A stretch of 64,000 bases of DNA, taken from the NCBI RefSeq assembly GCF_009193325.2, contig NZ_CP059856.1, positions 372,001-436,000 of the forward strand, in the 5' to 3' direction. Origin of the DNA: Bacteroides zhangwenhongii. Lineage in GTDB: Bacteria; Bacteroidota; Bacteroidia; Bacteroidales; Bacteroidaceae. Shown in pieces: positions 1 to 64,000 of the stretch; within the stretch, counting starts at the first letter, position 1; each line of letters opens with the position of its first letter. Made by a program: the position numbers and the translations under genes. The notes under the pieces were generated by a model, which saw only the letters and a program-made list of their open reading frames with translations, had not been told where the DNA came from and searched no databases.

Positions 1-492
1 ACCACCAAAGAAAGTGAAATCTGCGGACAAGGGTGGAATATTTGGATTATAGGCATTATTCACACAAATGGCAAACAAATTCTCCTGCCCATAACGTAGT
101 TTGGAAGTAATGTCAAAGCAGAAACGGGTATATCCGCCTTTGTGCTCCCCAACGAATTGTCCGTTCAGATAGAGTTGTACTTCCTGATTAGCGCCTTCAA
201 AGTAAATAACAGCCTGACGCCCTTCCTGGCTTTTGTCTACAAACAACTGTTTCCGATACCAAGCTGGTCCCCGATAAAATCCCGGAGTTTCATCATCCGC
301 ATCCTTATCATTCCAGGTGTGAGGAATATTGACTGTCTCCCATGAAGAATCATCGCAATTATTTAACTGCGCCTCAAACGGAGAGCCTTTGGTAAACTTC
401 CATCCGTCGTTTATGGTATACACCACACGCTGTTGAGCTTGTGCCCATCCAACAACAAACAACATAATAAAGATATAGAGAAACTTCTTCAT
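1..492 (-). CDS. Glycoside hydrolase family 2 enzyme, N-terminal part (cut by window edge)
   Basis: Only the first 164 codons are in the window; the gene runs off the left edge. A signal peptide (MKKFLYIFIMLFVVGWAQAQ) is followed by a jelly-roll sugar-binding domain with hallmarks of GH2 beta-galactosidase-type enzymes: WKFTKG near residue 30, VNIPHTWND near residue 55, FYRGPAWYRK, and YFEGANQEVQLYLNG near residues 105-120. The catalytic barrel is not visible, so the substrate cannot be named. GH2 proteins with this N-terminus are usually exo-acting beta-galactosidases or beta-glucuronidases in the periplasm. The start lies 17 nt after the stop of the GH31 gene, so it is the last visible gene of PUL 1. 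Confidence 0.85.
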   Translation of the reverse strand, partial: MKKFLYIFIMLFVVGWAQAQQRVVYTINDGWKFTKGSPFEAQLNNCDDSSWETVNIPHTWNDKDADDETPGFYRGPAWYRKQLFVDKSQEGRQAVIYFEGANQEVQLYLNGQFVGEHKGGYTRFCFDITSKLRYGQENLFAICVNNAYNPNIPPLSADFTFFGG

Positions 493-509
493 AATCTAAA
501 CACTTATAG

Positions 510-2870
510 TTAAAATTTTATTTTCATCTCTTCACCTGTATAGACAGACTCCTTATTTTCAAGAACAGTTCCATCAGGCAGATACAATCTCACATACATT
601 TTCACCCGTTCCGGCATACCGGGATAGCTACCATCACGCATCCCGATAATCAATGTCCGCTCCGCCTCCTTCCACTCCATCGGAACTTGCGAGCAGACTC
701 CCTCTTCGTAACGGTAGGAATCCCCTTCATCCTCATACCATAAAAAAGAAGCGTCCGCTCCACCATAAATACGAAGTTCCAATTCACGGTCCGGATACTC
801 CATTGCATATTGTTTCGCTTCAGCCAAAGGAAGAATAGAACCTGCCCTTATATACAAAGGAAGTACATCCGGAATATTTGCCTGTACATATTCTTTTCCA
901 CCGTTAAACGCCTCTCCTGTCCAAAAGTCATACCAATACCTGCCTTCATGTTCCGGCAGATAGACAGTAACATTCTTTTCTTCCGATTGCGAATGAAATA
1001 CCGGACGTACCAAGAAAGATGTACCGAACATATAGGCATTATCGACATCAAAAGTCCGGTTATCTGCCGTAAAGTCCATTGCCAATCCTCTCAACAGGGT
1101 ATAATGATCAGCCGTCACTTGATGAGACATTGAGTAAATATAAGGTAACAGACGATAACGCAGATTTATATATTTTACCTGATTATCATAGAAGGAGGTT
1201 CCCTTCTCACCGAACTGCCATACCTCACGTGGCACATTTGTACCGTGAGCACGGAAAATCGGAGTGAATGCACTAAACTGAAACCAACGTGAATACAGTT
1301 CCTTATAATCATTGCTTTTCAGCCCGTCGGGATATTGCGCATCACGTTCGGTAACGAAGAATCCACCGGTATCAGACGTCCAATACGGAATGCCGGACAT
1401 GGATAAGTTGAGTCCGGCAATCAGTTGTTTGTGCATATTCTCCCAAGACGCCGAGACATCGCCTGACCATACAGCTGTTCCATAATGCTGTTGCGAAGCA
1501 AAAGCGGAACGGGTAAGAATGAATACACGTTTCTGTTTACTTTCCGCCCGCAGACGTCGGTAGAAATCTTTCAGCATTTCTAAAGAATAAGTATTCAGAT
1601 AACGATGGAAACTGCCTAAATAAGTTTTTCCAGCCGATTTAGTCCGCTCTTCTTGCTTCAGTTGGGTGAACCCATCCCGGAAAGACGGTTCTGTCGCATC
1701 CATCCACCAAGCATCCACTCCCATATCATAGAGCCCTTTCTTCAGGTATTGCCAGAAAATGGTCCGTGCGGCAGGATTATAAGCGTCAAAAACTTTATAA
1801 CCCGCCCATGTAGGTTCATCAAACAAAGCTCCGATGGAATCTAACGAGTGGTAAACTGAGGTTTCCGGTCCAAAACCAGGCCATACAGAGAGCATGAAAT
1901 GGACATTATCCTGTTGATGTAATTCGTCAATGACCTGTCGGGGATTATCAAAATGAACCGGATTGAAAGTAAGACTGTTCCAATGAGGCTTGTCTCCCCA
2001 ATATTCCCAGTCTTGTACAATATTATCCAACGGAATTCCCCGTCTACGATATTCCTTCACGACCGCTTTCAACTCATCAAACGATTTATAGCGTTCTTTC
2101 GACTGCCAAAAACCATATACCCATTTCCCAAACATCGGCACATCTCCCGTCAATTCACGATAACCGGCAACAACTTCATCCATATTTTTACCATATACGA
2201 AATAATAGTCGGAAGCGTCGCCCACTTCGGAAATGAAAGAATAACCTTCGCTTGTATCTTCAAACTTAGTTGAAGAGTAATTATCCCATAAGATACCATA
2301 TCCATTCGTCGATATAAGGAACGGATTGACAATGTCCATATTTGCCTGTAAGAGAAGTACGGATTTTCCACGATAGTTCATGATACCGTTCTGATACTGC
2401 CCCAGTCCGTAAATAGCCTCCTCATCAGTAGGTATAAATCGCTGAGTAACTTCGAGACATTGTTCTCCGCCTACTTCCGAACGTTTGAAGTTTCGTGCCT
2501 TTCTACGGTCTTTCTCTTTTAACAGCAATTTTCCGGTCGATGCCTCACGGAAAGTAAAAGCCTCATCCGACTTGTCGAAACTCACAAGAAGTTCATGAGT
2601 ACAAAAGACGAATGCTTGTTCGGTTTCCTCCCATTTATAATCGGTAAACGTCGGTTTCTCCACATCGACAACCAGTCTTTTTGTGACCAAAGTATCACCT
2701 TCGGGGTATGACAGAATCCGTACACATCCCGCCGACATAAACTCAATTCTATATTGAATACTGTCACAGATAAATGAACAACCTCTGTTATCTTCATGTA
2801 TTAAAGAGGAACATCCGAAGCACGAAAGTATCCCTAAAACTAATAACCAATATTTCAAACTCTTCATCAA
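510..2870 (-). CDS. GH31 family alpha-glycosidase (alpha-xylosidase/alpha-glucosidase type), lipoprotein
   Basis: A 786-residue protein with an N-terminal hydrophobic segment ending in a Cys (LGILSCFGC), so probably lipid-anchored although the lipobox is not typical. The GH31 barrel carries the nucleophile motif AWWMDATEP, with catalytic Asp about residue 391, and the acid/base motif WSGDVSASW, with Asp about residue 471. The 80-residue spacing is normal for the family. An N-terminal beta-sandwich precedes the barrel, and C-terminal sandwich domains follow (LPEHEGRYWYDFWTG, then LRIYGGADASFLWYEDEGDSY). The WMDATEP form is frequent in alpha-xylosidases, but alpha-glucosidase or alpha-galactosidase activity is possible. 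It lies between the GH71/99-like gene (5 nt away) and the GH2 gene in the PUL 1 operon. Confidence 0.92.
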   Translation of the reverse strand: MMKSLKYWLLVLGILSCFGCSSLIHEDNRGCSFICDSIQYRIEFMSAGCVRILSYPEGDTLVTKRLVVDVEKPTFTDYKWEETEQAFVFCTHELLVSFDKSDEAFTFREASTGKLLLKEKDRRKARNFKRSEVGGEQCLEVTQRFIPTDEEAIYGLGQYQNGIMNYRGKSVLLLQANMDIVNPFLISTNGYGILWDNYSSTKFEDTSEGYSFISEVGDASDYYFVYGKNMDEVVAGYRELTGDVPMFGKWVYGFWQSKERYKSFDELKAVVKEYRRRGIPLDNIVQDWEYWGDKPHWNSLTFNPVHFDNPRQVIDELHQQDNVHFMLSVWPGFGPETSVYHSLDSIGALFDEPTWAGYKVFDAYNPAARTIFWQYLKKGLYDMGVDAWWMDATEPSFRDGFTQLKQEERTKSAGKTYLGSFHRYLNTYSLEMLKDFYRRLRAESKQKRVFILTRSAFASQQHYGTAVWSGDVSASWENMHKQLIAGLNLSMSGIPYWTSDTGGFFVTERDAQYPDGLKSNDYKELYSRWFQFSAFTPIFRAHGTNVPREVWQFGEKGTSFYDNQVKYINLRYRLLPYIYSMSHQVTADHYTLLRGLAMDFTADNRTFDVDNAYMFGTSFLVRPVFHSQSEEKNVTVYLPEHEGRYWYDFWTGEAFNGGKEYVQANIPDVLPLYIRAGSILPLAEAKQYAMEYPDRELELRIYGGADASFLWYEDEGDSYRYEEGVCSQVPMEWKEAERTLIIGMRDGSYPGMPERVKMYVRLYLPDGTVLENKESVYTGEEMKIKF

Positions 2871-2875
2871 TAGAT

Positions 2876-4672
2876 TTATTTGACTGTGTAGATATTATAA
2901 CCTAATGACAAATTGCGGATTACAACGTTTCCTTTCAAATAGAAGGTAGGCATATTAAATCCGTTGACGATGTTGTCCTTATACAATTCCACTTTCGCTC
3001 TCTTCCATTCTCCCGTATTGTCAGTACGTATCCGGGATACGATTTTAAACGGTTCTTTCGGCTCACGCAATGTGGACGACCGTATAAAGAGAGCTTCATT
3101 CCCTTTATCCAGATATTCAAAATATAAGTATCCCACATAGTTATTCATCTGTAGTTTGGAAACCAATTCTTTGGGCAAGGATATGGAAAGTGTTTCTTCA
3201 GCAGTATATCCCCCGGATTTACGTTTTCCCTGAATCTTCATATCCGACTCACGCAAACGTTTCATCTCAACACTCAAGGCTGACTTAGCTGTCTTTATAT
3301 CGTTCTCTATTTGAGACAATAGTCCTATCGCTACCGGGTAGCGCCCCTGACTAATCAGCAATGCCGCTTTATCAAGCGAACGATAACAAGCAGACACATC
3401 CATCTTCGACTTTTCCAAGAAACGGGTTTCTTTCCGCAAACGGAAGAGCATTAACGGCAAGGTCAAACCACGTTCGTCCGCCTGTTCACCTTTGAACTCC
3501 GCGGCATATTTCAAAGTGGTACGCAGTTCACGATCCCCATTCTCGATGGTCGGTTCGATCTCGTGTCCTTCGGTGTAGTCACTCCAGGAAGCGATGAACA
3601 TCATATCCAGACTGTCTTTCTCCGCCATGCAAAATTTCCACATACTACTATATGTTTCTCCGTTATTGCGAGGTATATAGAAGAAATGTCCGCGTCCCCA
3701 ACCTGCACATCCCCGATTATCCATACCCGGCATTGCAAATCCGGATTTAATTGTATAGGCAGGATTATTACTGTGCCAGATCGAGTCACGGAAAGGTTTC
3801 ATAAATTCGATGACATCATCCTGAGTAGCATAATTATCCCATTCGGCGTGTTCCTGATCTCTTGTCCGGACACGTGCAGGAAGCCATGCGGTTGGAATTT
3901 CCCCGACTTGTTTCCATGCATCCATTTCATCACTACGAGTGACGGGAACATATTTATCATTCTCCAGTTTTCCCCAATCAGCCCACCGACGTAAGGCAAC
4001 AGGTTGTTTCATTCCCTGAGGAAGTTTTACTTCTGACAGAACTTTCCGGTATTCGTCAACTTTCGCTCCCGGACCGAAGTGATAGAAAACGGGCATTCCT
4101 TTTACAATAGGTGCAGTAGGACCAGTAAAGACACTGTCGACAAGATATTGATAACACTTTGCCATATATCCTGTCTTCGCTTCACGAGTGTTTATTTGCG
4201 GATAGATTTTAGTGATCCAATCATAATACAGCCAACCGTCGCACCAGTTTACACCTATCTCGAAATTATACTTCGCCGCCACCTTCTGCATTTCACGCAA
4301 CAGGATGTCATTTTCATGAGGCTTGAATCCCCATTCGATAAAGAAGCCGTCTATCTTGGCCACCTTAGCCGACAGTATCTGATATTCGATATAATCGGGA
4401 TCCAAATTCGATTGCATCCCGACTTGCGGATAAGCGACTGCCGCAATCTCATGCCGTCCTTCACTGTCTATCAGATCAGCGTTATAACACAGCGACTTTC
4501 TTCCGGTTGTTGATTTTTCCGTATTGGCATACATCTCCCAACGCCCCAGCTTTCCATCATGCTGACGAGTATAGCGCACGCCATGAAAATCGGCATACAC
4601 TTTCTTTCCATTCTGCGCCAAGCCCGGTAATACGACCGATACCAATAATAAAAGAAGAAGAGGTTTCCTCAT
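2876..4672 (-). CDS. GH71/GH99-like glycoside hydrolase
   Basis: A 598-residue secreted protein with a cleavable signal peptide (MRKPLLLLLLVSVVLPGLAQ). Residues about 70-130 match the pattern seen in GH71/99-like TIM barrels of Bacteroides: AYPQVGMQSNLDPDYIEYQ, then AKIDGFFIEWG, then the next strand with FEIGVNWCDGWLYYDW. A later strand carries MFIASWSDYTEGHEIEPT. The last 180 residues look like a helical linker (AALLISQGRYPVAIGLLSQI) followed by a beta-sandwich that may bind sugar. Characterised relatives cleave internal alpha-linkages in mannans or glucans, but this subgroup is poorly known. Its role in PUL 1 is inferred from operon position only; it sits between the DUF6528-like and GH31 genes. 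Confidence 0.7.
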   Translation of the reverse strand: MRKPLLLLLLVSVVLPGLAQNGKKVYADFHGVRYTRQHDGKLGRWEMYANTEKSTTGRKSLCYNADLIDSEGRHEIAAVAYPQVGMQSNLDPDYIEYQILSAKVAKIDGFFIEWGFKPHENDILLREMQKVAAKYNFEIGVNWCDGWLYYDWITKIYPQINTREAKTGYMAKCYQYLVDSVFTGPTAPIVKGMPVFYHFGPGAKVDEYRKVLSEVKLPQGMKQPVALRRWADWGKLENDKYVPVTRSDEMDAWKQVGEIPTAWLPARVRTRDQEHAEWDNYATQDDVIEFMKPFRDSIWHSNNPAYTIKSGFAMPGMDNRGCAGWGRGHFFYIPRNNGETYSSMWKFCMAEKDSLDMMFIASWSDYTEGHEIEPTIENGDRELRTTLKYAAEFKGEQADERGLTLPLMLFRLRKETRFLEKSKMDVSACYRSLDKAALLISQGRYPVAIGLLSQIENDIKTAKSALSVEMKRLRESDMKIQGKRKSGGYTAEETLSISLPKELVSKLQMNNYVGYLYFEYLDKGNEALFIRSSTLREPKEPFKIVSRIRTDNTGEWKRAKVELYKDNIVNGFNMPTFYLKGNVVIRNLSLGYNIYTVK

Positions 4673-4735
4673 TATTCTATAACTTAATTATTCAACTTAT
4701 GTACTTTATCAATCTTCTACAAATACAATGCTTTA

Positions 4736-5746
4736 TCAGTCCTCACCCAGCACCAAATCATGCTTTTCCGGATAACTGAAAGTATTGTCTATCATCCAAC
4801 GTCCTTTATAAAGCTTCGCTCCGTCCATCTTGAAGAGTTCTTCTCCCTTCTCATTTACAAGTCCTTCAGCCCACCACTCTTCAGTCGGTTTCAGCATCAG
4901 AATTCCATCCGGACTGTTACAGATACTTTTTATATCGGCTATACTGTAAACTTTCTCACAGGCAGGTTCGGCAGACTCATTAGTCGTAGCGTCCGTAATA
5001 CCTGTGAGATCAAATTTATAGACAGCTGAAGCGGCAGTAAGCCATAATTTATCCTCTTCACCATATACCGGAAATAAATCATGTCCTCCCGATTCATTGG
5101 TGAATGTATAGATACGAGTCTGGTTGGTCAACTTCGGATTGGTACGATCACCGTTATATTTGAATCGGAATAAAGCAGTAACCCCACCGCTAATAGTACC
5201 CGTAACATAAAGGTAAGATCTTTTTCTGTCCCATACCGCATTATGAGCATTACCGATTTTCCAAGTATTGGCTTTCGCTCCCAATACTTTAACTGTATCC
5301 ACTACAAAGGTATTGATTTCACCTGATTTTGACTCTGCCGTCACAATATTTCCATCCGGCAATATCTCTGCAGAGTGAGGGTTCTGTCCGCAATTTGCGT
5401 AGAACATCAGTTTATGGTCCGATATACGAATTAATGCCACCGCCCCACCAGAAGCAGTCATCAAAATATAGCGTCTATTAAAAACCGGTTTTACTTCACT
5501 CGGATTAACAAACCAACCCTGCTGTGCAGCAGGTACACAAGCCGTATAAGGGTCCCAACTCCAAATATTATGTTGTGTCACCGCATCCCTGATTACGATA
5601 GCACGTCTGGACTGTTCCGCCAAAACGTAAGCTTTTTCAGGAAGCTGGAACAATTCATTTTTCACATCAGGAGTCTCATCATCGGAGCAAGCTCCCAAAG
5701 CTATATTAAATCCTAAAAGGACTGCTAATAAACTAAGTTTTTTCAT
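4736..5746 (-). CDS. Beta-propeller-like lipoprotein, DUF6528 type
   Basis: A 336-residue lipoprotein with signal sequence and lipobox ALGAC (Cys about residue 19). The body has repeated short strands typical of a propeller: WSWDP near residue 64, MTASGGAVALIRI, NPHSAEILPDGNIVTAESKSGEINTF, NAHNAVWDRKRSYLYVTG, and GGHDLFPVYGEEDKLWLTAA. The HSAE-LPDGN and HNAVWD spacings match uncharacterised proteins that I recall as DUF6528. No catalytic motif is obvious. It lies in the PUL 1 operon between the GH50-like and GH71/99-like genes, so a role in carbohydrate binding or an unrecognised enzymatic step is plausible but not shown. Confidence 0.6.
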   Translation of the reverse strand: MKKLSLLAVLLGFNIALGACSDDETPDVKNELFQLPEKAYVLAEQSRRAIVIRDAVTQHNIWSWDPYTACVPAAQQGWFVNPSEVKPVFNRRYILMTASGGAVALIRISDHKLMFYANCGQNPHSAEILPDGNIVTAESKSGEINTFVVDTVKVLGAKANTWKIGNAHNAVWDRKRSYLYVTGTISGGVTALFRFKYNGDRTNPKLTNQTRIYTFTNESGGHDLFPVYGEEDKLWLTAASAVYKFDLTGITDATTNESAEPACEKVYSIADIKSICNSPDGILMLKPTEEWWAEGLVNEKGEELFKMDGAKLYKGRWMIDNTFSYPEKHDLVLGED

Positions 5747-5807
5747 GGTTCTCTTTATTTTAATTATCTATTCGTTTCTTAAAGTTTTTCGTTTTTCCGT
5801 ATCGAAT

Positions 5808-7352
5808 CTACTCTTTATCATAGTAGTCTATCAATGAATAAACAGCGAGATTCAACTGTCGCATCGGCAACAGGAATGATTTATAAGGTTCATATTCGAT
5901 AGAGACAATTCCTTTATTGGACGCTTTTCCATCCGAATCGTAGCCATCATTGTATTCAAAGTGTACCCAGCCAACACAATTTCGGGCTTCAAGTAAGCGG
6001 AGACAGAAATTCTGATAAAATTCTCCTCTGTTCTTTTGGGTACGCACCAGCCAACCACCGCCTTCAACATTAGCATATTTGATACCTTTGTAAGTTGCAT
6101 CCTCCGCTTTCGTATAAAATTCGGAAACTAAAAAAGGTTTCGTTCCACACCATGCTTTCAAGTTTGCCAGGAAATCGGTTTCCGGCTGCCAACGAGCATA
6201 GTAATTGATAGAGACCAGATCACAATAGCGAGCACAAGCTTCCACTACCCTCCGGTTATATTTACTCCAATCGTGTAACCGTGTTCCCAATATCAGGTGT
6301 TCCGCATCATGTCGCTTCACGGTTTCAGTAGTCAGCCGATAATAATAATCAGCAACCATTCCCCGGAACTCCTCTTGATTCTCTTTCGTGATATTAGCAA
6401 CTGAAACGATCCCTCTATCCTGCATAAACTTTTCAGCATACTCCCGTGCCGCTTTATAGCGTTCGGGCAAAGCTAGGAAATGCTTTAAATCAATTCCCCG
6501 CAAAGGGTCAGCATTCTGATAACTGGCAAATGGTAATTCATTGTCGAGATAGAAACCGATAAAATGCTTATCACCTGCGAATAAGGCAGACTTTTCACAT
6601 ACCAGATTATCTATGTACGATGCAAATGTCGGCTCGAAAAGAAGCACCAGGCGATTATATTTATCATCATTAAACGCATAGCCTAAATTTTTACTCATAT
6701 CCCACATAAAAGTGCGAAGCAAATACAGATTTTCCGCATACGCCATCTTTTGTGTCTTTGGTGTAAGCAAATTAGCGCGAACTGCTGCCGGAAATGCTTC
6801 TATACGGCTAGAGCCATACGATATGTAGTTTATATGATTGTCCGCTATCAATTTACCAGTCTCTTCACTCCATCGGGTTTCGCTACCGAACCGAGTATTG
6901 AAAGTCTCCTTATGAGCGGATGATTCTCCCGGACGGACGTGCTGAATTCCATGAATTATAACCGCTCCATTATCCGGATCAAGCAAATAAGAACGTCCTC
7001 CACAACTAGCCACACGAAAGAATCCCTCCTTTCCAACCACAGAAGATGGCTGCAAACCAATTCGCCCTCCCCATGCCGTCCGAGTATAATCAGAAGACGG
7101 AGTATACCAATTCATATTGTCGATAGTACGGGTTTCCTGTGAATCAGCCGTTGTCCACGCCTGAAAGGTTCCATTCTGCCATTTCCGATATTCTACATTC
7201 AGAAAAGTATATTCTTCTTTGTCCGAAGGGATGTCTCCCCCTTCCGGTTTCAAAGGTTCTTTTTCGTCTGAGGAAGAACAACCGGCAACAACAAACTGCA
7301 TCAGTCCCAACAAAGACAAAAAGAGGAAATGTCTATATATATGCTTTCTCAT
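5808..7352 (-). CDS. GH50-like (agarase-type) clan GH-A glycoside hydrolase, lipoprotein
   Basis: The reading frame is open from 7376, but the start at 7352 gives a normal lipoprotein signal (MRKHIYRHFLFLSLLG, lipobox VAGC), so that start is preferred. The TIM barrel carries a candidate acid/base in HFIGFYLDNELPF (Glu about 272) and a candidate nucleophile in FLVSEFY (Glu about 411). A further barrel strand is YCDLVSINYYARW, and WVHFEYNDGYD follows the nucleophile. The DNEL and VSEFY pair resembles GH50 beta-agarases and related enzymes that act on galactans. Exact family and substrate are inferred; another clan GH-A family is possible. A 278-bp intergenic region with a 21-bp repeat array separates it from the upstream lipoprotein gene. 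Confidence 0.68.
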   Translation of the reverse strand: MRKHIYRHFLFLSLLGLMQFVVAGCSSSDEKEPLKPEGGDIPSDKEEYTFLNVEYRKWQNGTFQAWTTADSQETRTIDNMNWYTPSSDYTRTAWGGRIGLQPSSVVGKEGFFRVASCGGRSYLLDPDNGAVIIHGIQHVRPGESSAHKETFNTRFGSETRWSEETGKLIADNHINYISYGSSRIEAFPAAVRANLLTPKTQKMAYAENLYLLRTFMWDMSKNLGYAFNDDKYNRLVLLFEPTFASYIDNLVCEKSALFAGDKHFIGFYLDNELPFASYQNADPLRGIDLKHFLALPERYKAAREYAEKFMQDRGIVSVANITKENQEEFRGMVADYYYRLTTETVKRHDAEHLILGTRLHDWSKYNRRVVEACARYCDLVSINYYARWQPETDFLANLKAWCGTKPFLVSEFYTKAEDATYKGIKYANVEGGGWLVRTQKNRGEFYQNFCLRLLEARNCVGWVHFEYNDGYDSDGKASNKGIVSIEYEPYKSFLLPMRQLNLAVYSLIDYYDKE

Positions 7353-7376
7353 AAGAGTTCCTATTAGCTTCCACAT

Positions 7377-7654
7377 TATCTATCAATAAAGAAATTCTTC
7401 TCTACTAACGGAGAACTTTCTTCCCTTTTACTGCAAACTTCACTTGCCTTAGTTACAAACTATAAACGCAAGCTTTATTTTTATAAATGAAGGCTTTGTT
7501 CTTATAATTGAAAGCTTCATTTATAAAGACGAAAGCTCCGTTTATAGTTTACATCCAATCGACAGCAACTTTACTTCTAATGAGATGAAAATTTTGTCTT
7601 AATCAAGACGAAGTTTTCTATTCCTTAAATAGTAAGTGGTAATACTGCCCTGTA
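7377..7654. other. Intergenic region holding the 21-bp repeat array
   Basis: 278 bp between the Ig-repeat lipoprotein gene and the GH50-like gene, both on the minus strand. The middle holds the repeat array described separately (7458-7553). No open reading frame or clear promoter is visible. The gap is the longest inside the PUL 1 operon, so the downstream enzyme genes could be expressed at a different level from the SusC/SusD genes. Confidence 0.5.
7458..7553. repeat. Degenerate 21-bp tandem repeat array inside a larger inverted repeat
   Basis: Four units of exactly 21 bp start at 7470, 7491, 7512 and 7533. Each begins AAGCT or AGGCT and carries a TTATAA/TTATAG core. The array is bounded by a 12-bp inverted repeat, AAACTATAAACG (7458-7469) and CGTTTATAGTTT (7539-7550), and the middle also pairs (TTATAAATGAAGGCTTT with AAAGCTTCATTTATAA). 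The transcript could fold into a long, mostly A/U hairpin. Such A/T-rich arrays occur between genes in Bacteroides; the function is unknown. It might set the transcript ratio between the SusCD part and the enzyme part of the operon. Confidence 0.75.
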
Positions 7655-9193
7655 TTACTTCTTCTTGGGGAATTTAATTTCGACAGTTGCAATCTGCTTC
7701 GTCGTATTATTATCCATCTTACCAGAGACATCAAGGACTTTCATAACTCCATATCTTTCTCCACCGGCACTTGAAGAGCCACCCGTCTTAAATCCTATTA
7801 CACTACCGACAAAGTTCTCTATTGTCATATACACTTTCTGATCTGCATTTCCTGTCAAATATTCATTCTCAATAGAGGAACGGGAAGCTGTATCATAATC
7901 AAAACTTGCAGGAAATAAAACGTACTTAGTCATATTCTTTATCGGCAAATTACTTAATGTTTTCCCTCCTGATCCTTTGTATAAACTATTTTTCTGATCC
8001 ACATTTTCCATAGAATAAAAGCGGAACGAAAGAACGCTATTATTAGAATTTATAAAGAATTTTATATCGACATTCTTGGCACTTTCCTCACTAGCAATAG
8101 CTTCATCCACCGAATAAGTTTTCATATCATTCAACGAAATCACAGCAAACGGTTCTGCATTCGCCAATATGTGGCTACCAACCTTAAGTTGGACTACTTC
8201 CATATTCACATACGTCTTCACGGTTCCAATGACTTCCTTCCCCTCTCGACCATCAGAAACAATCACTTTAAGTTGAGATGTTTCTTCTGTCAACTGTACT
8301 GTAGGCTTATAATCAAAATTCTTATTCTCACCTACTATTTCCTCACGGAATATCTCCGTACTTACTCCATTTTCCACCCGTGAAATCGCAACATATTTCA
8401 CACCACGAACAGACTCTATATGCATCGGTACTTCCGTATCTACTCCTTCATCAGTAGAAATCAACTCTTTACCTAGTGTAAGCACAGGAGCTGGAACAGT
8501 CTTATATATTACCGGTAAAGTTGAAATCGTGACATTACCATATACATCTTCCGCTTTCACTTTAAAACCTTTATCTCCTTCCTTATAGGCGATATCTCCT
8601 TCATATTTATATTCTTTATCACCATTCAAAACATCACCCCCTTTTGATGTTTGACCATCTGCAGAAACCAAGAATCTCTCCACTTTCTTTAGACCAGCTT
8701 CCGAAACAACCTTGAAAGTAGTCTGTGGCATTACAGGATTTTCATCCATCTCATCATATACAATCTCTTCGGGATCGAATGTTATGACAGGACGTGCCAT
8801 TACATCAGTAACAGCAATCGGCAAAGTTCCGCTCGTTACATGATTCAGTTTGTCCGTAGCCTCAATTATAAAAGCCTCGTAGTTAGCATTATATTCCAAG
8901 TTTTCAGAGAGACTATAAGAATTGGGATTGAAAAAGTCGGTTACAGTTTTATATTCTGTCACTCCCTCTACTGTCTGCAATTTCATTGTCACACTCTGAA
9001 GTCCTGCCTGTGATTTAATAACGGCCACTACCGGCAGATTGTCTACTTTATTCAAGTCAATGTCCAGTTGTTCCATAGGAAAATTGATCACAGGGGCAGC
9101 CGCATTAGGATCCAGACCATCATTATCGTCGCCACAGGCAGCAAAGCCCAAGCAAAGTCCTAGTATTAATAAGGTATATATTTTACGAATCAT
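7655..9193 (-). CDS. Surface lipoprotein with three Ig-like repeats (SusE/F-position glycan-binding candidate)
   Basis: A 512-residue lipoprotein (signal, lipobox GFAAC, Cys about 20). Three repeats of about 100 residues are visible. Each starts with a strand like PVINFPMEQ, PVITFDPEE or PVLTLGKEL and later carries a GLQSV / GLKKV / GVKYV strand, as in Ig-like or cadherin-like modules. The last 170 residues (from about VVQLKVGSHILANAEPFAV) form a distinct C-terminal domain. Its place after SusC, SusD and the fasciclin gene is where surface glycan-binding proteins usually lie. I infer that it helps bind the PUL 1 glycan at the cell surface. No enzymatic motif is seen. Confidence 0.65.
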   Translation of the reverse strand: MIRKIYTLLILGLCLGFAACGDDNDGLDPNAAAPVINFPMEQLDIDLNKVDNLPVVAVIKSQAGLQSVTMKLQTVEGVTEYKTVTDFFNPNSYSLSENLEYNANYEAFIIEATDKLNHVTSGTLPIAVTDVMARPVITFDPEEIVYDEMDENPVMPQTTFKVVSEAGLKKVERFLVSADGQTSKGGDVLNGDKEYKYEGDIAYKEGDKGFKVKAEDVYGNVTISTLPVIYKTVPAPVLTLGKELISTDEGVDTEVPMHIESVRGVKYVAISRVENGVSTEIFREEIVGENKNFDYKPTVQLTEETSQLKVIVSDGREGKEVIGTVKTYVNMEVVQLKVGSHILANAEPFAVISLNDMKTYSVDEAIASEESAKNVDIKFFINSNNSVLSFRFYSMENVDQKNSLYKGSGGKTLSNLPIKNMTKYVLFPASFDYDTASRSSIENEYLTGNADQKVYMTIENFVGSVIGFKTGGSSSAGGERYGVMKVLDVSGKMDNNTTKQIATVEIKFPKKK

Positions 9194-9221
9194 AATTAGT
9201 TCTCTTTTTAATTAACTGTGG

Positions 9222-9833
9222 TTATTTGGAATATTTACAATAGTTCTCAAATATATGAATCACACCATTTGTCGGCAGAATATTACTAGTCTTAGCCTGC
9301 CGTTGCGGTGATTTTCCATTACTTCCGGTCTGGTTCACGAGAATCTTACCAACTGCAGCCTGCCATGGATTCTTCCAAACAGACATTGTCATCAGTCCAT
9401 TCTCTCCTTTCAACATAGTCAATACGAACATTGGCTCTACCTGCAACTGTCCATAAGAACTGTATTCACCATCTACTATATGATATAGAAGCATATCTTT
9501 TACAGTTTCTTTATCACAATCAGTAATAGACGTTTCACCCGGAAATTTATCAAGGAGATATGTCTGCATAGCCGTATTATTCAAAGCTAGAAATGTATAT
9601 TTATTATCTGTCTGCGTATAATAATCCTTCAAACCTGTATATTCGATTGCAGCTATCATTTCCGAGAACATATCTTTGTGATCTTGAAAATACTCCCACG
9701 CTGTCACTTTTACATACGGGTCATCTACCGAAGGCTCATAATCATAATTCTTTTGTAAGTCCAGGTCGCAGCCGGTCAATGCCAATATTGCCCAACAAAA
9801 GAAAAGAGTCTTATATAATATTGTCTTTTTCAT
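9222..9833 (-). CDS. Fasciclin-domain lipoprotein
   Basis: The frame is open from 9938, but that start would overlap the SusD gene. The ATG at 9833 gives a normal lipoprotein signal (MKKTILYKTLFFCWAILALTGC) 13 nt after the SusD stop, so it is chosen. The roughly 200-residue mature protein has one fasciclin domain: YTFLALNNTAMQTYL near residues 85-100, DMLLYHIVDGEYSSYGQL near residues 120-140, and NGVIHIFENY at the end. Fasciclin domains usually mediate adhesion or binding. In SusCD operons such proteins are candidate surface glycan-binding proteins. Its function here is inferred from position. Confidence 0.8.
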   Translation of the reverse strand: MKKTILYKTLFFCWAILALTGCDLDLQKNYDYEPSVDDPYVKVTAWEYFQDHKDMFSEMIAAIEYTGLKDYYTQTDNKYTFLALNNTAMQTYLLDKFPGETSITDCDKETVKDMLLYHIVDGEYSSYGQLQVEPMFVLTMLKGENGLMTMSVWKNPWQAAVGKILVNQTGSNGKSPQRQAKTSNILPTNGVIHIFENYCKYSK

Positions 9834-9846
9834 TGTTTCTACCATT

Positions 9847-11316
9847 TTAGTTGTTAGTATTACCATAATACGTATTCTGTACAATCTTCGGGTTCTCCAA
9901 GATATGTGAATAGTGAATCGGGAAAAGTTCATTTCCATCCTGCTCCATACCGTTGATAGGTTTCATCACTTCTTTCCACTTTCCGGTACGCAGCAAGTCA
10001 AACCACCGACGTCCTTCTCCGGCCAATTCCACCTGGCGTTCACGTAATATATAATTAACGACTTCGTCTTCAGAAGCAAAATCATTCTCTGTCAGTGTAT
10101 TCAGACCGGCACGGTCGCGTACAGATTTCACCAGTTCCAAAGCTTCGCCCCATTTCCCCTGACGAGCACGAGCCTCCGCTTGGAGCAACATCATGTCTGT
10201 ATAACGATAGATCGGATAAGCCACTTCACAGGTTTTGTTCAGAGAGTTACTTATATCACCCGCCATATATTTACGCAGTTCGTTCCCGTTCTGATAGTTT
10301 TTCACCGTAAAGTCTTTACGCTGGTCACCTTGCATATCCTTCTCATCAAAGATACTCATAAACTTATCGGACATGACTGCCGCACGATTTCCTGAGCCGG
10401 AAAACCATTGATACATATAACTGTAGCCATTCGTGCCAACTTCATCCATGTTGAAATGAACAAGGAAAATAAACTCTCTGGAGTTATATTCATCATTTTC
10501 CGGTGTATCATCAGAAGGTTTATTAGTCAGTTCTTCCGTAAACATGGTATGCCAAGTAGCAATATTAGGCTCGAAATCTACAAAACGCCCACCCTTTTTG
10601 GAAGCAATAGTCGCCATCTTGTCAATCGTTTGATCGGCCAGATTATATTCTCCTGTCCACATATAAGCATCCGCCATGATGGCCCATACGCCACAGATAG
10701 AGATGCGTTTACGTTCGTAATTCTTGTTACGGTTTATCAGTCCTTCCGCTTTCTTCAGGTCCGGAAGAATAACATGTTCCAAAATGTAGTTTTTATCCGT
10801 ACGCTCCTTGTAGATCGCTTCCGAATACTTCTCTGTAGGTTCTGTAAACAAAGGTACATCCCCCCAAACACGAATAGCATAAAAGTAAGCTAAAGCACGC
10901 AATGCATAAGCTTGTCCAAGATAATCATTCCGGTCTGCCACATCAGGCATACTGATATTGGGAATATACTTAATAGCCAGATTTGCCTGGTTAATCATTT
11001 GATACAAAGTAGTCCACTTCCCGCATTTCTCATCTGTAGACATCAGGTTATTAATCACACGTGCCTGATCGGCCATTACCGGTGCTCCGGGAGCTACATT
11101 ATCCGAACGGAACTCCCCCCAATAGAAATAATTTTCGCGTAAAGTGGAACGCAACAGTCCATAAATTTCATTTATACCAGCCTTGGCGTCACGGGCAGTC
11201 TGCCACATATCACCTGCCGGGATTTCACTTACCGGTTCCTCATTCAGAAAATCAGAACAGCTATTCAATGATAGAGCCAGACATACAGCTCCAACAAAAT
11301 ATTTTATATTCTTCAT
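9847..11316 (-). CDS. susD-like: SusD/RagB-family outer-membrane nutrient-binding lipoprotein (PUL 1)
   Basis: A 489-residue lipoprotein with signal MKNIKYFVGAVCLALSLNSC. Features of the SusD/RagB fold are visible: SDFLNEEPVSEIPAGDMW after the anchor, the helical repeat region with YLGQAYALRALAYFYAIRVWGDVPLF near residues 130-155, and the C-terminal ILRERQVELAGEGRRWFDLLRTGKW with HYSHILENPKIVQN near the end. SusD proteins cap the SusC porin on the cell surface and deliver oligosaccharide. It starts 13 nt after the SusC stop, so both are co-transcribed. The ligand cannot be read from the sequence. Confidence 0.97.
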   Translation of the reverse strand: MKNIKYFVGAVCLALSLNSCSDFLNEEPVSEIPAGDMWQTARDAKAGINEIYGLLRSTLRENYFYWGEFRSDNVAPGAPVMADQARVINNLMSTDEKCGKWTTLYQMINQANLAIKYIPNISMPDVADRNDYLGQAYALRALAYFYAIRVWGDVPLFTEPTEKYSEAIYKERTDKNYILEHVILPDLKKAEGLINRNKNYERKRISICGVWAIMADAYMWTGEYNLADQTIDKMATIASKKGGRFVDFEPNIATWHTMFTEELTNKPSDDTPENDEYNSREFIFLVHFNMDEVGTNGYSYMYQWFSGSGNRAAVMSDKFMSIFDEKDMQGDQRKDFTVKNYQNGNELRKYMAGDISNSLNKTCEVAYPIYRYTDMMLLQAEARARQGKWGEALELVKSVRDRAGLNTLTENDFASEDEVVNYILRERQVELAGEGRRWFDLLRTGKWKEVMKPINGMEQDGNELFPIHYSHILENPKIVQNTYYGNTNN

Positions 11317-11329
11317 ACGATATCTTCAA

Positions 11330-14300
11330 TTAAAAGTTTGCAGAAAAGCCAATACCATATTCCCTCTTTCTCGGATAGCGGTAAGAGTCTTTACCGACTT
11401 GCAGAGGATTGTTGGTAGAGAATTCAGGATCGAATCCCGAATAGTTGGTCCATGTCAACGCATTGTTTACAAAAGCGTAGATATTTATATTCTTCAGCAT
11501 CAGCTTCTTTATCCAATTTTCAGGAAGATCGTAGGCCACACGTATGTTCTGTAAACGAATAAATGAAGCGTCTTCCAAGTAGAACGAATTACCCATACGT
11601 GCATTGTTATAATCATCATTATATGGACGCGGGTAGATAGCCTGATCACCCGGATGTAACCACATATTATGGATGACTTCCGGCGAAGGAGTGGTTCCGG
11701 TGTATTTGAACATATTACGATTATGTTCGGCCGCATTATAAATCTGTCCTCCCAATGAATAATAGAATCCCAGATACAGGCTTAAGTTTTTCCAAGTCAC
11801 GGTTGTATTCAAACCACCCGTTACATCAGGCATGGCATTACCAATCACCATACGGTCATTATCATCAATCACACCGTCACGGGTTCCTTCCGGTTCCTCC
11901 CAGTTGTAATCTCCTCCACGGAACGGTTTGCCATTCGGTAACGTTTTCTGGCGAATATCACCTGTATATTCCTTTCCATTCAACAAATATTTATATTGGA
12001 ATACGCCATTTTCAAATACCGGAGTCAGTTGTTCCCATTTATCAGTGAAAGCATTCGATTCATCGTATGCAAAGATACCTGCACTTTTGAATCCATAGAA
12101 GTCACCCACACGACCACCTTCCTGCATCCACCAGATATCACCTTCCATATACGCCTTACCTTCAGACAATTTTTCAATACGGTTGATGTTTCTGGAGATA
12201 TTGAAAGAAGCATTCCACTTCCAATCTTTCGTACGAATAATATCACCGGTAACGGCTATTTCAAAACCGCGGTTACTCATTTCACCGACATTGGTCTTCA
12301 TATATGCAAAACCGGACTCTTTAGGCAATTGGTAGTTTGCCAGCAAACCGTCTGTATATTTATCATAGTAATCGGCAGTGATTGTCAAACGGCTATTCCA
12401 AAAATTCAAGTCCAAACCAAGGTTGAACTGTTTAGTTTCCTCCCATTTCAGATTGTCCTTGCCGATGCGGGTAGGAATAACCCCTCCCACTCCATCGTAG
12501 ATAGAATTCGGAGAATAAGAGTAGATATAGTCATAGTTTCCAATCGCTTCGTTACCTGTAATACCGAAACTTGCGCGGATCTTGCCATCTTCGAGAAACT
12601 TCTTCGAGAATTTCATAAACTTCTCGTCCGAGAAACGCCATCCCACAGATACGGAAGGGAAATTACCCCATTTGTTTTCTTTGGCAAAACGAGAAGAACC
12701 ATCACGCCGCATAATGGCATTGAGCAGGTATCTTCCTTTATAATCATAAGTCACGCGAGCAAAAACGGAAGCCATAGAGTGATTACTTAATGTTGAACCT
12801 GTAGATGACAAATCCAGGTTTGCGGCAAAAGCATTCATTGTATAGATAAAATCTGTAGACGAGTTTATCCCCACAAATGTCTCGTTTTCATAACGCCATT
12901 GCTGAGCACTGATACCTACCATAGCCGTAAAATTATGATCTTTTATTTTGCGCGCATAAGTAAGGATGTCTTCATTCATCCAGTTCCAGTTCAGGTAATT
13001 ATAAGAATAACCTTTATTCTGTTTCTGCCATTCATCAGTAATAAGACTCGGTTCCAGTTTTTTTCGTTTGTCCAAATAGAAGTTAGCATTAATATTAGCT
13101 CTGAACTTCAGATATTTGTTGAATTTGATTTCAAAGAACTGGAAGAAGTTAGCCTTATAAGAATCAGTAAAGTCAGTAGTATAATTAATTTGTGCGATGG
13201 GGTTCTTCTGACCATTAAATACCCCGACCAAAGAACCATCCGGATAATAAGTATTGAAATAAGGACGACGAGTCAATACTGCACTCAATAAAGTACCTTC
13301 ATTCAGACCTTTCTTTTTAGAATAAGTCAAAGAAATACGGCTACCCATATTCATCCAGTCTGTCGGTGAATAATCTGAGTTGATACGGGTGTTCAGTCTT
13401 TGGAAGCCGGTATTCGAAATAATACCTTTCTCATTATAGTAACCGGTATTGATGAAATATTTCAATTTCTTTGTACCGCCACCTACACTGATATCTACTT
13501 GGTCCTTTTGGGCAGTAGTCGTGATCATGTCCAGATAATCATTATCTACATTGAAGAATGAGTTCAAAGGATCATCAAGAATATCTATACTTTCATTCGC
13601 ATTACCTCCACCATACGTTTCAAAATACTCTTTACGGTACTGGTCGTACAGCAAACGTTCCGCACGATTAGCCTGCGGCACTTTATGAGACAATGTGCCC
13701 CATGAGTGATTATACTTTATATCAATACGTGCTTTACCTTCCTGACCGCTTTTAGTCGTGATAATGATCACACCGTTTGCTGAACGGGAACCGTAAATAG
13801 CTGCGGAAGCGGCATCCTTCAATATTTCCATAGAAGTAATATCATTGGTATTGATACCATCGATACTCTCCAAAGGCACACCGTCTACAATATAAAGAGG
13901 AGTGACTCCTTCGGCAGAGAAAGTAGATGTACCACGAATCTTAATGGATGAAGATTCACCGGGCTGCCCTGAACCGGATACAACCTGCACACCGGCAGTG
14001 GTACCCTGCAATGCCTCAAATACATTAGTCGCCATTTTCTGTTCGATGGCCTCACTTGAAATAGAAGTAATAGCTCCCGTCACATCACGCTTCTTCATCG
14101 TACCGTAACCTACTACAACTACCTCATCCAGTAATTTGGAATTTTCTTCAAGTGTTATATTCATCGTTTTATCTTTCACCACTACATCTTTAGTAGTGTA
14201 TCCCATAAACGATACGGTTAAAGTGACCCCTTTCTTAGAAACTGTCAATGAGAAATTTCCATCCAGATCTGTAATAGCTCCATTAGACGTGCCTTTTTCC

Positions 14301-14467
14301 ATCACATTGGCACCAGGTAAAGGAAATCCGGTTTTATCCACCACCACTCCTTTCACCGTAAATCCGCCTTGAGCATAAGTCGGACTGACAAAGGAAAAGA
14401 GACTCAAGGAAATCAAAAGAAGCGACTGAAGCCACCGTGCTTTTGTCCTGTTCTGTACATTTTTCAT
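11330..14467 (-). CDS. susC-like: SusC/RagA-family TonB-dependent outer-membrane transporter (PUL 1)
   Basis: The open frame begins at 14512, but the ATG at 14467 gives a standard signal peptide (MKNVQNRTKARWLQSLLLIS), so that start is used. The order is signal, carboxypeptidase-D-like regulatory domain (GVVVDKTGFPLPGANVMEKG, TDLDGNFSLTV), TonB-box region (LDEVVVVGYGTMKKRDVTGA), plug (LYIVDGVPLESI, ILKDAASAAIYGSRSANGVI) and a 22-strand barrel ending in aromatic Phe (GIGFSANF). There is no STN domain, which agrees with control by the neighbouring hybrid two-component system rather than an anti-sigma factor. It imports the oligosaccharide of PUL 1 with the adjacent SusD. Confidence 0.97.
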   Translation of the reverse strand: MKNVQNRTKARWLQSLLLISLSLFSFVSPTYAQGGFTVKGVVVDKTGFPLPGANVMEKGTSNGAITDLDGNFSLTVSKKGVTLTVSFMGYTTKDVVVKDKTMNITLEENSKLLDEVVVVGYGTMKKRDVTGAITSISSEAIEQKMATNVFEALQGTTAGVQVVSGSGQPGESSSIKIRGTSTFSAEGVTPLYIVDGVPLESIDGINTNDITSMEILKDAASAAIYGSRSANGVIIITTKSGQEGKARIDIKYNHSWGTLSHKVPQANRAERLLYDQYRKEYFETYGGGNANESIDILDDPLNSFFNVDNDYLDMITTTAQKDQVDISVGGGTKKLKYFINTGYYNEKGIISNTGFQRLNTRINSDYSPTDWMNMGSRISLTYSKKKGLNEGTLLSAVLTRRPYFNTYYPDGSLVGVFNGQKNPIAQINYTTDFTDSYKANFFQFFEIKFNKYLKFRANINANFYLDKRKKLEPSLITDEWQKQNKGYSYNYLNWNWMNEDILTYARKIKDHNFTAMVGISAQQWRYENETFVGINSSTDFIYTMNAFAANLDLSSTGSTLSNHSMASVFARVTYDYKGRYLLNAIMRRDGSSRFAKENKWGNFPSVSVGWRFSDEKFMKFSKKFLEDGKIRASFGITGNEAIGNYDYIYSYSPNSIYDGVGGVIPTRIGKDNLKWEETKQFNLGLDLNFWNSRLTITADYYDKYTDGLLANYQLPKESGFAYMKTNVGEMSNRGFEIAVTGDIIRTKDWKWNASFNISRNINRIEKLSEGKAYMEGDIWWMQEGGRVGDFYGFKSAGIFAYDESNAFTDKWEQLTPVFENGVFQYKYLLNGKEYTGDIRQKTLPNGKPFRGGDYNWEEPEGTRDGVIDDNDRMVIGNAMPDVTGGLNTTVTWKNLSLYLGFYYSLGGQIYNAAEHNRNMFKYTGTTPSPEVIHNMWLHPGDQAIYPRPYNDDYNNARMGNSFYLEDASFIRLQNIRVAYDLPENWIKKLMLKNINIYAFVNNALTWTNYSGFDPEFSTNNPLQVGKDSYRYPRKREYGIGFSANF

Positions 14468-14801
14468 AACTAGAATAAAATTAAATTGGTTAATTATTAA
14501 GGTTTGACTCACTATTTTATTAATCAGGAGAAATACATTGGTACTCTCCCGTAAAATGTTGTCTTTTATTTATTACACAAATAATCATCTTTCATAATAC
14601 TATACAATAATTATTATATTAGAATAAGATTATACAATACCCGGTCTGCTAAATAAGAGTGTGTGCGGACACACCCAATTAAAGAAAACTCAAGTACAAG
14701 CTGGCATGATCCAACGCCACAAAAGTATCGTATTTGGGCATATTGCACCCTATCGAATTATTCGTTTTATCTAGTCTAAAAATTCAGATGACTTATTTTA
14801 A
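14468..14801. promoter_or_regulatory. Regulatory region between the hybrid two-component gene and susC of PUL 1
   Basis: 334 bp without a gene. On the minus strand a -7 box TACTTTTG lies at 14727-14720, about 250 bp before the SusC start, with no good TTTG -33 box at the usual distance. That fits a promoter needing an activator, probably the AraC-type output domain of the adjacent HTCS. A short inverted repeat, GTGTGT-GCGG-ACACAC (14659-14674), lies downstream of the box. The rest is A/T-rich leader. Confidence 0.45.
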
Positions 14802-17800
14802 TCACTTTACAGAGGGATCGGAAGGGGCATCATGAGATTTCCTATACTGTGTAGGAGCAATATCAAAAAGTTCTTTAAAGCATTTGTTGAAGTATTGAGG
14901 ATTTCCAAATCCTAACCGGTAAGCAATATCCGAAATGTTCATCTCCGGAGCATTCAGTAGAAAATATGCTGCTTTTTTCAAACGAAGGTTCATGATAAAA
15001 TTATTTGGCGTACTTCCCGTAATACCTTTTATCTTCTGGAATAAGGCGGTACGTCCTACTCCCATCTCCCGTGAGAAAGCATCTACACTGAATTCGGGAT
15101 TTTCCATATTATCTTCCACCACTTGAGTAGCTTGTTCGATAAACTTCTGGTCGAGTTCATTTGTTGCAATCTTCTCCGCCTTGCTATCCAGTTGATGGGC
15201 ATATTTATTCTGTAAAAGTCTGCGGGTATTAATCAGATTATTGCATTGCATCACCAGCCGCCGCATATTAAATGGCTTCACCACATAAATATCCGCTCCA
15301 ATTCTCAATCCTTCCAACTCACGTTCGGGAGCACTAAGGGCAGTCAGAAGAACGACAGGTATATGGCAGGTTTCTATATTGTTCTTGATCTTGGCACATA
15401 ACTCTGTTCCGGGCATTCCGGGCATCATGATATCCGAAATAACCAGGTCGGGTTGCATTACCTTTACTTTCTCGTACCCTTCCTTGCCATCACTTGCAGT
15501 TTCAACCGTATACAACGGAGAGAAGATATCCACAAGGATATTTCTGATCTCTTCATTATCATCGATCACCAGTAATTTACAGTCAGTAGTCCCGCTTTCA
15601 CTTTGGGCTGACTGCACCTCTTTAACCAGCAGTTCTTTGTCTTCCGAATAATAAATATATTCCTTATCCTGCTCCGGTTCAATCCGGGCCACAGAAGAGT
15701 CAAAGTGAGCATCCCCTTTTTTCAGAGTGACCTTAAAACAAGAACCTTTTCCCAACTGACTTTCTACTGTTATATCCCCCTGATGAGCTTTCACAATACC
15801 CTGACTCAAAGCCAGTCCGATACCTGTTCCTCCATACTGTCCTATATTCTCAACCTGATAGAACCGCTCGAATATCTTAACATAGTCTTCCTCGGATATT
15901 CCCGCACCATTATCGGAAACGGAAAACATACATTCCTCCGTTCCATCAGCCAATTCCATACGGATAGTTCCACCGTCTGAAGTATATTTAAAAGCATTAG
16001 ACAGCAAGTTATTAACCACCTTCTGTATTTGCATCCGGTCTCCCCACACGAGGCATTGCTCGCAGTCGACATGCAAAACAAACGAAATATTCCTATTAGC
16101 AGCCAACTCCTTAAACAATACATAATGCTCTTTGAGCAAAGAATATAAGTCAAATTGAGAAACTTTCAGTTTCAAAAGTCCCTGCTCCTGTTTCCGAAAA
16201 TCAAGCAACTCCGTAATCAATGATTTCAGGTTACCTGCATTTTTATGTATATTCAGCAGTTTTGAATAAGCATAGGTAGACAATTTGCCGGAATTCAGCA
16301 ACAGATCAACCTGCCCCAGGATAAGAGTGATCGGAGTTCTGATTTCATGCGAGATATTCGTGAAGAAACGAAGTTTGGATTGATTCATCTCTTCAATGTA
16401 TTGCTTCTCGCGAAGTTCAAAATCCAATGAAGTTTTCAGGAACAGACGGATTCTATATTCTCTCACAATGAAGAATAGAATAGTCAGAATCACGCATACA
16501 TAAATAGTATAGGCCCACCAAGTAGCATAGAAAGGTGGCGTAATCGTTATATCCAGCGATCTGATTACTTCCGGGAAGTTCTTCAGCCTGATCTCAAAGA
16601 CATAATCACCCGGAGAGATATTTGTATAAGTAATGTCATTTCCCAGACGGTTCTCGCTCCATTCATCATTATACCCCATTAACCGATATTCTACCTCACC
16701 ACCGCCTATATGCAGAAAATTATCTGTTGAAAAACCGATAGAAAACACATTTTGCAAGTAATTCAATTTGATCCGTCCGGTATAGGCAAAGGATTTATTT
16801 AAAATACCGGTTTGATCGCCTGTTGTTATCTCTTTGTTGTTGACATACAAATGAGCCAACTCCAGATCGTATATTTTCGGAGGATAATACAGACTACTTT
16901 CACGAATGGTTACCAATCCGGTAGCTCCTCCCATATAAATATCATGGTTGCGGGATACATGCATGGATTTCCGGTTCACAAGAGTCAGCGGGAATCCGGT
17001 TTTAGAATTGAAGTTTATCACTTTCCCCTCTTTCTGTTCCAGCATTGACAATCCATGCCCGGTACCAATCAATAAATTCCCAGAAGGGGTTTCCCCCAGT
17101 ACCCTGATATTTTCTCCCGACAACACACTTTCAGGAGTATGTAAACGAAACAAACGTTCTTTCTTATCCAGCAAGAAAAGTCCGTTGCCATGTGTCCCGA
17201 CCCAAATATTTCCCTTTCGATCTTCATAGATAACATTGACCAACTCTTTTTGAGATCTGACCCGTTTCTTCAGACTTATCCTATAGGTTTCAAACCGCTT
17301 TTCATCAATCACATAGGCTACACAACCATCGTCGGCAGCAAACCATAATCTGTTTTTCGAATCAAGCAATAGGGTGTTATAATTATGTGTAAACAGTTCC
17401 TTCTGGTGAAACAACACCTCGGATTTCAAGGTCTGTTTATCCAAACTCACAATAGCGGATGTTGTCCCGACATACAATTTACGAGGAGTATCCGCCAAGG
17501 CAAACAGGGCTTCTCCTACACTTTCTTCTCCAAGCGGTTCGAGATTATAGATATCATTCCGATAGTTATTAAGATGAAAACAATTCACCTTATTGGTAAA
17601 GTCGGCTGCAATCCATAAGCAATTATTAGCCTCATCAAAAACAACATCTTTCAGGTAGTCCGTACTGAAATGATATCCCGTATGCGCATTAAAATGCTTG
17701 AACTTTCCCTGTTCCGGTTGATATAAATCTAATCCCCCTCCTTCCGTACAAATCCAGATATTCCCGGCTTTATCTTCTGCCATAGCACCGACCACCGGAA

Positions 17801-18827
17801 AAGACAATCCGGTGTCCGAAGCATGATAATGCACAAAATGCTGATATTCCGGAGAGAAGAAGTTTACCCCTCCCCAATAAGTCCCCACCCAAACAGTTCC
17901 TTGTTTGTCCGTATAAAGAGACGTCACCGAACGATTGGACATAGCACCCACCCGGTTAGGATCAGCCTGATAATGGAATATTTTCCCGGTAGCCACTTCA
18001 ATCTTACTCAATCCACTTCTGTAGCCTACCCATATATTCCCTTCCAGATCCTGACATAACGCTCTCGCCATATCATCCCGAACCGTGTAAACACTCTTGT
18101 CATTATATTCATAGTGATGTATGATCGTACCTTGAGGTGAAAAACAGAAAACACCCTGATCCTGCGAACCGATCCAAATATTCTGGTCGTTACTTTTTAT
18201 CAGTTTCATCACTTTAATTCCGGGCAAGTGAAGTGACATCGATCCGCAAGTATCTACACGCATCACCCCGCCCTCTTTCAAAGCAATCCAGAGACTTCCT
18301 TCGGAACCTTCCACCATCGTCGGGCCACTATCCGGCAGCTGCAAATCGGCATACATCGGTTTCAAGAGGCGGGTATTCTTATTGTATAAGAACAGTTTCC
18401 CTCCTTCTGCAATCCACACTCCCGTTTTTCCTTTGGCAAGAGTGGAGGGAGAAGTCACCGGAAGAATATAATATTTTTCTGTTTCAAGGTCGAACTGGAA
18501 AAGTCCGGTAGAGGCCAACAGGAAAAGACTTCCCTGACCGTCTTCCACCATTTGAGTCACATATAAATTACCATAACTGATAGAGTCGTTATGAAAGTGG
18601 TTGAAGACTTTGATGTGATTGCCATCGAAACAATTCAGCCCGTCCAGAGTGGCAATCCATATACGCGATTTCTCATCCTGGCAAATATCGCTCACCGTTA
18701 TTTGCGACAATCCATCTTCCACACCCAATGTTCTGAACTTGTATTCCTGTGACCGGAGTGGAAATACAAATCCAAAAAGAGATAGCAGAATAAAAAAATG
18801 GATCTTAGATAGTCTTTGTTCGCGCAT
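14802..18827 (-). CDS. Hybrid two-component system sensor/regulator (HTCS) of PUL 1
   Basis: A 1341-residue fusion of sensor, kinase, receiver and DNA-binding protein. After a signal peptide comes a periplasmic double propeller of Reg_prop repeats (IWIATLDGLNCFDG, IWVGYRSGLSKIE, VWVGTYWGGVNFF, IWVGTHGNGLFLL). A Y_Y_Y domain (GDYVFEIRLKN) and a membrane helix near residues 765-790 follow. The kinase H box FFTNISHEIRTPITL has phospho-acceptor His about 827, and the ATPase has DNGAGISEED and GTGIGLAL. The receiver has phospho-acceptor Asp about 1132 (LVISDIMMPG). A C-terminal AraC HTH contains ISDIAYRLGFGNPQYFNKCF. HTCS proteins bind an oligosaccharide in the periplasm and activate the neighbouring susCD operon. 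Confidence 0.96.
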   Translation of the reverse strand: MREQRLSKIHFFILLSLFGFVFPLRSQEYKFRTLGVEDGLSQITVSDICQDEKSRIWIATLDGLNCFDGNHIKVFNHFHNDSISYGNLYVTQMVEDGQGSLFLLASTGLFQFDLETEKYYILPVTSPSTLAKGKTGVWIAEGGKLFLYNKNTRLLKPMYADLQLPDSGPTMVEGSEGSLWIALKEGGVMRVDTCGSMSLHLPGIKVMKLIKSNDQNIWIGSQDQGVFCFSPQGTIIHHYEYNDKSVYTVRDDMARALCQDLEGNIWVGYRSGLSKIEVATGKIFHYQADPNRVGAMSNRSVTSLYTDKQGTVWVGTYWGGVNFFSPEYQHFVHYHASDTGLSFPVVGAMAEDKAGNIWICTEGGGLDLYQPEQGKFKHFNAHTGYHFSTDYLKDVVFDEANNCLWIAADFTNKVNCFHLNNYRNDIYNLEPLGEESVGEALFALADTPRKLYVGTTSAIVSLDKQTLKSEVLFHQKELFTHNYNTLLLDSKNRLWFAADDGCVAYVIDEKRFETYRISLKKRVRSQKELVNVIYEDRKGNIWVGTHGNGLFLLDKKERLFRLHTPESVLSGENIRVLGETPSGNLLIGTGHGLSMLEQKEGKVINFNSKTGFPLTLVNRKSMHVSRNHDIYMGGATGLVTIRESSLYYPPKIYDLELAHLYVNNKEITTGDQTGILNKSFAYTGRIKLNYLQNVFSIGFSTDNFLHIGGGEVEYRLMGYNDEWSENRLGNDITYTNISPGDYVFEIRLKNFPEVIRSLDITITPPFYATWWAYTIYVCVILTILFFIVREYRIRLFLKTSLDFELREKQYIEEMNQSKLRFFTNISHEIRTPITLILGQVDLLLNSGKLSTYAYSKLLNIHKNAGNLKSLITELLDFRKQEQGLLKLKVSQFDLYSLLKEHYVLFKELAANRNISFVLHVDCEQCLVWGDRMQIQKVVNNLLSNAFKYTSDGGTIRMELADGTEECMFSVSDNGAGISEEDYVKIFERFYQVENIGQYGGTGIGLALSQGIVKAHQGDITVESQLGKGSCFKVTLKKGDAHFDSSVARIEPEQDKEYIYYSEDKELLVKEVQSAQSESGTTDCKLLVIDDNEEIRNILVDIFSPLYTVETASDGKEGYEKVKVMQPDLVISDIMMPGMPGTELCAKIKNNIETCHIPVVLLTALSAPERELEGLRIGADIYVVKPFNMRRLVMQCNNLINTRRLLQNKYAHQLDSKAEKIATNELDQKFIEQATQVVEDNMENPEFSVDAFSREMGVGRTALFQKIKGITGSTPNNFIMNLRLKKAAYFLLNAPEMNISDIAYRLGFGNPQYFNKCFKELFDIAPTQYRKSHDAPSDPSVK

Positions 18828-18865
18828 ATCAAAAATGATGGTTTATAGCACACATTAATCTCCCA

Positions 18866-18897
18866 CAAAAGTAACAGTTTTTATGATATTCCCCAAA
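18866..18897 (-). promoter_or_regulatory. Bacteroides-type promoter of the HTCS gene
   Basis: On the minus strand, TTTG (18897-18894) is followed by a 20-nt spacer and TACTTTTG (18873-18866). This matches the Bacteroides primary-sigma consensus TTTG-N19-21-TAnnTTTG. The HTCS start codon lies about 39 nt downstream, so the leader is short. Confidence 0.7.
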
Positions 18898-19121
18898 TTA
18901 GATCAAGGCAAACGCATCTAATTATTGATAAGCTTGCTCAGACAAGAGTTATCTCATCCAGCTTTTAACCTTTCTCTTTAGCCCTTTTGTTTGTTTTTCA
19001 TTTTTAAGTAAATTCAGGGCAATTCAATTAAGCATAGGGAGGTCTTGAGTAGATTTTCTGCCATGAGCTTCATTAAAAGTCCCTGACCCACTGTGTGTGA
19101 ATGAAATAAAAAGAACCCATT
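18898..19121. other. Intergenic stretch without visible genes
   Basis: Between the HTCS promoter and the insertion-sequence remnants there is no open frame of note, no RNA gene and no clear repeat. It may be old flanking DNA between PUL 1 and whatever preceded the insertion sequences. Confidence 0.4.
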
Positions 19122-19144
19122 CGGTTATGGCATAGCCATAACCG
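19122..19144. terminator. Short perfect hairpin with 3-nt loop followed by T-rich DNA
   Basis: CGGTTATGGC-ATA-GCCATAACCG is a 10-bp perfect stem, followed on the plus strand by CTCGTTTTTCATTTTT. It looks like a plus-strand intrinsic terminator, although no intact plus-strand gene precedes it. It may be a leftover of a lost gene or protect the insertion sequence from read-in. Confidence 0.45.
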
Positions 19145-19157
19145 CTCGTTTTTCATT

Positions 19158-19188
19158 TTTCTATCATATATCATTTATCATATCTTTG
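19158..19188 (+). promoter_or_regulatory. Candidate promoter reading into the IS110 left end
   Basis: TTTC (19158-19161), a 19-nt spacer and TATCTTTG (19181-19188) resemble the Bacteroides promoter consensus, with one mismatch in the -33 box. Transcription would start near 19195 and run about 165 nt before the transposase ATG. That leader is where members of the IS110 group encode their bridge RNA. Confidence 0.5.
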
Positions 19189-19194
19189 TTGTTA

Positions 19195-19358
19195 GCAAGT
19201 AAGTAAGTCAGAGCACTAATGAATTTTCAAGTTCAATTAAAAGTGTGACACTGCAGGTCTGTAGAATGATTATTGGCCGATAGATGCCATATGGAAGAGC
19301 ACCTCACATTCCGAAAGACTGCAGGCCTGCCTATTCTTCTTACAAATACTTATAGACT
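19195..19358 (+). ncRNA. Possible IS110 bridge-RNA region (remnant left end)
   Basis: The roughly 165-nt noncoding leader between the candidate promoter and the IS110 transposase start. In IS110-group elements the left noncoding end is transcribed into a bridge RNA that pairs with donor and target DNA. Two near-identical 11-mers, CTGCAGGTCTG (19251-19261) and CTGCAGGCCTG (19319-19329), lie 68 nt apart. Because the transposase is broken, any RNA would be a relic. RNA structure was not computed, so this is position-based inference only. Confidence 0.25.
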
Positions 19359-19528
19359 ATGACAAGAAATACGAAAACGATCAAGTCCCCTGATGGGAAC
19401 AAACTGGCAATTGTAAATCCAGATGCTGCTGGTATTGATATCGCTGACACAGAAATGCAAGTATGCGTTCCGGAAGGCCGAGATGGAGACAATAACCGTA
19501 GATTCGGTAGTTTCACCTGTGAGCTCAA
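19359..19528 (+). pseudogene. IS110-family transposase, 5' fragment
   Basis: The first 57 codons match the N-terminus of Bacteroides IS110 transposases: NPDAAGIDIADTEMQVCVPEG, then DNNRRFGSFTCELNS. The Asp in AAGIDIA corresponds to the first acidic residue of the RuvC-like DEDD site. After codon 57 the frame runs into an inverted repeat and unrelated DNA, so the remaining roughly 80% of the gene, including the Tnp20 serine domain, is lost. The frame stays open to 19874 by chance. Confidence 0.75.
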
Positions 19529-19612
19529 TAGTCGTCCCTTAAAAAGCATATTTCAGCGAAACATTCCGAGTGGAGATGCTTTCGCTGAAATATGCTTTTT
19601 AAGGGGCGACTA
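19529..19612. repeat. Near-perfect 33-bp inverted repeat with 18-nt loop interrupting the IS110 fragment
   Basis: Left arm 19529-19561 starts TAGTCGTCCCTTAAAAAGC. Right arm 19580-19612 ends GCTTTTTAAGGGGCGACTA. The arms pair over 33 bp with one mismatch (T versus C at arm position 7). The IS110 reading frame stops matching its family exactly at the left edge, so this is probably an insertion or breakpoint: either a very short MITE or the two collapsed ends of a second insertion sequence. Confidence 0.85.
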
Positions 19613-19818
19613 CTTAATGTATCTGAATGATTCGTTCCACTCTTCCCAAAATCAAGAATCCGGTTTTGCCCACCACGCGAAAGGGCAATCTCATCAATGC
19701 AGGCGTAAGCACCGATGTTTTACTCAAACAACAGCCATCATTTGTACAAAGAAACAATATCAAGATGTTCTGAGAGTTTCTGACGAATCGCGCCAACTAT
19801 TTTATTCAAGTTTTACAA
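19613..19818 (-). pseudogene. Decayed transposase fragment (ISAon1/ISL3-like)
   Basis: On the minus strand one frame reads RQKLSEHLDIVSLYK, stop, WLLFE, stop, NIGAYACIDEIALSRGG, then FGKSGTNHSD. The WLLF..NIG..CIDE.ALSRG pattern resembles the start of the DDE domain in Bacteroidetes ISAon1/ISL3-like transposases, where Asp of CIDE would be the first catalytic residue. In-frame stops and loss of both ends show that it is dead. The family call is from memory of the motif and is moderate at best. Confidence 0.4.
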
Positions 19819-19872
19819 ATATACCACATGGATTCTCCTCCTTCGAGAAAGAGGAGAATTCATGCGGTATAT
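19819..19872 (-). terminator. Long hairpin just after the GH88 stop, likely end of PUL 2 transcript
   Basis: ATATACC.CATG.ATTCTCCTC (19819-19840) pairs with 19851-19872 over 22 bp with two mismatches around a 10-nt loop. On the minus strand it begins two bases after the GH88 stop codon and is followed by TTTGTAAAACTTG. It is probably the transcription end of the PUL 2 operon, or a 3' stabilising stem, since the U-tract is weak. Confidence 0.6.
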
Positions 19873-19874
19873 GA

Positions 19875-21104
19875 CTACTTGCGAAACTTTGAATATCTGA
19901 TTAATGCTTCCAAGAAATAATAATCCGCATATATCAATGGAACATCTACTTCATTATTTCCAGGAAGATTGCCTACACTATGTTTTAAAAGAAAACCATG
20001 GTTTTCTTTTTCTTTCGCCCTATAATAATTATTACTTAGATTATTCAATATTCTTATACCCATATCATAATAAGTTTGTTTCTTATTTATATCTGAAACA
20101 TAGCCACACAATTCAAATAAAGCAGAAGCCACAATACAAGCCGCTGAAACATCGCGAGGAATCACTTTATAATCCGAGGAAACATATTCAAAATCAGGAT
20201 TAAAACCTTTTTCGCCAGCATTAAAATCCCAATATGGAATGCAATCATTAGGCAGATTCTTATGATTCAGAAAAAAATCGGCCATATTTATGGCTGTCTG
20301 CAGAAAACGCTCATCTTTGGTATATCTATAAACCATCGTAAACGAATAAATTCCCCATGCCTGCCCACGAGCCCATGTAGAACTATCAGCATAGCCTTGA
20401 GCAGTCTGCCTATGTAATATTTCCCCAGTGTCAGGAGCATAATTTACTACATGATAGGAACTAAAGTCTGATCGAATCTGATTTTTCATCGTTTTCTCAG
20501 CGTGACTTACCGCAATATCCCAATAAACAGAGTCATTTGTAGCCTGAGTTGCCCAGAACAGCAACTCCAAATTCATCATATTATCAATTATTACAGGATA
20601 CTCCCAAGTATTTTTCCTCCCAATCGACTTTCTTGCATTCCACGATTGAATACATCCCACATTATACGAGTATCGCTTGCATAAAGACTTGGCAGATTGA
20701 ACAAGTATGGGAATATATTTCGGATTAGCAGTCAAACGAAAACCATTACCATAACTGCAATACATCATAAATCCAACATCGTGATGACCAACGAAAAACT
20801 GAATATCTTTCAGACTATGAGTCCATTTCATTGCTTCATCTTTCCAACGATTGTTCTTTGTATACTCATACATATACCACAAAATGCCCGGCCAAAAACC
20901 GGATGTCCAGTCCTCAGCCGGTACACACCATAATTTATCTTGTTTCACCGTACGAGGAAAACAGGTTATATCCATAGCTTTCTTGAGCATAGCTTGATAT
21001 TGAATCTCTGCTAATTCAAAGTTCTTTTTTACAATATCCTGACTTTTAGCCTCCCATCCAATGGAAAAAAAAGCCAAAATTATAATTGCTAGTTTTATTT
21101 TCAT
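19875..21104 (-). CDS. GH88-family unsaturated uronyl hydrolase
   Basis: A 409-residue secreted protein with signal peptide MKIKLAIIILAFFSIGWEAKS. The (alpha/alpha)6 barrel signature of GH88 is clear: EDWTSGFWPGILWYMYE near residues 64-80, HHDVGFMMY (Asp about 109), VIIDNMMNLELLFWA (Asp about 174), GYADSSTWARGQAWGIYSF near residue 240, and VIPRDVSAACIVASALFEL. The two Asp residues correspond to the catalytic pair of unsaturated glucuronyl hydrolase (Asp88 and Asp149 in the Bacillus enzyme). It removes the 4,5-unsaturated uronic acid that lyases leave at the non-reducing end. It is last in PUL 2, 10 nt after the heparinase II/III-like lyase, which would supply its substrate. Confidence 0.93.
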   Translation of the reverse strand: MKIKLAIIILAFFSIGWEAKSQDIVKKNFELAEIQYQAMLKKAMDITCFPRTVKQDKLWCVPAEDWTSGFWPGILWYMYEYTKNNRWKDEAMKWTHSLKDIQFFVGHHDVGFMMYCSYGNGFRLTANPKYIPILVQSAKSLCKRYSYNVGCIQSWNARKSIGRKNTWEYPVIIDNMMNLELLFWATQATNDSVYWDIAVSHAEKTMKNQIRSDFSSYHVVNYAPDTGEILHRQTAQGYADSSTWARGQAWGIYSFTMVYRYTKDERFLQTAINMADFFLNHKNLPNDCIPYWDFNAGEKGFNPDFEYVSSDYKVIPRDVSAACIVASALFELCGYVSDINKKQTYYDMGIRILNNLSNNYYRAKEKENHGFLLKHSVGNLPGNNEVDVPLIYADYYFLEALIRYSKFRK

Positions 21105-21114
21105 TATTACACTC

Positions 21115-23532
21115 TTATTTTCGTTCGTTAAACAATGGAAACATCAAAGGCTGCACGTTTTTTTCTTCTTTTGCCTCCGAAATCACAACCCATTCTCCTG
21201 GCTCTAGTATAACTTCTTTTTTGAACGGCTTACGAATCAGCATCCTAGATTCTTTTTCTCCTGCATTAAATGCAATGATTGAATCACCGTTTTGTTGTAA
21301 GACAACATCTGTCAAGTCAGGGAAACGAAAAGCAAACATCTTATCTTGATAGTCTGAAGCACCCCATATTCCTACACTTACCAAATCTGCATACACTTTA
21401 CTTTGCCTAATAACTACGCCTTTACCAACTATATCAAGATTACCGATCAAAACTGATTGGAAACTGAATGCAGACAGATTATTCCTTTTATCTAATACTA
21501 CCTCAGCCGTTTCTTCGTCTGTAAAAATCCGTTGTCCCCAAATCATATATTCTGACCTAACATCTATATTTTCCGTACTAAACATTGGACTTACATTTTT
21601 ATACGGATATAAGAACGTAGCAAAAGACGCCGGAGTTTCCTGTTTTTTACGAAAACGTACAGTTGGGATAGCACGGTGTTCTATTGGATACCAGCCTAAT
21701 AAAGGCGTATCCTGCCCTTGAATTATTTCCGTTTGCAAATTCTCTTTATCTATTGCATATATACCTATTTGTACGCTATCATTTCGCACACTATGCACGT
21801 AATGACCATCAGAATTTAATGCAGCTGTCGGTGCATCAAGATGAAAATGTGCATCAAATACATGTTCTCCACTACCTTCGAGCTGGTCAATAATCAAAGC
21901 ATAATAAGGTTTAAGATACAAGACATTCCGAGTATGTGTCACTGTTGTGTCCCGATCATTCATCCATATTTGAGGCTGGTAACTTTTCTTCGGGTTATAT
22001 ACATTAGTCACATATCCGTCGGTATAACTGGAGGAAACGTAATCAAACAAAGGCGTCGTACAAAAAAGATTATCTACCGGAGAGAATTTTTCAGGTATCA
22101 CCTTCTTTCGGTATTGCCATTTTCCATCTACTATGATAGTATTGTGCGAAGGAGTATTAATTGAAAAACGCCTCCAGTCGGACTGATCATAAGGATATTT
22201 GCCCGGATCAAATAATAATGTTTTCCCCCACGCCTTCAATACTATCTGAAGTTTTTCCTGTTCGACATGACCAATTCCCTGCGGTCCCCCTCTGAAGAAT
22301 AAAAACATACCATTGTCCCTCCATCCACTTCTCATCATATAAAATCCCGCATAATTCAAAAATGTCGTACTAGGTAATTCCTCACCTTCTTTCCCATCCG
22401 ATACTACCCATGCCAATACCGGATCATAACCAATCTTCAACCCTTCTTTTGATATCTCTTTAATCTTTTTCAAACTTGAATCGTTAGTCCTCACATGGTC
22501 TCCCCATTGATCCATAAGTAAGACTGGCGCCCGATACATATCCAACAATCTGGATGTAAATGACTCCGGTAATCTGATATCATTTATTTTTGCAATATCA
22601 TACAATTGTTTATAGGTAGCTACCACCCCATAGTGATAACTAGGCGATAATTCGGCCTGCAACCCGTCAGGAGGCACAACTTTCTTTATTTCATCCACAT
22701 ACCTATTCATTGCGACTGTACGCCATTCTTCTGCTTTTGCAAATTCCTGAAATACACAACCCATGGTAAATAATGCCGCACACTCTGTCGTCACGTGATT
22801 TCCCGTACGCTCAAAATCCCTTAACAGTGTATTTTTAAGATGCTCTGCATGTTCATAAATCAACTTTAAATAAAGCGTATTGTCTTCTGCAGTAAATCGT
22901 GCAGAATTCCTAAAAGTCAAATATGTATTAAGCCATGTCCGTATTCTTATTGCTGTATCTAAAGTTCTCCAAATAGGTTTCACTGTCAAAGGATTATCTT
23001 TCGCAAAGTCATACATAAACCACCTCCACTTCTCCAGATACTTTTCGTTTCCTGTCTTTTTATATGCTACTACAAGTTTATTTAAAAAATTGATTCGCGA
23101 AACACAACTATAAGTCCATTCAACAGTATAATTGGGGTCACCGCTTTCCCTAGGATTAAATAGCCAGTCGAAATGTTCTCCCATATATACCCTTCCCTCT
23201 ACATAAGGTCGTTTCAAATTTATATCATCATAAATATAATGCATACAAACACTATCAGCTGCAATATCTGTTTCGTCTGATAGTCGCTCAGCTACAAATG
23301 GTTCCATGAACCATTTTCCACCACCAGCCAACCTTTTATATTGAAGCAAAAGAAATTTAGCTGCCGAATAGTCGCCTTTTTCCACACTGTTCCTCACATT
23401 CAGCATATCCGGGATATCAAGTCTGAGTGAACTAAAAAAGAGAGAATCGGAAGGCAACCAGTCATGACTATATATTTTGTATGGAAGACAAACTCCCATA
23501 CAAAATATTAGAACCAATACTTTATTCTTCAT
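21115..23532 (-). CDS. Heparinase II/III-family polysaccharide lyase
   Basis: An 805-residue secreted protein (signal near MKNKVLVLIFCMGVCLPY). The N-terminal alpha/alpha toroid has FDWLFNPRESGDPNYTVEWTY near residue 125 and GNHVTTECAALFTMG near residue 248, with a His-containing motif typical of this fold. The C-terminal beta-sandwich begins with FYMMRSGWRDNGMFLFFRGG and has GHVEQEKLQIVLKAWGKTLLF and SINTPSHNTIIVDGKW, which match the heparinase II/III-like domain. Members cleave uronic-acid polymers by beta-elimination (PL12, PL15, PL17, PL21, PL33 and others). The exact family is not assigned. It precedes GH88 by 10 nt and follows another lyase-fold gene by 2 nt, so the three act as a cascade. 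Confidence 0.88.
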   Translation of the reverse strand: MKNKVLVLIFCMGVCLPYKIYSHDWLPSDSLFFSSLRLDIPDMLNVRNSVEKGDYSAAKFLLLQYKRLAGGGKWFMEPFVAERLSDETDIAADSVCMHYIYDDINLKRPYVEGRVYMGEHFDWLFNPRESGDPNYTVEWTYSCVSRINFLNKLVVAYKKTGNEKYLEKWRWFMYDFAKDNPLTVKPIWRTLDTAIRIRTWLNTYLTFRNSARFTAEDNTLYLKLIYEHAEHLKNTLLRDFERTGNHVTTECAALFTMGCVFQEFAKAEEWRTVAMNRYVDEIKKVVPPDGLQAELSPSYHYGVVATYKQLYDIAKINDIRLPESFTSRLLDMYRAPVLLMDQWGDHVRTNDSSLKKIKEISKEGLKIGYDPVLAWVVSDGKEGEELPSTTFLNYAGFYMMRSGWRDNGMFLFFRGGPQGIGHVEQEKLQIVLKAWGKTLLFDPGKYPYDQSDWRRFSINTPSHNTIIVDGKWQYRKKVIPEKFSPVDNLFCTTPLFDYVSSSYTDGYVTNVYNPKKSYQPQIWMNDRDTTVTHTRNVLYLKPYYALIIDQLEGSGEHVFDAHFHLDAPTAALNSDGHYVHSVRNDSVQIGIYAIDKENLQTEIIQGQDTPLLGWYPIEHRAIPTVRFRKKQETPASFATFLYPYKNVSPMFSTENIDVRSEYMIWGQRIFTDEETAEVVLDKRNNLSAFSFQSVLIGNLDIVGKGVVIRQSKVYADLVSVGIWGASDYQDKMFAFRFPDLTDVVLQQNGDSIIAFNAGEKESRMLIRKPFKKEVILEPGEWVVISEAKEEKNVQPLMFPLFNERK

Positions 23533-23534
23533 TT

Positions 23535-24794
23535 TTACAAGTTAGGATATTTAGACATCTTACGATCGGTAACTCTCATTAATGTTGCAAACGTCCACCC
23601 ATGATGAGATACCCTGTTTCCTTTATAACCTCCCAAAACTGGTTGAAAACTACCGACAAATGATTTATACTCATCATCAAAATAGTCATTCATAGCCTCA
23701 TACAAATCAGTAGGAGCATCTTTACTCCTTACCTTATCTGTTGTAAAAGTCCAATGTGGCCATTCTGTGCGATTTAACTCATAATAAAGTAAGTAATCCA
23801 ATGCCTTTTTTAATGATTTTTCTCCTGACTGCCATGTAAACAAATTCGTTTCAATCGTATTATATGCTAATTGAGCAGACAATGTTATGGGCGTCAGCGC
23901 ATAATAAGTATACCATAACCCATTAGCTTCTCTTCTTGTTTCATTAGGCATTGCTCCATCAGCCGATATACATTTAGGAAGACGTGCCGGTATTCTATCC
24001 AGTTCTTCCTTAACTTTATCGTTCAATTCTAAAATATGATAAGCCATAGCAGTGGCAAAAAGTCCCCAATCTCCCCAATTATTAGATTTGGTTCTGATTA
24101 ATCGGAATGATTGTGGCAAAGCCACAGATTGTATCCACGTTTTGAAGGCTGTTTTTTCTGTAACAGCCCAAATATCTTGTCCCAGCAACAAATCTGCCGC
24201 AATCATCATCTGTGAAATCAAGTTTGCAGCAGTGAGTACCGTCCCTGTATCATTGCCATCTTTATCATTCTCTGTTATAGTTTTATTTATCGCAGCCCAT
24301 GCATTCAAAAAGTAAATAGCTTTATTTCCATATTTCTTATCACCGTTCAATGCATATGCTAAAGCATTGGCATATGCCGCATGGCTATCAAGAGCCAAAC
24401 CTTGCTTAGCATCAATATTCTCATCCTGTCCACCATAAAAAGCAGGAGTATGAAAATCTTCCACAGCCTCATGTTCTCTATCCTGATAAAAATCAGCTAA
24501 CTCGATAAGTTTATTATAAGCGCTTTTCCAAGGTTCTTCTTTTTTATTGATTTTTCCGGCAACAAATTCAATCTGAGCCTGTGTATGGAATCTAGGAAAT
24601 TGCGTACTTTGAGAAATTGGTATAATTAAGTCATTTTCACCCGGTTCCTCAGGCTCCTCCGGTTCCTCAGGTTTGGGTTCTTCAGCATTTGCATACTCTT
24701 CTATCACAGGAACTTTAAATTCAGCACAAGATTCAAAACTAAACGTTAACACTACGATGAGTAGTAGATTTATATAAAAATGTATTGTTTTCAT
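23535..24794 (-). CDS. Alginate-lyase-fold lipoprotein (PL5/PL38 type)
   Basis: A 419-residue lipoprotein with lipobox FESC (Cys about 22) and a Pro/Glu-rich linker (EEPKPEEPEEPEEPGEN) that would hold the enzyme off the membrane. The helical body has HTQAQIEFVAGKI near residue 70, NNWGDWGLFATAMAYHI near residue 240, NETRREANGLWYTYYALTP near residue 285 and VSHHGWTFATLMR at the end. This matches the alginate_lyase superfamily that includes PL5 and PL38. PL38 members from Bacteroides cleave glucuronan and alginate-type polymers. I infer an endo-lyase that starts degradation. The linker and anchor suggest the cell surface. Confidence 0.75.
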   Translation of the reverse strand: MKTIHFYINLLLIVVLTFSFESCAEFKVPVIEEYANAEEPKPEEPEEPEEPGENDLIIPISQSTQFPRFHTQAQIEFVAGKINKKEEPWKSAYNKLIELADFYQDREHEAVEDFHTPAFYGGQDENIDAKQGLALDSHAAYANALAYALNGDKKYGNKAIYFLNAWAAINKTITENDKDGNDTGTVLTAANLISQMMIAADLLLGQDIWAVTEKTAFKTWIQSVALPQSFRLIRTKSNNWGDWGLFATAMAYHILELNDKVKEELDRIPARLPKCISADGAMPNETRREANGLWYTYYALTPITLSAQLAYNTIETNLFTWQSGEKSLKKALDYLLYYELNRTEWPHWTFTTDKVRSKDAPTDLYEAMNDYFDDEYKSFVGSFQPVLGGYKGNRVSHHGWTFATLMRVTDRKMSKYPNL

Positions 24795-24802
24795 ATACAG
24801 TA

Positions 24803-27283
24803 TTATTTATAAGTTAAAAATGTAGTTGCTTTACAGCTTTTATTCACAGAAAAACGTATCCACCTTGCCTGGAAGCTATCTGGAAATTTAAAATTAAACG
24901 ATTTGCCTGCTTCCACCTTTATCTTTTTGTAAGTTATCCATTCTCCATGTCCGATAGGATTTACTTCTAAGGTAAATGTCACATCCGAATTGTGATTATG
25001 AGAAAGAACCAATTCTTTTTTATCATAGAAGCCTATTAAATAAGGATCAGAATATTCGTCTGCACTAACTTGTGCATTTTTCCATGGACCGCCATGTCCA
25101 ACAGGCTTTCCAAGTGTCCAAAGATCATCTATCGTTCCGGCCCATAGCATTGCCTTGCCATCCGATGAACATATGACATGGGGATTGTTTTGAACCTCAT
25201 ATGGATTCAATCCACTCATAACCAGTAATCCCCTGTATGATGCATAGTCATGAATACGAAAATTGTGAGAAGATATCGGACGTATCTTAGCAAATCCATC
25301 TGCATTCTCTGCCGGTAATTCAAAGAAGGTCCCCATACAGTTAAAAAGATCACGTTCGGTGGCTACCTCACGACAAATGCGCAAAGTTCCGGCATCAGTC
25401 AGTGGCTTATAAGCTTCATTGCCTAAAGGCAGACGCCAACGACGATTATTGTCATCAACAATGAGCACAGAGGATTCTTCGATTGAAATCACATTCTGAG
25501 GTATGGCAAAACGGGTACGGATAAAGTTTTCGGTTTTCACATCCACTTTTTTCTCTAAACTCATATTACCATCCAATTCGTAATATCCCGATTCTACAAA
25601 TTTATCTCCATGAAATGTTCCGGCCAACACACCTAATACCCGACGATTATCTCCCAAACCGTACAAAAGAGCTCCAGCAGATGTATTATCATTTATTACT
25701 GAAATTCCCTCAAAGCTATCATTATTCTCCATACTACGTTCATTCCCCGTATATGCAAATTCTAAGCTCAATATTACAGATTTATCAGGGGTGGCACGTA
25801 TCCACTCTCCCTTTTCCGAGTCTGTAAACTCTACAAAAACAGACTGTCCGGCAGGTACATTAACCGTCTTCAGTTTCTGCCATTGATTATTACCTTTTTC
25901 ATCTACTTCCAATAATATATTTACAGAAACTTTTCCCGAGTTTCGGAGCCATGCACATCTTTTCTCCCAACCTGCAAATAGAAAAGGCTCTGAAACTTCA
26001 CCACTCTTCACCAAATCATCAATCCATACTGCGCCTATTGCAGTTGTACTACCCAGTTTATCAGGTTTATCGACATCAGTAAACCAAAGATTAGAATTTG
26101 ATTGTCCGGGACCTTCAATATCTCCCTTCACCGTACGCTTATTTAGAAATTCCTTATGAGCAGAGTCATCACAACCAAAAACAAGTTTATCATTCCAACG
26201 TGTAAAATCTCCGATAACCTTCAAATAAGCCGACCGAGGACGTATACCTACCGTTTGATCCGCAGAAAATGTTTTTGGGAATCGCCAAAACATTCCATGC
26301 ATAGTCATCAAATAGTCAGGATTATCATTTGTCCCTACATTTCTTATTCTTGGCCATTCAGTATTCCAGCCATGCGCACCATCATAACTATTGCTTGCTT
26401 TTGGCAAACGGTAAAATGCCCATGTACCTTTATCTCTCACCCCAACCAATATGGAGCGGGAATCCCAGCCTGTCACCCAAATCGGATCTGCTTCCGGATT
26501 TGCACTACCATAAATACCTCCGGGGCCACTAACTTCAGTAAACTGATTACGACGAACCAACTTCCAATTCTCCCCATCCCATTCGCATAATCCTCCGGAA
26601 GTGAGATTAAAATCGGTTAATGCCCTTTCATCCGCCTCTCCGTTATTTGAATAAACCACTACTCCTTGCCCCGAATAGAACCCCTTTCCATGTGCTCCAG
26701 GCAATAATGGATTAGGTTTATTAGCTTTTGTATCATCTTCATGTGCATTCATCACATTTCCATCCACATATAAAGTTTTCACCGCCAAGGTATTTACATC
26801 GACTTCATAAAATCCTTCTTCCATTGTAGCAATATACAGTTTATTAGCCGGATCAGACAAATGACGGGCAATTCCCGTATAACGTCCCGGGTATTCAGTG
26901 AGAGGAATAACTCTTACATTGCGCTCTTTATCTATGGCATACGGACCTATGAATAACTGATTACTCTCTTTATGAATAAATCTGTTAGCAGGTGTACCAC
27001 CAATACTTTCCTCCCTCACTATTTGTTGTAAATCAGAAGTAATTTCATACAATTTATCTGAAGAGCCGTAAGGCAAATGAGGTCCATAAGTAATTACCCA
27101 TAAACGATCTGCCCAGTTTACAACAGCTCCCGTTCCACATTCACCCTCATTATTATAATAGGCTAAGTGAGGATAAATACCACTGAAACTAGAGTGTATC
27201 GGTTCATTCTGTTTACTGCTCTGACATCCAGTCAAGAGACAAACTATTAAAAATAAGTAACCTATTCGTTTCATATTATTCAT
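24803..27283 (-). CDS. Large lipoprotein with internal duplication, function unknown (PUL 2)
   Basis: I do not recognise the family. An 826-residue lipoprotein with lipobox LLTGC (Cys about 20). The N-terminal 400 residues look like a propeller: GAVVNWADRLWVITYGPH, NRFIHKESNQLFIGPYA, NKLYIATMEEGFYEVDV and GLCEWDGENWKLV. Two segments, residues about 428-498 and 748-822, resemble each other with the shared pattern FxGWxxKxxWLRN/LIGFYDKKELVLSHN followed by VxxxGxxxWxxxKxxxVxAGxSxxxxFxDSxxxxWIRxxxxKS. The protein therefore seems to be two propeller-plus-sandwich halves. It lies between SusD and the lyase genes, where a surface glycan-binding protein or a novel enzyme would be expected. Confidence 0.6.
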   Translation of the reverse strand: MNNMKRIGYLFLIVCLLTGCQSSKQNEPIHSSFSGIYPHLAYYNNEGECGTGAVVNWADRLWVITYGPHLPYGSSDKLYEITSDLQQIVREESIGGTPANRFIHKESNQLFIGPYAIDKERNVRVIPLTEYPGRYTGIARHLSDPANKLYIATMEEGFYEVDVNTLAVKTLYVDGNVMNAHEDDTKANKPNPLLPGAHGKGFYSGQGVVVYSNNGEADERALTDFNLTSGGLCEWDGENWKLVRRNQFTEVSGPGGIYGSANPEADPIWVTGWDSRSILVGVRDKGTWAFYRLPKASNSYDGAHGWNTEWPRIRNVGTNDNPDYLMTMHGMFWRFPKTFSADQTVGIRPRSAYLKVIGDFTRWNDKLVFGCDDSAHKEFLNKRTVKGDIEGPGQSNSNLWFTDVDKPDKLGSTTAIGAVWIDDLVKSGEVSEPFLFAGWEKRCAWLRNSGKVSVNILLEVDEKGNNQWQKLKTVNVPAGQSVFVEFTDSEKGEWIRATPDKSVILSLEFAYTGNERSMENNDSFEGISVINDNTSAGALLYGLGDNRRVLGVLAGTFHGDKFVESGYYELDGNMSLEKKVDVKTENFIRTRFAIPQNVISIEESSVLIVDDNNRRWRLPLGNEAYKPLTDAGTLRICREVATERDLFNCMGTFFELPAENADGFAKIRPISSHNFRIHDYASYRGLLVMSGLNPYEVQNNPHVICSSDGKAMLWAGTIDDLWTLGKPVGHGGPWKNAQVSADEYSDPYLIGFYDKKELVLSHNHNSDVTFTLEVNPIGHGEWITYKKIKVEAGKSFNFKFPDSFQARWIRFSVNKSCKATTFLTYK

Positions 27284-27350
27284 GTAACTTTAGTTGAGAA
27301 AAGTATCTTTTCTAAAACAAAGCATCTTTCCCCAAGAATTAGTTTATCTG

Positions 27351-29036
27351 TTAATAATTAGGATTTTGATTTAAGTTAGAATTTACAAGAAGCTCACTAC
27401 TAGGGATCGGCCACAAATACTGCCGTTCTTTATTGAAACTTCTTTCCCCCAATATTTTACAATCATTAAGCATTGAAGTATAATCGGGGATACCATTTTC
27501 ATCAATAGTAGGAGTTCCCGGAAAGGGCCATTTCTTTCTATCTTGATTAACAGCGTCAGGCATACCCAATACAGGTTTAGTCAATGCATCCTCTGCTATT
27601 CTCCAACGAATTAGGTCCATATACCTCAAGCCTTCTTTTACGAATTCAACTCTCCGTTCTCTTTTTATTATTGTACGAAGTTGTTCTACATTGGTTGTTA
27701 CAACCTTTGGATAATCAGTAGCTTCCACAGTTGTCTTATAAGCTCTAGCCCGAACTTTATTTATAGCCTCCAAAACTGATGAGTCTACTTCGCCCAGTTC
27801 TATCTTCGCTTCAGCATATGTCAACAGCATCTCAGCATAACGTATAATTATCAAATCAACATCATCGACCTTTCTATCAGCCATCGTCTGATCATATCCT
27901 TTTTTCCATACAAATCCGGTATAGCTTGCATAAGAATCTTTTCCTCTCGAATCCTTATTATCAACTAATTTATTGTCTTTATAACTCCTCACCTTAAGAG
28001 TGTCCGGATGAGGCTGATATCGGAATTGAAGCCAGTCAGAACCATGTTTCACGATTGTTTCAATCAATCTCGGGTCTCTATTATCAAATGGCTTCTGAGG
28101 ATTGTAAAGAGGCGATTTATCTATAGGCAAACCATCGGTACATTCGTAGGAATCTATAAGTTCTCGAGTAGGCATCACCGAACATGTAAATCCAGCCGTA
28201 CGTGTGAGATAACGCCCCAACACCGTAGCTCCCGCGTTCACTACCCCGTATGTTTCTGACCGAGGATTACTCATTATTATTTCTTTATTATTTTGTCCTT
28301 CCGACAGAAACAGCGTCCTGTAATCAGGATGCAATTGATAAATCCCTTTTTTCTCCAGTTCCATAACTGCGCTTGCTGCAGTTTTAGCTATTTCCCATTC
28401 GCCTGCATACAATGCCGTTCGTGCTTTTACAGCTAATGCTGCTCCTTTGGTAAACCGTTGTTGTTGATTCGTAGCATATGTTTCCGGAAGATTGTTTGCC
28501 GCCCAACCTAACTCATCATATACAAAATCCAAGATTTTATTCTTACTAGTTCTTCCCATTTTGTATGAATCTTCTAAGCTTATATAGTTGGTGAGAAATG
28601 GTAAATCACCAAAATGATTAACTAATACAGAATATTGATATGCTCTGATAAAGCGAGCTTCCGCTTCAAGCCGGGTCATGACATCAGGATCAGTATTGTC
28701 TTTAGCCTGGTCTTTATAAAGCATAAAACTATTTACTCTCGCTATAGCTTTGTAACTATTGGTCCATAAATCGGCAGAACCTGTCCAATCACTATTTATA
28801 GTTCCCGTCACCACAGCATTACTAATGGTACGAGTAGTCATATTATCGGTCATTAATTCATCATCTACCGAATAAAAAGGAGAGCGATATAAATCATTGA
28901 TCGCCATTTCCAGTTCTTGTTGATTAGAATAAAAATTGCCGGTAGAAGATTCGGACAATGGATTCAAATCCAGATTATTACATGACGTTAGAATCAATGC
29001 CATCATCCATACTGAAAATATTCTTATCTTTTCCAT
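27351..29036 (-). CDS. susD-like: SusD/RagB-family nutrient-binding lipoprotein (PUL 2)
   Basis: The frame is open from 29090, overlapping the SusC gene. The ATG at 29036 gives MEKIRIFSVWMMALILTSC, a standard lipoprotein signal, 13 nt after the SusC stop; an ATG two codons earlier (29042) is an equal alternative. SusD features are present: NNLDLNPLSESSTGNFYSN after the anchor, RLEAEARFIRAYQYSVLVNHFGDLPFL near residues 110-135, IIIRYAEMLLTYAEAKIELGE near residues 390-410, and IKRERRVEFVKEGLRYMDLIRW near residues 455-475. The end, YLWPIPSSELLVNSNLNQNPNY, is typical. Confidence 0.96.
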   Translation of the reverse strand: MEKIRIFSVWMMALILTSCNNLDLNPLSESSTGNFYSNQQELEMAINDLYRSPFYSVDDELMTDNMTTRTISNAVVTGTINSDWTGSADLWTNSYKAIARVNSFMLYKDQAKDNTDPDVMTRLEAEARFIRAYQYSVLVNHFGDLPFLTNYISLEDSYKMGRTSKNKILDFVYDELGWAANNLPETYATNQQQRFTKGAALAVKARTALYAGEWEIAKTAASAVMELEKKGIYQLHPDYRTLFLSEGQNNKEIIMSNPRSETYGVVNAGATVLGRYLTRTAGFTCSVMPTRELIDSYECTDGLPIDKSPLYNPQKPFDNRDPRLIETIVKHGSDWLQFRYQPHPDTLKVRSYKDNKLVDNKDSRGKDSYASYTGFVWKKGYDQTMADRKVDDVDLIIIRYAEMLLTYAEAKIELGEVDSSVLEAINKVRARAYKTTVEATDYPKVVTTNVEQLRTIIKRERRVEFVKEGLRYMDLIRWRIAEDALTKPVLGMPDAVNQDRKKWPFPGTPTIDENGIPDYTSMLNDCKILGERSFNKERQYLWPIPSSELLVNSNLNQNPNY

Positions 29037-29049
29037 ATTCATGTGTATT

Positions 29050-32000
29050 TTAAAAATTAAGATTGAAACCTCCCATAAAAGTAGTAACAATAGGATAACC
29101 AGTTGCAGACGATTCCGGGTCCCAGCCCTTCGGATACTTATTTATGGACAACAAATCGTTTATACTTACATAAGCCCTTATATTTTTAATATACTGGCTT
29201 AACATTCTTCCAACAGGTATTCTATATCCCACAGTTATGTTCTTTAACCGAAAATAAGAGCCATCTATCAGCCAGAAATCCGACATCGTATAATTATTTG
29301 TGGCACTAGATGTTGACAAGCGAGGATATCGGGCAGCCATATTCTGCTCTACGGAATTGTTACGACTCCAAAACTTTCCATCAATTATTTTAGGAACATT
29401 TCCGATTCCCGACTCCATAAATGGTTGAACCTGAACATTAGACAGTCGGGACTTCATTTTTCCCACGCCTTGAAATGCCAACGATATATCTAAATCTTTA
29501 TAACCTAATGATATATTGCCCCCATACGTATATCGAGGAAGAGAACCACCCAGCAATACTTTATCATAATCAGATATTATCCCATCAGGAACTCCGTCAG
29601 GACCACTAATATCTTCATAACAGATATCACCTATCTGAACAGACGAATTCATCTTCGGAAGATTATCCACTTGTTGTTGATTTTGATAAATTCCTTTTGC
29701 ACGGTATCCGTACCACTCGTCAAACTCTCCTCCTTCTATTTTTGCAAGATTCCCTTTTTGTTGAGTTCCTTTCAAGTCATCAATTACAGTCTTTGCATCC
29801 GATATATTAAAAGAAAATGAATATTTAAAATCTCCAATCTGTTCTCTCCACGACGCTTCAAGTTCCCAGCCTTTAGTACTTATTTCTCCTGCATTCTGGT
29901 TAGGGTTTGCATATCCAAGATAACTCGGAATATCCAATTTAAGAAGAATATTTTTAGTCCTCTTCTTATAATAGTCTGCCGTTAATTTTAATCTCTCATT
30001 AAAAAACATCATGTCTACTCCTATGTCATAAGATTCTGTCGTTTCCCATGTGATATCCCGAATAGCATAAATCGTCTGAGCACCAGTTTTGCTTGATACA
30101 ATTTCTCCATTTTGCCAAAAAAGAGCATCATTATGAGTTATTGCCGCCTGATATGGATAATCTCCTATCCTCTCATTCCCTACTTGCCCCCATGATCCTC
30201 TTAATTTAAGATAGGACATGAATGAAATATTCTTCATAAACTTTTCTTCTGATATAATCCATCCTGCAGAAAAAGAGGGAAAAAACGCCCACCTCGAATC
30301 TTTATGAAAACGAGAAGAGCCATCATAGCGGGCATTTGCCTGAAGATAATATTTATTCTTATAATTATAATTGATACGCCCAAAGTAAGACCTTAAAGCT
30401 GACTCCGAAGCAGAGCCGCTATTATCTCTCAAATCTTCCGCTCCCAAATCAAGATATGGAAATTCTGTAATCAAAAATCCTTCACGTGACGCTTTCAATG
30501 CTTCAGATTTTATTGTATTTTCTTCGTATCCCAACAAGAAGTCTAAATTATGCACTTTGGCAAATGTCTTTTTGTAATTAGCCAAGAACTGGCCATTAAA
30601 AACAGTACCATCAGCCCTTGTTTCATTTAGAGTCGTTTTTGGACGACTAGTGTATAGAACTCTGGAAGGATCGTTCTTATCTGTATACTCAACAACTTTG
30701 GCAAAGGCCTTAAATTTATTAAAGTTCAACGTAGGAGCAAGTACAGCTTTCAATGACAACCCTTCCAATGGCTTAAAATCTAAAACAAAACGACCTACTA
30801 ACTGATTGTATATTTTTTCATTTACTCCCCCATCATTCACCTCTGCCAATATATTCGAACCATCTTTTCCCAAAGCATAACGACCATCATCATACCTATC
30901 ATCATATATCCCTGGCATTACCCGAGCCATATAAGCCACACTTCTTGAAGAAATATAGCTATCTGCCGGAGATTTGTTGTTCGACCTTTTAAATGATACA
31001 TCCAAATTTGCAGAAAGCATCTTATGCAAACGAATATCATTATTCACACGAAACATGTAGCGTTTATAGCCACTATTAGTATATAAACCATCTATATCGA
31101 CATATCCTAACGAAGCCTTTGTCTTCACTTTATCCGTCCCCACAGTCATAGTAAACTCATGCCGATGCCTGGGAGCCTGTTTCTTATAAATAACATCTTG
31201 CCAATCCGTGGCAGGATAAGAGTCCGGATCCTGCAAATGATTATTCCAATAACTGTTAATAAAATCGGAACCATATACCGAGGAACCTCCATCATTCATC
31301 TGCCTTTCATCTACTAACTGCATATAACGTACAACATCTACATACTCAGGCATCTCTGTCGGTTTTTCAATACCAAATTCATAGTTATAATTGAAAGTAG
31401 CCTGCCCTGATTTTGCCCGTTTAGTTGTGACTAATATAACCCCAGCAGCAGCACGAGAACCATATATAGAACTGGCAGCAGCGTCTTTAAGAACTGAGAT
31501 ATTCTCTATATCATTAGGATTTATATTATTAATATCATCGGTCGGTATACCATCAACTATAATAAGAGCATCATTGTTTCCAATAGTCGTATTCCCACGT
31601 ACCCGAATCGTTCCACCACTACCTGGAGCTCCTGAATTACGAGTTACATTCAATCCGGCAACCGCACCTTGCAATGCATTCGAAATCTGTACAGCCTGTC
31701 GGTTCTCTATCATCTCACCACTTACAATACCAACAGCACCGGTAAGATCTTTCTTGGTACTTGTTCCATAACCGACAACAACGACCTCACTAAGAGTCAT
31801 TGTATCATCAATCAGCTTTATGTTCAAATAGTTCTTGTCTGCAGTAACGATTTGCGATTTAAAACCAATGAAGGAAATTTGTATAGAACTTCCCAAAGTA
31901 GCGTTAATTGCAAATCGTCCGTTTATATCAGTTATTGTACCTATTGATTGACCTATAACACTTATATTAGCACCTATAACAGGCTCTCCTTTTTCATCGT

Positions 32001-32418
32001 TTACAACACCTGTTATATTCTGAACTCGTTGTTGCACCTTATCAGCCTTACTAATAGACAGCATTATATAATCATTATTAAATTGATATTTTATATTTGT
32101 CTTAGCAAAAGCCGCTTCCAGAAAAGTTACAACTTTCCCCGATACATTCTGCATTACTACCGTACGATTTACATCTATTTCCTGGTTGCTGTACACCACC
32201 AAATAGTCTGTTTGTTTTTCAATTTCCGATATCAACTGCGCTATAGACAAAGACTTAGATGCAACTTTTATTATAGCATTTTGAGCTTCTGCGTTTACCG
32301 CCATTAGTTGGAAGGTACACACAAATAAGAAAAAGAATGAGATTTTCATAATTCTAAAATAATCTTTAATGCATTGGTTTTTGACAATAAAGAGTGATAA
32401 CAAAGGATTTATTTTCAT
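29050..32418 (-). CDS. susC-like: SusC/RagA-family transporter with STN signalling domain (PUL 2)
   Basis: The ATG at 32418 is chosen over 32430. An unusually long N-terminus leads to a hydrophobic signal (MKISFFFLFVCTFQLMA). A secretin/TonB N-terminal (STN) domain follows: ASKSLSIAQLISEIEKQTDY, then VSGKVVTFLEAAFAKTNIKYQ. Next come the CarboxypepD-like domain (GVVNDEKGEPVIGANISVIG), the TonB-box region (LSEVVVVGYGTSTKKDLTGA), plug (LIIVDGIPTDDI, VLKDAAASSIYGSRAAAGVI) and a barrel ending GGFNLNF. The STN domain touches a FecR-type anti-sigma factor when substrate is bound. The adjacent FecR and ECF sigma genes are the expected partners, so import reports directly to transcription. Confidence 0.97.
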   Translation of the reverse strand: MKINPLLSLFIVKNQCIKDYFRIMKISFFFLFVCTFQLMAVNAEAQNAIIKVASKSLSIAQLISEIEKQTDYLVVYSNQEIDVNRTVVMQNVSGKVVTFLEAAFAKTNIKYQFNNDYIMLSISKADKVQQRVQNITGVVNDEKGEPVIGANISVIGQSIGTITDINGRFAINATLGSSIQISFIGFKSQIVTADKNYLNIKLIDDTMTLSEVVVVGYGTSTKKDLTGAVGIVSGEMIENRQAVQISNALQGAVAGLNVTRNSGAPGSGGTIRVRGNTTIGNNDALIIVDGIPTDDINNINPNDIENISVLKDAAASSIYGSRAAAGVILVTTKRAKSGQATFNYNYEFGIEKPTEMPEYVDVVRYMQLVDERQMNDGGSSVYGSDFINSYWNNHLQDPDSYPATDWQDVIYKKQAPRHRHEFTMTVGTDKVKTKASLGYVDIDGLYTNSGYKRYMFRVNNDIRLHKMLSANLDVSFKRSNNKSPADSYISSRSVAYMARVMPGIYDDRYDDGRYALGKDGSNILAEVNDGGVNEKIYNQLVGRFVLDFKPLEGLSLKAVLAPTLNFNKFKAFAKVVEYTDKNDPSRVLYTSRPKTTLNETRADGTVFNGQFLANYKKTFAKVHNLDFLLGYEENTIKSEALKASREGFLITEFPYLDLGAEDLRDNSGSASESALRSYFGRINYNYKNKYYLQANARYDGSSRFHKDSRWAFFPSFSAGWIISEEKFMKNISFMSYLKLRGSWGQVGNERIGDYPYQAAITHNDALFWQNGEIVSSKTGAQTIYAIRDITWETTESYDIGVDMMFFNERLKLTADYYKKRTKNILLKLDIPSYLGYANPNQNAGEISTKGWELEASWREQIGDFKYSFSFNISDAKTVIDDLKGTQQKGNLAKIEGGEFDEWYGYRAKGIYQNQQQVDNLPKMNSSVQIGDICYEDISGPDGVPDGIISDYDKVLLGGSLPRYTYGGNISLGYKDLDISLAFQGVGKMKSRLSNVQVQPFMESGIGNVPKIIDGKFWSRNNSVEQNMAARYPRLSTSSATNNYTMSDFWLIDGSYFRLKNITVGYRIPVGRMLSQYIKNIRAYVSINDLLSINKYPKGWDPESSATGYPIVTTFMGGFNLNF

Positions 32419-32475
32419 ATCTTTGTACAATGTATAAAGTGAATACTAAGTTGACTCATGTGTTTACTTTCATCC

Positions 32476-32503
32476 GGCGACAAATGGTGGTACATTTGTC
32501 GCC
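32476..32503. promoter_or_regulatory. Perfect 11-bp hairpin between the anti-sigma gene and susC
   Basis: GGCGACAAATG (32476-32486), loop GTGGTA, CATTTGTCGCC (32493-32503). It lies in the 156-bp gap between the FecR stop and the SusC start. It may end the sigma/anti-sigma transcript or sit near the ECF-dependent susC promoter. There is no long U-tract on the minus strand, so pure terminator function is uncertain. Confidence 0.5.
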
Positions 32504-32574
32504 TTCATTTTCTAAAGGTCATTAAATTTATGTTTTCATGGCATTCATATTTTTTAAGGATTCGACAATCGTTA

Positions 32575-33552
32575 TTAGTTTAATGTAAAAGTATTCTTCT
32601 CTTTATCTTTATTTATTTTAAAGTGGTGAATTTGTTGTATAACTTTCAGTATCTCATCAATGCCATCTCTTTGCCTGAATTTACATGTATATCTGATATC
32701 TCTCAATAATTGGTTAGAAACAACAATCTTTACATCATAATACAATTCGAGTTTTTTGGTAATATCAATCAAACGTTCATTATTAAAGCTATATATCCCC
32801 TCCTTCCAAAGTAAAGCATCGGGAAATTTTATAAGTTCAACAGTCATTTTCCCATTTTCTACTGTCACCTGCTCATTGGGCTTTAAAACAACCTTCTCAG
32901 TACTATTGTCGCAACTCACTTGTACTGCTCCTTCAACCAAACTCGTTCGGGTTATCCCGGTTTCAGGATAACTATATACGTTAAATTTTGTCCCTAGTAC
33001 TTGCATCTCTGCATTTTGAGCAACTACATAAAATGGTTTCTTTTCATTCTTAGCTATCTCGAAAAAGGCTTCTCCCATAATCTGTACCTTTCGCTCCGAT
33101 CCGGAAAAATGTGAAGGATAAATTAAAGTAGACTGTGCGTTAAGCCAGACAAGGCTTCCGTCCTGCAGGGTGATACAGGCACGCTGTCCTGCTGGTACAT
33201 ATAATGTATTAGTCTCTGCAAGAAGACTATCATCCAGCAAACTTGAAGAAGTCCATAATGTCAACCAACATGTAGAAACAATCACGAGTATAACAACTGC
33301 CGCATATTTCATTAACTTAATCAGAAATTGATGACGTTTTCTTGTTGCAATCCATTGCTTAAAATAACTATATTTATTTTTTCCCTCATCAATATTCTCA
33401 CCGTACGAAGACAGGTTTATCAAAGCACATAGGTTTTGATACTCGCTAAATTGCTTTTTTAAGATATCATCTTTCCTGATCTCTCGCAGAAGTTCTAGTC
33501 TTTCAGCGGCATCCAATTCATTTTGAAAGTATTTCAATATTCGTTCGTCCAT
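32575..33552 (-). CDS. FecR-family anti-sigma factor
   Basis: A 325-residue single-pass inner-membrane protein. The N-terminal cytoplasmic part (residues 1-80, MDERILKYFQNELDAAERLELL) would bind the ECF sigma factor. One membrane helix lies near residues 82-105 (LMKYAAVVILVIVSTCWLTLW). The periplasmic FecR domain has YVPAGQRACITLQDGSLVWLNAQSTLIYPSHFSGSERKVQIMGEAFFEIAKNEKKPF in family order. A C-terminal DUF4974-type domain follows (IDITKKLELYYDVKIVVSNQ), which would contact the STN domain of SusC. It follows the sigma gene by 84 nt. Confidence 0.95.
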   Translation of the reverse strand: MDERILKYFQNELDAAERLELLREIRKDDILKKQFSEYQNLCALINLSSYGENIDEGKNKYSYFKQWIATRKRHQFLIKLMKYAAVVILVIVSTCWLTLWTSSSLLDDSLLAETNTLYVPAGQRACITLQDGSLVWLNAQSTLIYPSHFSGSERKVQIMGEAFFEIAKNEKKPFYVVAQNAEMQVLGTKFNVYSYPETGITRTSLVEGAVQVSCDNSTEKVVLKPNEQVTVENGKMTVELIKFPDALLWKEGIYSFNNERLIDITKKLELYYDVKIVVSNQLLRDIRYTCKFRQRDGIDEILKVIQQIHHFKINKDKEKNTFTLN

Positions 33553-33636
33553 CTTTTATTTCTTCTGAGTTCATTATATAAACGAACCAACAGAAAAAAT
33601 CCGCTAAAAGAAAAAACTTTTTTTTTATTTCAATCA

Positions 33637-34203
33637 TCAATAAAGTAAAAAAAGGAAAAGGGGAAAATAGTCTTTCAGTTCAGTTTTAAGTTTCTTGTAA
33701 GCGATTCCCATCTGCGTTTCAACCGTATTTATAGAGATATTTAATTCTGCAGCAATCTCTTTTTGCTTTTTACCCTCGATTTTATTTTTAATAAAAATTT
33801 CCCGGCATTTCTCTGGCAGTGCATCAATCGCCTTTGATAAAATTTGTTCTATACTTTCTTCCTCCAAGATGTCCAAGTCTAGATATTCCAATGAGTAATA
33901 CTTCGCTTGTAAAGTGAGACGGTACTCTTCTTGCAACTTATCCTCAATATCTTTTATTAATATTTTCCGACGTAAAAAATCAACGCATCGATTTTTAATA
34001 GCAGTGAAAAGATAAGCTATAATATTAATTGGCAGTTCCAGTATTTCTTTTCGTTCCCAAAGTTCTCCAAAAACATCTTGCACAATGTTTTCGGCATCTT
34101 CATCCGATAGAACATATTCCTTAGCAAAATGCTTCATCTTGGAAAAATAAGCAATATAAATTTGCTCAAAATCAACAGGTTGTTTTTCTTGTATCATTCC
34201 CAT
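33637..34203 (-). CDS. ECF sigma factor (SigE/FecI type) of PUL 2
   Basis: A 188-residue extracytoplasmic-function sigma factor. Region 2 has FEQIYIAYFSKMKHFAKEYV, LSDEDAENIVQDVFGELWE and AYLFTAIKNRCVDFLRR. Region 4 has ALPEKCREIFIKNKIEGKKQKEIAAELNISINTVETQMGIAYKKLK with its helix-turn-helix. It is paired with the FecR gene downstream and should activate the susC promoter of PUL 2 when the transporter senses its glycan. A second possible start (Met3) is two codons in. Confidence 0.95.
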   Translation of the reverse strand: MGMIQEKQPVDFEQIYIAYFSKMKHFAKEYVLSDEDAENIVQDVFGELWERKEILELPINIIAYLFTAIKNRCVDFLRRKILIKDIEDKLQEEYRLTLQAKYYSLEYLDLDILEEESIEQILSKAIDALPEKCREIFIKNKIEGKKQKEIAAELNISINTVETQMGIAYKKLKTELKDYFPLFLFLLY

Positions 34204-34222
34204 TCAATCAGTTTTATATTGC

Positions 34223-34230
34223 CAAATATA
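34223..34230 (-). promoter_or_regulatory. Candidate -7 box upstream of the ECF sigma gene
   Basis: TATATTTG on the minus strand (34230-34223) matches TAnnTTTG. A weak -33 box (GTTG) sits 20 nt upstream. The start codon is about 20 nt downstream of the box. Confidence 0.4.
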
Positions 34231-34358
34231 AGGGAATAAAAGATTCAATGCAACCAAAATAAATATAATTTTAAAACCGATTTATAACACTTAATATTAT
34301 TCAAATCCCCAGTTTCATATTTCCTCTCCCATTAAACAATCCTTAAACGCCAATATTT

Positions 34359-35258
34359 TTATTCTTCCCGCCCGAACGAACGATATTCCAGCGGAGTAAG
34401 CCCTGTACGTTTCTTGAAAAAAGAGAAAAAATATTCGGTAGACTGGAAACCCAGGAAAAAAGAAATCTCTTTCACGGATTGGGAAGTTCCTACTAACATT
34501 TGTTTGGCTTTACGAAGTTTCAATTCCTGGAAATATTTGGCAGGAGCATAACCTGTATACTCCTTGAAAACACGTCGAAACCATGAATAACTGATATTAA
34601 GCCGCATCGCCAACTCTTCCGGATCTACATTACCGGAAATATTTTCATTCATGATGATTTTTGCCTGTTCTATCTTCTGATCCACATCACTCATCTCGAA
34701 AACTTTATTCTTGGAGACGGAGAGAATCATACCTATCATGTGAAGCACAATCCCGGAAAGGTATTGTTGCGCGGAAATTTTATCCGCTTCAGCTACAGCA
34801 AGAGCACGGGAGAACAAGGAAACCAATTCTTCATTAATACCAATTTCCAATATTTGCTGCTCCTGCGACAAAAAAGCATCATTAACGATGGCATCTATCA
34901 TTGGTCCCTCAAAGCCTATGTAATACTCCGTCCAACCCGTCTGCCGCAACGGACGGTACGTATGCCATTGCCCGGGAAACAACACCATCAACCGGCCTTT
35001 ACAAACTTGCTTTTCGGAAGTTGAATCGGATGAAAACAAACCGCGCCCCTTCGTAATATAAACTAGCTGGTATTCACGAAGTACTCTTCCCTTTTCCGCA
35101 TTAAAAAAGTAACCGGAAGGATGTTCTTTCAACGGGTAAGGTGAATCAGGAGGAATAGACTGATAGCCGACGGTATTTACCCATAGACCAAATTTCCGGT
35201 CCATGTCATTTACAATCAGATATTTAAATTCTAATCCTAAACTATTATCCTCGATCAT
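34359..35258 (-). CDS. rhaR: AraC-family L-rhamnose regulator RhaR
   Basis: A 299-residue AraC-type activator. The N-terminal cupin-like sensing domain (GYFFNAEKGRVLREYQLVYITKGRGLFSS, then GRLMVLFPGQWHTYRP) would bind the sugar. The C-terminal 100 residues have two helix-turn-helix motifs: PEELAMRLNISYSWFRRVFKEYTGYAPAKYFQ and VKEISFFLGFQSTEYFFSFFKKRTGLTPLEYR. The gene lies just downstream of the rha operon terminator. The same position and type of gene in B. thetaiotaomicron encodes RhaR, a positive regulator of rhamnose catabolism; identity here rests on that synteny. Confidence 0.85.
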   Translation of the reverse strand: MIEDNSLGLEFKYLIVNDMDRKFGLWVNTVGYQSIPPDSPYPLKEHPSGYFFNAEKGRVLREYQLVYITKGRGLFSSDSTSEKQVCKGRLMVLFPGQWHTYRPLRQTGWTEYYIGFEGPMIDAIVNDAFLSQEQQILEIGINEELVSLFSRALAVAEADKISAQQYLSGIVLHMIGMILSVSKNKVFEMSDVDQKIEQAKIIMNENISGNVDPEELAMRLNISYSWFRRVFKEYTGYAPAKYFQELKLRKAKQMLVGTSQSVKEISFFLGFQSTEYFFSFFKKRTGLTPLEYRSFGREE

Positions 35259-35333
35259 ATCAGTGTGTTTTCACGTAATTGAGTTGGACAAAAATAGGAA
35301 TTATTTTTAGAAAACACACGCAAGGGTACAAAA

Positions 35334-35372
35334 AAACATCCGGAGTGTACCTTTAAGTATCTCCGGATGTTT
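35334..35372 (-). terminator. Intrinsic terminator of the rhamnose operon
   Basis: Arms AAACATCCGGAG (35334-35345) and CTCCGGATGTTT (35361-35372) form a perfect 12-bp stem with a 15-nt loop. On the minus strand the stem is followed by a run of T (TTTTTTTGT). It lies about 30 nt after the fucO stop, so it ends the rhaK-rhaI-rhaT-rhaD-fucO transcript and separates it from rhaR. Confidence 0.85.
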
Positions 35373-35402
35373 ATACAAAAACTAATTTTATTATGATGAG
35401 AT

Positions 35403-36557
35403 TTAGAATGCTTTATGATACAGAGCTTCGATGTCTTCTACTGAAGTCGGACGAGGATTACCACCCGTACAAACATCATTGAAAGCTGCTACAGCCAATG
35501 CAGGAATATCTTCTTCCTTCACATTGATTTCATGCAATTTCTGCGGTATATTGATGCTGATAGAGAGTGCTTTCACTGCTTCAATAGCTGCTTTTATTCC
35601 CTCTGCTTCACTCATTCCAGTGGTGTCTACTCCCATTGCTTTCGCAATATGGATATATTTTGAAGCTGCCGGAGATTCAGCATTATACTCCATCACATAC
35701 GGCAACAGCAAAGCATTGGCTACCCCATGAGGAGTATCATAAAATGCACCCAGCGGATGAGCCATCGAGTGAACGATTCCTAAACCAACATTCGAGAATC
35801 CCATACCGGCAATATATTGTGCCTGCGACATTGCTTCGCGGGCCGCCACATCCTTGCCGTTATCCACAGCCGCCTTCAAATTCTGTGCAATCATTTCAAT
35901 CGCCTTCAATTCAAACATATCACTCATAGCCCAAGCACCCGGAGTAATATAACTTTCGATGGCATGAGTCAAGGCATCCATTCCCGTCGCAGCAGTCAGC
36001 CCCTTCGGCATGGAGTACATCAACTCAGGATCTACGATAGCCACAGCAGGAATATCGTTCGGGTCTACACACACCATCTTCTTACGTGCATCTTCATCGA
36101 TAATCACATAATTGATAGTAACTTCGGCAGCCGTTCCGGCAGTAGTAGGCAGTGCGAAAGTAGGTACCGCTTTATGCTTGGTATCAGCCACACCCTCCAA
36201 AGACTTCACATCCGCAAAATCCGGGTTGTTCACAACAATACCGATGCCCTTAGCAGTGTCAATAGAAGATCCGCCGCCCAAAGCAACGATAAAGTCTGCA
36301 CCGGAAGCTTTGTAAGCAGCCACTCCGTTCTGTACATTAGCAATAGTAGGATTGGCTTTTACATCACTATAAAGTTCGTAAGGTATCTGATTGTCGTCAA
36401 ACACTTTAATGATTTCGGCAGCCACACCAAACTTGATCAGATCCTTATCCGTTACAAAAAAAGCTTTCTTAAAGCCACGTCTGGCTGCTTCTACAGCAAT
36501 TACACTCCGGCAGCCTGCACCGAAGTAAGAAGTTTCATTTAAAATAATGCGATTCAT
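35403..36557 (-). CDS. fucO: Lactaldehyde reductase (iron-containing alcohol dehydrogenase)
   Basis: A 384-residue group III (iron) alcohol dehydrogenase. The NAD-binding segment GGGSSIDTAKGIGIV is near residue 95. The metal-binding region has GMDALTHAIESY near residue 195, then HSMAHPLGAFYDTPHGVANA near residue 265, which supplies the His ligands. It reduces L-lactaldehyde, produced by the aldolase RhaD, to L-1,2-propanediol with NADH. It is the last gene of the rha operon, 19 nt after rhaD. Confidence 0.93.
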   Translation of the reverse strand: MNRIILNETSYFGAGCRSVIAVEAARRGFKKAFFVTDKDLIKFGVAAEIIKVFDDNQIPYELYSDVKANPTIANVQNGVAAYKASGADFIVALGGGSSIDTAKGIGIVVNNPDFADVKSLEGVADTKHKAVPTFALPTTAGTAAEVTINYVIIDEDARKKMVCVDPNDIPAVAIVDPELMYSMPKGLTAATGMDALTHAIESYITPGAWAMSDMFELKAIEMIAQNLKAAVDNGKDVAAREAMSQAQYIAGMGFSNVGLGIVHSMAHPLGAFYDTPHGVANALLLPYVMEYNAESPAASKYIHIAKAMGVDTTGMSEAEGIKAAIEAVKALSISINIPQKLHEINVKEEDIPALAVAAFNDVCTGGNPRPTSVEDIEALYHKAF

Positions 36558-36576
36558 GGTTGTTTATTGGTTTATT

Positions 36577-37386
36577 TTATTTAGGAAGATTGAAAGCAAC
36601 AGTCATTTCCTTCATCTGTTCCTGACTCATACCATCCGGTTCGAAGCCCATGTTCTTGGCTGCAATATAGATCAAAGCAGATTTATTCAACACATCAATC
36701 TGGTCGAATGCCTGCATCGCATCGCAATCTACTGCAAATACGCCATGTTTTTCCCACATCACAACGTCGTAATCCTGCAACTCCTTAATGGTAGCTTCCG
36801 CCAGTTCTACAGAACTAGGCAATTTATAAGGAATGATACCCAAGCCACGCGGGCAGAATGCCTTTGTTTCGGGAATCATGCTCCACAACATATTGGTAGC
36901 CACATCTTTTTCCAGGAACTTCTTACAATGTGTCAGGGCAATCAGCTCAATCGGGTGCGTATGCACAGATGCTTTATAAGGAGAGTTTTTGCTCAACAGG
37001 TCATTGTGCACACTCAGGTGAGAAGGCAATTCCGATGTCGGAGCCACCGCCTCATCAGCGATAATCACATAGCTGGCACAGTCATCCAGAATACGGATAA
37101 CCGAACCATTCTCCATCGGCCAGCGAGCTAAATCACGCATACGCTTATTAGTTCCCTTGCAGTAGAAATAACATCCTTTCAGATAAGGAAGAGTCACACC
37201 GATAGATTTTACTTCGCTGATCGGTTTCATCTGACGGATTTCATCGTCTACAAACTCTGTGATATTAATAGTGATATTACCACCGTTACGTTCAGCCCAT
37301 CCTTTCTGCCACAAATAGCCGGCAACTTCAGCCACCTTATTTACCTCTTTGGCAAGTGCCGGACGATTCTCTAAAATTGATTTCAT
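36577..37386 (-). CDS. rhaD: Rhamnulose-1-phosphate aldolase
   Basis: A 269-residue class II zinc aldolase. GGNITINITEF near residue 40, the phosphate-binding segment and the zinc motif SVHTHPIELIALTHC (His-x-His near residue 141) are all present, with WSMIPETKAFCPRGLGIIPY and MWEKHGVFAVDCDAMQAFDQ further on, as in E. coli RhaD. It splits L-rhamnulose 1-phosphate into dihydroxyacetone phosphate and L-lactaldehyde. A 92-bp gap with a large inverted repeat separates it from rhaT upstream. Confidence 0.95.
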   Translation of the reverse strand: MKSILENRPALAKEVNKVAEVAGYLWQKGWAERNGGNITINITEFVDDEIRQMKPISEVKSIGVTLPYLKGCYFYCKGTNKRMRDLARWPMENGSVIRILDDCASYVIIADEAVAPTSELPSHLSVHNDLLSKNSPYKASVHTHPIELIALTHCKKFLEKDVATNMLWSMIPETKAFCPRGLGIIPYKLPSSVELAEATIKELQDYDVVMWEKHGVFAVDCDAMQAFDQIDVLNKSALIYIAAKNMGFEPDGMSQEQMKEMTVAFNLPK

Positions 37387-37407
37387 TATATATATTTTTT
37401 AATTGTA

Positions 37408-37468
37408 TACGGATTACATAGATTTCGCCGCAAGTTATAAAAAAACTGCGTAATCTCTGTAATCCGTA
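37408..37468. repeat. Inverted repeat in the rhaT-rhaD gap
   Basis: TACGGATTACATAGATT (37408-37424) pairs with AATCTCTGTAATCCGTA (37452-37468), 17 bp with one mismatch, around a 27-nt loop. It resembles the ACGGATTACAnAGATTACGCAG intergenic repeat common in Bacteroidetes. Inside an operon it may stabilise the upstream mRNA segment or partly terminate. Confidence 0.75.
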
Positions 37469-37478
37469 CCTATAAATT

Positions 37479-38498
37479 TTAAAACAAATTTGGGAACACT
37501 AATGAGAAGATAAGTACGATCAGACCAGCTATCAGCACAGTTATAGTCTTATTTGATACTCCTTTCCATTCCTTCAAAATGATTCCCCAAACATTACTGA
37601 AAGTTACATTCAATGCCATCAGTATACACCAGGAAAAAGCCAACAGCACAGGACTTTCTGTCAAGAAACTTTTACCCATTTCCAATCCGAAGAATTGCAT
37701 ATACCACAACACACCTGCCAAGGCGCAGAACACCAGATTATTGCCCCACACTTTTCCTTTGGCATAGTCACCCATTGACTTATTAGCCACATTCTGTTGC
37801 AGACAATAAGCGGCATTCGTCAGAAATCCGCCAAGAGTAACCAGGAAGATTACCGGAAGACCGGCATAAAGCCCTTCCACTCCACCGGCTAGAGCCGCAT
37901 TCTTGATAGGAGTTCCCGCATCCAACCCCAAGGCAAAGCAAGCGCTCATGACACCGGCCAGGAGGGCAACCAACAACCCCTTTGTCAGCGCAAAGTCTTT
38001 TACGGCAGCACGTTTTTCTTCTTCACTCATGTTTTGTGCACGCAAGCTACCGGCATAGCCGATAATAGCGATACCCGCCAATGTGATGCAAACACCCAAC
38101 AACAGAATCAACCCGTTACCTTCAAATAAATTTGTGCCTGCAAAAAGAGCTGGAAGAAGAGTTCCGAAACCGGCACAAGTACCCAACGAGATACTCTGCC
38201 CTAGCGCAACCCCCAGATAACGCATGGAAAGTCCGAAAGTCAATCCTCCTACTCCCCACAATATACCATAAAAGATGCTCATACCGGCACCTCCCGCTCC
38301 CCACAAGTCGAGCAGACTGCCTCCTTGCGGTACGCCCAGCAGTGAGCCCAAGAATGGGAACACCAACCAGGCAAATACACCTTGTATCAACCAGAAGCTT
38401 TCCCAGCTCCACTCCTTTACCTTTTTAATAGGTACATATGAACTGGACTGGCAAAAGCTACCGATGGCTATAATCAACAAGCCGATTAAAATATCCAT
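37479..38498 (-). CDS. rhaT: L-rhamnose/proton symporter
   Basis: A 339-residue inner-membrane protein with about ten hydrophobic helices (for example LIGLLIIAIGSFCQSSSYVP at the start and ITVLIAGLIVLIFSLVF at the end). KVKEWSWESFWLIQGVFAWLVFPF and LGVALGQSISLGTCAGFGTLLPA match the RhaT family. It brings L-rhamnose across the inner membrane with protons. It lies 3 nt after rhaI, so translation is probably coupled. Confidence 0.95.
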   Translation of the reverse strand: MDILIGLLIIAIGSFCQSSSYVPIKKVKEWSWESFWLIQGVFAWLVFPFLGSLLGVPQGGSLLDLWGAGGAGMSIFYGILWGVGGLTFGLSMRYLGVALGQSISLGTCAGFGTLLPALFAGTNLFEGNGLILLLGVCITLAGIAIIGYAGSLRAQNMSEEEKRAAVKDFALTKGLLVALLAGVMSACFALGLDAGTPIKNAALAGGVEGLYAGLPVIFLVTLGGFLTNAAYCLQQNVANKSMGDYAKGKVWGNNLVFCALAGVLWYMQFFGLEMGKSFLTESPVLLAFSWCILMALNVTFSNVWGIILKEWKGVSNKTITVLIAGLIVLIFSLVFPNLF

Positions 38499-38501
38499 AA
38501 C

Positions 38502-39758
38502 TTATCGTTTAGAAGTTACTTCGGCTTCGTACTTTTCGATTTCTGCGATGAAATCTTCACCTACAGGAACATTGTTCTTCAAGCAGAACATATCCCAAAC
38601 TGCATTCCAAGGCAACACTTTTTCTTCTTCAAGCAAAGCCAGACGCTGGAATCCCTGTCCGTTTGCTTCGTATTCACGCAATTTCGCAATCGGTTCGAGC
38701 AAAGCACGGGTCATACATTTCTGTGCGGCACGGCTGCCGATCACGTATGCACCGATACGGTTGATGGAAGCGTCGAAATAGTCAAGACCATAATGTACAC
38801 GGTCCAAAGCACCGCAACGAACGATTTCGCTGAACAGTTCCATAGTCGGATCATCCATGATAGTAACGTGGTCTGAATCCCAACGAACCGGACGGCTTAC
38901 GTGCAACATCAGTTCGGGAACATAAAGCAACAATGAAGATACTTTATCAGCTACGCTTTCTGTCGGGTGGAAGTGACCGGTATCCAAAGTGATCATCTTA
39001 TTGCGAGAAGCACCGTAACCGATATAGAAATCGTTGGAACCTACCGTATAGCTTTCCAGACCGATACCGAACACCTTAGATTCGATGCAATCCTTCATAT
39101 TCTTATATTCTGTAGCGAAGATCTGATCCAAAGAATCTTTCAGCAACGCACGATACTTCATACGGTTTACAGTGATATCCTTGCTTCCGTCATGTACCCA
39201 AAGGTTCATAATACACGGATCACCCTGTGCCTTACCCATTTCCTCCGCAACAGCACGACAGCGTTTGGTATGTTCAATCCAGAACTGACGGATACCTTCA
39301 TCAGGGTTGGAGAGTGACAAATCGCCCGATTTCGGATGAGAGAAAGAAGTAGAGTTGAAGTCAAGCTTCATGTTATGTTCCTTACCCCATTCAATCCAAC
39401 TCTTGAAGTGTTCCGGTTCTACCTGATCGCGGTCAACCACCTTGCCTTGGAAATCTCCGTATATCTCATGCAAGTTCAAGCGGTGAGTACCCGGAATATA
39501 AGAAGCGGCTTTCAAGATGTCGGCACGCAACTCATCAATGTTACGAGCTTTGCCCGGATAATTACCGGTTGCCTGGATACCTCCGGTCAATGAACCTGCC
39601 TGCACTTCAAATCCGGTCACATCATCAGCCTGCCAACAATGGAGTGACAGGTGAAAATCCTGCATAGTTTCCAATACTTTCTCGGTGTCTACACCTACTG
39701 CCGCATAACGTTCCGCAGCAATTTCATACGCTTTCTGAATCAGTTCTTCTTTTTTCAT
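38502..39758 (-). CDS. rhaA: L-rhamnose isomerase
   Basis: A 418-residue enzyme of the RhaA/RhaI family, close to the usual length. Family segments: LSLHCWQADDVTGFE near residue 35, QATGNYPGKARN, MKLDFNSTSFSHPKSGDLSLSNPD near residue 140, LWVHDGSKDITVNR, and MITLDTGHFHPTESVADKVSSLL near residue 265, which carries the Mn/Zn-binding Asp and His. It converts L-rhamnose to L-rhamnulose in the cytosol. It is second in the operon, 45 nt after the kinase gene. The gene is often called rhaI in Bacteroides. Confidence 0.97.
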   Translation of the reverse strand: MKKEELIQKAYEIAAERYAAVGVDTEKVLETMQDFHLSLHCWQADDVTGFEVQAGSLTGGIQATGNYPGKARNIDELRADILKAASYIPGTHRLNLHEIYGDFQGKVVDRDQVEPEHFKSWIEWGKEHNMKLDFNSTSFSHPKSGDLSLSNPDEGIRQFWIEHTKRCRAVAEEMGKAQGDPCIMNLWVHDGSKDITVNRMKYRALLKDSLDQIFATEYKNMKDCIESKVFGIGLESYTVGSNDFYIGYGASRNKMITLDTGHFHPTESVADKVSSLLLYVPELMLHVSRPVRWDSDHVTIMDDPTMELFSEIVRCGALDRVHYGLDYFDASINRIGAYVIGSRAAQKCMTRALLEPIAKLREYEANGQGFQRLALLEEEKVLPWNAVWDMFCLKNNVPVGEDFIAEIEKYEAEVTSKR

Positions 39759-39803
39759 GATATTCTTTTATTAAAATGATTATTCTGTCGGTTATCTAAT
39801 TAA

Positions 39804-41261
39804 TTATCGAACACAATTTTTAAAGTGGATATAAGCCGCATCCCATGCTTCCGTATCCTGCGGCTGATAAGTTTTCAACGGAATAGAGCTATGGATCAAC
39901 CGGCGCATACCGGCAACATCCGTTGCTTCACCTGCAGCCATAGCCTGAATCATCACGTTACCGATGGCTGTCGCCTCAGACGGTCCTGCCACCACAGGAA
40001 TTCCGATAGCATTGGCCGTAAACTGGTTCAGCAAGTCATTCCGACTACCTCCGCCAATCACGTGCAATGTTTCTATAGGTCGTGGAGAGAGTGAACGCAG
40101 ATTTTCCAAAACCTGACGATAACGCAAAGCCAGACTTTCAAAGATACAACGCACCACTTGTCCGCGTTTCTCCGGAACCGGTTGTCCGGTAGCCCGGCAA
40201 TATTCAATAATGGCTTTTTCCATATCAGCAGGATTTGCAAAGCAATCATCATCCGGATTAATCAAACTACGGAACGGTTCACACGCATCCGCCTCACCGA
40301 TCAATTCAGGATAACTTGTATCCCCCCAATTCAGACGGCAACGCTCCAACAACCACATTCCACAAATATTCTTCAACAGACGGATAGTGCCTTCCACACC
40401 GCCTTCATTGGTAAAGTTCAACGCCTCCGTTTCAGCATTAATCACCGGACTATCTGTCTCAACTCCCATCAGTGACCAAGTTCCGCTACTCAAATATGCA
40501 AAGTCACGGTCCAATGCCGGAACGGCGGCAACCGCAGAACCCGTATCGTGACCGGCTACTGCAATGACAGGGATTGCCCCCAGTCCTGTTATTTTTTGTA
40601 CTTCTTCCGTCAATACCCCGACTTTCTCGCCCGGGAATACAAAACGGCCGAAATTCTTCTCGCTCAGTCCAACCGCTTTCAGCAACTCCGGTTCCAGACG
40701 CCGTGTCTGCGCATTCACCAGCTGTGCTGTCGAAGCAATCGTATATTCCGTCACCATTTCTCCGGTAAGCATATAACTCAACGCATCCGGCATAAACAGA
40801 ATCTTATCTGCCGCCTCCAATGCACTGTCATGGTTACGGCGTAAAGTATCCAACTGAAAAAGTGAATTAAAATTCATTATCTGAATTCCCGTTTTACTGT
40901 AAACGTCACTACGGGATATACGTGAAAAAAGGGCTTCCGGTGCTCCCACCGTGTGCGGATCACGATACGCGTATGGCTGACGGAGCAGGTTTCCGTCTTT
41001 TCCGACACACACAAAATCCACCCCCCAAGTATCAATGCCGATAGAGGCTATAGATTCACCGCGGCGGGCAACTAACTTCAGTCCGTCAATAATATGGCGA
41101 TATAATGCATAAATATCCCAATAGAAATGACCACCCACCTCAATCAGATGGTTAGGAAAACGATTAATCTCTTCCAGATTCAATCCGCCTTCAATGAAAG
41201 TTCCTAAGATTGTACGGCCGCTCGTTGCGCCCAGGTCGACTGCAAAAAAGTTCTGTTTCAT
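39804..41261 (-). CDS. rhaB: Rhamnulokinase
   Basis: A 485-residue FGGY-family sugar kinase. The N-terminal phosphate-binding loop is FFAVDLGATSGRTI. IGIDTWGVDFVCVG near residue 75 supplies the catalytic Asp region. VAGHDTGSAVAAVP near residue 235 and YLSSGTWSLMGVE follow. The C-terminal adenosine motif is LHVIGGGSRNDLLNQFTANA near residue 395. It phosphorylates L-rhamnulose to L-rhamnulose 1-phosphate. It is the first gene of the rha operon (called rhaK in Bacteroides work). Confidence 0.97.
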   Translation of the reverse strand: MKQNFFAVDLGATSGRTILGTFIEGGLNLEEINRFPNHLIEVGGHFYWDIYALYRHIIDGLKLVARRGESIASIGIDTWGVDFVCVGKDGNLLRQPYAYRDPHTVGAPEALFSRISRSDVYSKTGIQIMNFNSLFQLDTLRRNHDSALEAADKILFMPDALSYMLTGEMVTEYTIASTAQLVNAQTRRLEPELLKAVGLSEKNFGRFVFPGEKVGVLTEEVQKITGLGAIPVIAVAGHDTGSAVAAVPALDRDFAYLSSGTWSLMGVETDSPVINAETEALNFTNEGGVEGTIRLLKNICGMWLLERCRLNWGDTSYPELIGEADACEPFRSLINPDDDCFANPADMEKAIIEYCRATGQPVPEKRGQVVRCIFESLALRYRQVLENLRSLSPRPIETLHVIGGGSRNDLLNQFTANAIGIPVVAGPSEATAIGNVMIQAMAAGEATDVAGMRRLIHSSIPLKTYQPQDTEAWDAAYIHFKNCVR

Positions 41262-41497
41262 GGTATTCTGTACTATATATTTAAGGTATCCATTTACCTA
41301 CATGGCAAAGATAGACGATTCCTTCCTCCTGTCCCTTACGCATTTTGATTGAAAGGATATACATTTTGACACAAAACAACATCCCCGTTTCCTTCCGTTT
41401 AGCACTTTTTTCACTTTTATGCAAAAAAACTTTGGTTTTATGCATCTTTTCTCCGAAATATTGCATACTTTTGCGCCATTCTTAGAATAAATATACA
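41262..41497. promoter_or_regulatory. Divergent promoter region between the rhamnose operon and argR
   Basis: 236 bp. On the minus strand a -7 box TATCTTTG (41313-41306) lies about 45 bp before the rhaB start with no TTTG at the -33 distance, fitting a promoter that needs RhaR. On the plus strand a -7 box TACTTTTG (41466-41473) lies 25 bp before the argR start. No convincing ARG box or RhaR repeat could be fixed by eye. Confidence 0.55.
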
Positions 41498-41971
41498 ATG
41501 AAGAAGAAAGCAAATCGGTTAGATGCCATCAAAATGATTATCTCAAGCAAGGAGCTCGGTTCGCAGGAAGAACTGCTGCAAGAGTTGAACCGCGAAGGCT
41601 ACGAACTGACACAGGCCACCCTCTCCCGCGACTTGAAACAACTGAAAGTAGCCAAGGCTGCCAGTATGAACGGAAAGTATGTATATGTATTGCCCAACAA
41701 CATCATGTATAAACGTTCCACCGACCAAAGCGCCGGTGAAATGTTGCGCAGCAACGGATTTATCTCTTTACATTTTTCCGGCAACATTGCCGTCATCCGT
41801 ACCCGTCCCGGCTATGCAAGCAGCATGGCATACGACATTGACAACAATGAGTTCAGTGACATTCTGGGAACCATTGCCGGTGACGACACAATCATGTTAG
41901 TTTTGCGTGAAGGAGTTGCCCCAAGCAAGATACGCCAGCTTTTGGCAGTCGTCATCCCGAATATCGAATAA
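41498..41971 (+). CDS. argR: Arginine repressor ArgR
   Basis: A 157-residue protein of standard ArgR length. The N-terminal winged helix (NRLDAIKMIISSKELGSQEELLQELNREGYELTQATLSRDLKQLKV) has the SRDLKQL recognition helix near residue 45. The C-terminal hexamerisation and arginine-binding domain ends with DILGTIAGDDTIMLVLREGV. It should sense arginine and control this operon, in which it is the first gene, so it is probably autoregulated. The next gene starts 26 nt downstream. Confidence 0.96.
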   Translation: MKKKANRLDAIKMIISSKELGSQEELLQELNREGYELTQATLSRDLKQLKVAKAASMNGKYVYVLPNNIMYKRSTDQSAGEMLRSNGFISLHFSGNIAVIRTRPGYASSMAYDIDNNEFSDILGTIAGDDTIMLVLREGVAPSKIRQLLAVVIPNIE

Positions 41972-41997
41972 TTATACCTATATTATATAATAAAGAA

Positions 41998-42576
41998 ATG
42001 GACACTCAGCAAATAGATGTTATGGTAGCCGACGCCTCACACGAGGTTTACGTTGACACTATTTTGGACACTATCAGAAAGGCTGCCGCAGTACGCGGAA
42101 CAGGAATCGCAGAACGTACCCACGAATACGTAGCGACAAAAATGAAAGAAGGAAAAGCGATTATCGCACTTTGTGGAGAGACATTTGCCGGATTTACCTA
42201 CATCGAATCATGGGGGAACAAGCAATATGTAGCAACTTCCGGTCTGATCGTTCATCCGGATTTCCGTGGTTTGGGACTGGCAAAACGTATCAAACAGGCT
42301 TCTTTCCAACTGGCACGCCTCCGATGGCCGAAAGCGAAAATATTCAGTCTGACTTCCGGTGCGGCCGTAATGAAGATGAATACGGAACTGGGCTACGTTC
42401 CTGTCACTTTCAACGAGCTGACAGACGACGAAGCTTTCTGGAAAGGATGTGAAGGATGTATCAACCACGACATATTGGTTGCCAAGAACCGTAAGTTCTG
42501 TATCTGCACAGCCATGCTGTATGATCCGACAGACCCACGGAACATAAAAAAAGAACAAGAAAGAAATAACATTTAA
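41998..42576 (+). CDS. GNAT acyltransferase, probable N-acylglutamate synthase of arginine synthesis
   Basis: A 192-residue GNAT-fold protein. The acyl-CoA pyrophosphate loop is VHPDFRGLGLAKRIKQASF near residue 92, with strand KIFSLTSGAAVMKMNTELGYVPV after it. It lies between argR and argG, and no classical argA or argJ is in the cluster. Bacteroides make arginine through N-succinyl intermediates (an N-succinylornithine carbamoyltransferase is known in B. fragilis), so I infer that this enzyme makes N-succinyl- or N-acetylglutamate, the first step. The C-terminal part (CEGCINHDILVAKNRKFCICTAML) has a Cys cluster uncommon in GNATs. Confidence 0.75.
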   Translation: MDTQQIDVMVADASHEVYVDTILDTIRKAAAVRGTGIAERTHEYVATKMKEGKAIIALCGETFAGFTYIESWGNKQYVATSGLIVHPDFRGLGLAKRIKQASFQLARLRWPKAKIFSLTSGAAVMKMNTELGYVPVTFNELTDDEAFWKGCEGCINHDILVAKNRKFCICTAMLYDPTDPRNIKKEQERNNI

Positions 42577-42588
42577 AATATACACACT

Positions 42589-43797
42589 ATGGAAGAAAAG
42601 AAGAAAAAAGTAGTGGTGGCATTCAGCGGCGGACTGGACACATCGTTCACCGTCATGTACCTCGCCAAAGAAAAAGGTTACGAAGTATATGCAGCTTGTG
42701 CCAATACAGGCGGTTTCAGCGCAGAACAACTAAAGACGAACGAAGAGAACGCCTACAAACTGGGAGCTGTGAAATATGTAACGCTGGACGTCACTCAGGA
42801 ATACTACGAGAAGAGTCTGAAATACATGGTTTTCGGTAATGTACTGCGCAACGGCACTTACCCTATCTCGGTAAGTTCCGAACGTATCTTCCAGGCATTG
42901 GCAATTGCACGCTATGCCAATGAAATCGGTGCGGACGCCATCGCTCACGGTTCTACCGGAGCAGGTAACGACCAGATCCGTTTCGACATGACTTTCTTAG
43001 TGCTGGCACCGAACGTGGAGATTATCACATTAACCCGTGATATGGCATTGAGCCGCCAGGAGGAAATAGACTATCTGAACAAGCATGGTTTCAGCGCAGA
43101 CTTCACCAAACTGAAATACTCTTATAACGTAGGCCTTTGGGGTACTTCCATTTGTGGCGGCGAGATTCTTGATTCCGCACAAGGACTGCCGGAATCGGCT
43201 TACTTGAAACACGTTCAGAAAGAAGGAAGCGAACAGCTCCGTCTGACTTTCGAGAAAGGCGAACTGAAGGCTGTCAACGACGAGAAGTTTGACGACCCGA
43301 TCAAGGCTATCCAGAAAGTGGAAGAGATTGGCGCAGCTTACGGTATCGGCCGTGATATGCACGTAGGTGACACGATTATCGGTATCAAAGGCCGCGTAGG
43401 ATTCGAAGCTGCCGCTCCGATGTTGATTATCGGCGCTCACCGTTTCCTCGAAAAATATACATTGAGCAAATGGCAACAATATTGGAAAGATCAGGTAGCC
43501 AACTGGTATGGTATGTTCCTGCACGAAAGCCAGTATTTGGAACCGGTCATGCGTGATATCGAAGCGATGTTGCAGGAAAGCCAACGCAACGTAAACGGTA
43601 CGGCCATCCTCGAACTTCGTCCGCTTTCTTTCTCTACCGTAGGCGTAGAATCCGAAGATGACCTTGTTAAGACTAAATTCGGAGAATACGGTGAGATGCA
43701 GAAAGGCTGGACGGCTGAAGACGCCAAAGGCTTTATCAAAGTGACTTCTACTCCGTTGCGTGTTTACTATAATAACCATAAAGACGAAGAGATATGA
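42589..43797 (+). CDS. argG: Argininosuccinate synthase
   Basis: A 402-residue enzyme of usual length. The ATP-binding PP-loop is VVAFSGGLDTSFTVMYL near residues 9-25. AIAHGSTGAGNDQIRFDM near residue 120 binds aspartate and citrulline, and WGTSICGGEILDSAQ follows. It joins citrulline and aspartate with ATP to give argininosuccinate. The stop overlaps the argC start by 4 bp (ATGA), so translation is coupled. Confidence 0.97.
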   Translation: MEEKKKKVVVAFSGGLDTSFTVMYLAKEKGYEVYAACANTGGFSAEQLKTNEENAYKLGAVKYVTLDVTQEYYEKSLKYMVFGNVLRNGTYPISVSSERIFQALAIARYANEIGADAIAHGSTGAGNDQIRFDMTFLVLAPNVEIITLTRDMALSRQEEIDYLNKHGFSADFTKLKYSYNVGLWGTSICGGEILDSAQGLPESAYLKHVQKEGSEQLRLTFEKGELKAVNDEKFDDPIKAIQKVEEIGAAYGIGRDMHVGDTIIGIKGRVGFEAAAPMLIIGAHRFLEKYTLSKWQQYWKDQVANWYGMFLHESQYLEPVMRDIEAMLQESQRNVNGTAILELRPLSFSTVGVESEDDLVKTKFGEYGEMQKGWTAEDAKGFIKVTSTPLRVYYNNHKDEEI

Positions 43798-44762
43798 TTA
43801 AAGCAGGAATCATTGGTGGCGCAGGATATACAGCAGGCGAGTTAATCCGTCTGCTACTCAACCATCCGGAAACCGAAATCGTATTTATCAACAGCAGCAG
43901 TAATGCCGGAAACAAAATCACCGACGTACATGAAGGATTGTACGGTGAGACAGATCTGAGATTCACCGATCAATTGCCTTTGGACGAAATCGATGTTCTC
44001 TTCTTCTGTACTGCCCACGGTGACACAAAGAAATTCATGGAAAGCCATAACATACCGGAAGACTTGAAGATTATCGACCTTTCCATGGATTACCGCATCA
44101 AAAGTGACGATCATGACTTCATCTACGGACTGCCGGAACTGAACCGCCGCGCCACCTGTACGGCGAAGCACGTAGCCAATCCCGGTTGTTTTGCAACCTG
44201 TATCCAGCTTGGCTTGCTTCCGCTTGCCAAGAATCTGATGTTGACAGACGACGTGATGGTAAATGCCATTACAGGAAGTACCGGAGCCGGCGTAAAACCG
44301 GGAGCTACCAGTCATTTCAGCTGGAGAAACAATAATATGAGTGTGTACAAAGCATTCGAACACCAGCACGTACCGGAAATCAAGCAGTCACTCAAGCAAT
44401 TGCAGAACAGTTTCGATGCAGAGATTGATTTCATCCCGTACCGGGGCGACTTTCCACGCGGTATCTTTGCCACTCTGGTAGTAAAGACCAAAGTATCACA
44501 GGAAGAGATTGTCCGTATGTATGAAGAATATTATGCCAAAGACTCCTTTGTACACATCGTAGACAAGAATATTGACTTGAAACAAGTCGTCAATACTAAT
44601 AAATGTCTGATACATCTGGAAAAGCATGGCGACAAGCTATTGATTATCTCTTGTATCGACAACTTGCTGAAAGGCGCCAGTGGACAAGCTGTTCATAACA
44701 TGAACCTGATGTTCAATCTGGAAGAAACCGTAGGCCTACGTTTAAAGCCGAGTGCTTTTTAA
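43794..44762 (+). CDS. argC: N-acyl-gamma-glutamyl-phosphate reductase
   Basis: A 322-residue reductase. The nucleotide-binding motif GIIGGAGYTAGELIRLLLNHP is at the N-terminus. The catalytic Cys lies in VANPGCFATCIQLGLLPL near residue 130. SFDAEIDFIPYRGDFPRGIFATL and LLKGASGQAVHNMNLMF are conserved. It reduces the N-acylated glutamyl phosphate to the semialdehyde with NADPH. In Bacteroides the acyl group is probably succinyl rather than acetyl. It overlaps argG by 4 bp. Confidence 0.96.
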   Translation: MIKAGIIGGAGYTAGELIRLLLNHPETEIVFINSSSNAGNKITDVHEGLYGETDLRFTDQLPLDEIDVLFFCTAHGDTKKFMESHNIPEDLKIIDLSMDYRIKSDDHDFIYGLPELNRRATCTAKHVANPGCFATCIQLGLLPLAKNLMLTDDVMVNAITGSTGAGVKPGATSHFSWRNNNMSVYKAFEHQHVPEIKQSLKQLQNSFDAEIDFIPYRGDFPRGIFATLVVKTKVSQEEIVRMYEEYYAKDSFVHIVDKNIDLKQVVNTNKCLIHLEKHGDKLLIISCIDNLLKGASGQAVHNMNLMFNLEETVGLRLKPSAF

Positions 44763-44775
44763 AAATAACAGAATT

Positions 44776-45897
44776 ATGAAATTATTCGACGTATATCCTT
44801 TATATAATATCAACATAGTCAAAGGGAAGGGTTGTCACGTTTGGGATGAAAACGGCACGGAATATCTGGACCTTTATGGAGGTCATGCCGTTATCTCCAT
44901 CGGACACGCACATCCGCACTATGTAGAAATGGTCAGTAACCAAGTAGCAAACTTGGGTTTCTATTCAAACTCCGTCATCAACAAGCTGCAACAACAGGTA
45001 GCCGAACGATTGGGAAAAATCTCCGGCTACGAAGACTACAGCCTGTTTCTTATCAACAGTGGCGCGGAAGCCAATGAGAACGCTCTGAAATTGGCTTCGT
45101 TCCATAACGGACGTACCAAAATCGTTTCCTTCAACAAGGCGTTTCACGGCCGTACGTCTCTGGCGGTAGAAGCTACTAACAATCCGTCGATTATCGCACC
45201 TATCAACAATAACGGTCACGTGACCTATCTCCCTCTGAACGACATCGATGCGATGAAGCAAGAATTGTCAAAAGGAGATACCTGTGCTGTTATCATTGAA
45301 GGAATTCAAGGGGTAGGCGGTATCAAGATACCGACCACTGAATTTATGCAGGAACTCCGCAAAGCCTGCAGCGAAACAGGAACGATACTGATTCTCGACG
45401 AGATTCAGAGCGGATACGGACGTAGCGGTAAATTCTTCGCCCATCAATATTGTGACATCAAGCCGGATATCATCACTGTAGCCAAAGGAATCGGAAATGG
45501 TTTCCCGATGGCAGGCGTCTTAATCAGCCCGATGTTCAAACCTGTATACGGACAACTGGGAACGACTTTTGGCGGAAACCATCTCGCTTGTTCTGCGGCT
45601 CTTGCCGTAATGGACGTCATCGAACAGGAGAATCTCGTAGAGAATGCGGCTAAGGTTGGTAACTACCTGCTGCAAGAACTTAAGAAATTCCCGCAAATCA
45701 AAGAAGTGCGCGGATGCGGACTCATGATCGGACTCGAATTTGAAGAACCGATCAAAGAGCTGCGTAGCCGTCTCATTTATGACGAACATGTATTTACCGG
45801 CGCAAGCGGCACGAATGTACTTCGCTTGCTTCCCCCTCTCTGTCTCAGTATGGAGGAGGCCGACGAATTCCTCGCCCGGTTCAAAAAAGTACTCTAA
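44776..45897 (+). CDS. argD: N-acylornithine aminotransferase
   Basis: The frame opens at 44752 inside argC; the ATG at 44776, 13 nt after the argC stop, gives the family N-terminus MKLFDVYPLYNINIVKGKG and is preferred. A class III PLP aminotransferase of 373 residues: NSGAEANENALKLA near residue 95, FHGRTSLAVEATNNP, LILDEIQSGYGRSGKFFAHQ near residue 215, and TVAKGIGNGFPMAGVLI, in which Lys holds PLP. It transfers the amino group from glutamate to the N-acylglutamate semialdehyde. It is the last gene of the arg transcript, before a strong terminator. Confidence 0.95.
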   Translation: MKLFDVYPLYNINIVKGKGCHVWDENGTEYLDLYGGHAVISIGHAHPHYVEMVSNQVANLGFYSNSVINKLQQQVAERLGKISGYEDYSLFLINSGAEANENALKLASFHNGRTKIVSFNKAFHGRTSLAVEATNNPSIIAPINNNGHVTYLPLNDIDAMKQELSKGDTCAVIIEGIQGVGGIKIPTTEFMQELRKACSETGTILILDEIQSGYGRSGKFFAHQYCDIKPDIITVAKGIGNGFPMAGVLISPMFKPVYGQLGTTFGGNHLACSAALAVMDVIEQENLVENAAKVGNYLLQELKKFPQIKEVRGCGLMIGLEFEEPIKELRSRLIYDEHVFTGASGTNVLRLLPPLCLSMEEADEFLARFKKVL

Positions 45898-45929
45898 CCG
45901 TTCATATTGATTAATAAACAGCCAACGAT

Positions 45930-45977
45930 AAAAAGCAGCCTACCTCAGAATTTTATTTCTTATCCGGGCTGCTTTTT
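45930..45977 (+). terminator. Intrinsic terminator after argD
   Basis: AAAAAGCAGCC (45930-45940) pairs with GGCTGCTTTTT (45967-45977), a perfect 11-bp stem followed by GTTTTTTC. The T-tract overlaps the -33 box of the proC promoter. Confidence 0.85.
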
Positions 45978-46005
45978 GTTTTTTCGCAATTAACCGTTAC
46001 CTTTG
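45975..46005 (+). promoter_or_regulatory. Bacteroides-type promoter of proC
   Basis: TTTG (45975-45978), a 19-nt spacer and TACCTTTG (45998-46005) match the consensus. The proC start is 32 nt downstream of the -7 box. Confidence 0.75.
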
Positions 46006-46036
46006 TCTGTAACAATTCATTAAAAACAAGCGTCGT

Positions 46037-46810
46037 ATGAAAATAGCTATTATCGGTGCAGGCAACATGGGTGGCTCTATCGCCCGTGGTCTGGCAAAAG
46101 GAAGTCTGATAGAAGATTCGGACATTATCGTATCCAACCCCAGCGCCGGCAAGCTGGAACAGCTGAAGAAAGAATTTCCGAACATCTCTACAACTCACAA
46201 TAACGCGGAAGCGGCAACGGGAGCGGACATCGTTATCCTCGCCGTAAAGCCTTGGTTTATGCAGCCGGTAATGCGCGAGTTGAAGCTGAAGGGCAAGCAG
46301 ATACTTATATCCGTAGCTGCAGGAATCAGTTTTGAAGAGCTGGCACATTATGTGGTAGTACCGGAAATGCCGATGTTCCGCCTCATCCCTAACACCGCCA
46401 TCAGCGAACTGGAAAGTATGACACTCGTTGCCGCCCGCAATACAAATGACGAACAAGACAAGTTCATCCTCCGGCTATTCAGCGAGATGGGCACAGTCAT
46501 GCTTATCCCCGAAGACAAAATAACAGCCGCTACAGCGTTGGCTTCCTGCGGTATCGCATACGTTCTGAAATACGTTCAGGCAGCCATGCAAGCGGGTATC
46601 GAAATGGGTATCCGTCCGAAAGACGCCATGACTATGGTGGCACAATCTCTGAAAGGAGCCGCCTCATTGATTCTGAATAATGATACTCATCCCAGCGTGG
46701 AAATCGACAAAGTGACTACTCCGGGAGGAATCACCATCAAAGGAATCAACGAGCTGGAACATAACGGTTTCACCTCCGCTATCATTAAAGCCATGAAGGC
46801 CAGCAAATAA
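46037..46810 (+). CDS. proC: Pyrroline-5-carboxylate reductase
   Basis: A 257-residue enzyme. The Rossmann motif MKIAIIGAGNMGGSIARGLAKG is at the N-terminus. VILAVKPWFMQPVMREL near residue 72 and ISVAAGISFEEL follow. The C-terminal dimer and substrate region has ASCGIAYVLKYVQAAMQAGIEMGI near residue 175 and TPGGITIKGINELEHNGFTSAI. It makes proline from pyrroline-5-carboxylate with NAD(P)H. It has its own promoter, so it is a separate transcription unit beside the arginine genes, to which it is linked by the shared glutamate semialdehyde chemistry. Confidence 0.96.
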   Translation: MKIAIIGAGNMGGSIARGLAKGSLIEDSDIIVSNPSAGKLEQLKKEFPNISTTHNNAEAATGADIVILAVKPWFMQPVMRELKLKGKQILISVAAGISFEELAHYVVVPEMPMFRLIPNTAISELESMTLVAARNTNDEQDKFILRLFSEMGTVMLIPEDKITAATALASCGIAYVLKYVQAAMQAGIEMGIRPKDAMTMVAQSLKGAASLILNNDTHPSVEIDKVTTPGGITIKGINELEHNGFTSAIIKAMKASK

Positions 46811-46857
46811 TGGCTGCTGCAAATCATTAATCACTAACAAACTAATCACTAAATAAC

Positions 46858-47412
46858 ATGAATGACCAGATTAAACAAATAGCAGAACGTCTCCGTGGAT
46901 TGCGGGATGTGTTGGAATTGACCGCTGAGGACATCGCCCGCGACAGTGACATATCCGCCGAAGAATACCGGCTCGCAGAAACAGGCGACTACGACATCTC
47001 CGTCAGTATGCTGCAAAAGATAGCCCGCACTTATAACATAGCCCTTGATGCGCTGATGTTCGGTGAGGAACCCAAGATGAGCAGTTATTTCGTAACCCGT
47101 GCAGGCAAAGGTGTCAGTATAGAACGTACGAAAGCCTACAAATACCAGTCATTGGCTTCCGGATTCATGAACCGCACCGCCGATCCCTTCATCGTGACCG
47201 TTGAGCCGAAAGGTGATGACGAGCCGATTCATTACAACAAGCACAACGGACAAGAATTCAACCTTGTGATTGAAGGTCGTATGCTTATCAACATCGAAGG
47301 GAAAGAAATTATCCTTAATCAAGGAGACAGCATTTATTTTAACTCCAAACTTCCACATGGCATGAAAGCGCTCGACGGCAAAACGGTACGTTTTCTGGCT
47401 GTAATTATGTAA
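46858..47412 (+). CDS. XRE-family regulator with C-terminal cupin domain
   Basis: A 184-residue protein. Residues 1-65 form an XRE helix-turn-helix ([60 protein letters not shown]). Residues 105-184 form a cupin with [48 protein letters not shown], where His residues could bind a metal. Proteins of this type sense small metabolites and regulate adjacent metabolic genes. It ends 7 nt before the acyl-CoA synthetase gene, so it probably shares a transcript with it and may be tuned to its substrate or product. Confidence 0.9.
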
Positions 47413-47419
47413 CAATATC

Positions 47420-49075
47420 ATGGTAGAAAGATTTTTAGCAAAGACTAACTTTGCCTCACAAGAGGATTTCATCAAGAACTTAAAAATAAACGTCCCGGAG
47501 AATTTCAACTTCGGTTATGACGTAGTGGATGCTTGGGCTGCCGAGCAACCCGACAAGAAAGCCCTGCTTTGGACAAACGACAAAGGCGAAAGCCGACAGT
47601 TCTCATTTGCCGACATGAAACGTTATACGGATATGACGGCTTCTTATTTCCAAAGTCTGGGTATCGGACGCGGAGATATGGTAATGCTGATTTTAAAACG
47701 TCGCTATGAGTTCTGGTATAGCATTATCGCACTTCATAAACTGGGAGCGACCGTCATTCCCGCCACTCACCTGCTGACAAAGAAAGATATAGTCTACCGT
47801 TGCAACGCCGCCGATATCAAAATGATTGTGGCTGCCGGTGAAGGAGTGATTCTCCAACATATCAAGGAGGCTATGCCCGACTGTCCCACTGTGGAGAAGC
47901 TGGTCAGCGTCGGTCCTGAGATTCCCGAAGGTTTCGAGGATTTCCATCAGGGAATTGAGAATGCAGCTCCGTTCGTACGTCCCCGCCATGCCAATACCAA
48001 TGATGACATCTCACTGATGTATTTTACTTCCGGCACGACCGGCGAGCCCAAAATGGTAGCACATGACTTTACCTATCCGTTGGGACATATCGTAACCGGT
48101 AGTTTCTGGCACAATCTGAATGAGGAAAGCCTCCATCTTACCATCGCCGATACCGGTTGGGGAAAAGCTGTTTGGGGAAAGCTCTACGGACAATGGATTG
48201 CCGGAGCGAATATCTTCGTTTATGACCACGAGAAATTTACTCCCGGAGATATCCTGCAAAAGATACACGACTATCATGTCACTTCACTTTGCGCACCTCC
48301 CACCATTTTCCGCTTCCTGATTCATGAAGACCTGACGAAATACGACTTGTCCTCACTCAAATATTGCACCATTGCAGGCGAAGCATTGAATCCGGCCGTA
48401 TTCGATACCTTCAAAAAATTGACTGGTATCAAACTAATGGAAGGTTTCGGGCAGACTGAAACAACACTGACCGTAGCCACGATGCCATGGATGGAACCGA
48501 AACCGGGAAGCATGGGACTGCCGAATCCTCAATATGACGTTGACTTGATAGACCACGAAGGTCGTTCTGTTGAAGCCGGAGAACAAGGACAAATCGTAAT
48601 CCGCACCAGCAAAGGTAAACCCATCGGTCTCTTCAAAGAGTACTATCGTGATGCGGAACGTACTCGCGAAGCTTGGCATGACGGTATTTACTACACCGGT
48701 GACGTTGCCTGGAAAGATGAAGACGGTTACCTCTGGTTTGTAGGCCGTGCGGACGATGTTATCAAAAGTTCCGGTTATCGTATCGGCCCGTTCGAAGTAG
48801 AAAGCGCTTTGATGACGCATCCGGCAGTCATTGAATGTGCTATCACCGGTGTACCGGACGAGATTCGCGGACAGGTAGTAAAAGCTACGATTGTTCTTTC
48901 GAAAGACTACAAAGCCCGTGCAGGTGAAGAACTGATTAAGGAATTGCAGAATCATGTAAAAAAAGTGACTGCTCCTTATAAGTATCCGCGTGTGATTGAA
49001 TTTGTCGATGAACTTCCGAAGACAATCAGCGGTAAGATTCGTCGCGTAGAAATTCGTAAGAATGATGAGAAATAG
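47420..49075 (+). CDS. AMP-forming acyl-CoA synthetase
   Basis: A 551-residue ANL-superfamily ligase. The adenylation core has [24 protein letters not shown] near residue 195 (P-loop), GFGQTETTL near residue 345, and [37 protein letters not shown] near residues 430-465. The C-terminal Lys is in [14 protein letters not shown] at the end. The architecture resembles medium-chain acyl-CoA and acetyl-CoA synthetases. It activates a carboxylic acid with ATP and joins it to CoA; the acid cannot be read from the sequence. The XRE-cupin gene upstream is a likely partner regulator. An intrinsic terminator follows. Confidence 0.92.
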
Positions 49076-49099
49076 GTAAAAAAGCCCTATTCATCGATA

Positions 49100-49141
49100 A
49101 AATCCTCCTTCAACTGTCTTTAGGCAAGTGAAGGAGGATTT
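49100..49141 (+). terminator. Intrinsic terminator after the acyl-CoA synthetase gene
   Basis: AAATCCTCCTTCA (49100-49112) pairs perfectly over 13 bp with TGAAGGAGGATTT (49129-49141), followed by CTTTTG. It closes the XRE-cupin/synthetase transcript and marks the left limit of the VirE-like island. Confidence 0.85.
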
Positions 49142-49364
49142 CTTTTGTGAACAATGATACAAACTGACCAATTTATATAAATTCTGATTCAATGAATCAT
49201 TTGTATACCATATATGAAACAAAATTGCACTTCTATTTTATCTTTCTGACTTATCTTTGCCACAGTAAAATCAAGCACAACGCACTATTATATTATTAAA
49301 GATTATGATTACAAGTAGAAAGGTTTCATTAGGTTTTAGGTTTACATATTAATTTGAAGGTTTT
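49142..49364. other. Left part of the island leader, with a tiny open frame
   Basis: A/T-rich DNA with a possible -7 box TATCTTTG (49252-49259) and no good -33 box. A 15-codon frame (49305-49352; MITSRKVSLGFRFTY) follows about 45 nt later. It may be a leader peptide, a relic of a lost gene or chance. Nothing else is visible here. Confidence 0.3.
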
Positions 49365-49480
49365 TATTGTCAGCTGACGTTTTTTCTTGAATAGCGCAAT
49401 GATTATCAACCGCTTACCTGCTGACAATAAGCCCTGACAATAGGCTGACAATAAGAAGCTAGAACTTCTATTGTCAGCCT
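49365..49480. repeat. Cluster of CTGACAATA repeats, left side of the VirE-like gene
   Basis: The 9-mer CTGACAATA occurs five times: direct at 49421, 49434 and 49445, and inverted (TATTGTCAG) at 49365 and 49469. The last direct and inverted copies form a hairpin, AGGCTGACAATA (49442-49453) to TATTGTCAGCCT (49469-49480), with an inner GAAG/CTTC pair. The first copy runs into the palindrome GTCAGCTGAC (49369-49378). The same word returns on the far side of the gene, so the pair of clusters frames it. Confidence 0.85.
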
Positions 49481-49517
49481 ATTCATTTATACTAATGCAC
49501 CGACATTGCCAACTTGT

Positions 49518-49693
49518 CACGGCCGTGGTGAGATCTTCCCACAGCCGTGGTAGGAACTCATCACAGACGTGGAGAGATCTCACCACGGCCGTGACAAACT
49601 AAAGACACCGATACCTTAGCGGAACTATATCGGCACACAAATGGAAATACATCCGTGTGATAGTGGAAGTATATCCGCTTCTTATCCTCCAAA
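49518..49693. repeat. Array of eight units with exact 22-bp period upstream of the VirE-like gene
   Basis: Units start at 49518, 49540, 49562, 49584, 49606, 49628, 49650 and 49672. The first four begin CACGGCCGTG, CACAGCCGTG, CACAGACGTG and CACGGCCGTG. The next begin CACCGATACC, TATCGGCACA, CATCCGTGTG and TATCCGCTTC. The first and fourth cores are perfect palindromes, and units 1-4 together form a 23-bp inverted repeat (TTGTCACGGCCGTGGTGAG with its complement). Twenty-two bp is about two helix turns, so every core would face the same side of the DNA. This looks like a cooperative protein-binding array rather than a CRISPR. It ends about 30 bp before the promoter. Confidence 0.8.
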
Positions 49694-49702
49694 AGCTTAT
49701 TC

Positions 49703-49716
49703 TTTATCATGATAAA
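49703..49716. promoter_or_regulatory. 14-bp palindrome, candidate operator
   Basis: TTTATCATGATAAA is a perfect palindrome just upstream of the -33 box of the VirE-like gene. Its place suggests an operator; the binding protein is unknown. Confidence 0.4.
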
Positions 49717-49726
49717 AGCCAAATAG

Positions 49727-49758
49727 CTTGTTTTACAAGTACCTTATCCGTACCTTTG
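49727..49758 (+). promoter_or_regulatory. Promoter of the VirE-like gene
   Basis: CTTG (49727-49730), a 20-nt spacer and TACCTTTG (49751-49758) match the Bacteroides consensus with one mismatch. The start codon is 50 nt after the -7 box. Confidence 0.6.
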
Positions 49759-49808
49759 AAACCTATAAACAAACACTTACAACTCTATAAAATTTAAGAT
49801 AAATAGAA

Positions 49809-51890
49809 ATGAAAATTACACAAATCAGGGAAAATGGAGATACGGAAGCATTAAGTGTGGTAAACATCGACCTGTTGATAGAGAAAATGAAAAGAGAGAC
49901 CAAGCTCCACCCGGTATCCGAACTACGCCAAGCCCTGCATTTTGTTCTACCCGACGAACCTTGTTCACTCACAAGCAAATTGCCGCGAGTGATTCCTGCC
50001 GCAGCTTTCGGGCGAGTGAACGGAGTGAGACAAATGAAAACCTACAATGGGATTGTAGAACTGACCGTCGGTCCGTTAGCCGGAAAAACAGAAGTGGAGA
50101 TTGTGAAGCAAAAGGCTGCCGAACTTCCTCAGACAATGCTGGCTTTCATGGGAGCAAGCGGCAAAAGTGTCAAGATATGGACTTGCTTCACCCGACCGGA
50201 CGGCACTTTGCCGCAAACAGCGGAAGAAGCCGAAGTGTTTCAAGCACATGCTTATCGACTAGCCATCAAATGTTATCAGCCTCAACTCCCTTTCAATATT
50301 CTGCTAAAAGAGCCGAAACTGGAACAGTTCTCACGTCTTAGCTATGATCCGGACTTGATTTATCGTCCCACCCCTGTTCCTTTCTATCTTTCACAGCCTA
50401 TCGGTATGCCCGGCGAGATGACTTATCATGAGAAATCGAGCACAGAAGCATCGCCATTGAATCGTGCCCTGCCGGGATATGATACGGAGGATACAGTGGC
50501 ACTGCTTTATGAAGCGGCATTGCGAAAGACCTTTGAAGAAATGGACCAAGCCTGGCATCGGGATGATGATTTGCAAATATTAATAGTCCCGCTTGCCGAG
50601 AACTGCTACTACTCAGGCATTCCGGAAGAGGAGGCAACCAGACGCACCATCATCCGTTATAACAAAAGAAAGAATCCAATGTTGGTACGTGAAATGATAA
50701 GAAACGTATATAAGGAATGTAAGGGAGTGCCGAAAAGCAACTGTCTGACCAAAGAGCAACGCCTTAGCCTGCAAATGGATGAATTTATGAACCGTCGTTA
50801 TGAGTTCCGTTACAATACGCAAATCGGGGAGGTGGAATACCGGGAGCGTTTCTCGTTCCGGTTCTATTTCCATCCCATCGACAAACGGGCACAAAACAGC
50901 ATTATGCTGGATGCGCAATCCGAAGGAATCGGAGTATGGGACAGGGACATAGACCGTTACTTGCACTCCAACCGTGTGCCTATCTATAATCCGTTGGAGG
51001 AGTTTCTGTTTCACCTGCCACATTGGGATGGAAAAGACCGTATCCATGCGTTAGCCAACAGGGTTCCCTGCAATAATCCGCATTGGGAATTACTTTTTCA
51101 TCGCTGGTTCCTTAATATGGTTTCGCATTGGAGGGGAGTAAATAAAATGTATGCCAATAGTACATCGCCTATATTAGTGGGAGCACAAGGAACTCATAAA
51201 TCTACTTTTTGCCGTGAAATGATTCCTCCTGCACTCCGGGCTTACTATACGGACAGTATTGATTTCAGCCAGAAACGGGATGCGGAACTGTATCTGAATC
51301 GTTTTGCGCTCATCAACATTGATGAGTTCGATCAGATTACGCTGACCCAACAGGGGTTTCTGAAACATATTCTCCAAAAACCGGTGGTCAACCTTCGAAA
51401 GCCACATGGCCGCTCGGTGCTTGAATTACAACGGTATGCTTCATTTATCGGTACAAGCAATCAGAAGGATTTGCTGACCGACCCTTCGGGGAGCCGTCGC
51501 TTTATCTGTATTGAAGTGACAGGAAACATCGACACTACACAGCCGATAGATTATGAACAGCTTTATGCGCAAGCCATGCACGAAATTTCTCATGGTGAGC
51601 GTTATTGGTTTAATAGTGAAGACGAGCAGATTATGACCGAGAACAACCGTGAGTTTGAACAAACACCGGCTATGATCCAACTGTTTTATCAATACTTTAG
51701 AGCTCCACAAGAGGGAGAGGAAGGAGAATTCTTTACTCCGGTAGAAATACTGAATTACTTGAAGAAGAAAAGCGGCATTTCATTGTCCGACAACAAAGTA
51801 TATCACTTCGGAAGAATGCTTCAAAAGTGCGGAATTGCCTCGAAACATACTTATAAAGGTACTGTATATCAGGTAGTAAAGATATTATAG
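49809..51890 (+). CDS. VirE/VapE-type P-loop ATPase with BT4734-like N-terminal domain
   Basis: A 693-residue protein. The N-terminal 200 residues resemble the VirE_N/BT4734-like domain (VRQMKTYNGIVELTVGPLAG, MLAFMGASGKSVKIWTCFTR, HAYRLAIKCYQPQLPFNILL), a primase-like fold. A middle linker follows. The C-terminal VapE-type ATPase has Walker A GAQGTHKST (residues 458-466), Walker B LINIDEFD (Asp505-Glu506), a sensor strand YASFIGTSNQKDLLTDPSGSRRFICIEV with a likely Arg finger, and a winged-helix-like tail (FFTPVEILNYLKKKSGISLSDN). Relatives occur in phages, satellites and genomic islands as replication primase-helicases. Here it stands alone between repeats, with no integrase beside it. Replicative or defence roles are both inference. 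Confidence 0.8.
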   Translation: MKITQIRENGDTEALSVVNIDLLIEKMKRETKLHPVSELRQALHFVLPDEPCSLTSKLPRVIPAAAFGRVNGVRQMKTYNGIVELTVGPLAGKTEVEIVKQKAAELPQTMLAFMGASGKSVKIWTCFTRPDGTLPQTAEEAEVFQAHAYRLAIKCYQPQLPFNILLKEPKLEQFSRLSYDPDLIYRPTPVPFYLSQPIGMPGEMTYHEKSSTEASPLNRALPGYDTEDTVALLYEAALRKTFEEMDQAWHRDDDLQILIVPLAENCYYSGIPEEEATRRTIIRYNKRKNPMLVREMIRNVYKECKGVPKSNCLTKEQRLSLQMDEFMNRRYEFRYNTQIGEVEYRERFSFRFYFHPIDKRAQNSIMLDAQSEGIGVWDRDIDRYLHSNRVPIYNPLEEFLFHLPHWDGKDRIHALANRVPCNNPHWELLFHRWFLNMVSHWRGVNKMYANSTSPILVGAQGTHKSTFCREMIPPALRAYYTDSIDFSQKRDAELYLNRFALINIDEFDQITLTQQGFLKHILQKPVVNLRKPHGRSVLELQRYASFIGTSNQKDLLTDPSGSRRFICIEVTGNIDTTQPIDYEQLYAQAMHEISHGERYWFNSEDEQIMTENNREFEQTPAMIQLFYQYFRAPQEGEEGEFFTPVEILNYLKKKSGISLSDNKVYHFGRMLQKCGIASKHTYKGTVYQVVKIL

Positions 51891-51902
51891 GATACAAAAG
51901 CA

Positions 51903-52017
51903 AGGCTGACAATAGAAGTTGATATCTTTTATTGTCAGCCTGTTTTCAGTGGCTATTGTCAGACACTATAGCATTGATATTCATCCGTTTAGATATTATA
52001 TTGACAATTTGACAATA
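51903..52017. repeat. CTGACAATA repeats, right side of the VirE-like gene, with terminator-like hairpin
   Basis: AGGCTGACAATA (51903-51914) and TATTGTCAGCCT (51930-51941) form a hairpin 13 nt after the stop codon, using the same 12-bp arms as the hairpin left of the gene. Another inverted copy lies at 51954-51962, and degenerate copies TTGACAATT (52001) and TTGACAATA (52009) follow. The hairpin is followed by TGTTTTC and could end the transcript. Confidence 0.85.
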
Positions 52018-52086
52018 AAACAGGTACAAATCACTGTGAGATCTAAATTTGATATTTTTGTTTCATAGATGAATAGAGAGTATCTC

Positions 52087-54438
52087 CTATTTTATCTCCA
52101 CTTTCGTCTGTAATCTGATGTCATCAGAAGCAGCACCGATCATTACTTGGAAAGTTCCCGGTTCTACCACCCTTTTCAAATTCCGATCGACAAGTGCAAA
52201 ATCCTCTTCGGACAAAATAAACTTCACTTCCTGTTCTTCTCCACACTTCAAAAAGAGGCGTGCAAAGTGTTTCAATTGCTTCAACGGTTGCACTACTGAA
52301 GCATATTCATCTCTCAAATAAAGTTGAACAACTTCTTCACCATCGTACTTTCCGGTGTTCCGGATTTTGCATGAAACTTCGAAAGAGTGTGGTGTCAGAG
52401 CCGACAGATGTAAATCTGAATATTCAAAAGTGGTATAACTCAAGCCATATCCGAAAGAATAAAGCGGAGAAGCAGACATTTCTACATAGTCATGGCTTTG
52501 GGGAGCCTTCTTATTATAGTATACCGGAACCTGTCCGACGGAACGGGGCACAGAGAATGGTAATCGTCCTGCCGGATTAAATTCACCGAATAAAACATCA
52601 GCAATGGCATTCCCCCCTTCTTGTCCCGGGTAATAGGCCGTCAGCAGTACATCTGCATTTTCTGATGCCCAGTTTTTATCCAAAGGACGCCCTTCAATGT
52701 AAACTACTATTAATGGTTTTCCGGTAGCTTTCAAGGCTTTGAGTAATTCCTGCTGTTTTCCTAATAAAGAAAGCGTTGCACGGTCGAAGCCTTCACCACA
52801 TTCCATATCGCTGATTGTCTTTTCATCAGCAATGGCCGCACCTGTTTCTTTATAACTGGTTTTGAAATCACGGGCACTGGAGCCTCCTACCACAGCAATA
52901 ACGACTTCGGAACGCTGGGCGGCTGCAACGGCTTGTTCAATATCAGACGTCACGGTATCACGAATGGAACAGCCTTTCACATATTCCACCTGTGAGGAAG
53001 AAAGTTTTGCTCTGATTCCATCCAGTACGGTCTTCACATTTTCTTCTTCCTGCGGAGCGGTGTAATCTCCTAACATATTATAGCGGTTATCGGCATTAGG
53101 TCCGATCAGTGCAACTTTCATACTCCTGTCTAATGGAAGCAGCGAGTGTTTATTTTTCAATAAGGTGATCGAGGCTTGTGCCACTTGGCGTGCCAGAGTA
53201 ACGTATTCTTTGCTACGAACTTCTTTCTTCGCTTTTCCGGGATCCACATAAGGATTTTCAAACAATCCCATCTCGAATTTTAATCGAAGTACACGACTCA
53301 CGGCTGCATCAAGGATTTCTTTACTTATTTCCTTCCGGTTCACCGCATCCATAAGATTCATATAGGCATCGCCCCCCAGATCAATATCGACCCCGGCAGA
53401 TAAGGCCATTACAGCCGCTTCTTTCATTGTAGAAGCAACAAAATGGCTTTGATGAATGCCTTCGATACTGTATAGATCGGAAACGACAAACCCTTTAAAC
53501 TTCCATTCATCCCGTAGAAGTTCGGTCAGGAGATAATGATTGGCTGTACAAGGGATACCGTCCATCGAATTATACGAAGTCATTACGGATAATGCTCCGG
53601 CATTGATAGCTTGTCTAAATGGTGGCAGAAAGTTTTCATGCAGTTCACGCATACCTGCAAAAGAGGGATTCCCGTTCTGTCCGCTTTCCGAGATACCGTA
53701 AGCGAGGAAGTGCTTGAGGGTAGCCAGCGTGCTGTATGGACGTGACAAATCTCCACCACCTAATCCTGCCACCATCGCCTTTCCTATTTCACCCGTCAAT
53801 ACAGGGTCTTCACCAAAAGTTTCTTCCATGCGAGACCAACGGGGATCACGGGCCAAATCGAGCACAGGTCCATAGCTGATATGTCCGCCTTGAAGACGTA
53901 TCTCTTTGCCGATTGCTTTACCTACCTCATTTATCAGTTGGGGTGACCAAGTTGCAGCCATCCCGATTCCGGTAGGAAAAACGGTTGTACCAATCGCCAT
54001 GTGGCCGTGCGGTGCTTCTTCTGCCAGGAATAAGGGAATCCCCAAACGGGTATTCTCCATCACATATTTTTGCAAGGCATTTCCTGCCTTTGCAGCCAAT
54101 GCGGGATTCAGCCCGGTTGCTAATGTTTTCTTTGTCCACGGATCGGCACGATAGGTTGCCCATAGCATTCCGGCATTTCTGTCTTTTATGAGTTGTTTGA
54201 ATTTATCAGAAGGGAGCACATCGTTACCTTTGATTTCATACATCTCCCAACCCAAAGGACAAAGGAGTTGACCGACTTTCTCTTCTAATGTCATACGGGA
54301 TAGTAAATCCGCAACTCTTGTTTCTACGGGCAAAGTCGGATTTTTATAGGCTACTGCCGGAAGCTGCTGTGCAAAGGAATAAGAAACTCCTGTCATCATA
54401 GCCGTAAGCAATAGTGATTTACTGATTCTATTTAGCAT
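52087..54438 (-). CDS. GH3-family beta-glycosidase
   Basis: A 783-residue secreted protein (signal MLNRISKSLLLTAMMTGVSYSFA). The N-terminal barrel has MTLEEKVGQLLCPLGW near residue 50, HGHMAIGTTVFPTGIGMAATW near residue 145, and nucleophile motif FVVSDLYSIEGI (Asp about 321). The alpha/beta sandwich has VALIGPNADNRYNMLGDYT and VVAVVGGSSARDF. A C-terminal fibronectin-III-like domain follows (FEVSCKIRNTGKYDGEEVVQLYL). GH3 members cleave terminal beta-glucose, xylose or GlcNAc. The substrate is not evident. It is the last gene of PUL 3, 124 nt after the LamG-type lipoprotein; the gap holds a weak 9-bp hairpin (54472-54528), so it may be partly separate. Confidence 0.94.
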   Translation of the reverse strand: MLNRISKSLLLTAMMTGVSYSFAQQLPAVAYKNPTLPVETRVADLLSRMTLEEKVGQLLCPLGWEMYEIKGNDVLPSDKFKQLIKDRNAGMLWATYRADPWTKKTLATGLNPALAAKAGNALQKYVMENTRLGIPLFLAEEAPHGHMAIGTTVFPTGIGMAATWSPQLINEVGKAIGKEIRLQGGHISYGPVLDLARDPRWSRMEETFGEDPVLTGEIGKAMVAGLGGGDLSRPYSTLATLKHFLAYGISESGQNGNPSFAGMRELHENFLPPFRQAINAGALSVMTSYNSMDGIPCTANHYLLTELLRDEWKFKGFVVSDLYSIEGIHQSHFVASTMKEAAVMALSAGVDIDLGGDAYMNLMDAVNRKEISKEILDAAVSRVLRLKFEMGLFENPYVDPGKAKKEVRSKEYVTLARQVAQASITLLKNKHSLLPLDRSMKVALIGPNADNRYNMLGDYTAPQEEENVKTVLDGIRAKLSSSQVEYVKGCSIRDTVTSDIEQAVAAAQRSEVVIAVVGGSSARDFKTSYKETGAAIADEKTISDMECGEGFDRATLSLLGKQQELLKALKATGKPLIVVYIEGRPLDKNWASENADVLLTAYYPGQEGGNAIADVLFGEFNPAGRLPFSVPRSVGQVPVYYNKKAPQSHDYVEMSASPLYSFGYGLSYTTFEYSDLHLSALTPHSFEVSCKIRNTGKYDGEEVVQLYLRDEYASVVQPLKQLKHFARLFLKCGEEQEVKFILSEEDFALVDRNLKRVVEPGTFQVMIGAASDDIRLQTKVEIK

Positions 54439-54562
54439 AACTATTTTTTATAAACTTAGCTACTTAAAAGAGAAGTCTGCCATCCCCTCGTAATACCTTG
54501 CAGCAAAACCGATTCGACAGCAGACTTCATCGTACTAAAGAACAACCTCTATCTTACCTCTT

Positions 54563-55777
54563 TTAGAACGGACATTTCTGGTTGTCTACGTAGGTGATAG
54601 TTCCACCGGGCACTGCATTGTGACCATGACCTGTCATATCAAGCACCGTACCATCATCCTGCGTTTCTCCATTAAAACGCCAGTAAGCAACAAGCCCTTC
54701 GCTAGTGGGATCCACATAACAAACGCCATCTTCAATCTGTGCCGATGTACGTGCCACATTCCATACGCGACATTCGCTTATGTAACCATCAAAGAAACGG
54801 GCATTACCTGCTGAACGGCCAATGGAGAATGCATCATTCCATGTATGACCATCATAAGCCATACTCAAATTAATAGTTCCACCATTCTTGGTCTCTACGA
54901 AATGGATTTGCTCACCGTCCAAATAAAGACGGAGATACTGACCGTCGTATACAGCAGCAAAGTGCAACCAATGTCCGGTAGGAAATTCCTTTTCTACCCA
55001 CGATTCATAGTGATCTTTCTTATCGGGATGAGATGCTGTACCGATGGAACCTTTCACGAACTGCAACTTATTCACAGGATTACCGGCGCCGTCACCAAAA
55101 CGGAAGAGGAAGTTTTCTTCGCATCCGCATAATGAACTAATGCCACTGGCATTATTTTCCTGCCCAACCGGGAAAGACTTAGGAAGCACTTTCATTTCCA
55201 ATGTCATCTGCCCGAGTGCTTTCACCGGACTATTTTCCTGATCACCAAACGAAGGAATATTGAAATATCCCCGGCGTGCCAAATAGGCGGCTTTAATTTC
55301 AATCACTTTGGTAAGCATGACATAAGCAGTGCGGGAACTCTCCATAACTTTCAGATCACTGTTTGAAACGGAAGTTATAGTTACGGGAAGACAGTAAGAT
55401 ACACCTTCCTGTAATTTCTCGGAATCAGCAGTCACTTTGATTTGTGTAGACTGGTTTTGTCCGGCAGGAATTATCACTTCACCTGCTTCAAAGCTATAAC
55501 TGCCTTCGGGTGGCATTTGACAGTTGCGCCCGGTAGAGGCATTGAAAGATTCCAGTAGTTGGGGAGCCACCTGTACGCCTACCGTCACATCGGTTTCCGT
55601 TTTATCAGTGGAGGTCACGGTCAATCCTAAAGTAGACTGCCCCTCTACCAGGAATTTTACGTTCGATGAAGTCAGCGTACCGGTCATGTAAACGGCATCA
55701 CTGTAATCCGGTTCGGTCTTGCAGCCTGATACACAGAGCAACAAAGCCAATAAAGATAAAAGTGTATATTTCTTCAT
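54563..55777 (-). CDS. DUF1735-type lipoprotein with C-terminal LamG-like domain
   Basis: A 404-residue lipoprotein (lipobox CVSGC, Cys about 19). Residues 30-160 form a DUF1735-like beta-sandwich (GQSTLGLTVTSTDKTETDVTVGVQVAPQLLESFN, then YSFEAGEVIIPAGQNQSTQIKV). Residues 190-400 form a concanavalin-like LamG domain (GHWLHFAAVYDGQYLRLYLDGEQIHFVET, DAFSIGRSAGNARFFDGYISECRVWNVARTSAQI, GLVAYWRFNGETQDDG). Such proteins in N-glycan PULs are taken to bind glycans at the cell surface. It lies 11 nt after another DUF1735 gene. Confidence 0.85.
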   Translation of the reverse strand: MKKYTLLSLLALLLCVSGCKTEPDYSDAVYMTGTLTSSNVKFLVEGQSTLGLTVTSTDKTETDVTVGVQVAPQLLESFNASTGRNCQMPPEGSYSFEAGEVIIPAGQNQSTQIKVTADSEKLQEGVSYCLPVTITSVSNSDLKVMESSRTAYVMLTKVIEIKAAYLARRGYFNIPSFGDQENSPVKALGQMTLEMKVLPKSFPVGQENNASGISSLCGCEENFLFRFGDGAGNPVNKLQFVKGSIGTASHPDKKDHYESWVEKEFPTGHWLHFAAVYDGQYLRLYLDGEQIHFVETKNGGTINLSMAYDGHTWNDAFSIGRSAGNARFFDGYISECRVWNVARTSAQIEDGVCYVDPTSEGLVAYWRFNGETQDDGTVLDMTGHGHNAVPGGTITYVDNQKCPF

Positions 55778-55788
55778 GGTTTTAATTA

Positions 55789-56808
55789 TTATTTAGCATA
55801 AACATTAAATACGCCACACTGTAAAGTCGCACCATACCAACCTCCGGCATTGGGAACGGAAATCCGAATATACCGGGCAGTTAACGGGGCATAAAAGACA
55901 CAAGCCTCCGCATCGCCTTCAACCTCTCCTTGCGACTTCCAGTCTGTACCGTTATCGCTTGTACTGACAGTCATACCTGCAGAAAATGCACCGGCTTCTG
56001 TTTCTTCCCAAGTTTCGTAATCGTATCCGGAAGTTGTCATCTTAATGCCATCAAAAGAGTACGGCTTTCCCATGTCAATGTCCAATTGAAGTTCCCCAGA
56101 ACGATTAGTCATGTAACAATAGGTCTGATAATTCCCATCAAAAATCGACTCAATAGGATCATACCAAGATTGAACAGCTCCATTGGTTGTCGCCGTCCAG
56201 CCGGATTGGTCAGCCACCAATGTACCGGTACCGGTATATTTGGTCGCTTCATGGTTCATATTATCCTCCGTTACGGTAATGGTCAGGAAAGAAGGTGCTA
56301 TCATATTGGTACTCAACTCCGTATTAGGGCCTTCCGCTGATGCCAGACGCAAAGGAATGATGTATCCCTTTTCACTCTTAAGCGTAGAAAGTACGCTAGC
56401 GTCATCCGTCAGTTTCACATGCACCATGTCAGCGACGACCATTTCCCCGGCAGGGATAGTCATCTCGGCATTTTCCAGTACAATGGCTTCGGCGGGCATA
56501 GCTTCAAACTCGGTGCCATGCTCTTCATTATAGGCAGCAATCAGAGAGTTGTCCACTTCCACCGCCACCTTAATGATACCTTCCGCTTTCTTCGAGCATT
56601 TTACCGACCATTTAAAGTCTACGTTGCTGACTGTGCCAATGGGAGTCTGCACAATCTTATATGCACTGGAATTGTCCAATGTATATACCCGGTTAAAAGG
56701 ATCACCATAGACATCATAAGCCTCATCGTCACCACAAGCGGCAAGACCGATGCCACAGAGGGCGAACATACCTATATAAAATAGATTTTTTCTACTTTTC
56801 ATTGTCAT
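55789..56808 (-). CDS. DUF1735-type lipoprotein with discoidin (F5/8 type C-like) domain
   Basis: A 339-residue lipoprotein (lipobox GLAAC, Cys about 25). A DUF1735-like domain spans residues 60-180 (DNSLIAAYNEEHGTEFEAMPAEAIVLENAEMTIPAGEMV, then YIIPLRLASAEG). The C-terminal 150 residues match a discoidin or carbohydrate-binding module 32 fold (IFDGNYQTYCYMTNRSGELQLDIDMGKPYSFDGIKMTTSGYD, GAFSAGMTVSTSDNGTDWKSQGEV, APLTARYIRISVPNAGGW). It probably binds the PUL 3 glycan. The start could be Met1 or Met3. The GH18 gene precedes it by 18 nt. Confidence 0.85.
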   Translation of the reverse strand: MTMKSRKNLFYIGMFALCGIGLAACGDDEAYDVYGDPFNRVYTLDNSSAYKIVQTPIGTVSNVDFKWSVKCSKKAEGIIKVAVEVDNSLIAAYNEEHGTEFEAMPAEAIVLENAEMTIPAGEMVVADMVHVKLTDDASVLSTLKSEKGYIIPLRLASAEGPNTELSTNMIAPSFLTITVTEDNMNHEATKYTGTGTLVADQSGWTATTNGAVQSWYDPIESIFDGNYQTYCYMTNRSGELQLDIDMGKPYSFDGIKMTTSGYDYETWEETEAGAFSAGMTVSTSDNGTDWKSQGEVEGDAEACVFYAPLTARYIRISVPNAGGWYGATLQCGVFNVYAK

Positions 56809-56826
56809 CTTTCATTAAAAGGTTAA

Positions 56827-57840
56827 TTAATGGATAGCCGGATTCTGTATTTGAATACACTGACGGAACCGATAGTAAGGTTCAGGGTTGTATTCATGTA
56901 CATTATAGTCACGATGGATAAAGAATGCGCCAAAGCCACCTTTACGTTTGCCATTCGCGGGCTTGTAGCGTGCCTGGTTGTACATAGACTGCATATCTCC
57001 CTGCCAGTTATCACCCATATTGCAACAGTACACCACTTTTTCATCAGGCCATCCGCCTGCTCCCGTACCACCGCTATAAGCTTGAAGGAAGCAATAGTTA
57101 CTATACGGGATAAGGCTAGTCATGCTGGTACTGGTCTGGTCGATATTGAGCATTTTATCACAGATACCTTCCTGTGAAGCGATTTCTTTGCCATAGCGTT
57201 CTTCGATGAGCTGTAAACGTTCTTCCTTAGTGATGTCCGGATTCGGTCCCATGTACTTTGCCATGTGTTTGTAAAAATATTCAAAGTTAGAGTCACTCAA
57301 GAAGTCACCTTCCGGCTCATAGTCCGCATCAAAACCGTCGAGATCGTTCAGAAATACCTGATCGAGGAAATATTCGGCATACATTTCAAAAGAACGATTG
57401 AGTGCGGCAGTCCGTTCTTCGCCACTCGGCATTGCCTTCGCTTCATTGTAAGCCTGCTTGAAAGCATGGTCATCTGTTTCCGCATCGATACGGGTGATTG
57501 CCACACAAAGCATCTTGGTTCCTTTCACTTTCTGCACGAAGCGGATTTCTTCCCAAATCTCCGTATTTTCTGTTGCCGGAATGCCACCCCACATAGAGCA
57601 AATATCAAGGCTGTCAGGTAATCCCATAAAACGAACAGCGGCAGAGTTCTGCGCTCCATACTGCGCAAACCATCCGAAAGCAATTTCGTGCTCGCTCGCT
57701 TTGTAGTCGCGTAAGTTCTGGTAGTATTGGTCGTCGTAAGTCAGCGGTCGCTGAATGGTCAACGACTCAATGTCTGTATTACATGAGGCCATCATACCGC
57801 CCACAGTCAGTGCGGCCAATATGTATTTCATTGTTTTCAT
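56827..57840 (-). CDS. GH18-family lipoprotein, likely endo-beta-N-acetylglucosaminidase
   Basis: A 337-residue lipoprotein (lipobox MMASC, Cys about 20). The GH18 signature DGFDADYEPE is intact, with catalytic Glu about 175, and matches the DxxDxDxE consensus. Other barrel strands are EIAFGWFAQYGAQ near residue 53, MLCVAITRID near residue 110, and YCFLQAYSGGTGAGGWP near residue 248. In Bacteroides, GH18 lipoproteins in operons with SusCD and DUF1735 genes cleave the chitobiose core of N-glycans, so that is the favoured role. Some paralogues in such loci have lost the catalytic Glu and only bind; this one keeps it. Confidence 0.85.
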   Translation of the reverse strand: MKTMKYILAALTVGGMMASCNTDIESLTIQRPLTYDDQYYQNLRDYKASEHEIAFGWFAQYGAQNSAAVRFMGLPDSLDICSMWGGIPATENTEIWEEIRFVQKVKGTKMLCVAITRIDAETDDHAFKQAYNEAKAMPSGEERTAALNRSFEMYAEYFLDQVFLNDLDGFDADYEPEGDFLSDSNFEYFYKHMAKYMGPNPDITKEERLQLIEERYGKEIASQEGICDKMLNIDQTSTSMTSLIPYSNYCFLQAYSGGTGAGGWPDEKVVYCCNMGDNWQGDMQSMYNQARYKPANGKRKGGFGAFFIHRDYNVHEYNPEPYYRFRQCIQIQNPAIH

Positions 57841-57882
57841 ATTCTGATTACTTAGTTAGATTGTTCTACATTATATATCTGA

Positions 57883-59484
57883 TTACCTTTTCACATCCCA
57901 CCAAAGGCGTGTGCCGGCAATATCCGTACCTTTCAACAGGGAAACAGCAGCTTGTGTGTTCTCGCCATTGTCAGAATATTCCTTCGTAGGGAACTTCAAA
58001 CGGCTGATAAGCTCTCCAGTGGCAACTTCTCCACCGGAAGCATTTGTGTTGATAGTCACAATGCCGGGATAACCAGTACGCCGCATCTCGCTCCACGCTT
58101 CTTGCCCGTCCGGGAAAAGAGCAATCCATTTCTGCACCATAATGCGCTCGAGTTTCTTCTCGTCAGAAGCCGATTCATCCCACTTCACAGTCAAAGTCGA
58201 AACCATACGACTTACATCGGTATTACGTCCGTTTGTCGGATCAATGAATGAAATTGACGGTACATTTACATCATTATCAAGATAACTCTCCACACCGGAA
58301 GCACCTTTGGAGGAAAAAGAGGTCTTCACACCTTCTTCGTAATATTCCTTCACAGTCTTATCTCCCAAGTTTAAACGCAGTTTAGCTTCAGCCAAAAGGA
58401 AATATGTTTCAGCGGCATCCATCCAGATAATAGAGCTAGCCTGTCCTACGTTCATGCTAGACGCTGCTTCAGACAAAGTGCCCTGACTACGGCTGGTTTG
58501 TCCGTTACGGACTCCATGATATGCTCCATCCTTCTTCGCAACCTTGAAGTAAGATGCCAAACGCGGATCCTGTAAGCCTTTCAAATAGCAATCCATAGTG
58601 GCACTCATTCGAAAATCATTGAAACTTTCAAATGCTTCCCACCACTCATTGATGAAAGAGAAGGATACTGACTGTTTCAAAACGGCATTGTCACTAACGG
58701 AAGTCATTAACCCGATAGTATGATCTATTGCTGCTTTAGCTTCATCCAGGGCCTTTGTCTGATCCACATAAGAAATACGCATTGCCAGACGGAGACGGAG
58801 AGTATTAGCAAACTTTATCCAATTCGCCACATTACCATTGTAAATATAGTCATAGTCTTCCAAGTAAGGCTCGGAAGTACGACTGTTGTAGCTGGTGAGC
58901 ACCTCAATGGCATTTGACAATTCTTCAAAGAAACGATAATATACATCCTTTTGGCTATCGTAGGCTACTTGAATGCCAGTACCAAACTTTGAATAAGGGA
59001 TGGGACCATACTTATCTGTAATACGACTCATACCGAACACCTTGACAATAGTAGCCATAGCGCGTGCGGGGGATGTTCCACTAGTACAATCCACGACTTT
59101 CCGCCATGGCTGCATCACCTCTGTATAAGCGGTGCTAAACGGAGAGTTGTACCACTGCGGATAGAGTTTGTAACAATCGTTGTCCTGCTCTCCGGCATAG
59201 TTCCATGTTTTAATAGGAGCACAGTAGCTGGCAAAAATATCACCGGTCAGCATTTGAGTCTCCTCAAACAAGCCACCTTTGTCTTTACCTACTACGAAAA
59301 TACCTCTTTCCATCTGCGTGAAATAGGCTCCCGTCAGGAGATTATCGCGTTCCATCTGCTCGGGAGTTACTTCATTCGGATTGATATTCCAACTTTCATA
59401 ATGGTCGGTACAAGCGGTAAACAACAAGCCTCCGGCAAGCAACACACCATTGAACACTTTCATGCATTTTAATATATGTTTCAT
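57883..59484 (-). CDS. susD-like: SusD/RagB-like nutrient-binding lipoprotein (PUL 3)
   Basis: A 533-residue lipoprotein (signal with lipobox LFTAC, Cys about 25). The sequence is of the SusD-like_2 type: DHYESWNINPNEVTPEQMERDNLLTGAYFTQMERG near the N-terminus, RAMATIVKVFGMSRITDKYGPIPYSKFG near residue 140, WIKFANTLRLRLAMRISYVD near residue 228, and WMDAAETYFLLAEAKLRLNLG near residue 355. A following segment is VQKWIALFPDGQEAWSEMRRTGYP. It pairs with the SusC gene 12 nt upstream. Confidence 0.95.
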   Translation of the reverse strand: MKHILKCMKVFNGVLLAGGLLFTACTDHYESWNINPNEVTPEQMERDNLLTGAYFTQMERGIFVVGKDKGGLFEETQMLTGDIFASYCAPIKTWNYAGEQDNDCYKLYPQWYNSPFSTAYTEVMQPWRKVVDCTSGTSPARAMATIVKVFGMSRITDKYGPIPYSKFGTGIQVAYDSQKDVYYRFFEELSNAIEVLTSYNSRTSEPYLEDYDYIYNGNVANWIKFANTLRLRLAMRISYVDQTKALDEAKAAIDHTIGLMTSVSDNAVLKQSVSFSFINEWWEAFESFNDFRMSATMDCYLKGLQDPRLASYFKVAKKDGAYHGVRNGQTSRSQGTLSEAASSMNVGQASSIIWMDAAETYFLLAEAKLRLNLGDKTVKEYYEEGVKTSFSSKGASGVESYLDNDVNVPSISFIDPTNGRNTDVSRMVSTLTVKWDESASDEKKLERIMVQKWIALFPDGQEAWSEMRRTGYPGIVTINTNASGGEVATGELISRLKFPTKEYSDNGENTQAAVSLLKGTDIAGTRLWWDVKR

Positions 59485-59496
59485 CTTATCGATTCT

Positions 59497-62400
59497 TTAG
59501 AAATTGAGTTTAACAGAGAAACCTAAATTGCGTAAGCTCGGCAACATAAAGTAGTCCATTCCGCTGAAATGCGTGCCTGTACTTGCCGTCAGTTCAGGGT
59601 CAAAAGGAGCTTTGCAATAGAACATCAGCAGGTTACGTCCCGTAAAGGCTACATTCATGCCCTGTATCCAAGGAACCCACTTCTGAACAGGGATATCATA
59701 ACCGAGAGACAACTCTGCAAGGCGAACGTTTGTCGCACTATAAACATACATAGAGCCGACACCACTTCCTACAGTGCTATAATACTTCTGTACAGCGGGT
59801 ACTTTATAACCGTCAATCAGCACATAGCCCAAGTCGCGTGCCTCAGCAGTAGCTGTAGAAACACCGTAAGCATCCATCATCGCCTGTGTCTGTGAGACAA
59901 CAATACCACCAATACGTGCATTAACCAGACAGCTCAATGTCAAACCCTTCCATGAGAATGAGTTGCGCCATCCCATCATATACTTAGCTTGCGAGTTACC
60001 GGCATAAATCCATCCGTCCTGGCGTTCGCCCGCCTTGTTGTCTATAGCTACTGTATTGTTGACATAGTCTACGTCAATATATCCATGGGAGTCGGTGCGA
60101 AGTGCAGTCACGTACAAGTCACCAATAGAGCCACCTTCAAAGAGACGCGAATTCACAATTTCCAATCCGCCCAAATCCATCATATCCTGTTTGACAACTT
60201 CTCCACTTGATAAAGTAGTCGGTTTCAACAGTTTTTTAATCTTATTGCGATTGATGGTATAAGTAAAGGTAGAGTTCCATTTTACCGGTCCGAGCGGCTG
60301 GTTTAATGTCAGGCTTGCCTCAATACCTTTGTTATCCACTTGTCCGCCATTGATATAAATAGAAGAATAACCGGAAGAAGCGGAAATCGATGGGTTGAAT
60401 AATTGGTTGTAAGTAGATGTCTTATAGAGAGAAACGTTCAGCTCCAATCTATCATTCCAAAGATGAGACTGCAAACCGACTTCCCAAGCCTTGGTACGCT
60501 CCGGCTTGATATCCGTATTGGGATATGTGGTAGCCGTGACGGGAGAAGCCGATTCGTATGGGTAAGTCTGATAAGCAATGTAGCGTGTAGGGGCATTACC
60601 TACCTCACTGTATGAGCCGCGTACCTTCAAGAAGGTAAGCACATTGTTCTTGATGGGTAGTAACTCTGTCAAGATAGCAGAAACACCCACCGACGGATAA
60701 GCAACCGACTTCGTATCGGTCCATGCCAAAGCAGACGACCAGTCAACACGTCCTGTTACGTCCAAGTAGAGTTTGCTCTTCCAACCCAGCTGCGCTGTAG
60801 CAAAGATAGATTGCGTCTGATCGTGATAGCCATCCTGCTGGAATTTCACGGCAGACTGCATCAGGTTGAGCATTGTAAATCCATCTGCCACAGAATTCAA
60901 GCTACCTCCTACATCGTAATACTGGTAGTTGACATCCTGAATACTGGTACCTAGTGTAGCGGTCAGTGAAAAGTCGCCGAAATATTTGTCGATATTCAGC
61001 ATCACATCGCCATAAAGTTGACGAGTGGATGCATCACCTTTATAATATCCTCCAAATTTCTGGCAGAAAATATTATCGGTAGATGCAGCGTATTTCTTTT
61101 CGTACAGAGCCGACGTATAATCCATTTTGGCACGCGCACCTAATGTAATGCCTTTCATAATTTCGAAACTCAAACCTCCACTCATGAGGAAACGGTTCTT
61201 GTGATTGATAAAATTGTCGCGATTGACAATCCAATAGGGGTTCTGCATGGCAATACCCTGATTACCCCAAGGCCAGTATTGTGTTTTGAAGTTACGGGCT
61301 TCGTTGTACATTTCAAACTGCTGAAGCATTTCCAAACTATAGCTCGGCGACATCAGATAGATAGGAACAATCGGATTGAAATACTGTCCCTGTGACACCA
61401 TGTTCTGTTCACGCACATTCATATAGCTTGCGCTTAGGTCGAGACGCAGACGATCATTGAGCATGCTAGTCGTATTACGGATAGTGAAATTATAGCGATC
61501 CAACGTATTGTTCGGAACAATACCTGCCGCATTGGTAGCAGCCATAGAAAGGAATATCTGGTTCTTCTCATTACCATTACTGATGGTCAAAGAGTTGGTT
61601 TCGTTCCATCCAGTCTGATAGAAGTCCAACGGGTCGTAACTGCTGGCTTGTCCCAATTTCTGTCCCCAGCTTCTTATTTCTCCCGTAGTCGCACCATAAG
61701 TGTTTTGAAATTCCGGAGTTACAAACGGATTGAAGAATGAGGTATTATTGGCATAGTTGACACGAAGCTTATCTTTCGATCCTTTCTTTGTGGTAATCAT
61801 GATAACACCATTGGCGGCATCACTACCATAGAGTGCGGAAGCGGCAGCACCACTCAACACAGACATAGTTTCAATATCTTCGGGGTTAATCATGGAAGCA
61901 CCGTCACCGGATTGGCCCATACCGGTCATAAAGTCGTCCGGTTGTGTCGTTTCCAATGAAGGCATCGGAATACCATCGATTACATACAGGGCGTTATTAT
62001 TTCCGGAAAGAGATTTCGCACCACGCATCACTACCTTAGCTCCACCACCGATACCGGATGAGCTGGAATTGATGACAACACCTGCTATCTTACCGGACAA
62101 ACTATTTACGAAATTGGCATCCTTGACACCGACAATTTCACTGGCAGAAACTTCTTGGACATTATAAGACAGTGCTTTCGCCTCTTTACGAATACCAAGA
62201 GCGGTAACCACCACTTCGTTCAACACTTGCGAATCATCTTCCAAGGTGACATTCAATACCGGACCGGAGACGGGTAATTCCTTTTTCTGATAACCCACAT
62301 ATGAGAATAGCAATACCGGGCTGGCAGTCTGTGGGGTCAATGTATAGTTTCCGTCAAGATCGGTCACCGTTCCGTTAGTGGTTCCTTTCTCCATAATAGA

Positions 62401-62829
62401 GACCCCAATCAGCGGTTCGCCATTCTTGTCTTTTACCGTACCTGCAACGGGTTTTGTTTTTTGTTGAGTTACTTTCGTTTCTTTAGCCGTCAGTACAATC
62501 TTATTATCCAATATTTTATATTCGACATTTGTACCTGCAAAGACCTGTTCCAACACCTGAAAAATATTCTTCTCGGAAGCTGAAACCGATACCCGGCGAT
62601 TAAGGTTAAGATTCTTGCTATTTATAAAAAAGCTGAATCCTGATTCACGTTCAATCTTGTGCAGCACTTCTTCTATAGTACAATCGTTAACCCGTAAAGT
62701 GATAGAAGTTTTTTGCGCATATCCATCTGATGCATACGCTAGTCCGGCTGAACAAATAAGGAGTATAAATAGTAATTTCATAGCCAATGATATTTCCTTT
62801 AAGGTCCGTCTAATACACGGCTTTTTCAT
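59497..62829 (-). CDS. susC-like: SusC/RagA-family transporter with STN domain (PUL 3)
   Basis: A 1110-residue TonB-dependent transporter. A signal peptide (AMKLLFILLICSAGLAYAS) precedes an STN domain (TSITLRVNDCTIEEVLHKIE, then NIFQVLEQVFAGTNVEYKIL). The CarboxypepD-like domain (GTVKDKNGEPLIGVSIMEKG), TonB-box region (LNEVVVTALGIRKEAKAL), plug (ALYVIDGIPMPSL, VLSGAAASALYGSDAANGVI) and barrel ending GFSVKLNF follow. The STN domain predicts a FecR/ECF partner pair, but the DNA directly upstream holds an insertion sequence instead. It imports the PUL 3 glycan with the SusD 12 nt downstream. Confidence 0.97.
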   Translation of the reverse strand: MKKPCIRRTLKEISLAMKLLFILLICSAGLAYASDGYAQKTSITLRVNDCTIEEVLHKIERESGFSFFINSKNLNLNRRVSVSASEKNIFQVLEQVFAGTNVEYKILDNKIVLTAKETKVTQQKTKPVAGTVKDKNGEPLIGVSIMEKGTTNGTVTDLDGNYTLTPQTASPVLLFSYVGYQKKELPVSGPVLNVTLEDDSQVLNEVVVTALGIRKEAKALSYNVQEVSASEIVGVKDANFVNSLSGKIAGVVINSSSSGIGGGAKVVMRGAKSLSGNNNALYVIDGIPMPSLETTQPDDFMTGMGQSGDGASMINPEDIETMSVLSGAAASALYGSDAANGVIMITTKKGSKDKLRVNYANNTSFFNPFVTPEFQNTYGATTGEIRSWGQKLGQASSYDPLDFYQTGWNETNSLTISNGNEKNQIFLSMAATNAAGIVPNNTLDRYNFTIRNTTSMLNDRLRLDLSASYMNVREQNMVSQGQYFNPIVPIYLMSPSYSLEMLQQFEMYNEARNFKTQYWPWGNQGIAMQNPYWIVNRDNFINHKNRFLMSGGLSFEIMKGITLGARAKMDYTSALYEKKYAASTDNIFCQKFGGYYKGDASTRQLYGDVMLNIDKYFGDFSLTATLGTSIQDVNYQYYDVGGSLNSVADGFTMLNLMQSAVKFQQDGYHDQTQSIFATAQLGWKSKLYLDVTGRVDWSSALAWTDTKSVAYPSVGVSAILTELLPIKNNVLTFLKVRGSYSEVGNAPTRYIAYQTYPYESASPVTATTYPNTDIKPERTKAWEVGLQSHLWNDRLELNVSLYKTSTYNQLFNPSISASSGYSSIYINGGQVDNKGIEASLTLNQPLGPVKWNSTFTYTINRNKIKKLLKPTTLSSGEVVKQDMMDLGGLEIVNSRLFEGGSIGDLYVTALRTDSHGYIDVDYVNNTVAIDNKAGERQDGWIYAGNSQAKYMMGWRNSFSWKGLTLSCLVNARIGGIVVSQTQAMMDAYGVSTATAEARDLGYVLIDGYKVPAVQKYYSTVGSGVGSMYVYSATNVRLAELSLGYDIPVQKWVPWIQGMNVAFTGRNLLMFYCKAPFDPELTASTGTHFSGMDYFMLPSLRNLGFSVKLNF

Positions 62830-62943
62830 TTAAGAAATATTGTTCATCGCTTGTTATTGCAGTAAAATTCCTTATATTCGTGCGCAGCGATGCGGAAGCA
62901 CCGCCTTAGGTGTTTCTTCTTATCGTTCATTTTTATTTTTTTT

Positions 62944-62987
62944 AGGCGGAATTCAATAAGATATGGTGTTAATATTGTCTTCCGCCT
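62944..62987. promoter_or_regulatory. Hairpin upstream of PUL 3 susC, terminator-like on both strands
   Basis: AGGCGGAA (62944-62951) pairs with TTCCGCCT (62980-62987). T-rich tracts lie on both outer sides: TTTGTTTTTG on the plus strand after the stem, and a long T-run on the minus strand after the stem (TTTTTTTT read from 62943 down is A on that strand, so the minus U-tract is absent). It most likely ends plus-strand transcription, or is a leader hairpin of the susC transcript. Confidence 0.4.
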
Positions 62988-63002
62988 TTGTTTTTGCGAT
63001 AG

Positions 63003-63034
63003 CAAAAATACGATTTATTTTATTGATATACAAG
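63003..63034 (-). promoter_or_regulatory. Candidate minus-strand promoter between the ISAs1 element and susC
   Basis: CTTG (63034-63031), a 20-nt spacer and TATTTTTG (63010-63003) resemble the Bacteroides promoter. It points toward the PUL 3 susC gene from close to the transposase start, so it could be an outward promoter of the insertion sequence or the original susC promoter. Confidence 0.4.
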
Positions 63035-63091
63035 TTTTTACGTACAATACCACTAAAGAAAAAACACCTTGACTGTCTTCGTGGCAGCATC

Positions 63092-64000
63092 ATGACTCAT
63101 TTGAGAAAATTTGTATCCTCAGTCCCTGAATACCGCAGAACAAGCAGGGGAAACTTCAAACACAAACTTGAAGACATACTCATGCTTGTCATATTGGGGA
63201 GGCTCAGCAAGTGTATTACCAGAGCTGAAATACTTCAATTTGGCAAACGCCACTTGAAACGCCTGCAGGCGAAAGGGCTATTTCCATATGGTTTGCCGTC
63301 AGAAGCTACGCTTTGCCGTGTGTTTCAAAGCATAGACGATGAAAAGATGGCTGACCGAATGTCTGCTTTTGCAGACGTTTTCCGCAAGGAAATATCCTCT
63401 TCGGCAACTGATATCATTTGTATTGATGGCAAGGCCATGCGAGGTACCTTGTACGAGAACGGACGTAACCCTGATATCGTATCTGCATACTCACTTGGTT
63501 CGGGCTTTACTCTGGCTACTGATGTTTGCAAGGAGAAAAGTAATGAAATCAAATCCGTGCCCCGGTTATTGGACAAACTAGACGTGTCAGGATGTGTGGT
63601 CACAGCAGATGCCATGTCATTCCAAAAGGTAATAATAGACAAGATTAGAGATAAGGGAGCAGACTTCGTGATCGAACTCAAGGCGAATCAAAGATCTTTG
63701 CGTTATGGCCTTGAAGACTCTATAAAGACCGCCACCCCCACTGATGTCTACAAGGAAGGTCCATACTTGGAACACGGCAGGATTGAGTCAAGGATATGCC
63801 GTATATACCGTGGGGAAGAACTTATTGTCGACAAGGAAAAATGGAATGGCAATTTGACTGTTATAGAAATACTCACATCTACCGAGAAAAAGTCTGATGG
63901 CAAGACTACATCTGAACAGCGACTCTACATTTCAAGCCTGGATAGCAGTGCAGAGCGGCTTAGTCAGATAACCAAACAGCATTGGGCTATTGAAAGCATG
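63092..64000 (+). mobile_element. ISAs1-family transposase (cut by window edge)
   Basis: An open frame of 303 codons starts at 63092 and runs off the right edge without a stop. Family motifs: an N-terminal domain with VPEYRRTSRGNFKHKLEDMLMLVILG, then first catalytic Asp in DIICIDGKAMRGTL near residue 115, second Asp in CVVTADAMSFQKVIIDKIR near residue 175, and the HWAIES motif with the catalytic Glu at the very end of the window. The element is intact as far as visible. Its exact left end was not fixed. Confidence 0.92.

Follow-up and report, generated by a model that had tools for sequence, protein, structure and literature searches.

An array of 22-bp units in exact phase precedes a gene for a BT4734/VapE-type initiator helicase in Bacteroides, array and gene lie between inverted ends, and gene-less copies of the array, some of them with such ends, are dispersed over the chromosome. 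We lean towards reading this unit as a chromosomal element whose initiator helicase reads its own iteron-like array between inverted ends, and whose gene-less copies are recognized in trans. The locus was found in a window of 64,000 nucleotides, meaning here the whole analyzed stretch. The genome it comes from measures 5.32 Mb and is close to Bacteroides finegoldii (97% to NZ_OY725909; L015).

Phased array upstream of the helicase gene

The following features were delimited in the window:

7461..7551, no strand: second array, gene-less, 21-bp units, another family (Tandem Repeats Finder 7461-7537, period 21; right edge by eye)
49355..49488, plus strand: left terminal inverted repeat (T module), with CTGACAATA words in both orientations and two potential hairpins
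49496..49517, no strand: weak unit -1, position conserved across oriented sister arrays
49518..49605, no strand: the four strong units of 22 bp, whose core CAYRGCYGTG is palindromic (one core off by one base), with oriented linkers
49606..49693, no strand: four weak units in the same phase, 50% match at lag 22, sister-array information above background to about units 5-6
49809..51890, plus strand: gene for a 693-aa protein with a BT4734-like N-terminal domain (motif I acids absent), a VapE/SF3-type helicase and a DUF3874 C-terminal domain
51894..52029, minus strand: right terminal inverted repeat, inverted match to the left copy and profile match

An earlier, sequence-only reading had described eight units at 49518 + 22n in exact 22-bp phase, two perfectly palindromic cores, a long inverted repeat over the first four units, and later units that drift yet keep the phase; all of this was confirmed. 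The perfect palindromes are the cores of units 1 and 4 (both CACGGCCGTG), units 2 and 3 having CACAGCCGTG and CACAGACGTG, and the inverted repeat pairs 49514-49549 with 49562-49597 (36 nt, 86%). Within the drifting units 5-8 by themselves, the match is 50% at lag 22 and again at lag 44, whereas the remaining lags between 10 and 43 give 11-40%. The best run of 66 columns within 49400-49808 has 45 matching columns at lag 22, a score reached by none of 1000 dinucleotide shuffles (best over lags 15-30: mean 28.9, maximum 38). Tandem Repeats Finder reports the strong part alone (49518-49593, period 22).

The sister arrays listed for this family have four strong units with weaker phased units on both sides, opposite in direction. 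Across 16 arrays that can be oriented against each other, including two orthologous pairs, each of the four strong units carries 24-26 bits of information, which declines to background across roughly four units to the left and right. The second array of the window, at 7460, outscores the one at 49518 (lag 21, 48/66). It is located between two genes of another locus, and by eye it resembles the gene-linked 21-bp array L287 of G021.

A transcribed structured RNA would be another way to explain the array, and the segment 49430-49700, which includes the left-end hairpin, folds far better than its shuffles (z -11.2). Against this, complementarity is 0.623 within arrays and 0.683 between them (15 arrays), a deficit explained by the oriented linkers. 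In a set of 5 arrays the values are 0.668 within and 0.664 across, only two weak-unit pairs being slightly higher (p 0.03 and 0.016), and no Rfam family scored above its cut-off at any array. For all the strong folding of the window copy, complementarity specific to an array does not exceed cross-array pairing, and we rejected the RNA explanation as highly improbable.

The encoded protein

The Pfam scan of the window protein found BT4734-like_N, VapE-like, DUF3874 and DUF5906 and nothing else, with no Y1 HUH transposase. The Walker motifs of its VapE/SF3 initiator-type helicase are intact; G458, G461, KST (464-466) and LINIDEFDQ (501-509) are invariant over 25 aligned sequences, as is D180. 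An excerpt of PMC5862659 counts BT4734-like proteins among the archaeo-eukaryotic primases. The window protein has the PF08800 domain in common with them, but the acids of their motif I are not conserved in it: T86 and G88 stand instead at the inferred motif position. Relatives vary at these residues (E/E, E/N, K/D and others), and the primase motif of the window protein looks degenerate. We take the motif position to be given by the pattern quoted in PMC5862659.

In a predicted model (mean pLDDT 79.7, pTM 0.46, hence an uncertain placement of domains) the C-terminus appears winged-helix-like by the order of its helices and strands. The best match to a solved fold is PriRep1 with dsDNA (E 3.3e-15), followed by NrS-1, ASFV PrimPol and MPXV E5; the PrimPol model was the sole PADLOC match.

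Phased arrays across the BT4734/VapE gene family

We fetched 79 loci of the BT4734/VapE family by protein similarity alone, some of them close kin and not independent, and left out five with less than 300 bp upstream. Of the 74 usable loci, 50 have lag 22 as their best upstream period (lags 12-44, N excluded), the next being lag 43 with 5 loci; in 24 loci the best lag is not 22. We also counted clusters of lagged identity in the 900 bp upstream: 84 at lag 22, 48 at lag 44 and 14-19 at the other lags from 9 to 43. In every lag row listed, 14 of the clusters come from a single locus, L071, an N run. The units differ between loci (CACGTACGTG, GAAACTATAGTTTC, CACTATTGTG, AAACAACTGTTT and others), with a wide range of palindromic cores, and the R1 profile matches only 3 of the 79 loci; thus, the period outlives the sequence. 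Among 20 further genes from G021, G036 and G045 the best lag is 22 in 7, 23 in 5, 21 in 3 and another in 5. The window genome has six homologs, three with a 22-bp array and three with none. These observations support phased arrays as a common partner of the BT4734/VapE gene family.

In most loci listed, the array lies about 150-550 bp upstream of the gene. This position would suit an array that is only an operator by which the helicase gene is autoregulated, the gene-less arrays being decayed loci that have lost the gene. We consider that explanation unlikely, on evidence that is given with the gene-less copies below.

Inverted ends

The window gene and its array are enclosed by inverted copies of a module of about 135 bp made of CTGACAATA words. 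This word occurs nine times in the window, eight of them inside the element (0.68 expected). The left and the downstream end match in inverted orientation over 82 bp (73%); the left end also matches the end profile, of which it is itself a part. The stretch 49355-52029 has no other long ORF than that of the helicase and, as judged by the ORF list alone, no integrase of an excising element. A possible short leader ORF (MITSRKVSLGFRFTY, 49305-49352) directly before the left end was discarded as a candidate: among the loci compared, its peptide pattern matched copies of the window's own locus only.

Flanks were compared for 65 of the 79 loci, of which 62 were usable. At a threshold of at least 50 bits, upstream and downstream flanks match in inverted orientation in 33/62 loci and in direct orientation in none, the corresponding numbers for unrelated pairs being 38 and 0 of 3540. 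At 30 bits or more, 36/62 loci have inverted and 12/62 direct matches (unrelated pairs: 94/3540 and 22/3540); direct matches at 35 bits are found in 4/62. The inverted ends are 38-129 bp long, mostly 93-129 bp (17/59 loci with lengths listed). Two loci below 30 bits, L015 and L036, have the left end further upstream, with other ORFs between it and the array, and the profile detects both ends in each.

Dispersed arrays in the genome and the genus

With a two-unit pattern and up to three mismatches allowed, the window genome has 16 matches on one strand and 20 on the other (reversed control: 1 and 0), all within six arrays bar three isolated weak ones. A search with a profile built on sequence alone found the same six arrays at 93-106 bits and three weaker ones at 28-37 bits; a doubtful match at 3658657 (14 bits) was dropped, having no 22-bp array. 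One of the six arrays adjoins the gene; the remaining five occupy intergenic sites next to unrelated genes in convergent, divergent or tandem arrangement, and no BT4734/VapE-type gene is among their nearest ORFs. A three-unit pattern is present in 14 of the 60 genomes of the genus survey (controls: 0 in all 60), with several variant cores among the 14, some of which, e.g. in G005, are perhaps unrelated. The profile, under stricter filters, is found in 19/60 genomes, all among the 36 of the genus and none among the 24 from other families.

Dispersal of the arrays is clear; those without the gene are scattered relatives, and some of them carry the inverted ends of the element. The sequence-only reading had suggested a replication origin with iterons or a repressor array, and had named a wide occurrence of the array without the gene as a refutation. 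Array and gene do not always go together: five of the six arrays in the window genome have no such gene nearby, and 14 genomes match the three-unit pattern. In its simple form the origin reading therefore does not hold. What does find support is that phased arrays commonly partner the gene family and that the protein is of the replication-initiator helicase type.

The sites of the arrays are often common to different species, so any movement is not recent. At the A4 site in three genomes, the array columns align with 0-2 gaps and a core identity of 0.82-0.95; outside the array, identity is 0.53-0.64 with 64-148 gap columns. Cores and linkers of L157/L163 are identical at 0.90 and 0.40, respectively. 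Other pairs align less cleanly: L044/L168 have 2 gaps in linkers and 22 in weak units, the weak units of L160/L036 and L160/L015 have 22 and 15, whereas L044/L129 are identical.

Conserved intergenic sites in two-turn phase, common to several species, could be host sites for a chromosome-structuring or nucleoid protein, where helicase genes and inverted ends merely gather; by eye, HU-like genes stand beside A4, L044 and L168. However, the cores vary by family, and one host protein would not need many, and a gene-linked core recurs in dispersed copies of the same genome (G000, G021), so we judge host sites quite improbable.

Several further observations concern individual sites. HU-like DNA-binding genes, named by eye from sequence, adjoin the arrays L123, L164, L165, L044 and L168. 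Matches to the FopS sRNA family (Rfam RF04319) lie near one conserved array site (L157 2335-2401, L163 79-145). The same 397-aa transposase-like ORF, presumably ISAs1-like, is seen by eye at array units -2/5 of L015 and L158, two different loci, and the array may be a target of this ORF. We had considered L015 as a chimera of L158 and L160 formed by array recombination, and dropped this because the shared flank is that ORF and hence, by eye, an insertion sequence that sits at one and the same point of the array. The profile of the window family (family 1) has 60 matches in G045, both strands counted. This draft genome has perhaps 30 arrays (e.g. L227-L237) with a core near TTGCYACGGCCGTRGCAA, and its BT4734 genes mostly have 23-bp arrays. 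A cognate gene was not found in it: five of its seven genes have a best lag of 23, and one has a 22-bp array with another unit.

Gene-less copies with ends in three repeat families

Gene-less copies in the order end, array, end were seen in three repeat families. In family 1 (CACGGCCGTG), L161 of G021 has both ends round the array in 638 bp, and one of these ends is not in the profile. A single end is found at A2, A3, A5 and L159, all of which are in the profile, and the profile detected no ends at A4, A6, L157, L158, L163, L164, L167, L173 and L176.

Family 2 (TTATCA-N4-TGATAA) includes the array at a truncated gene at 1090937 (E1090, 434 aa). Two gene-less arrays, at 4464417 (L224) and 730102 (L225), have the E1090 core, and both of their sides match its downstream end, weakly at the right end of L225 (E 0.005). 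The E1090 gene copy has no pair of ends.

Family 3 (CACTAGAGTG) was predicted from the core of the gene-linked L288, a gene with this core being shown only in G021. The core recurs as 22-bp arrays in 6/6 genomes with 9-22 matches per strand (reversed-pattern control: 0 in all six); the copies in G012 were known beforehand, so the other genomes alone test the prediction, and none of the positions among the matches listed is from G000. Some of the matches belong to a CACTATAGTG group. Among 14 arrays fetched, inverted ends (157-186 bp, 70-83%) are present in 5/10 of the CACTAGAGTG group and 0/4 of the CACTATAGTG group. The gene-less copies with both ends are L386, L388, L397, L398 and L399; their ends have the words ATTTCTCAT and ATGAGAA in common, and their outer flanks are unrelated by eye. 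Single-end likeness was observed in L387, L389, L394, L396, L242 and L243, and L288 itself has a likeness over 40 bp in place of an end pair.

The repeats of the gene thus have cognate, gene-less counterparts dispersed in the genome. E232 is an exception: it has an array, but the pattern used found no dispersed copies of it in its own genome. In families 2 and 3 the copies with a gene make poor masters, E1090 being truncated and both E1090 and L288 being without an end pair.

These copies bear on the operator explanation in both directions. Gene loss would fit the E1090 gene, cut to 434 aa, and L044 (array and gene) and L168 (array alone), which have a left flank in common (74%). On the other hand, copies of 638-813 bp from end to end, three in G021 and three in G110, cannot hold the gene, the flanks of the compact copies are unrelated by eye, and array cores are still alike at gene-less orthologous sites. 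The missing end pairs of the gene copies in families 2 and 3, and a best lag of 22 in only 7 of the 20 further genes, slightly weaken our preferred reading of an element with an initiator helicase, as well as the bolder one set out below, and slightly strengthen the operator.

Mobility

The site of L161 holds the element in G021 and, in G151, a copy broken by other ORFs that are transposase-like by eye. No end or array is present at this site in G000, G012, G110, G115 and G053 (both flanks) or in G030 and G128 (one flank). Flank searches for an empty site gave presence or absence and no clean junction, the L161-site spacer being too diverged. No target-site duplication was seen by eye at 11 elements in one comparison or at 5 in another, their exact ends being uncertain, and neither the ORF list nor the Pfam scan shows a transposase in the gene-bearing window copy. 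The gene stands between other ORFs in two short phage-labelled contigs, and a scan of viral contigs gave 3 relatives.

Gene, array and gene-less copies may together form an undescribed kind of mobile or replicating element; a literature search, with most subscription journals outside its reach, found no description of these arrays. A bolder and rather doubtful possibility is that they are bacterial transposable elements moved by replication: the helicase would open the DNA at its array, and whatever the ends enclose, gene included or not, would be copied and re-inserted without a transposase or recombinase of its own. Each family would then have its own array core and end words and, in some genome of the species, a master copy that holds the gene.

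Proposed function and relation to known systems

In the proposed element, two inverted ends enclose first the phased array and then the initiator-helicase gene. The array is best read as the iteron-like site of the encoded initiator helicase, its units most likely being cognate binding sites (iterons) of the BT4734/VapE protein. We infer binding, unwinding, replication and mobility from this arrangement as follows. The winged-helix-like C-terminal domain would read the array, and a helicase hexamer would assemble there and open the DNA; perhaps the array also regulates the gene, as with other iteron Reps. Gene-less copies with both ends, or their remnants, would be non-autonomous derivatives recognized in trans by the cognate helicase. 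Each BT4734/VapE protein would read its own array, as the initiator helicases of SaPI and SCCmec do.

In SaPI Rep and SCCmec Cch2 the C-terminal domain binds short repeats beside the gene (PMC7581432, in excerpt). These systems likewise join a VapE/D5-type helicase to adjoining repeats; here, however, the array is upstream rather than downstream, only the helicase ORF stands out between the window's ends (L015 and L036 have others), and gene-less copies with inverted ends are dispersed on the chromosome.

REPIN/RAYT systems, as portrayed in parts of PMC3733652, combine a single gene that has palindromic repeats on either side with further repeats dispersed without a gene; there are several families per genome, and some RAYT genes have TIRs. 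The same source gives their repeats as hairpins of 20-40 nt with a GTAG or CGTC tag. As far as this partial account goes, the window element follows the same logic of dispersal, with gene-less repeats around one gene, but it has a helicase where RAYT is a Y1 HUH tyrosine transposase, and its repeats are 22-bp phased arrays. The short gene-less copies with both inverted ends are like MITEs; they differ in that the copy with the gene lacks a transposase, that by eye no target duplication was observed and that an internal array is kept.

We know of no role for BT4734-like (VirE N-terminal) genes that stand alone. Such genes are over-represented in the human gut microbiome, according to an excerpt of PMC2880560, and they now gain a DNA site that is likely to be cognate, ends that define the element and families of copies without the gene, so that binding, replication and mobility of these units become directly testable. 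Should the units move, a helicase would be moving DNA with no transposase involved; should they not move, they would be an undescribed set of chromosomal initiator sites.
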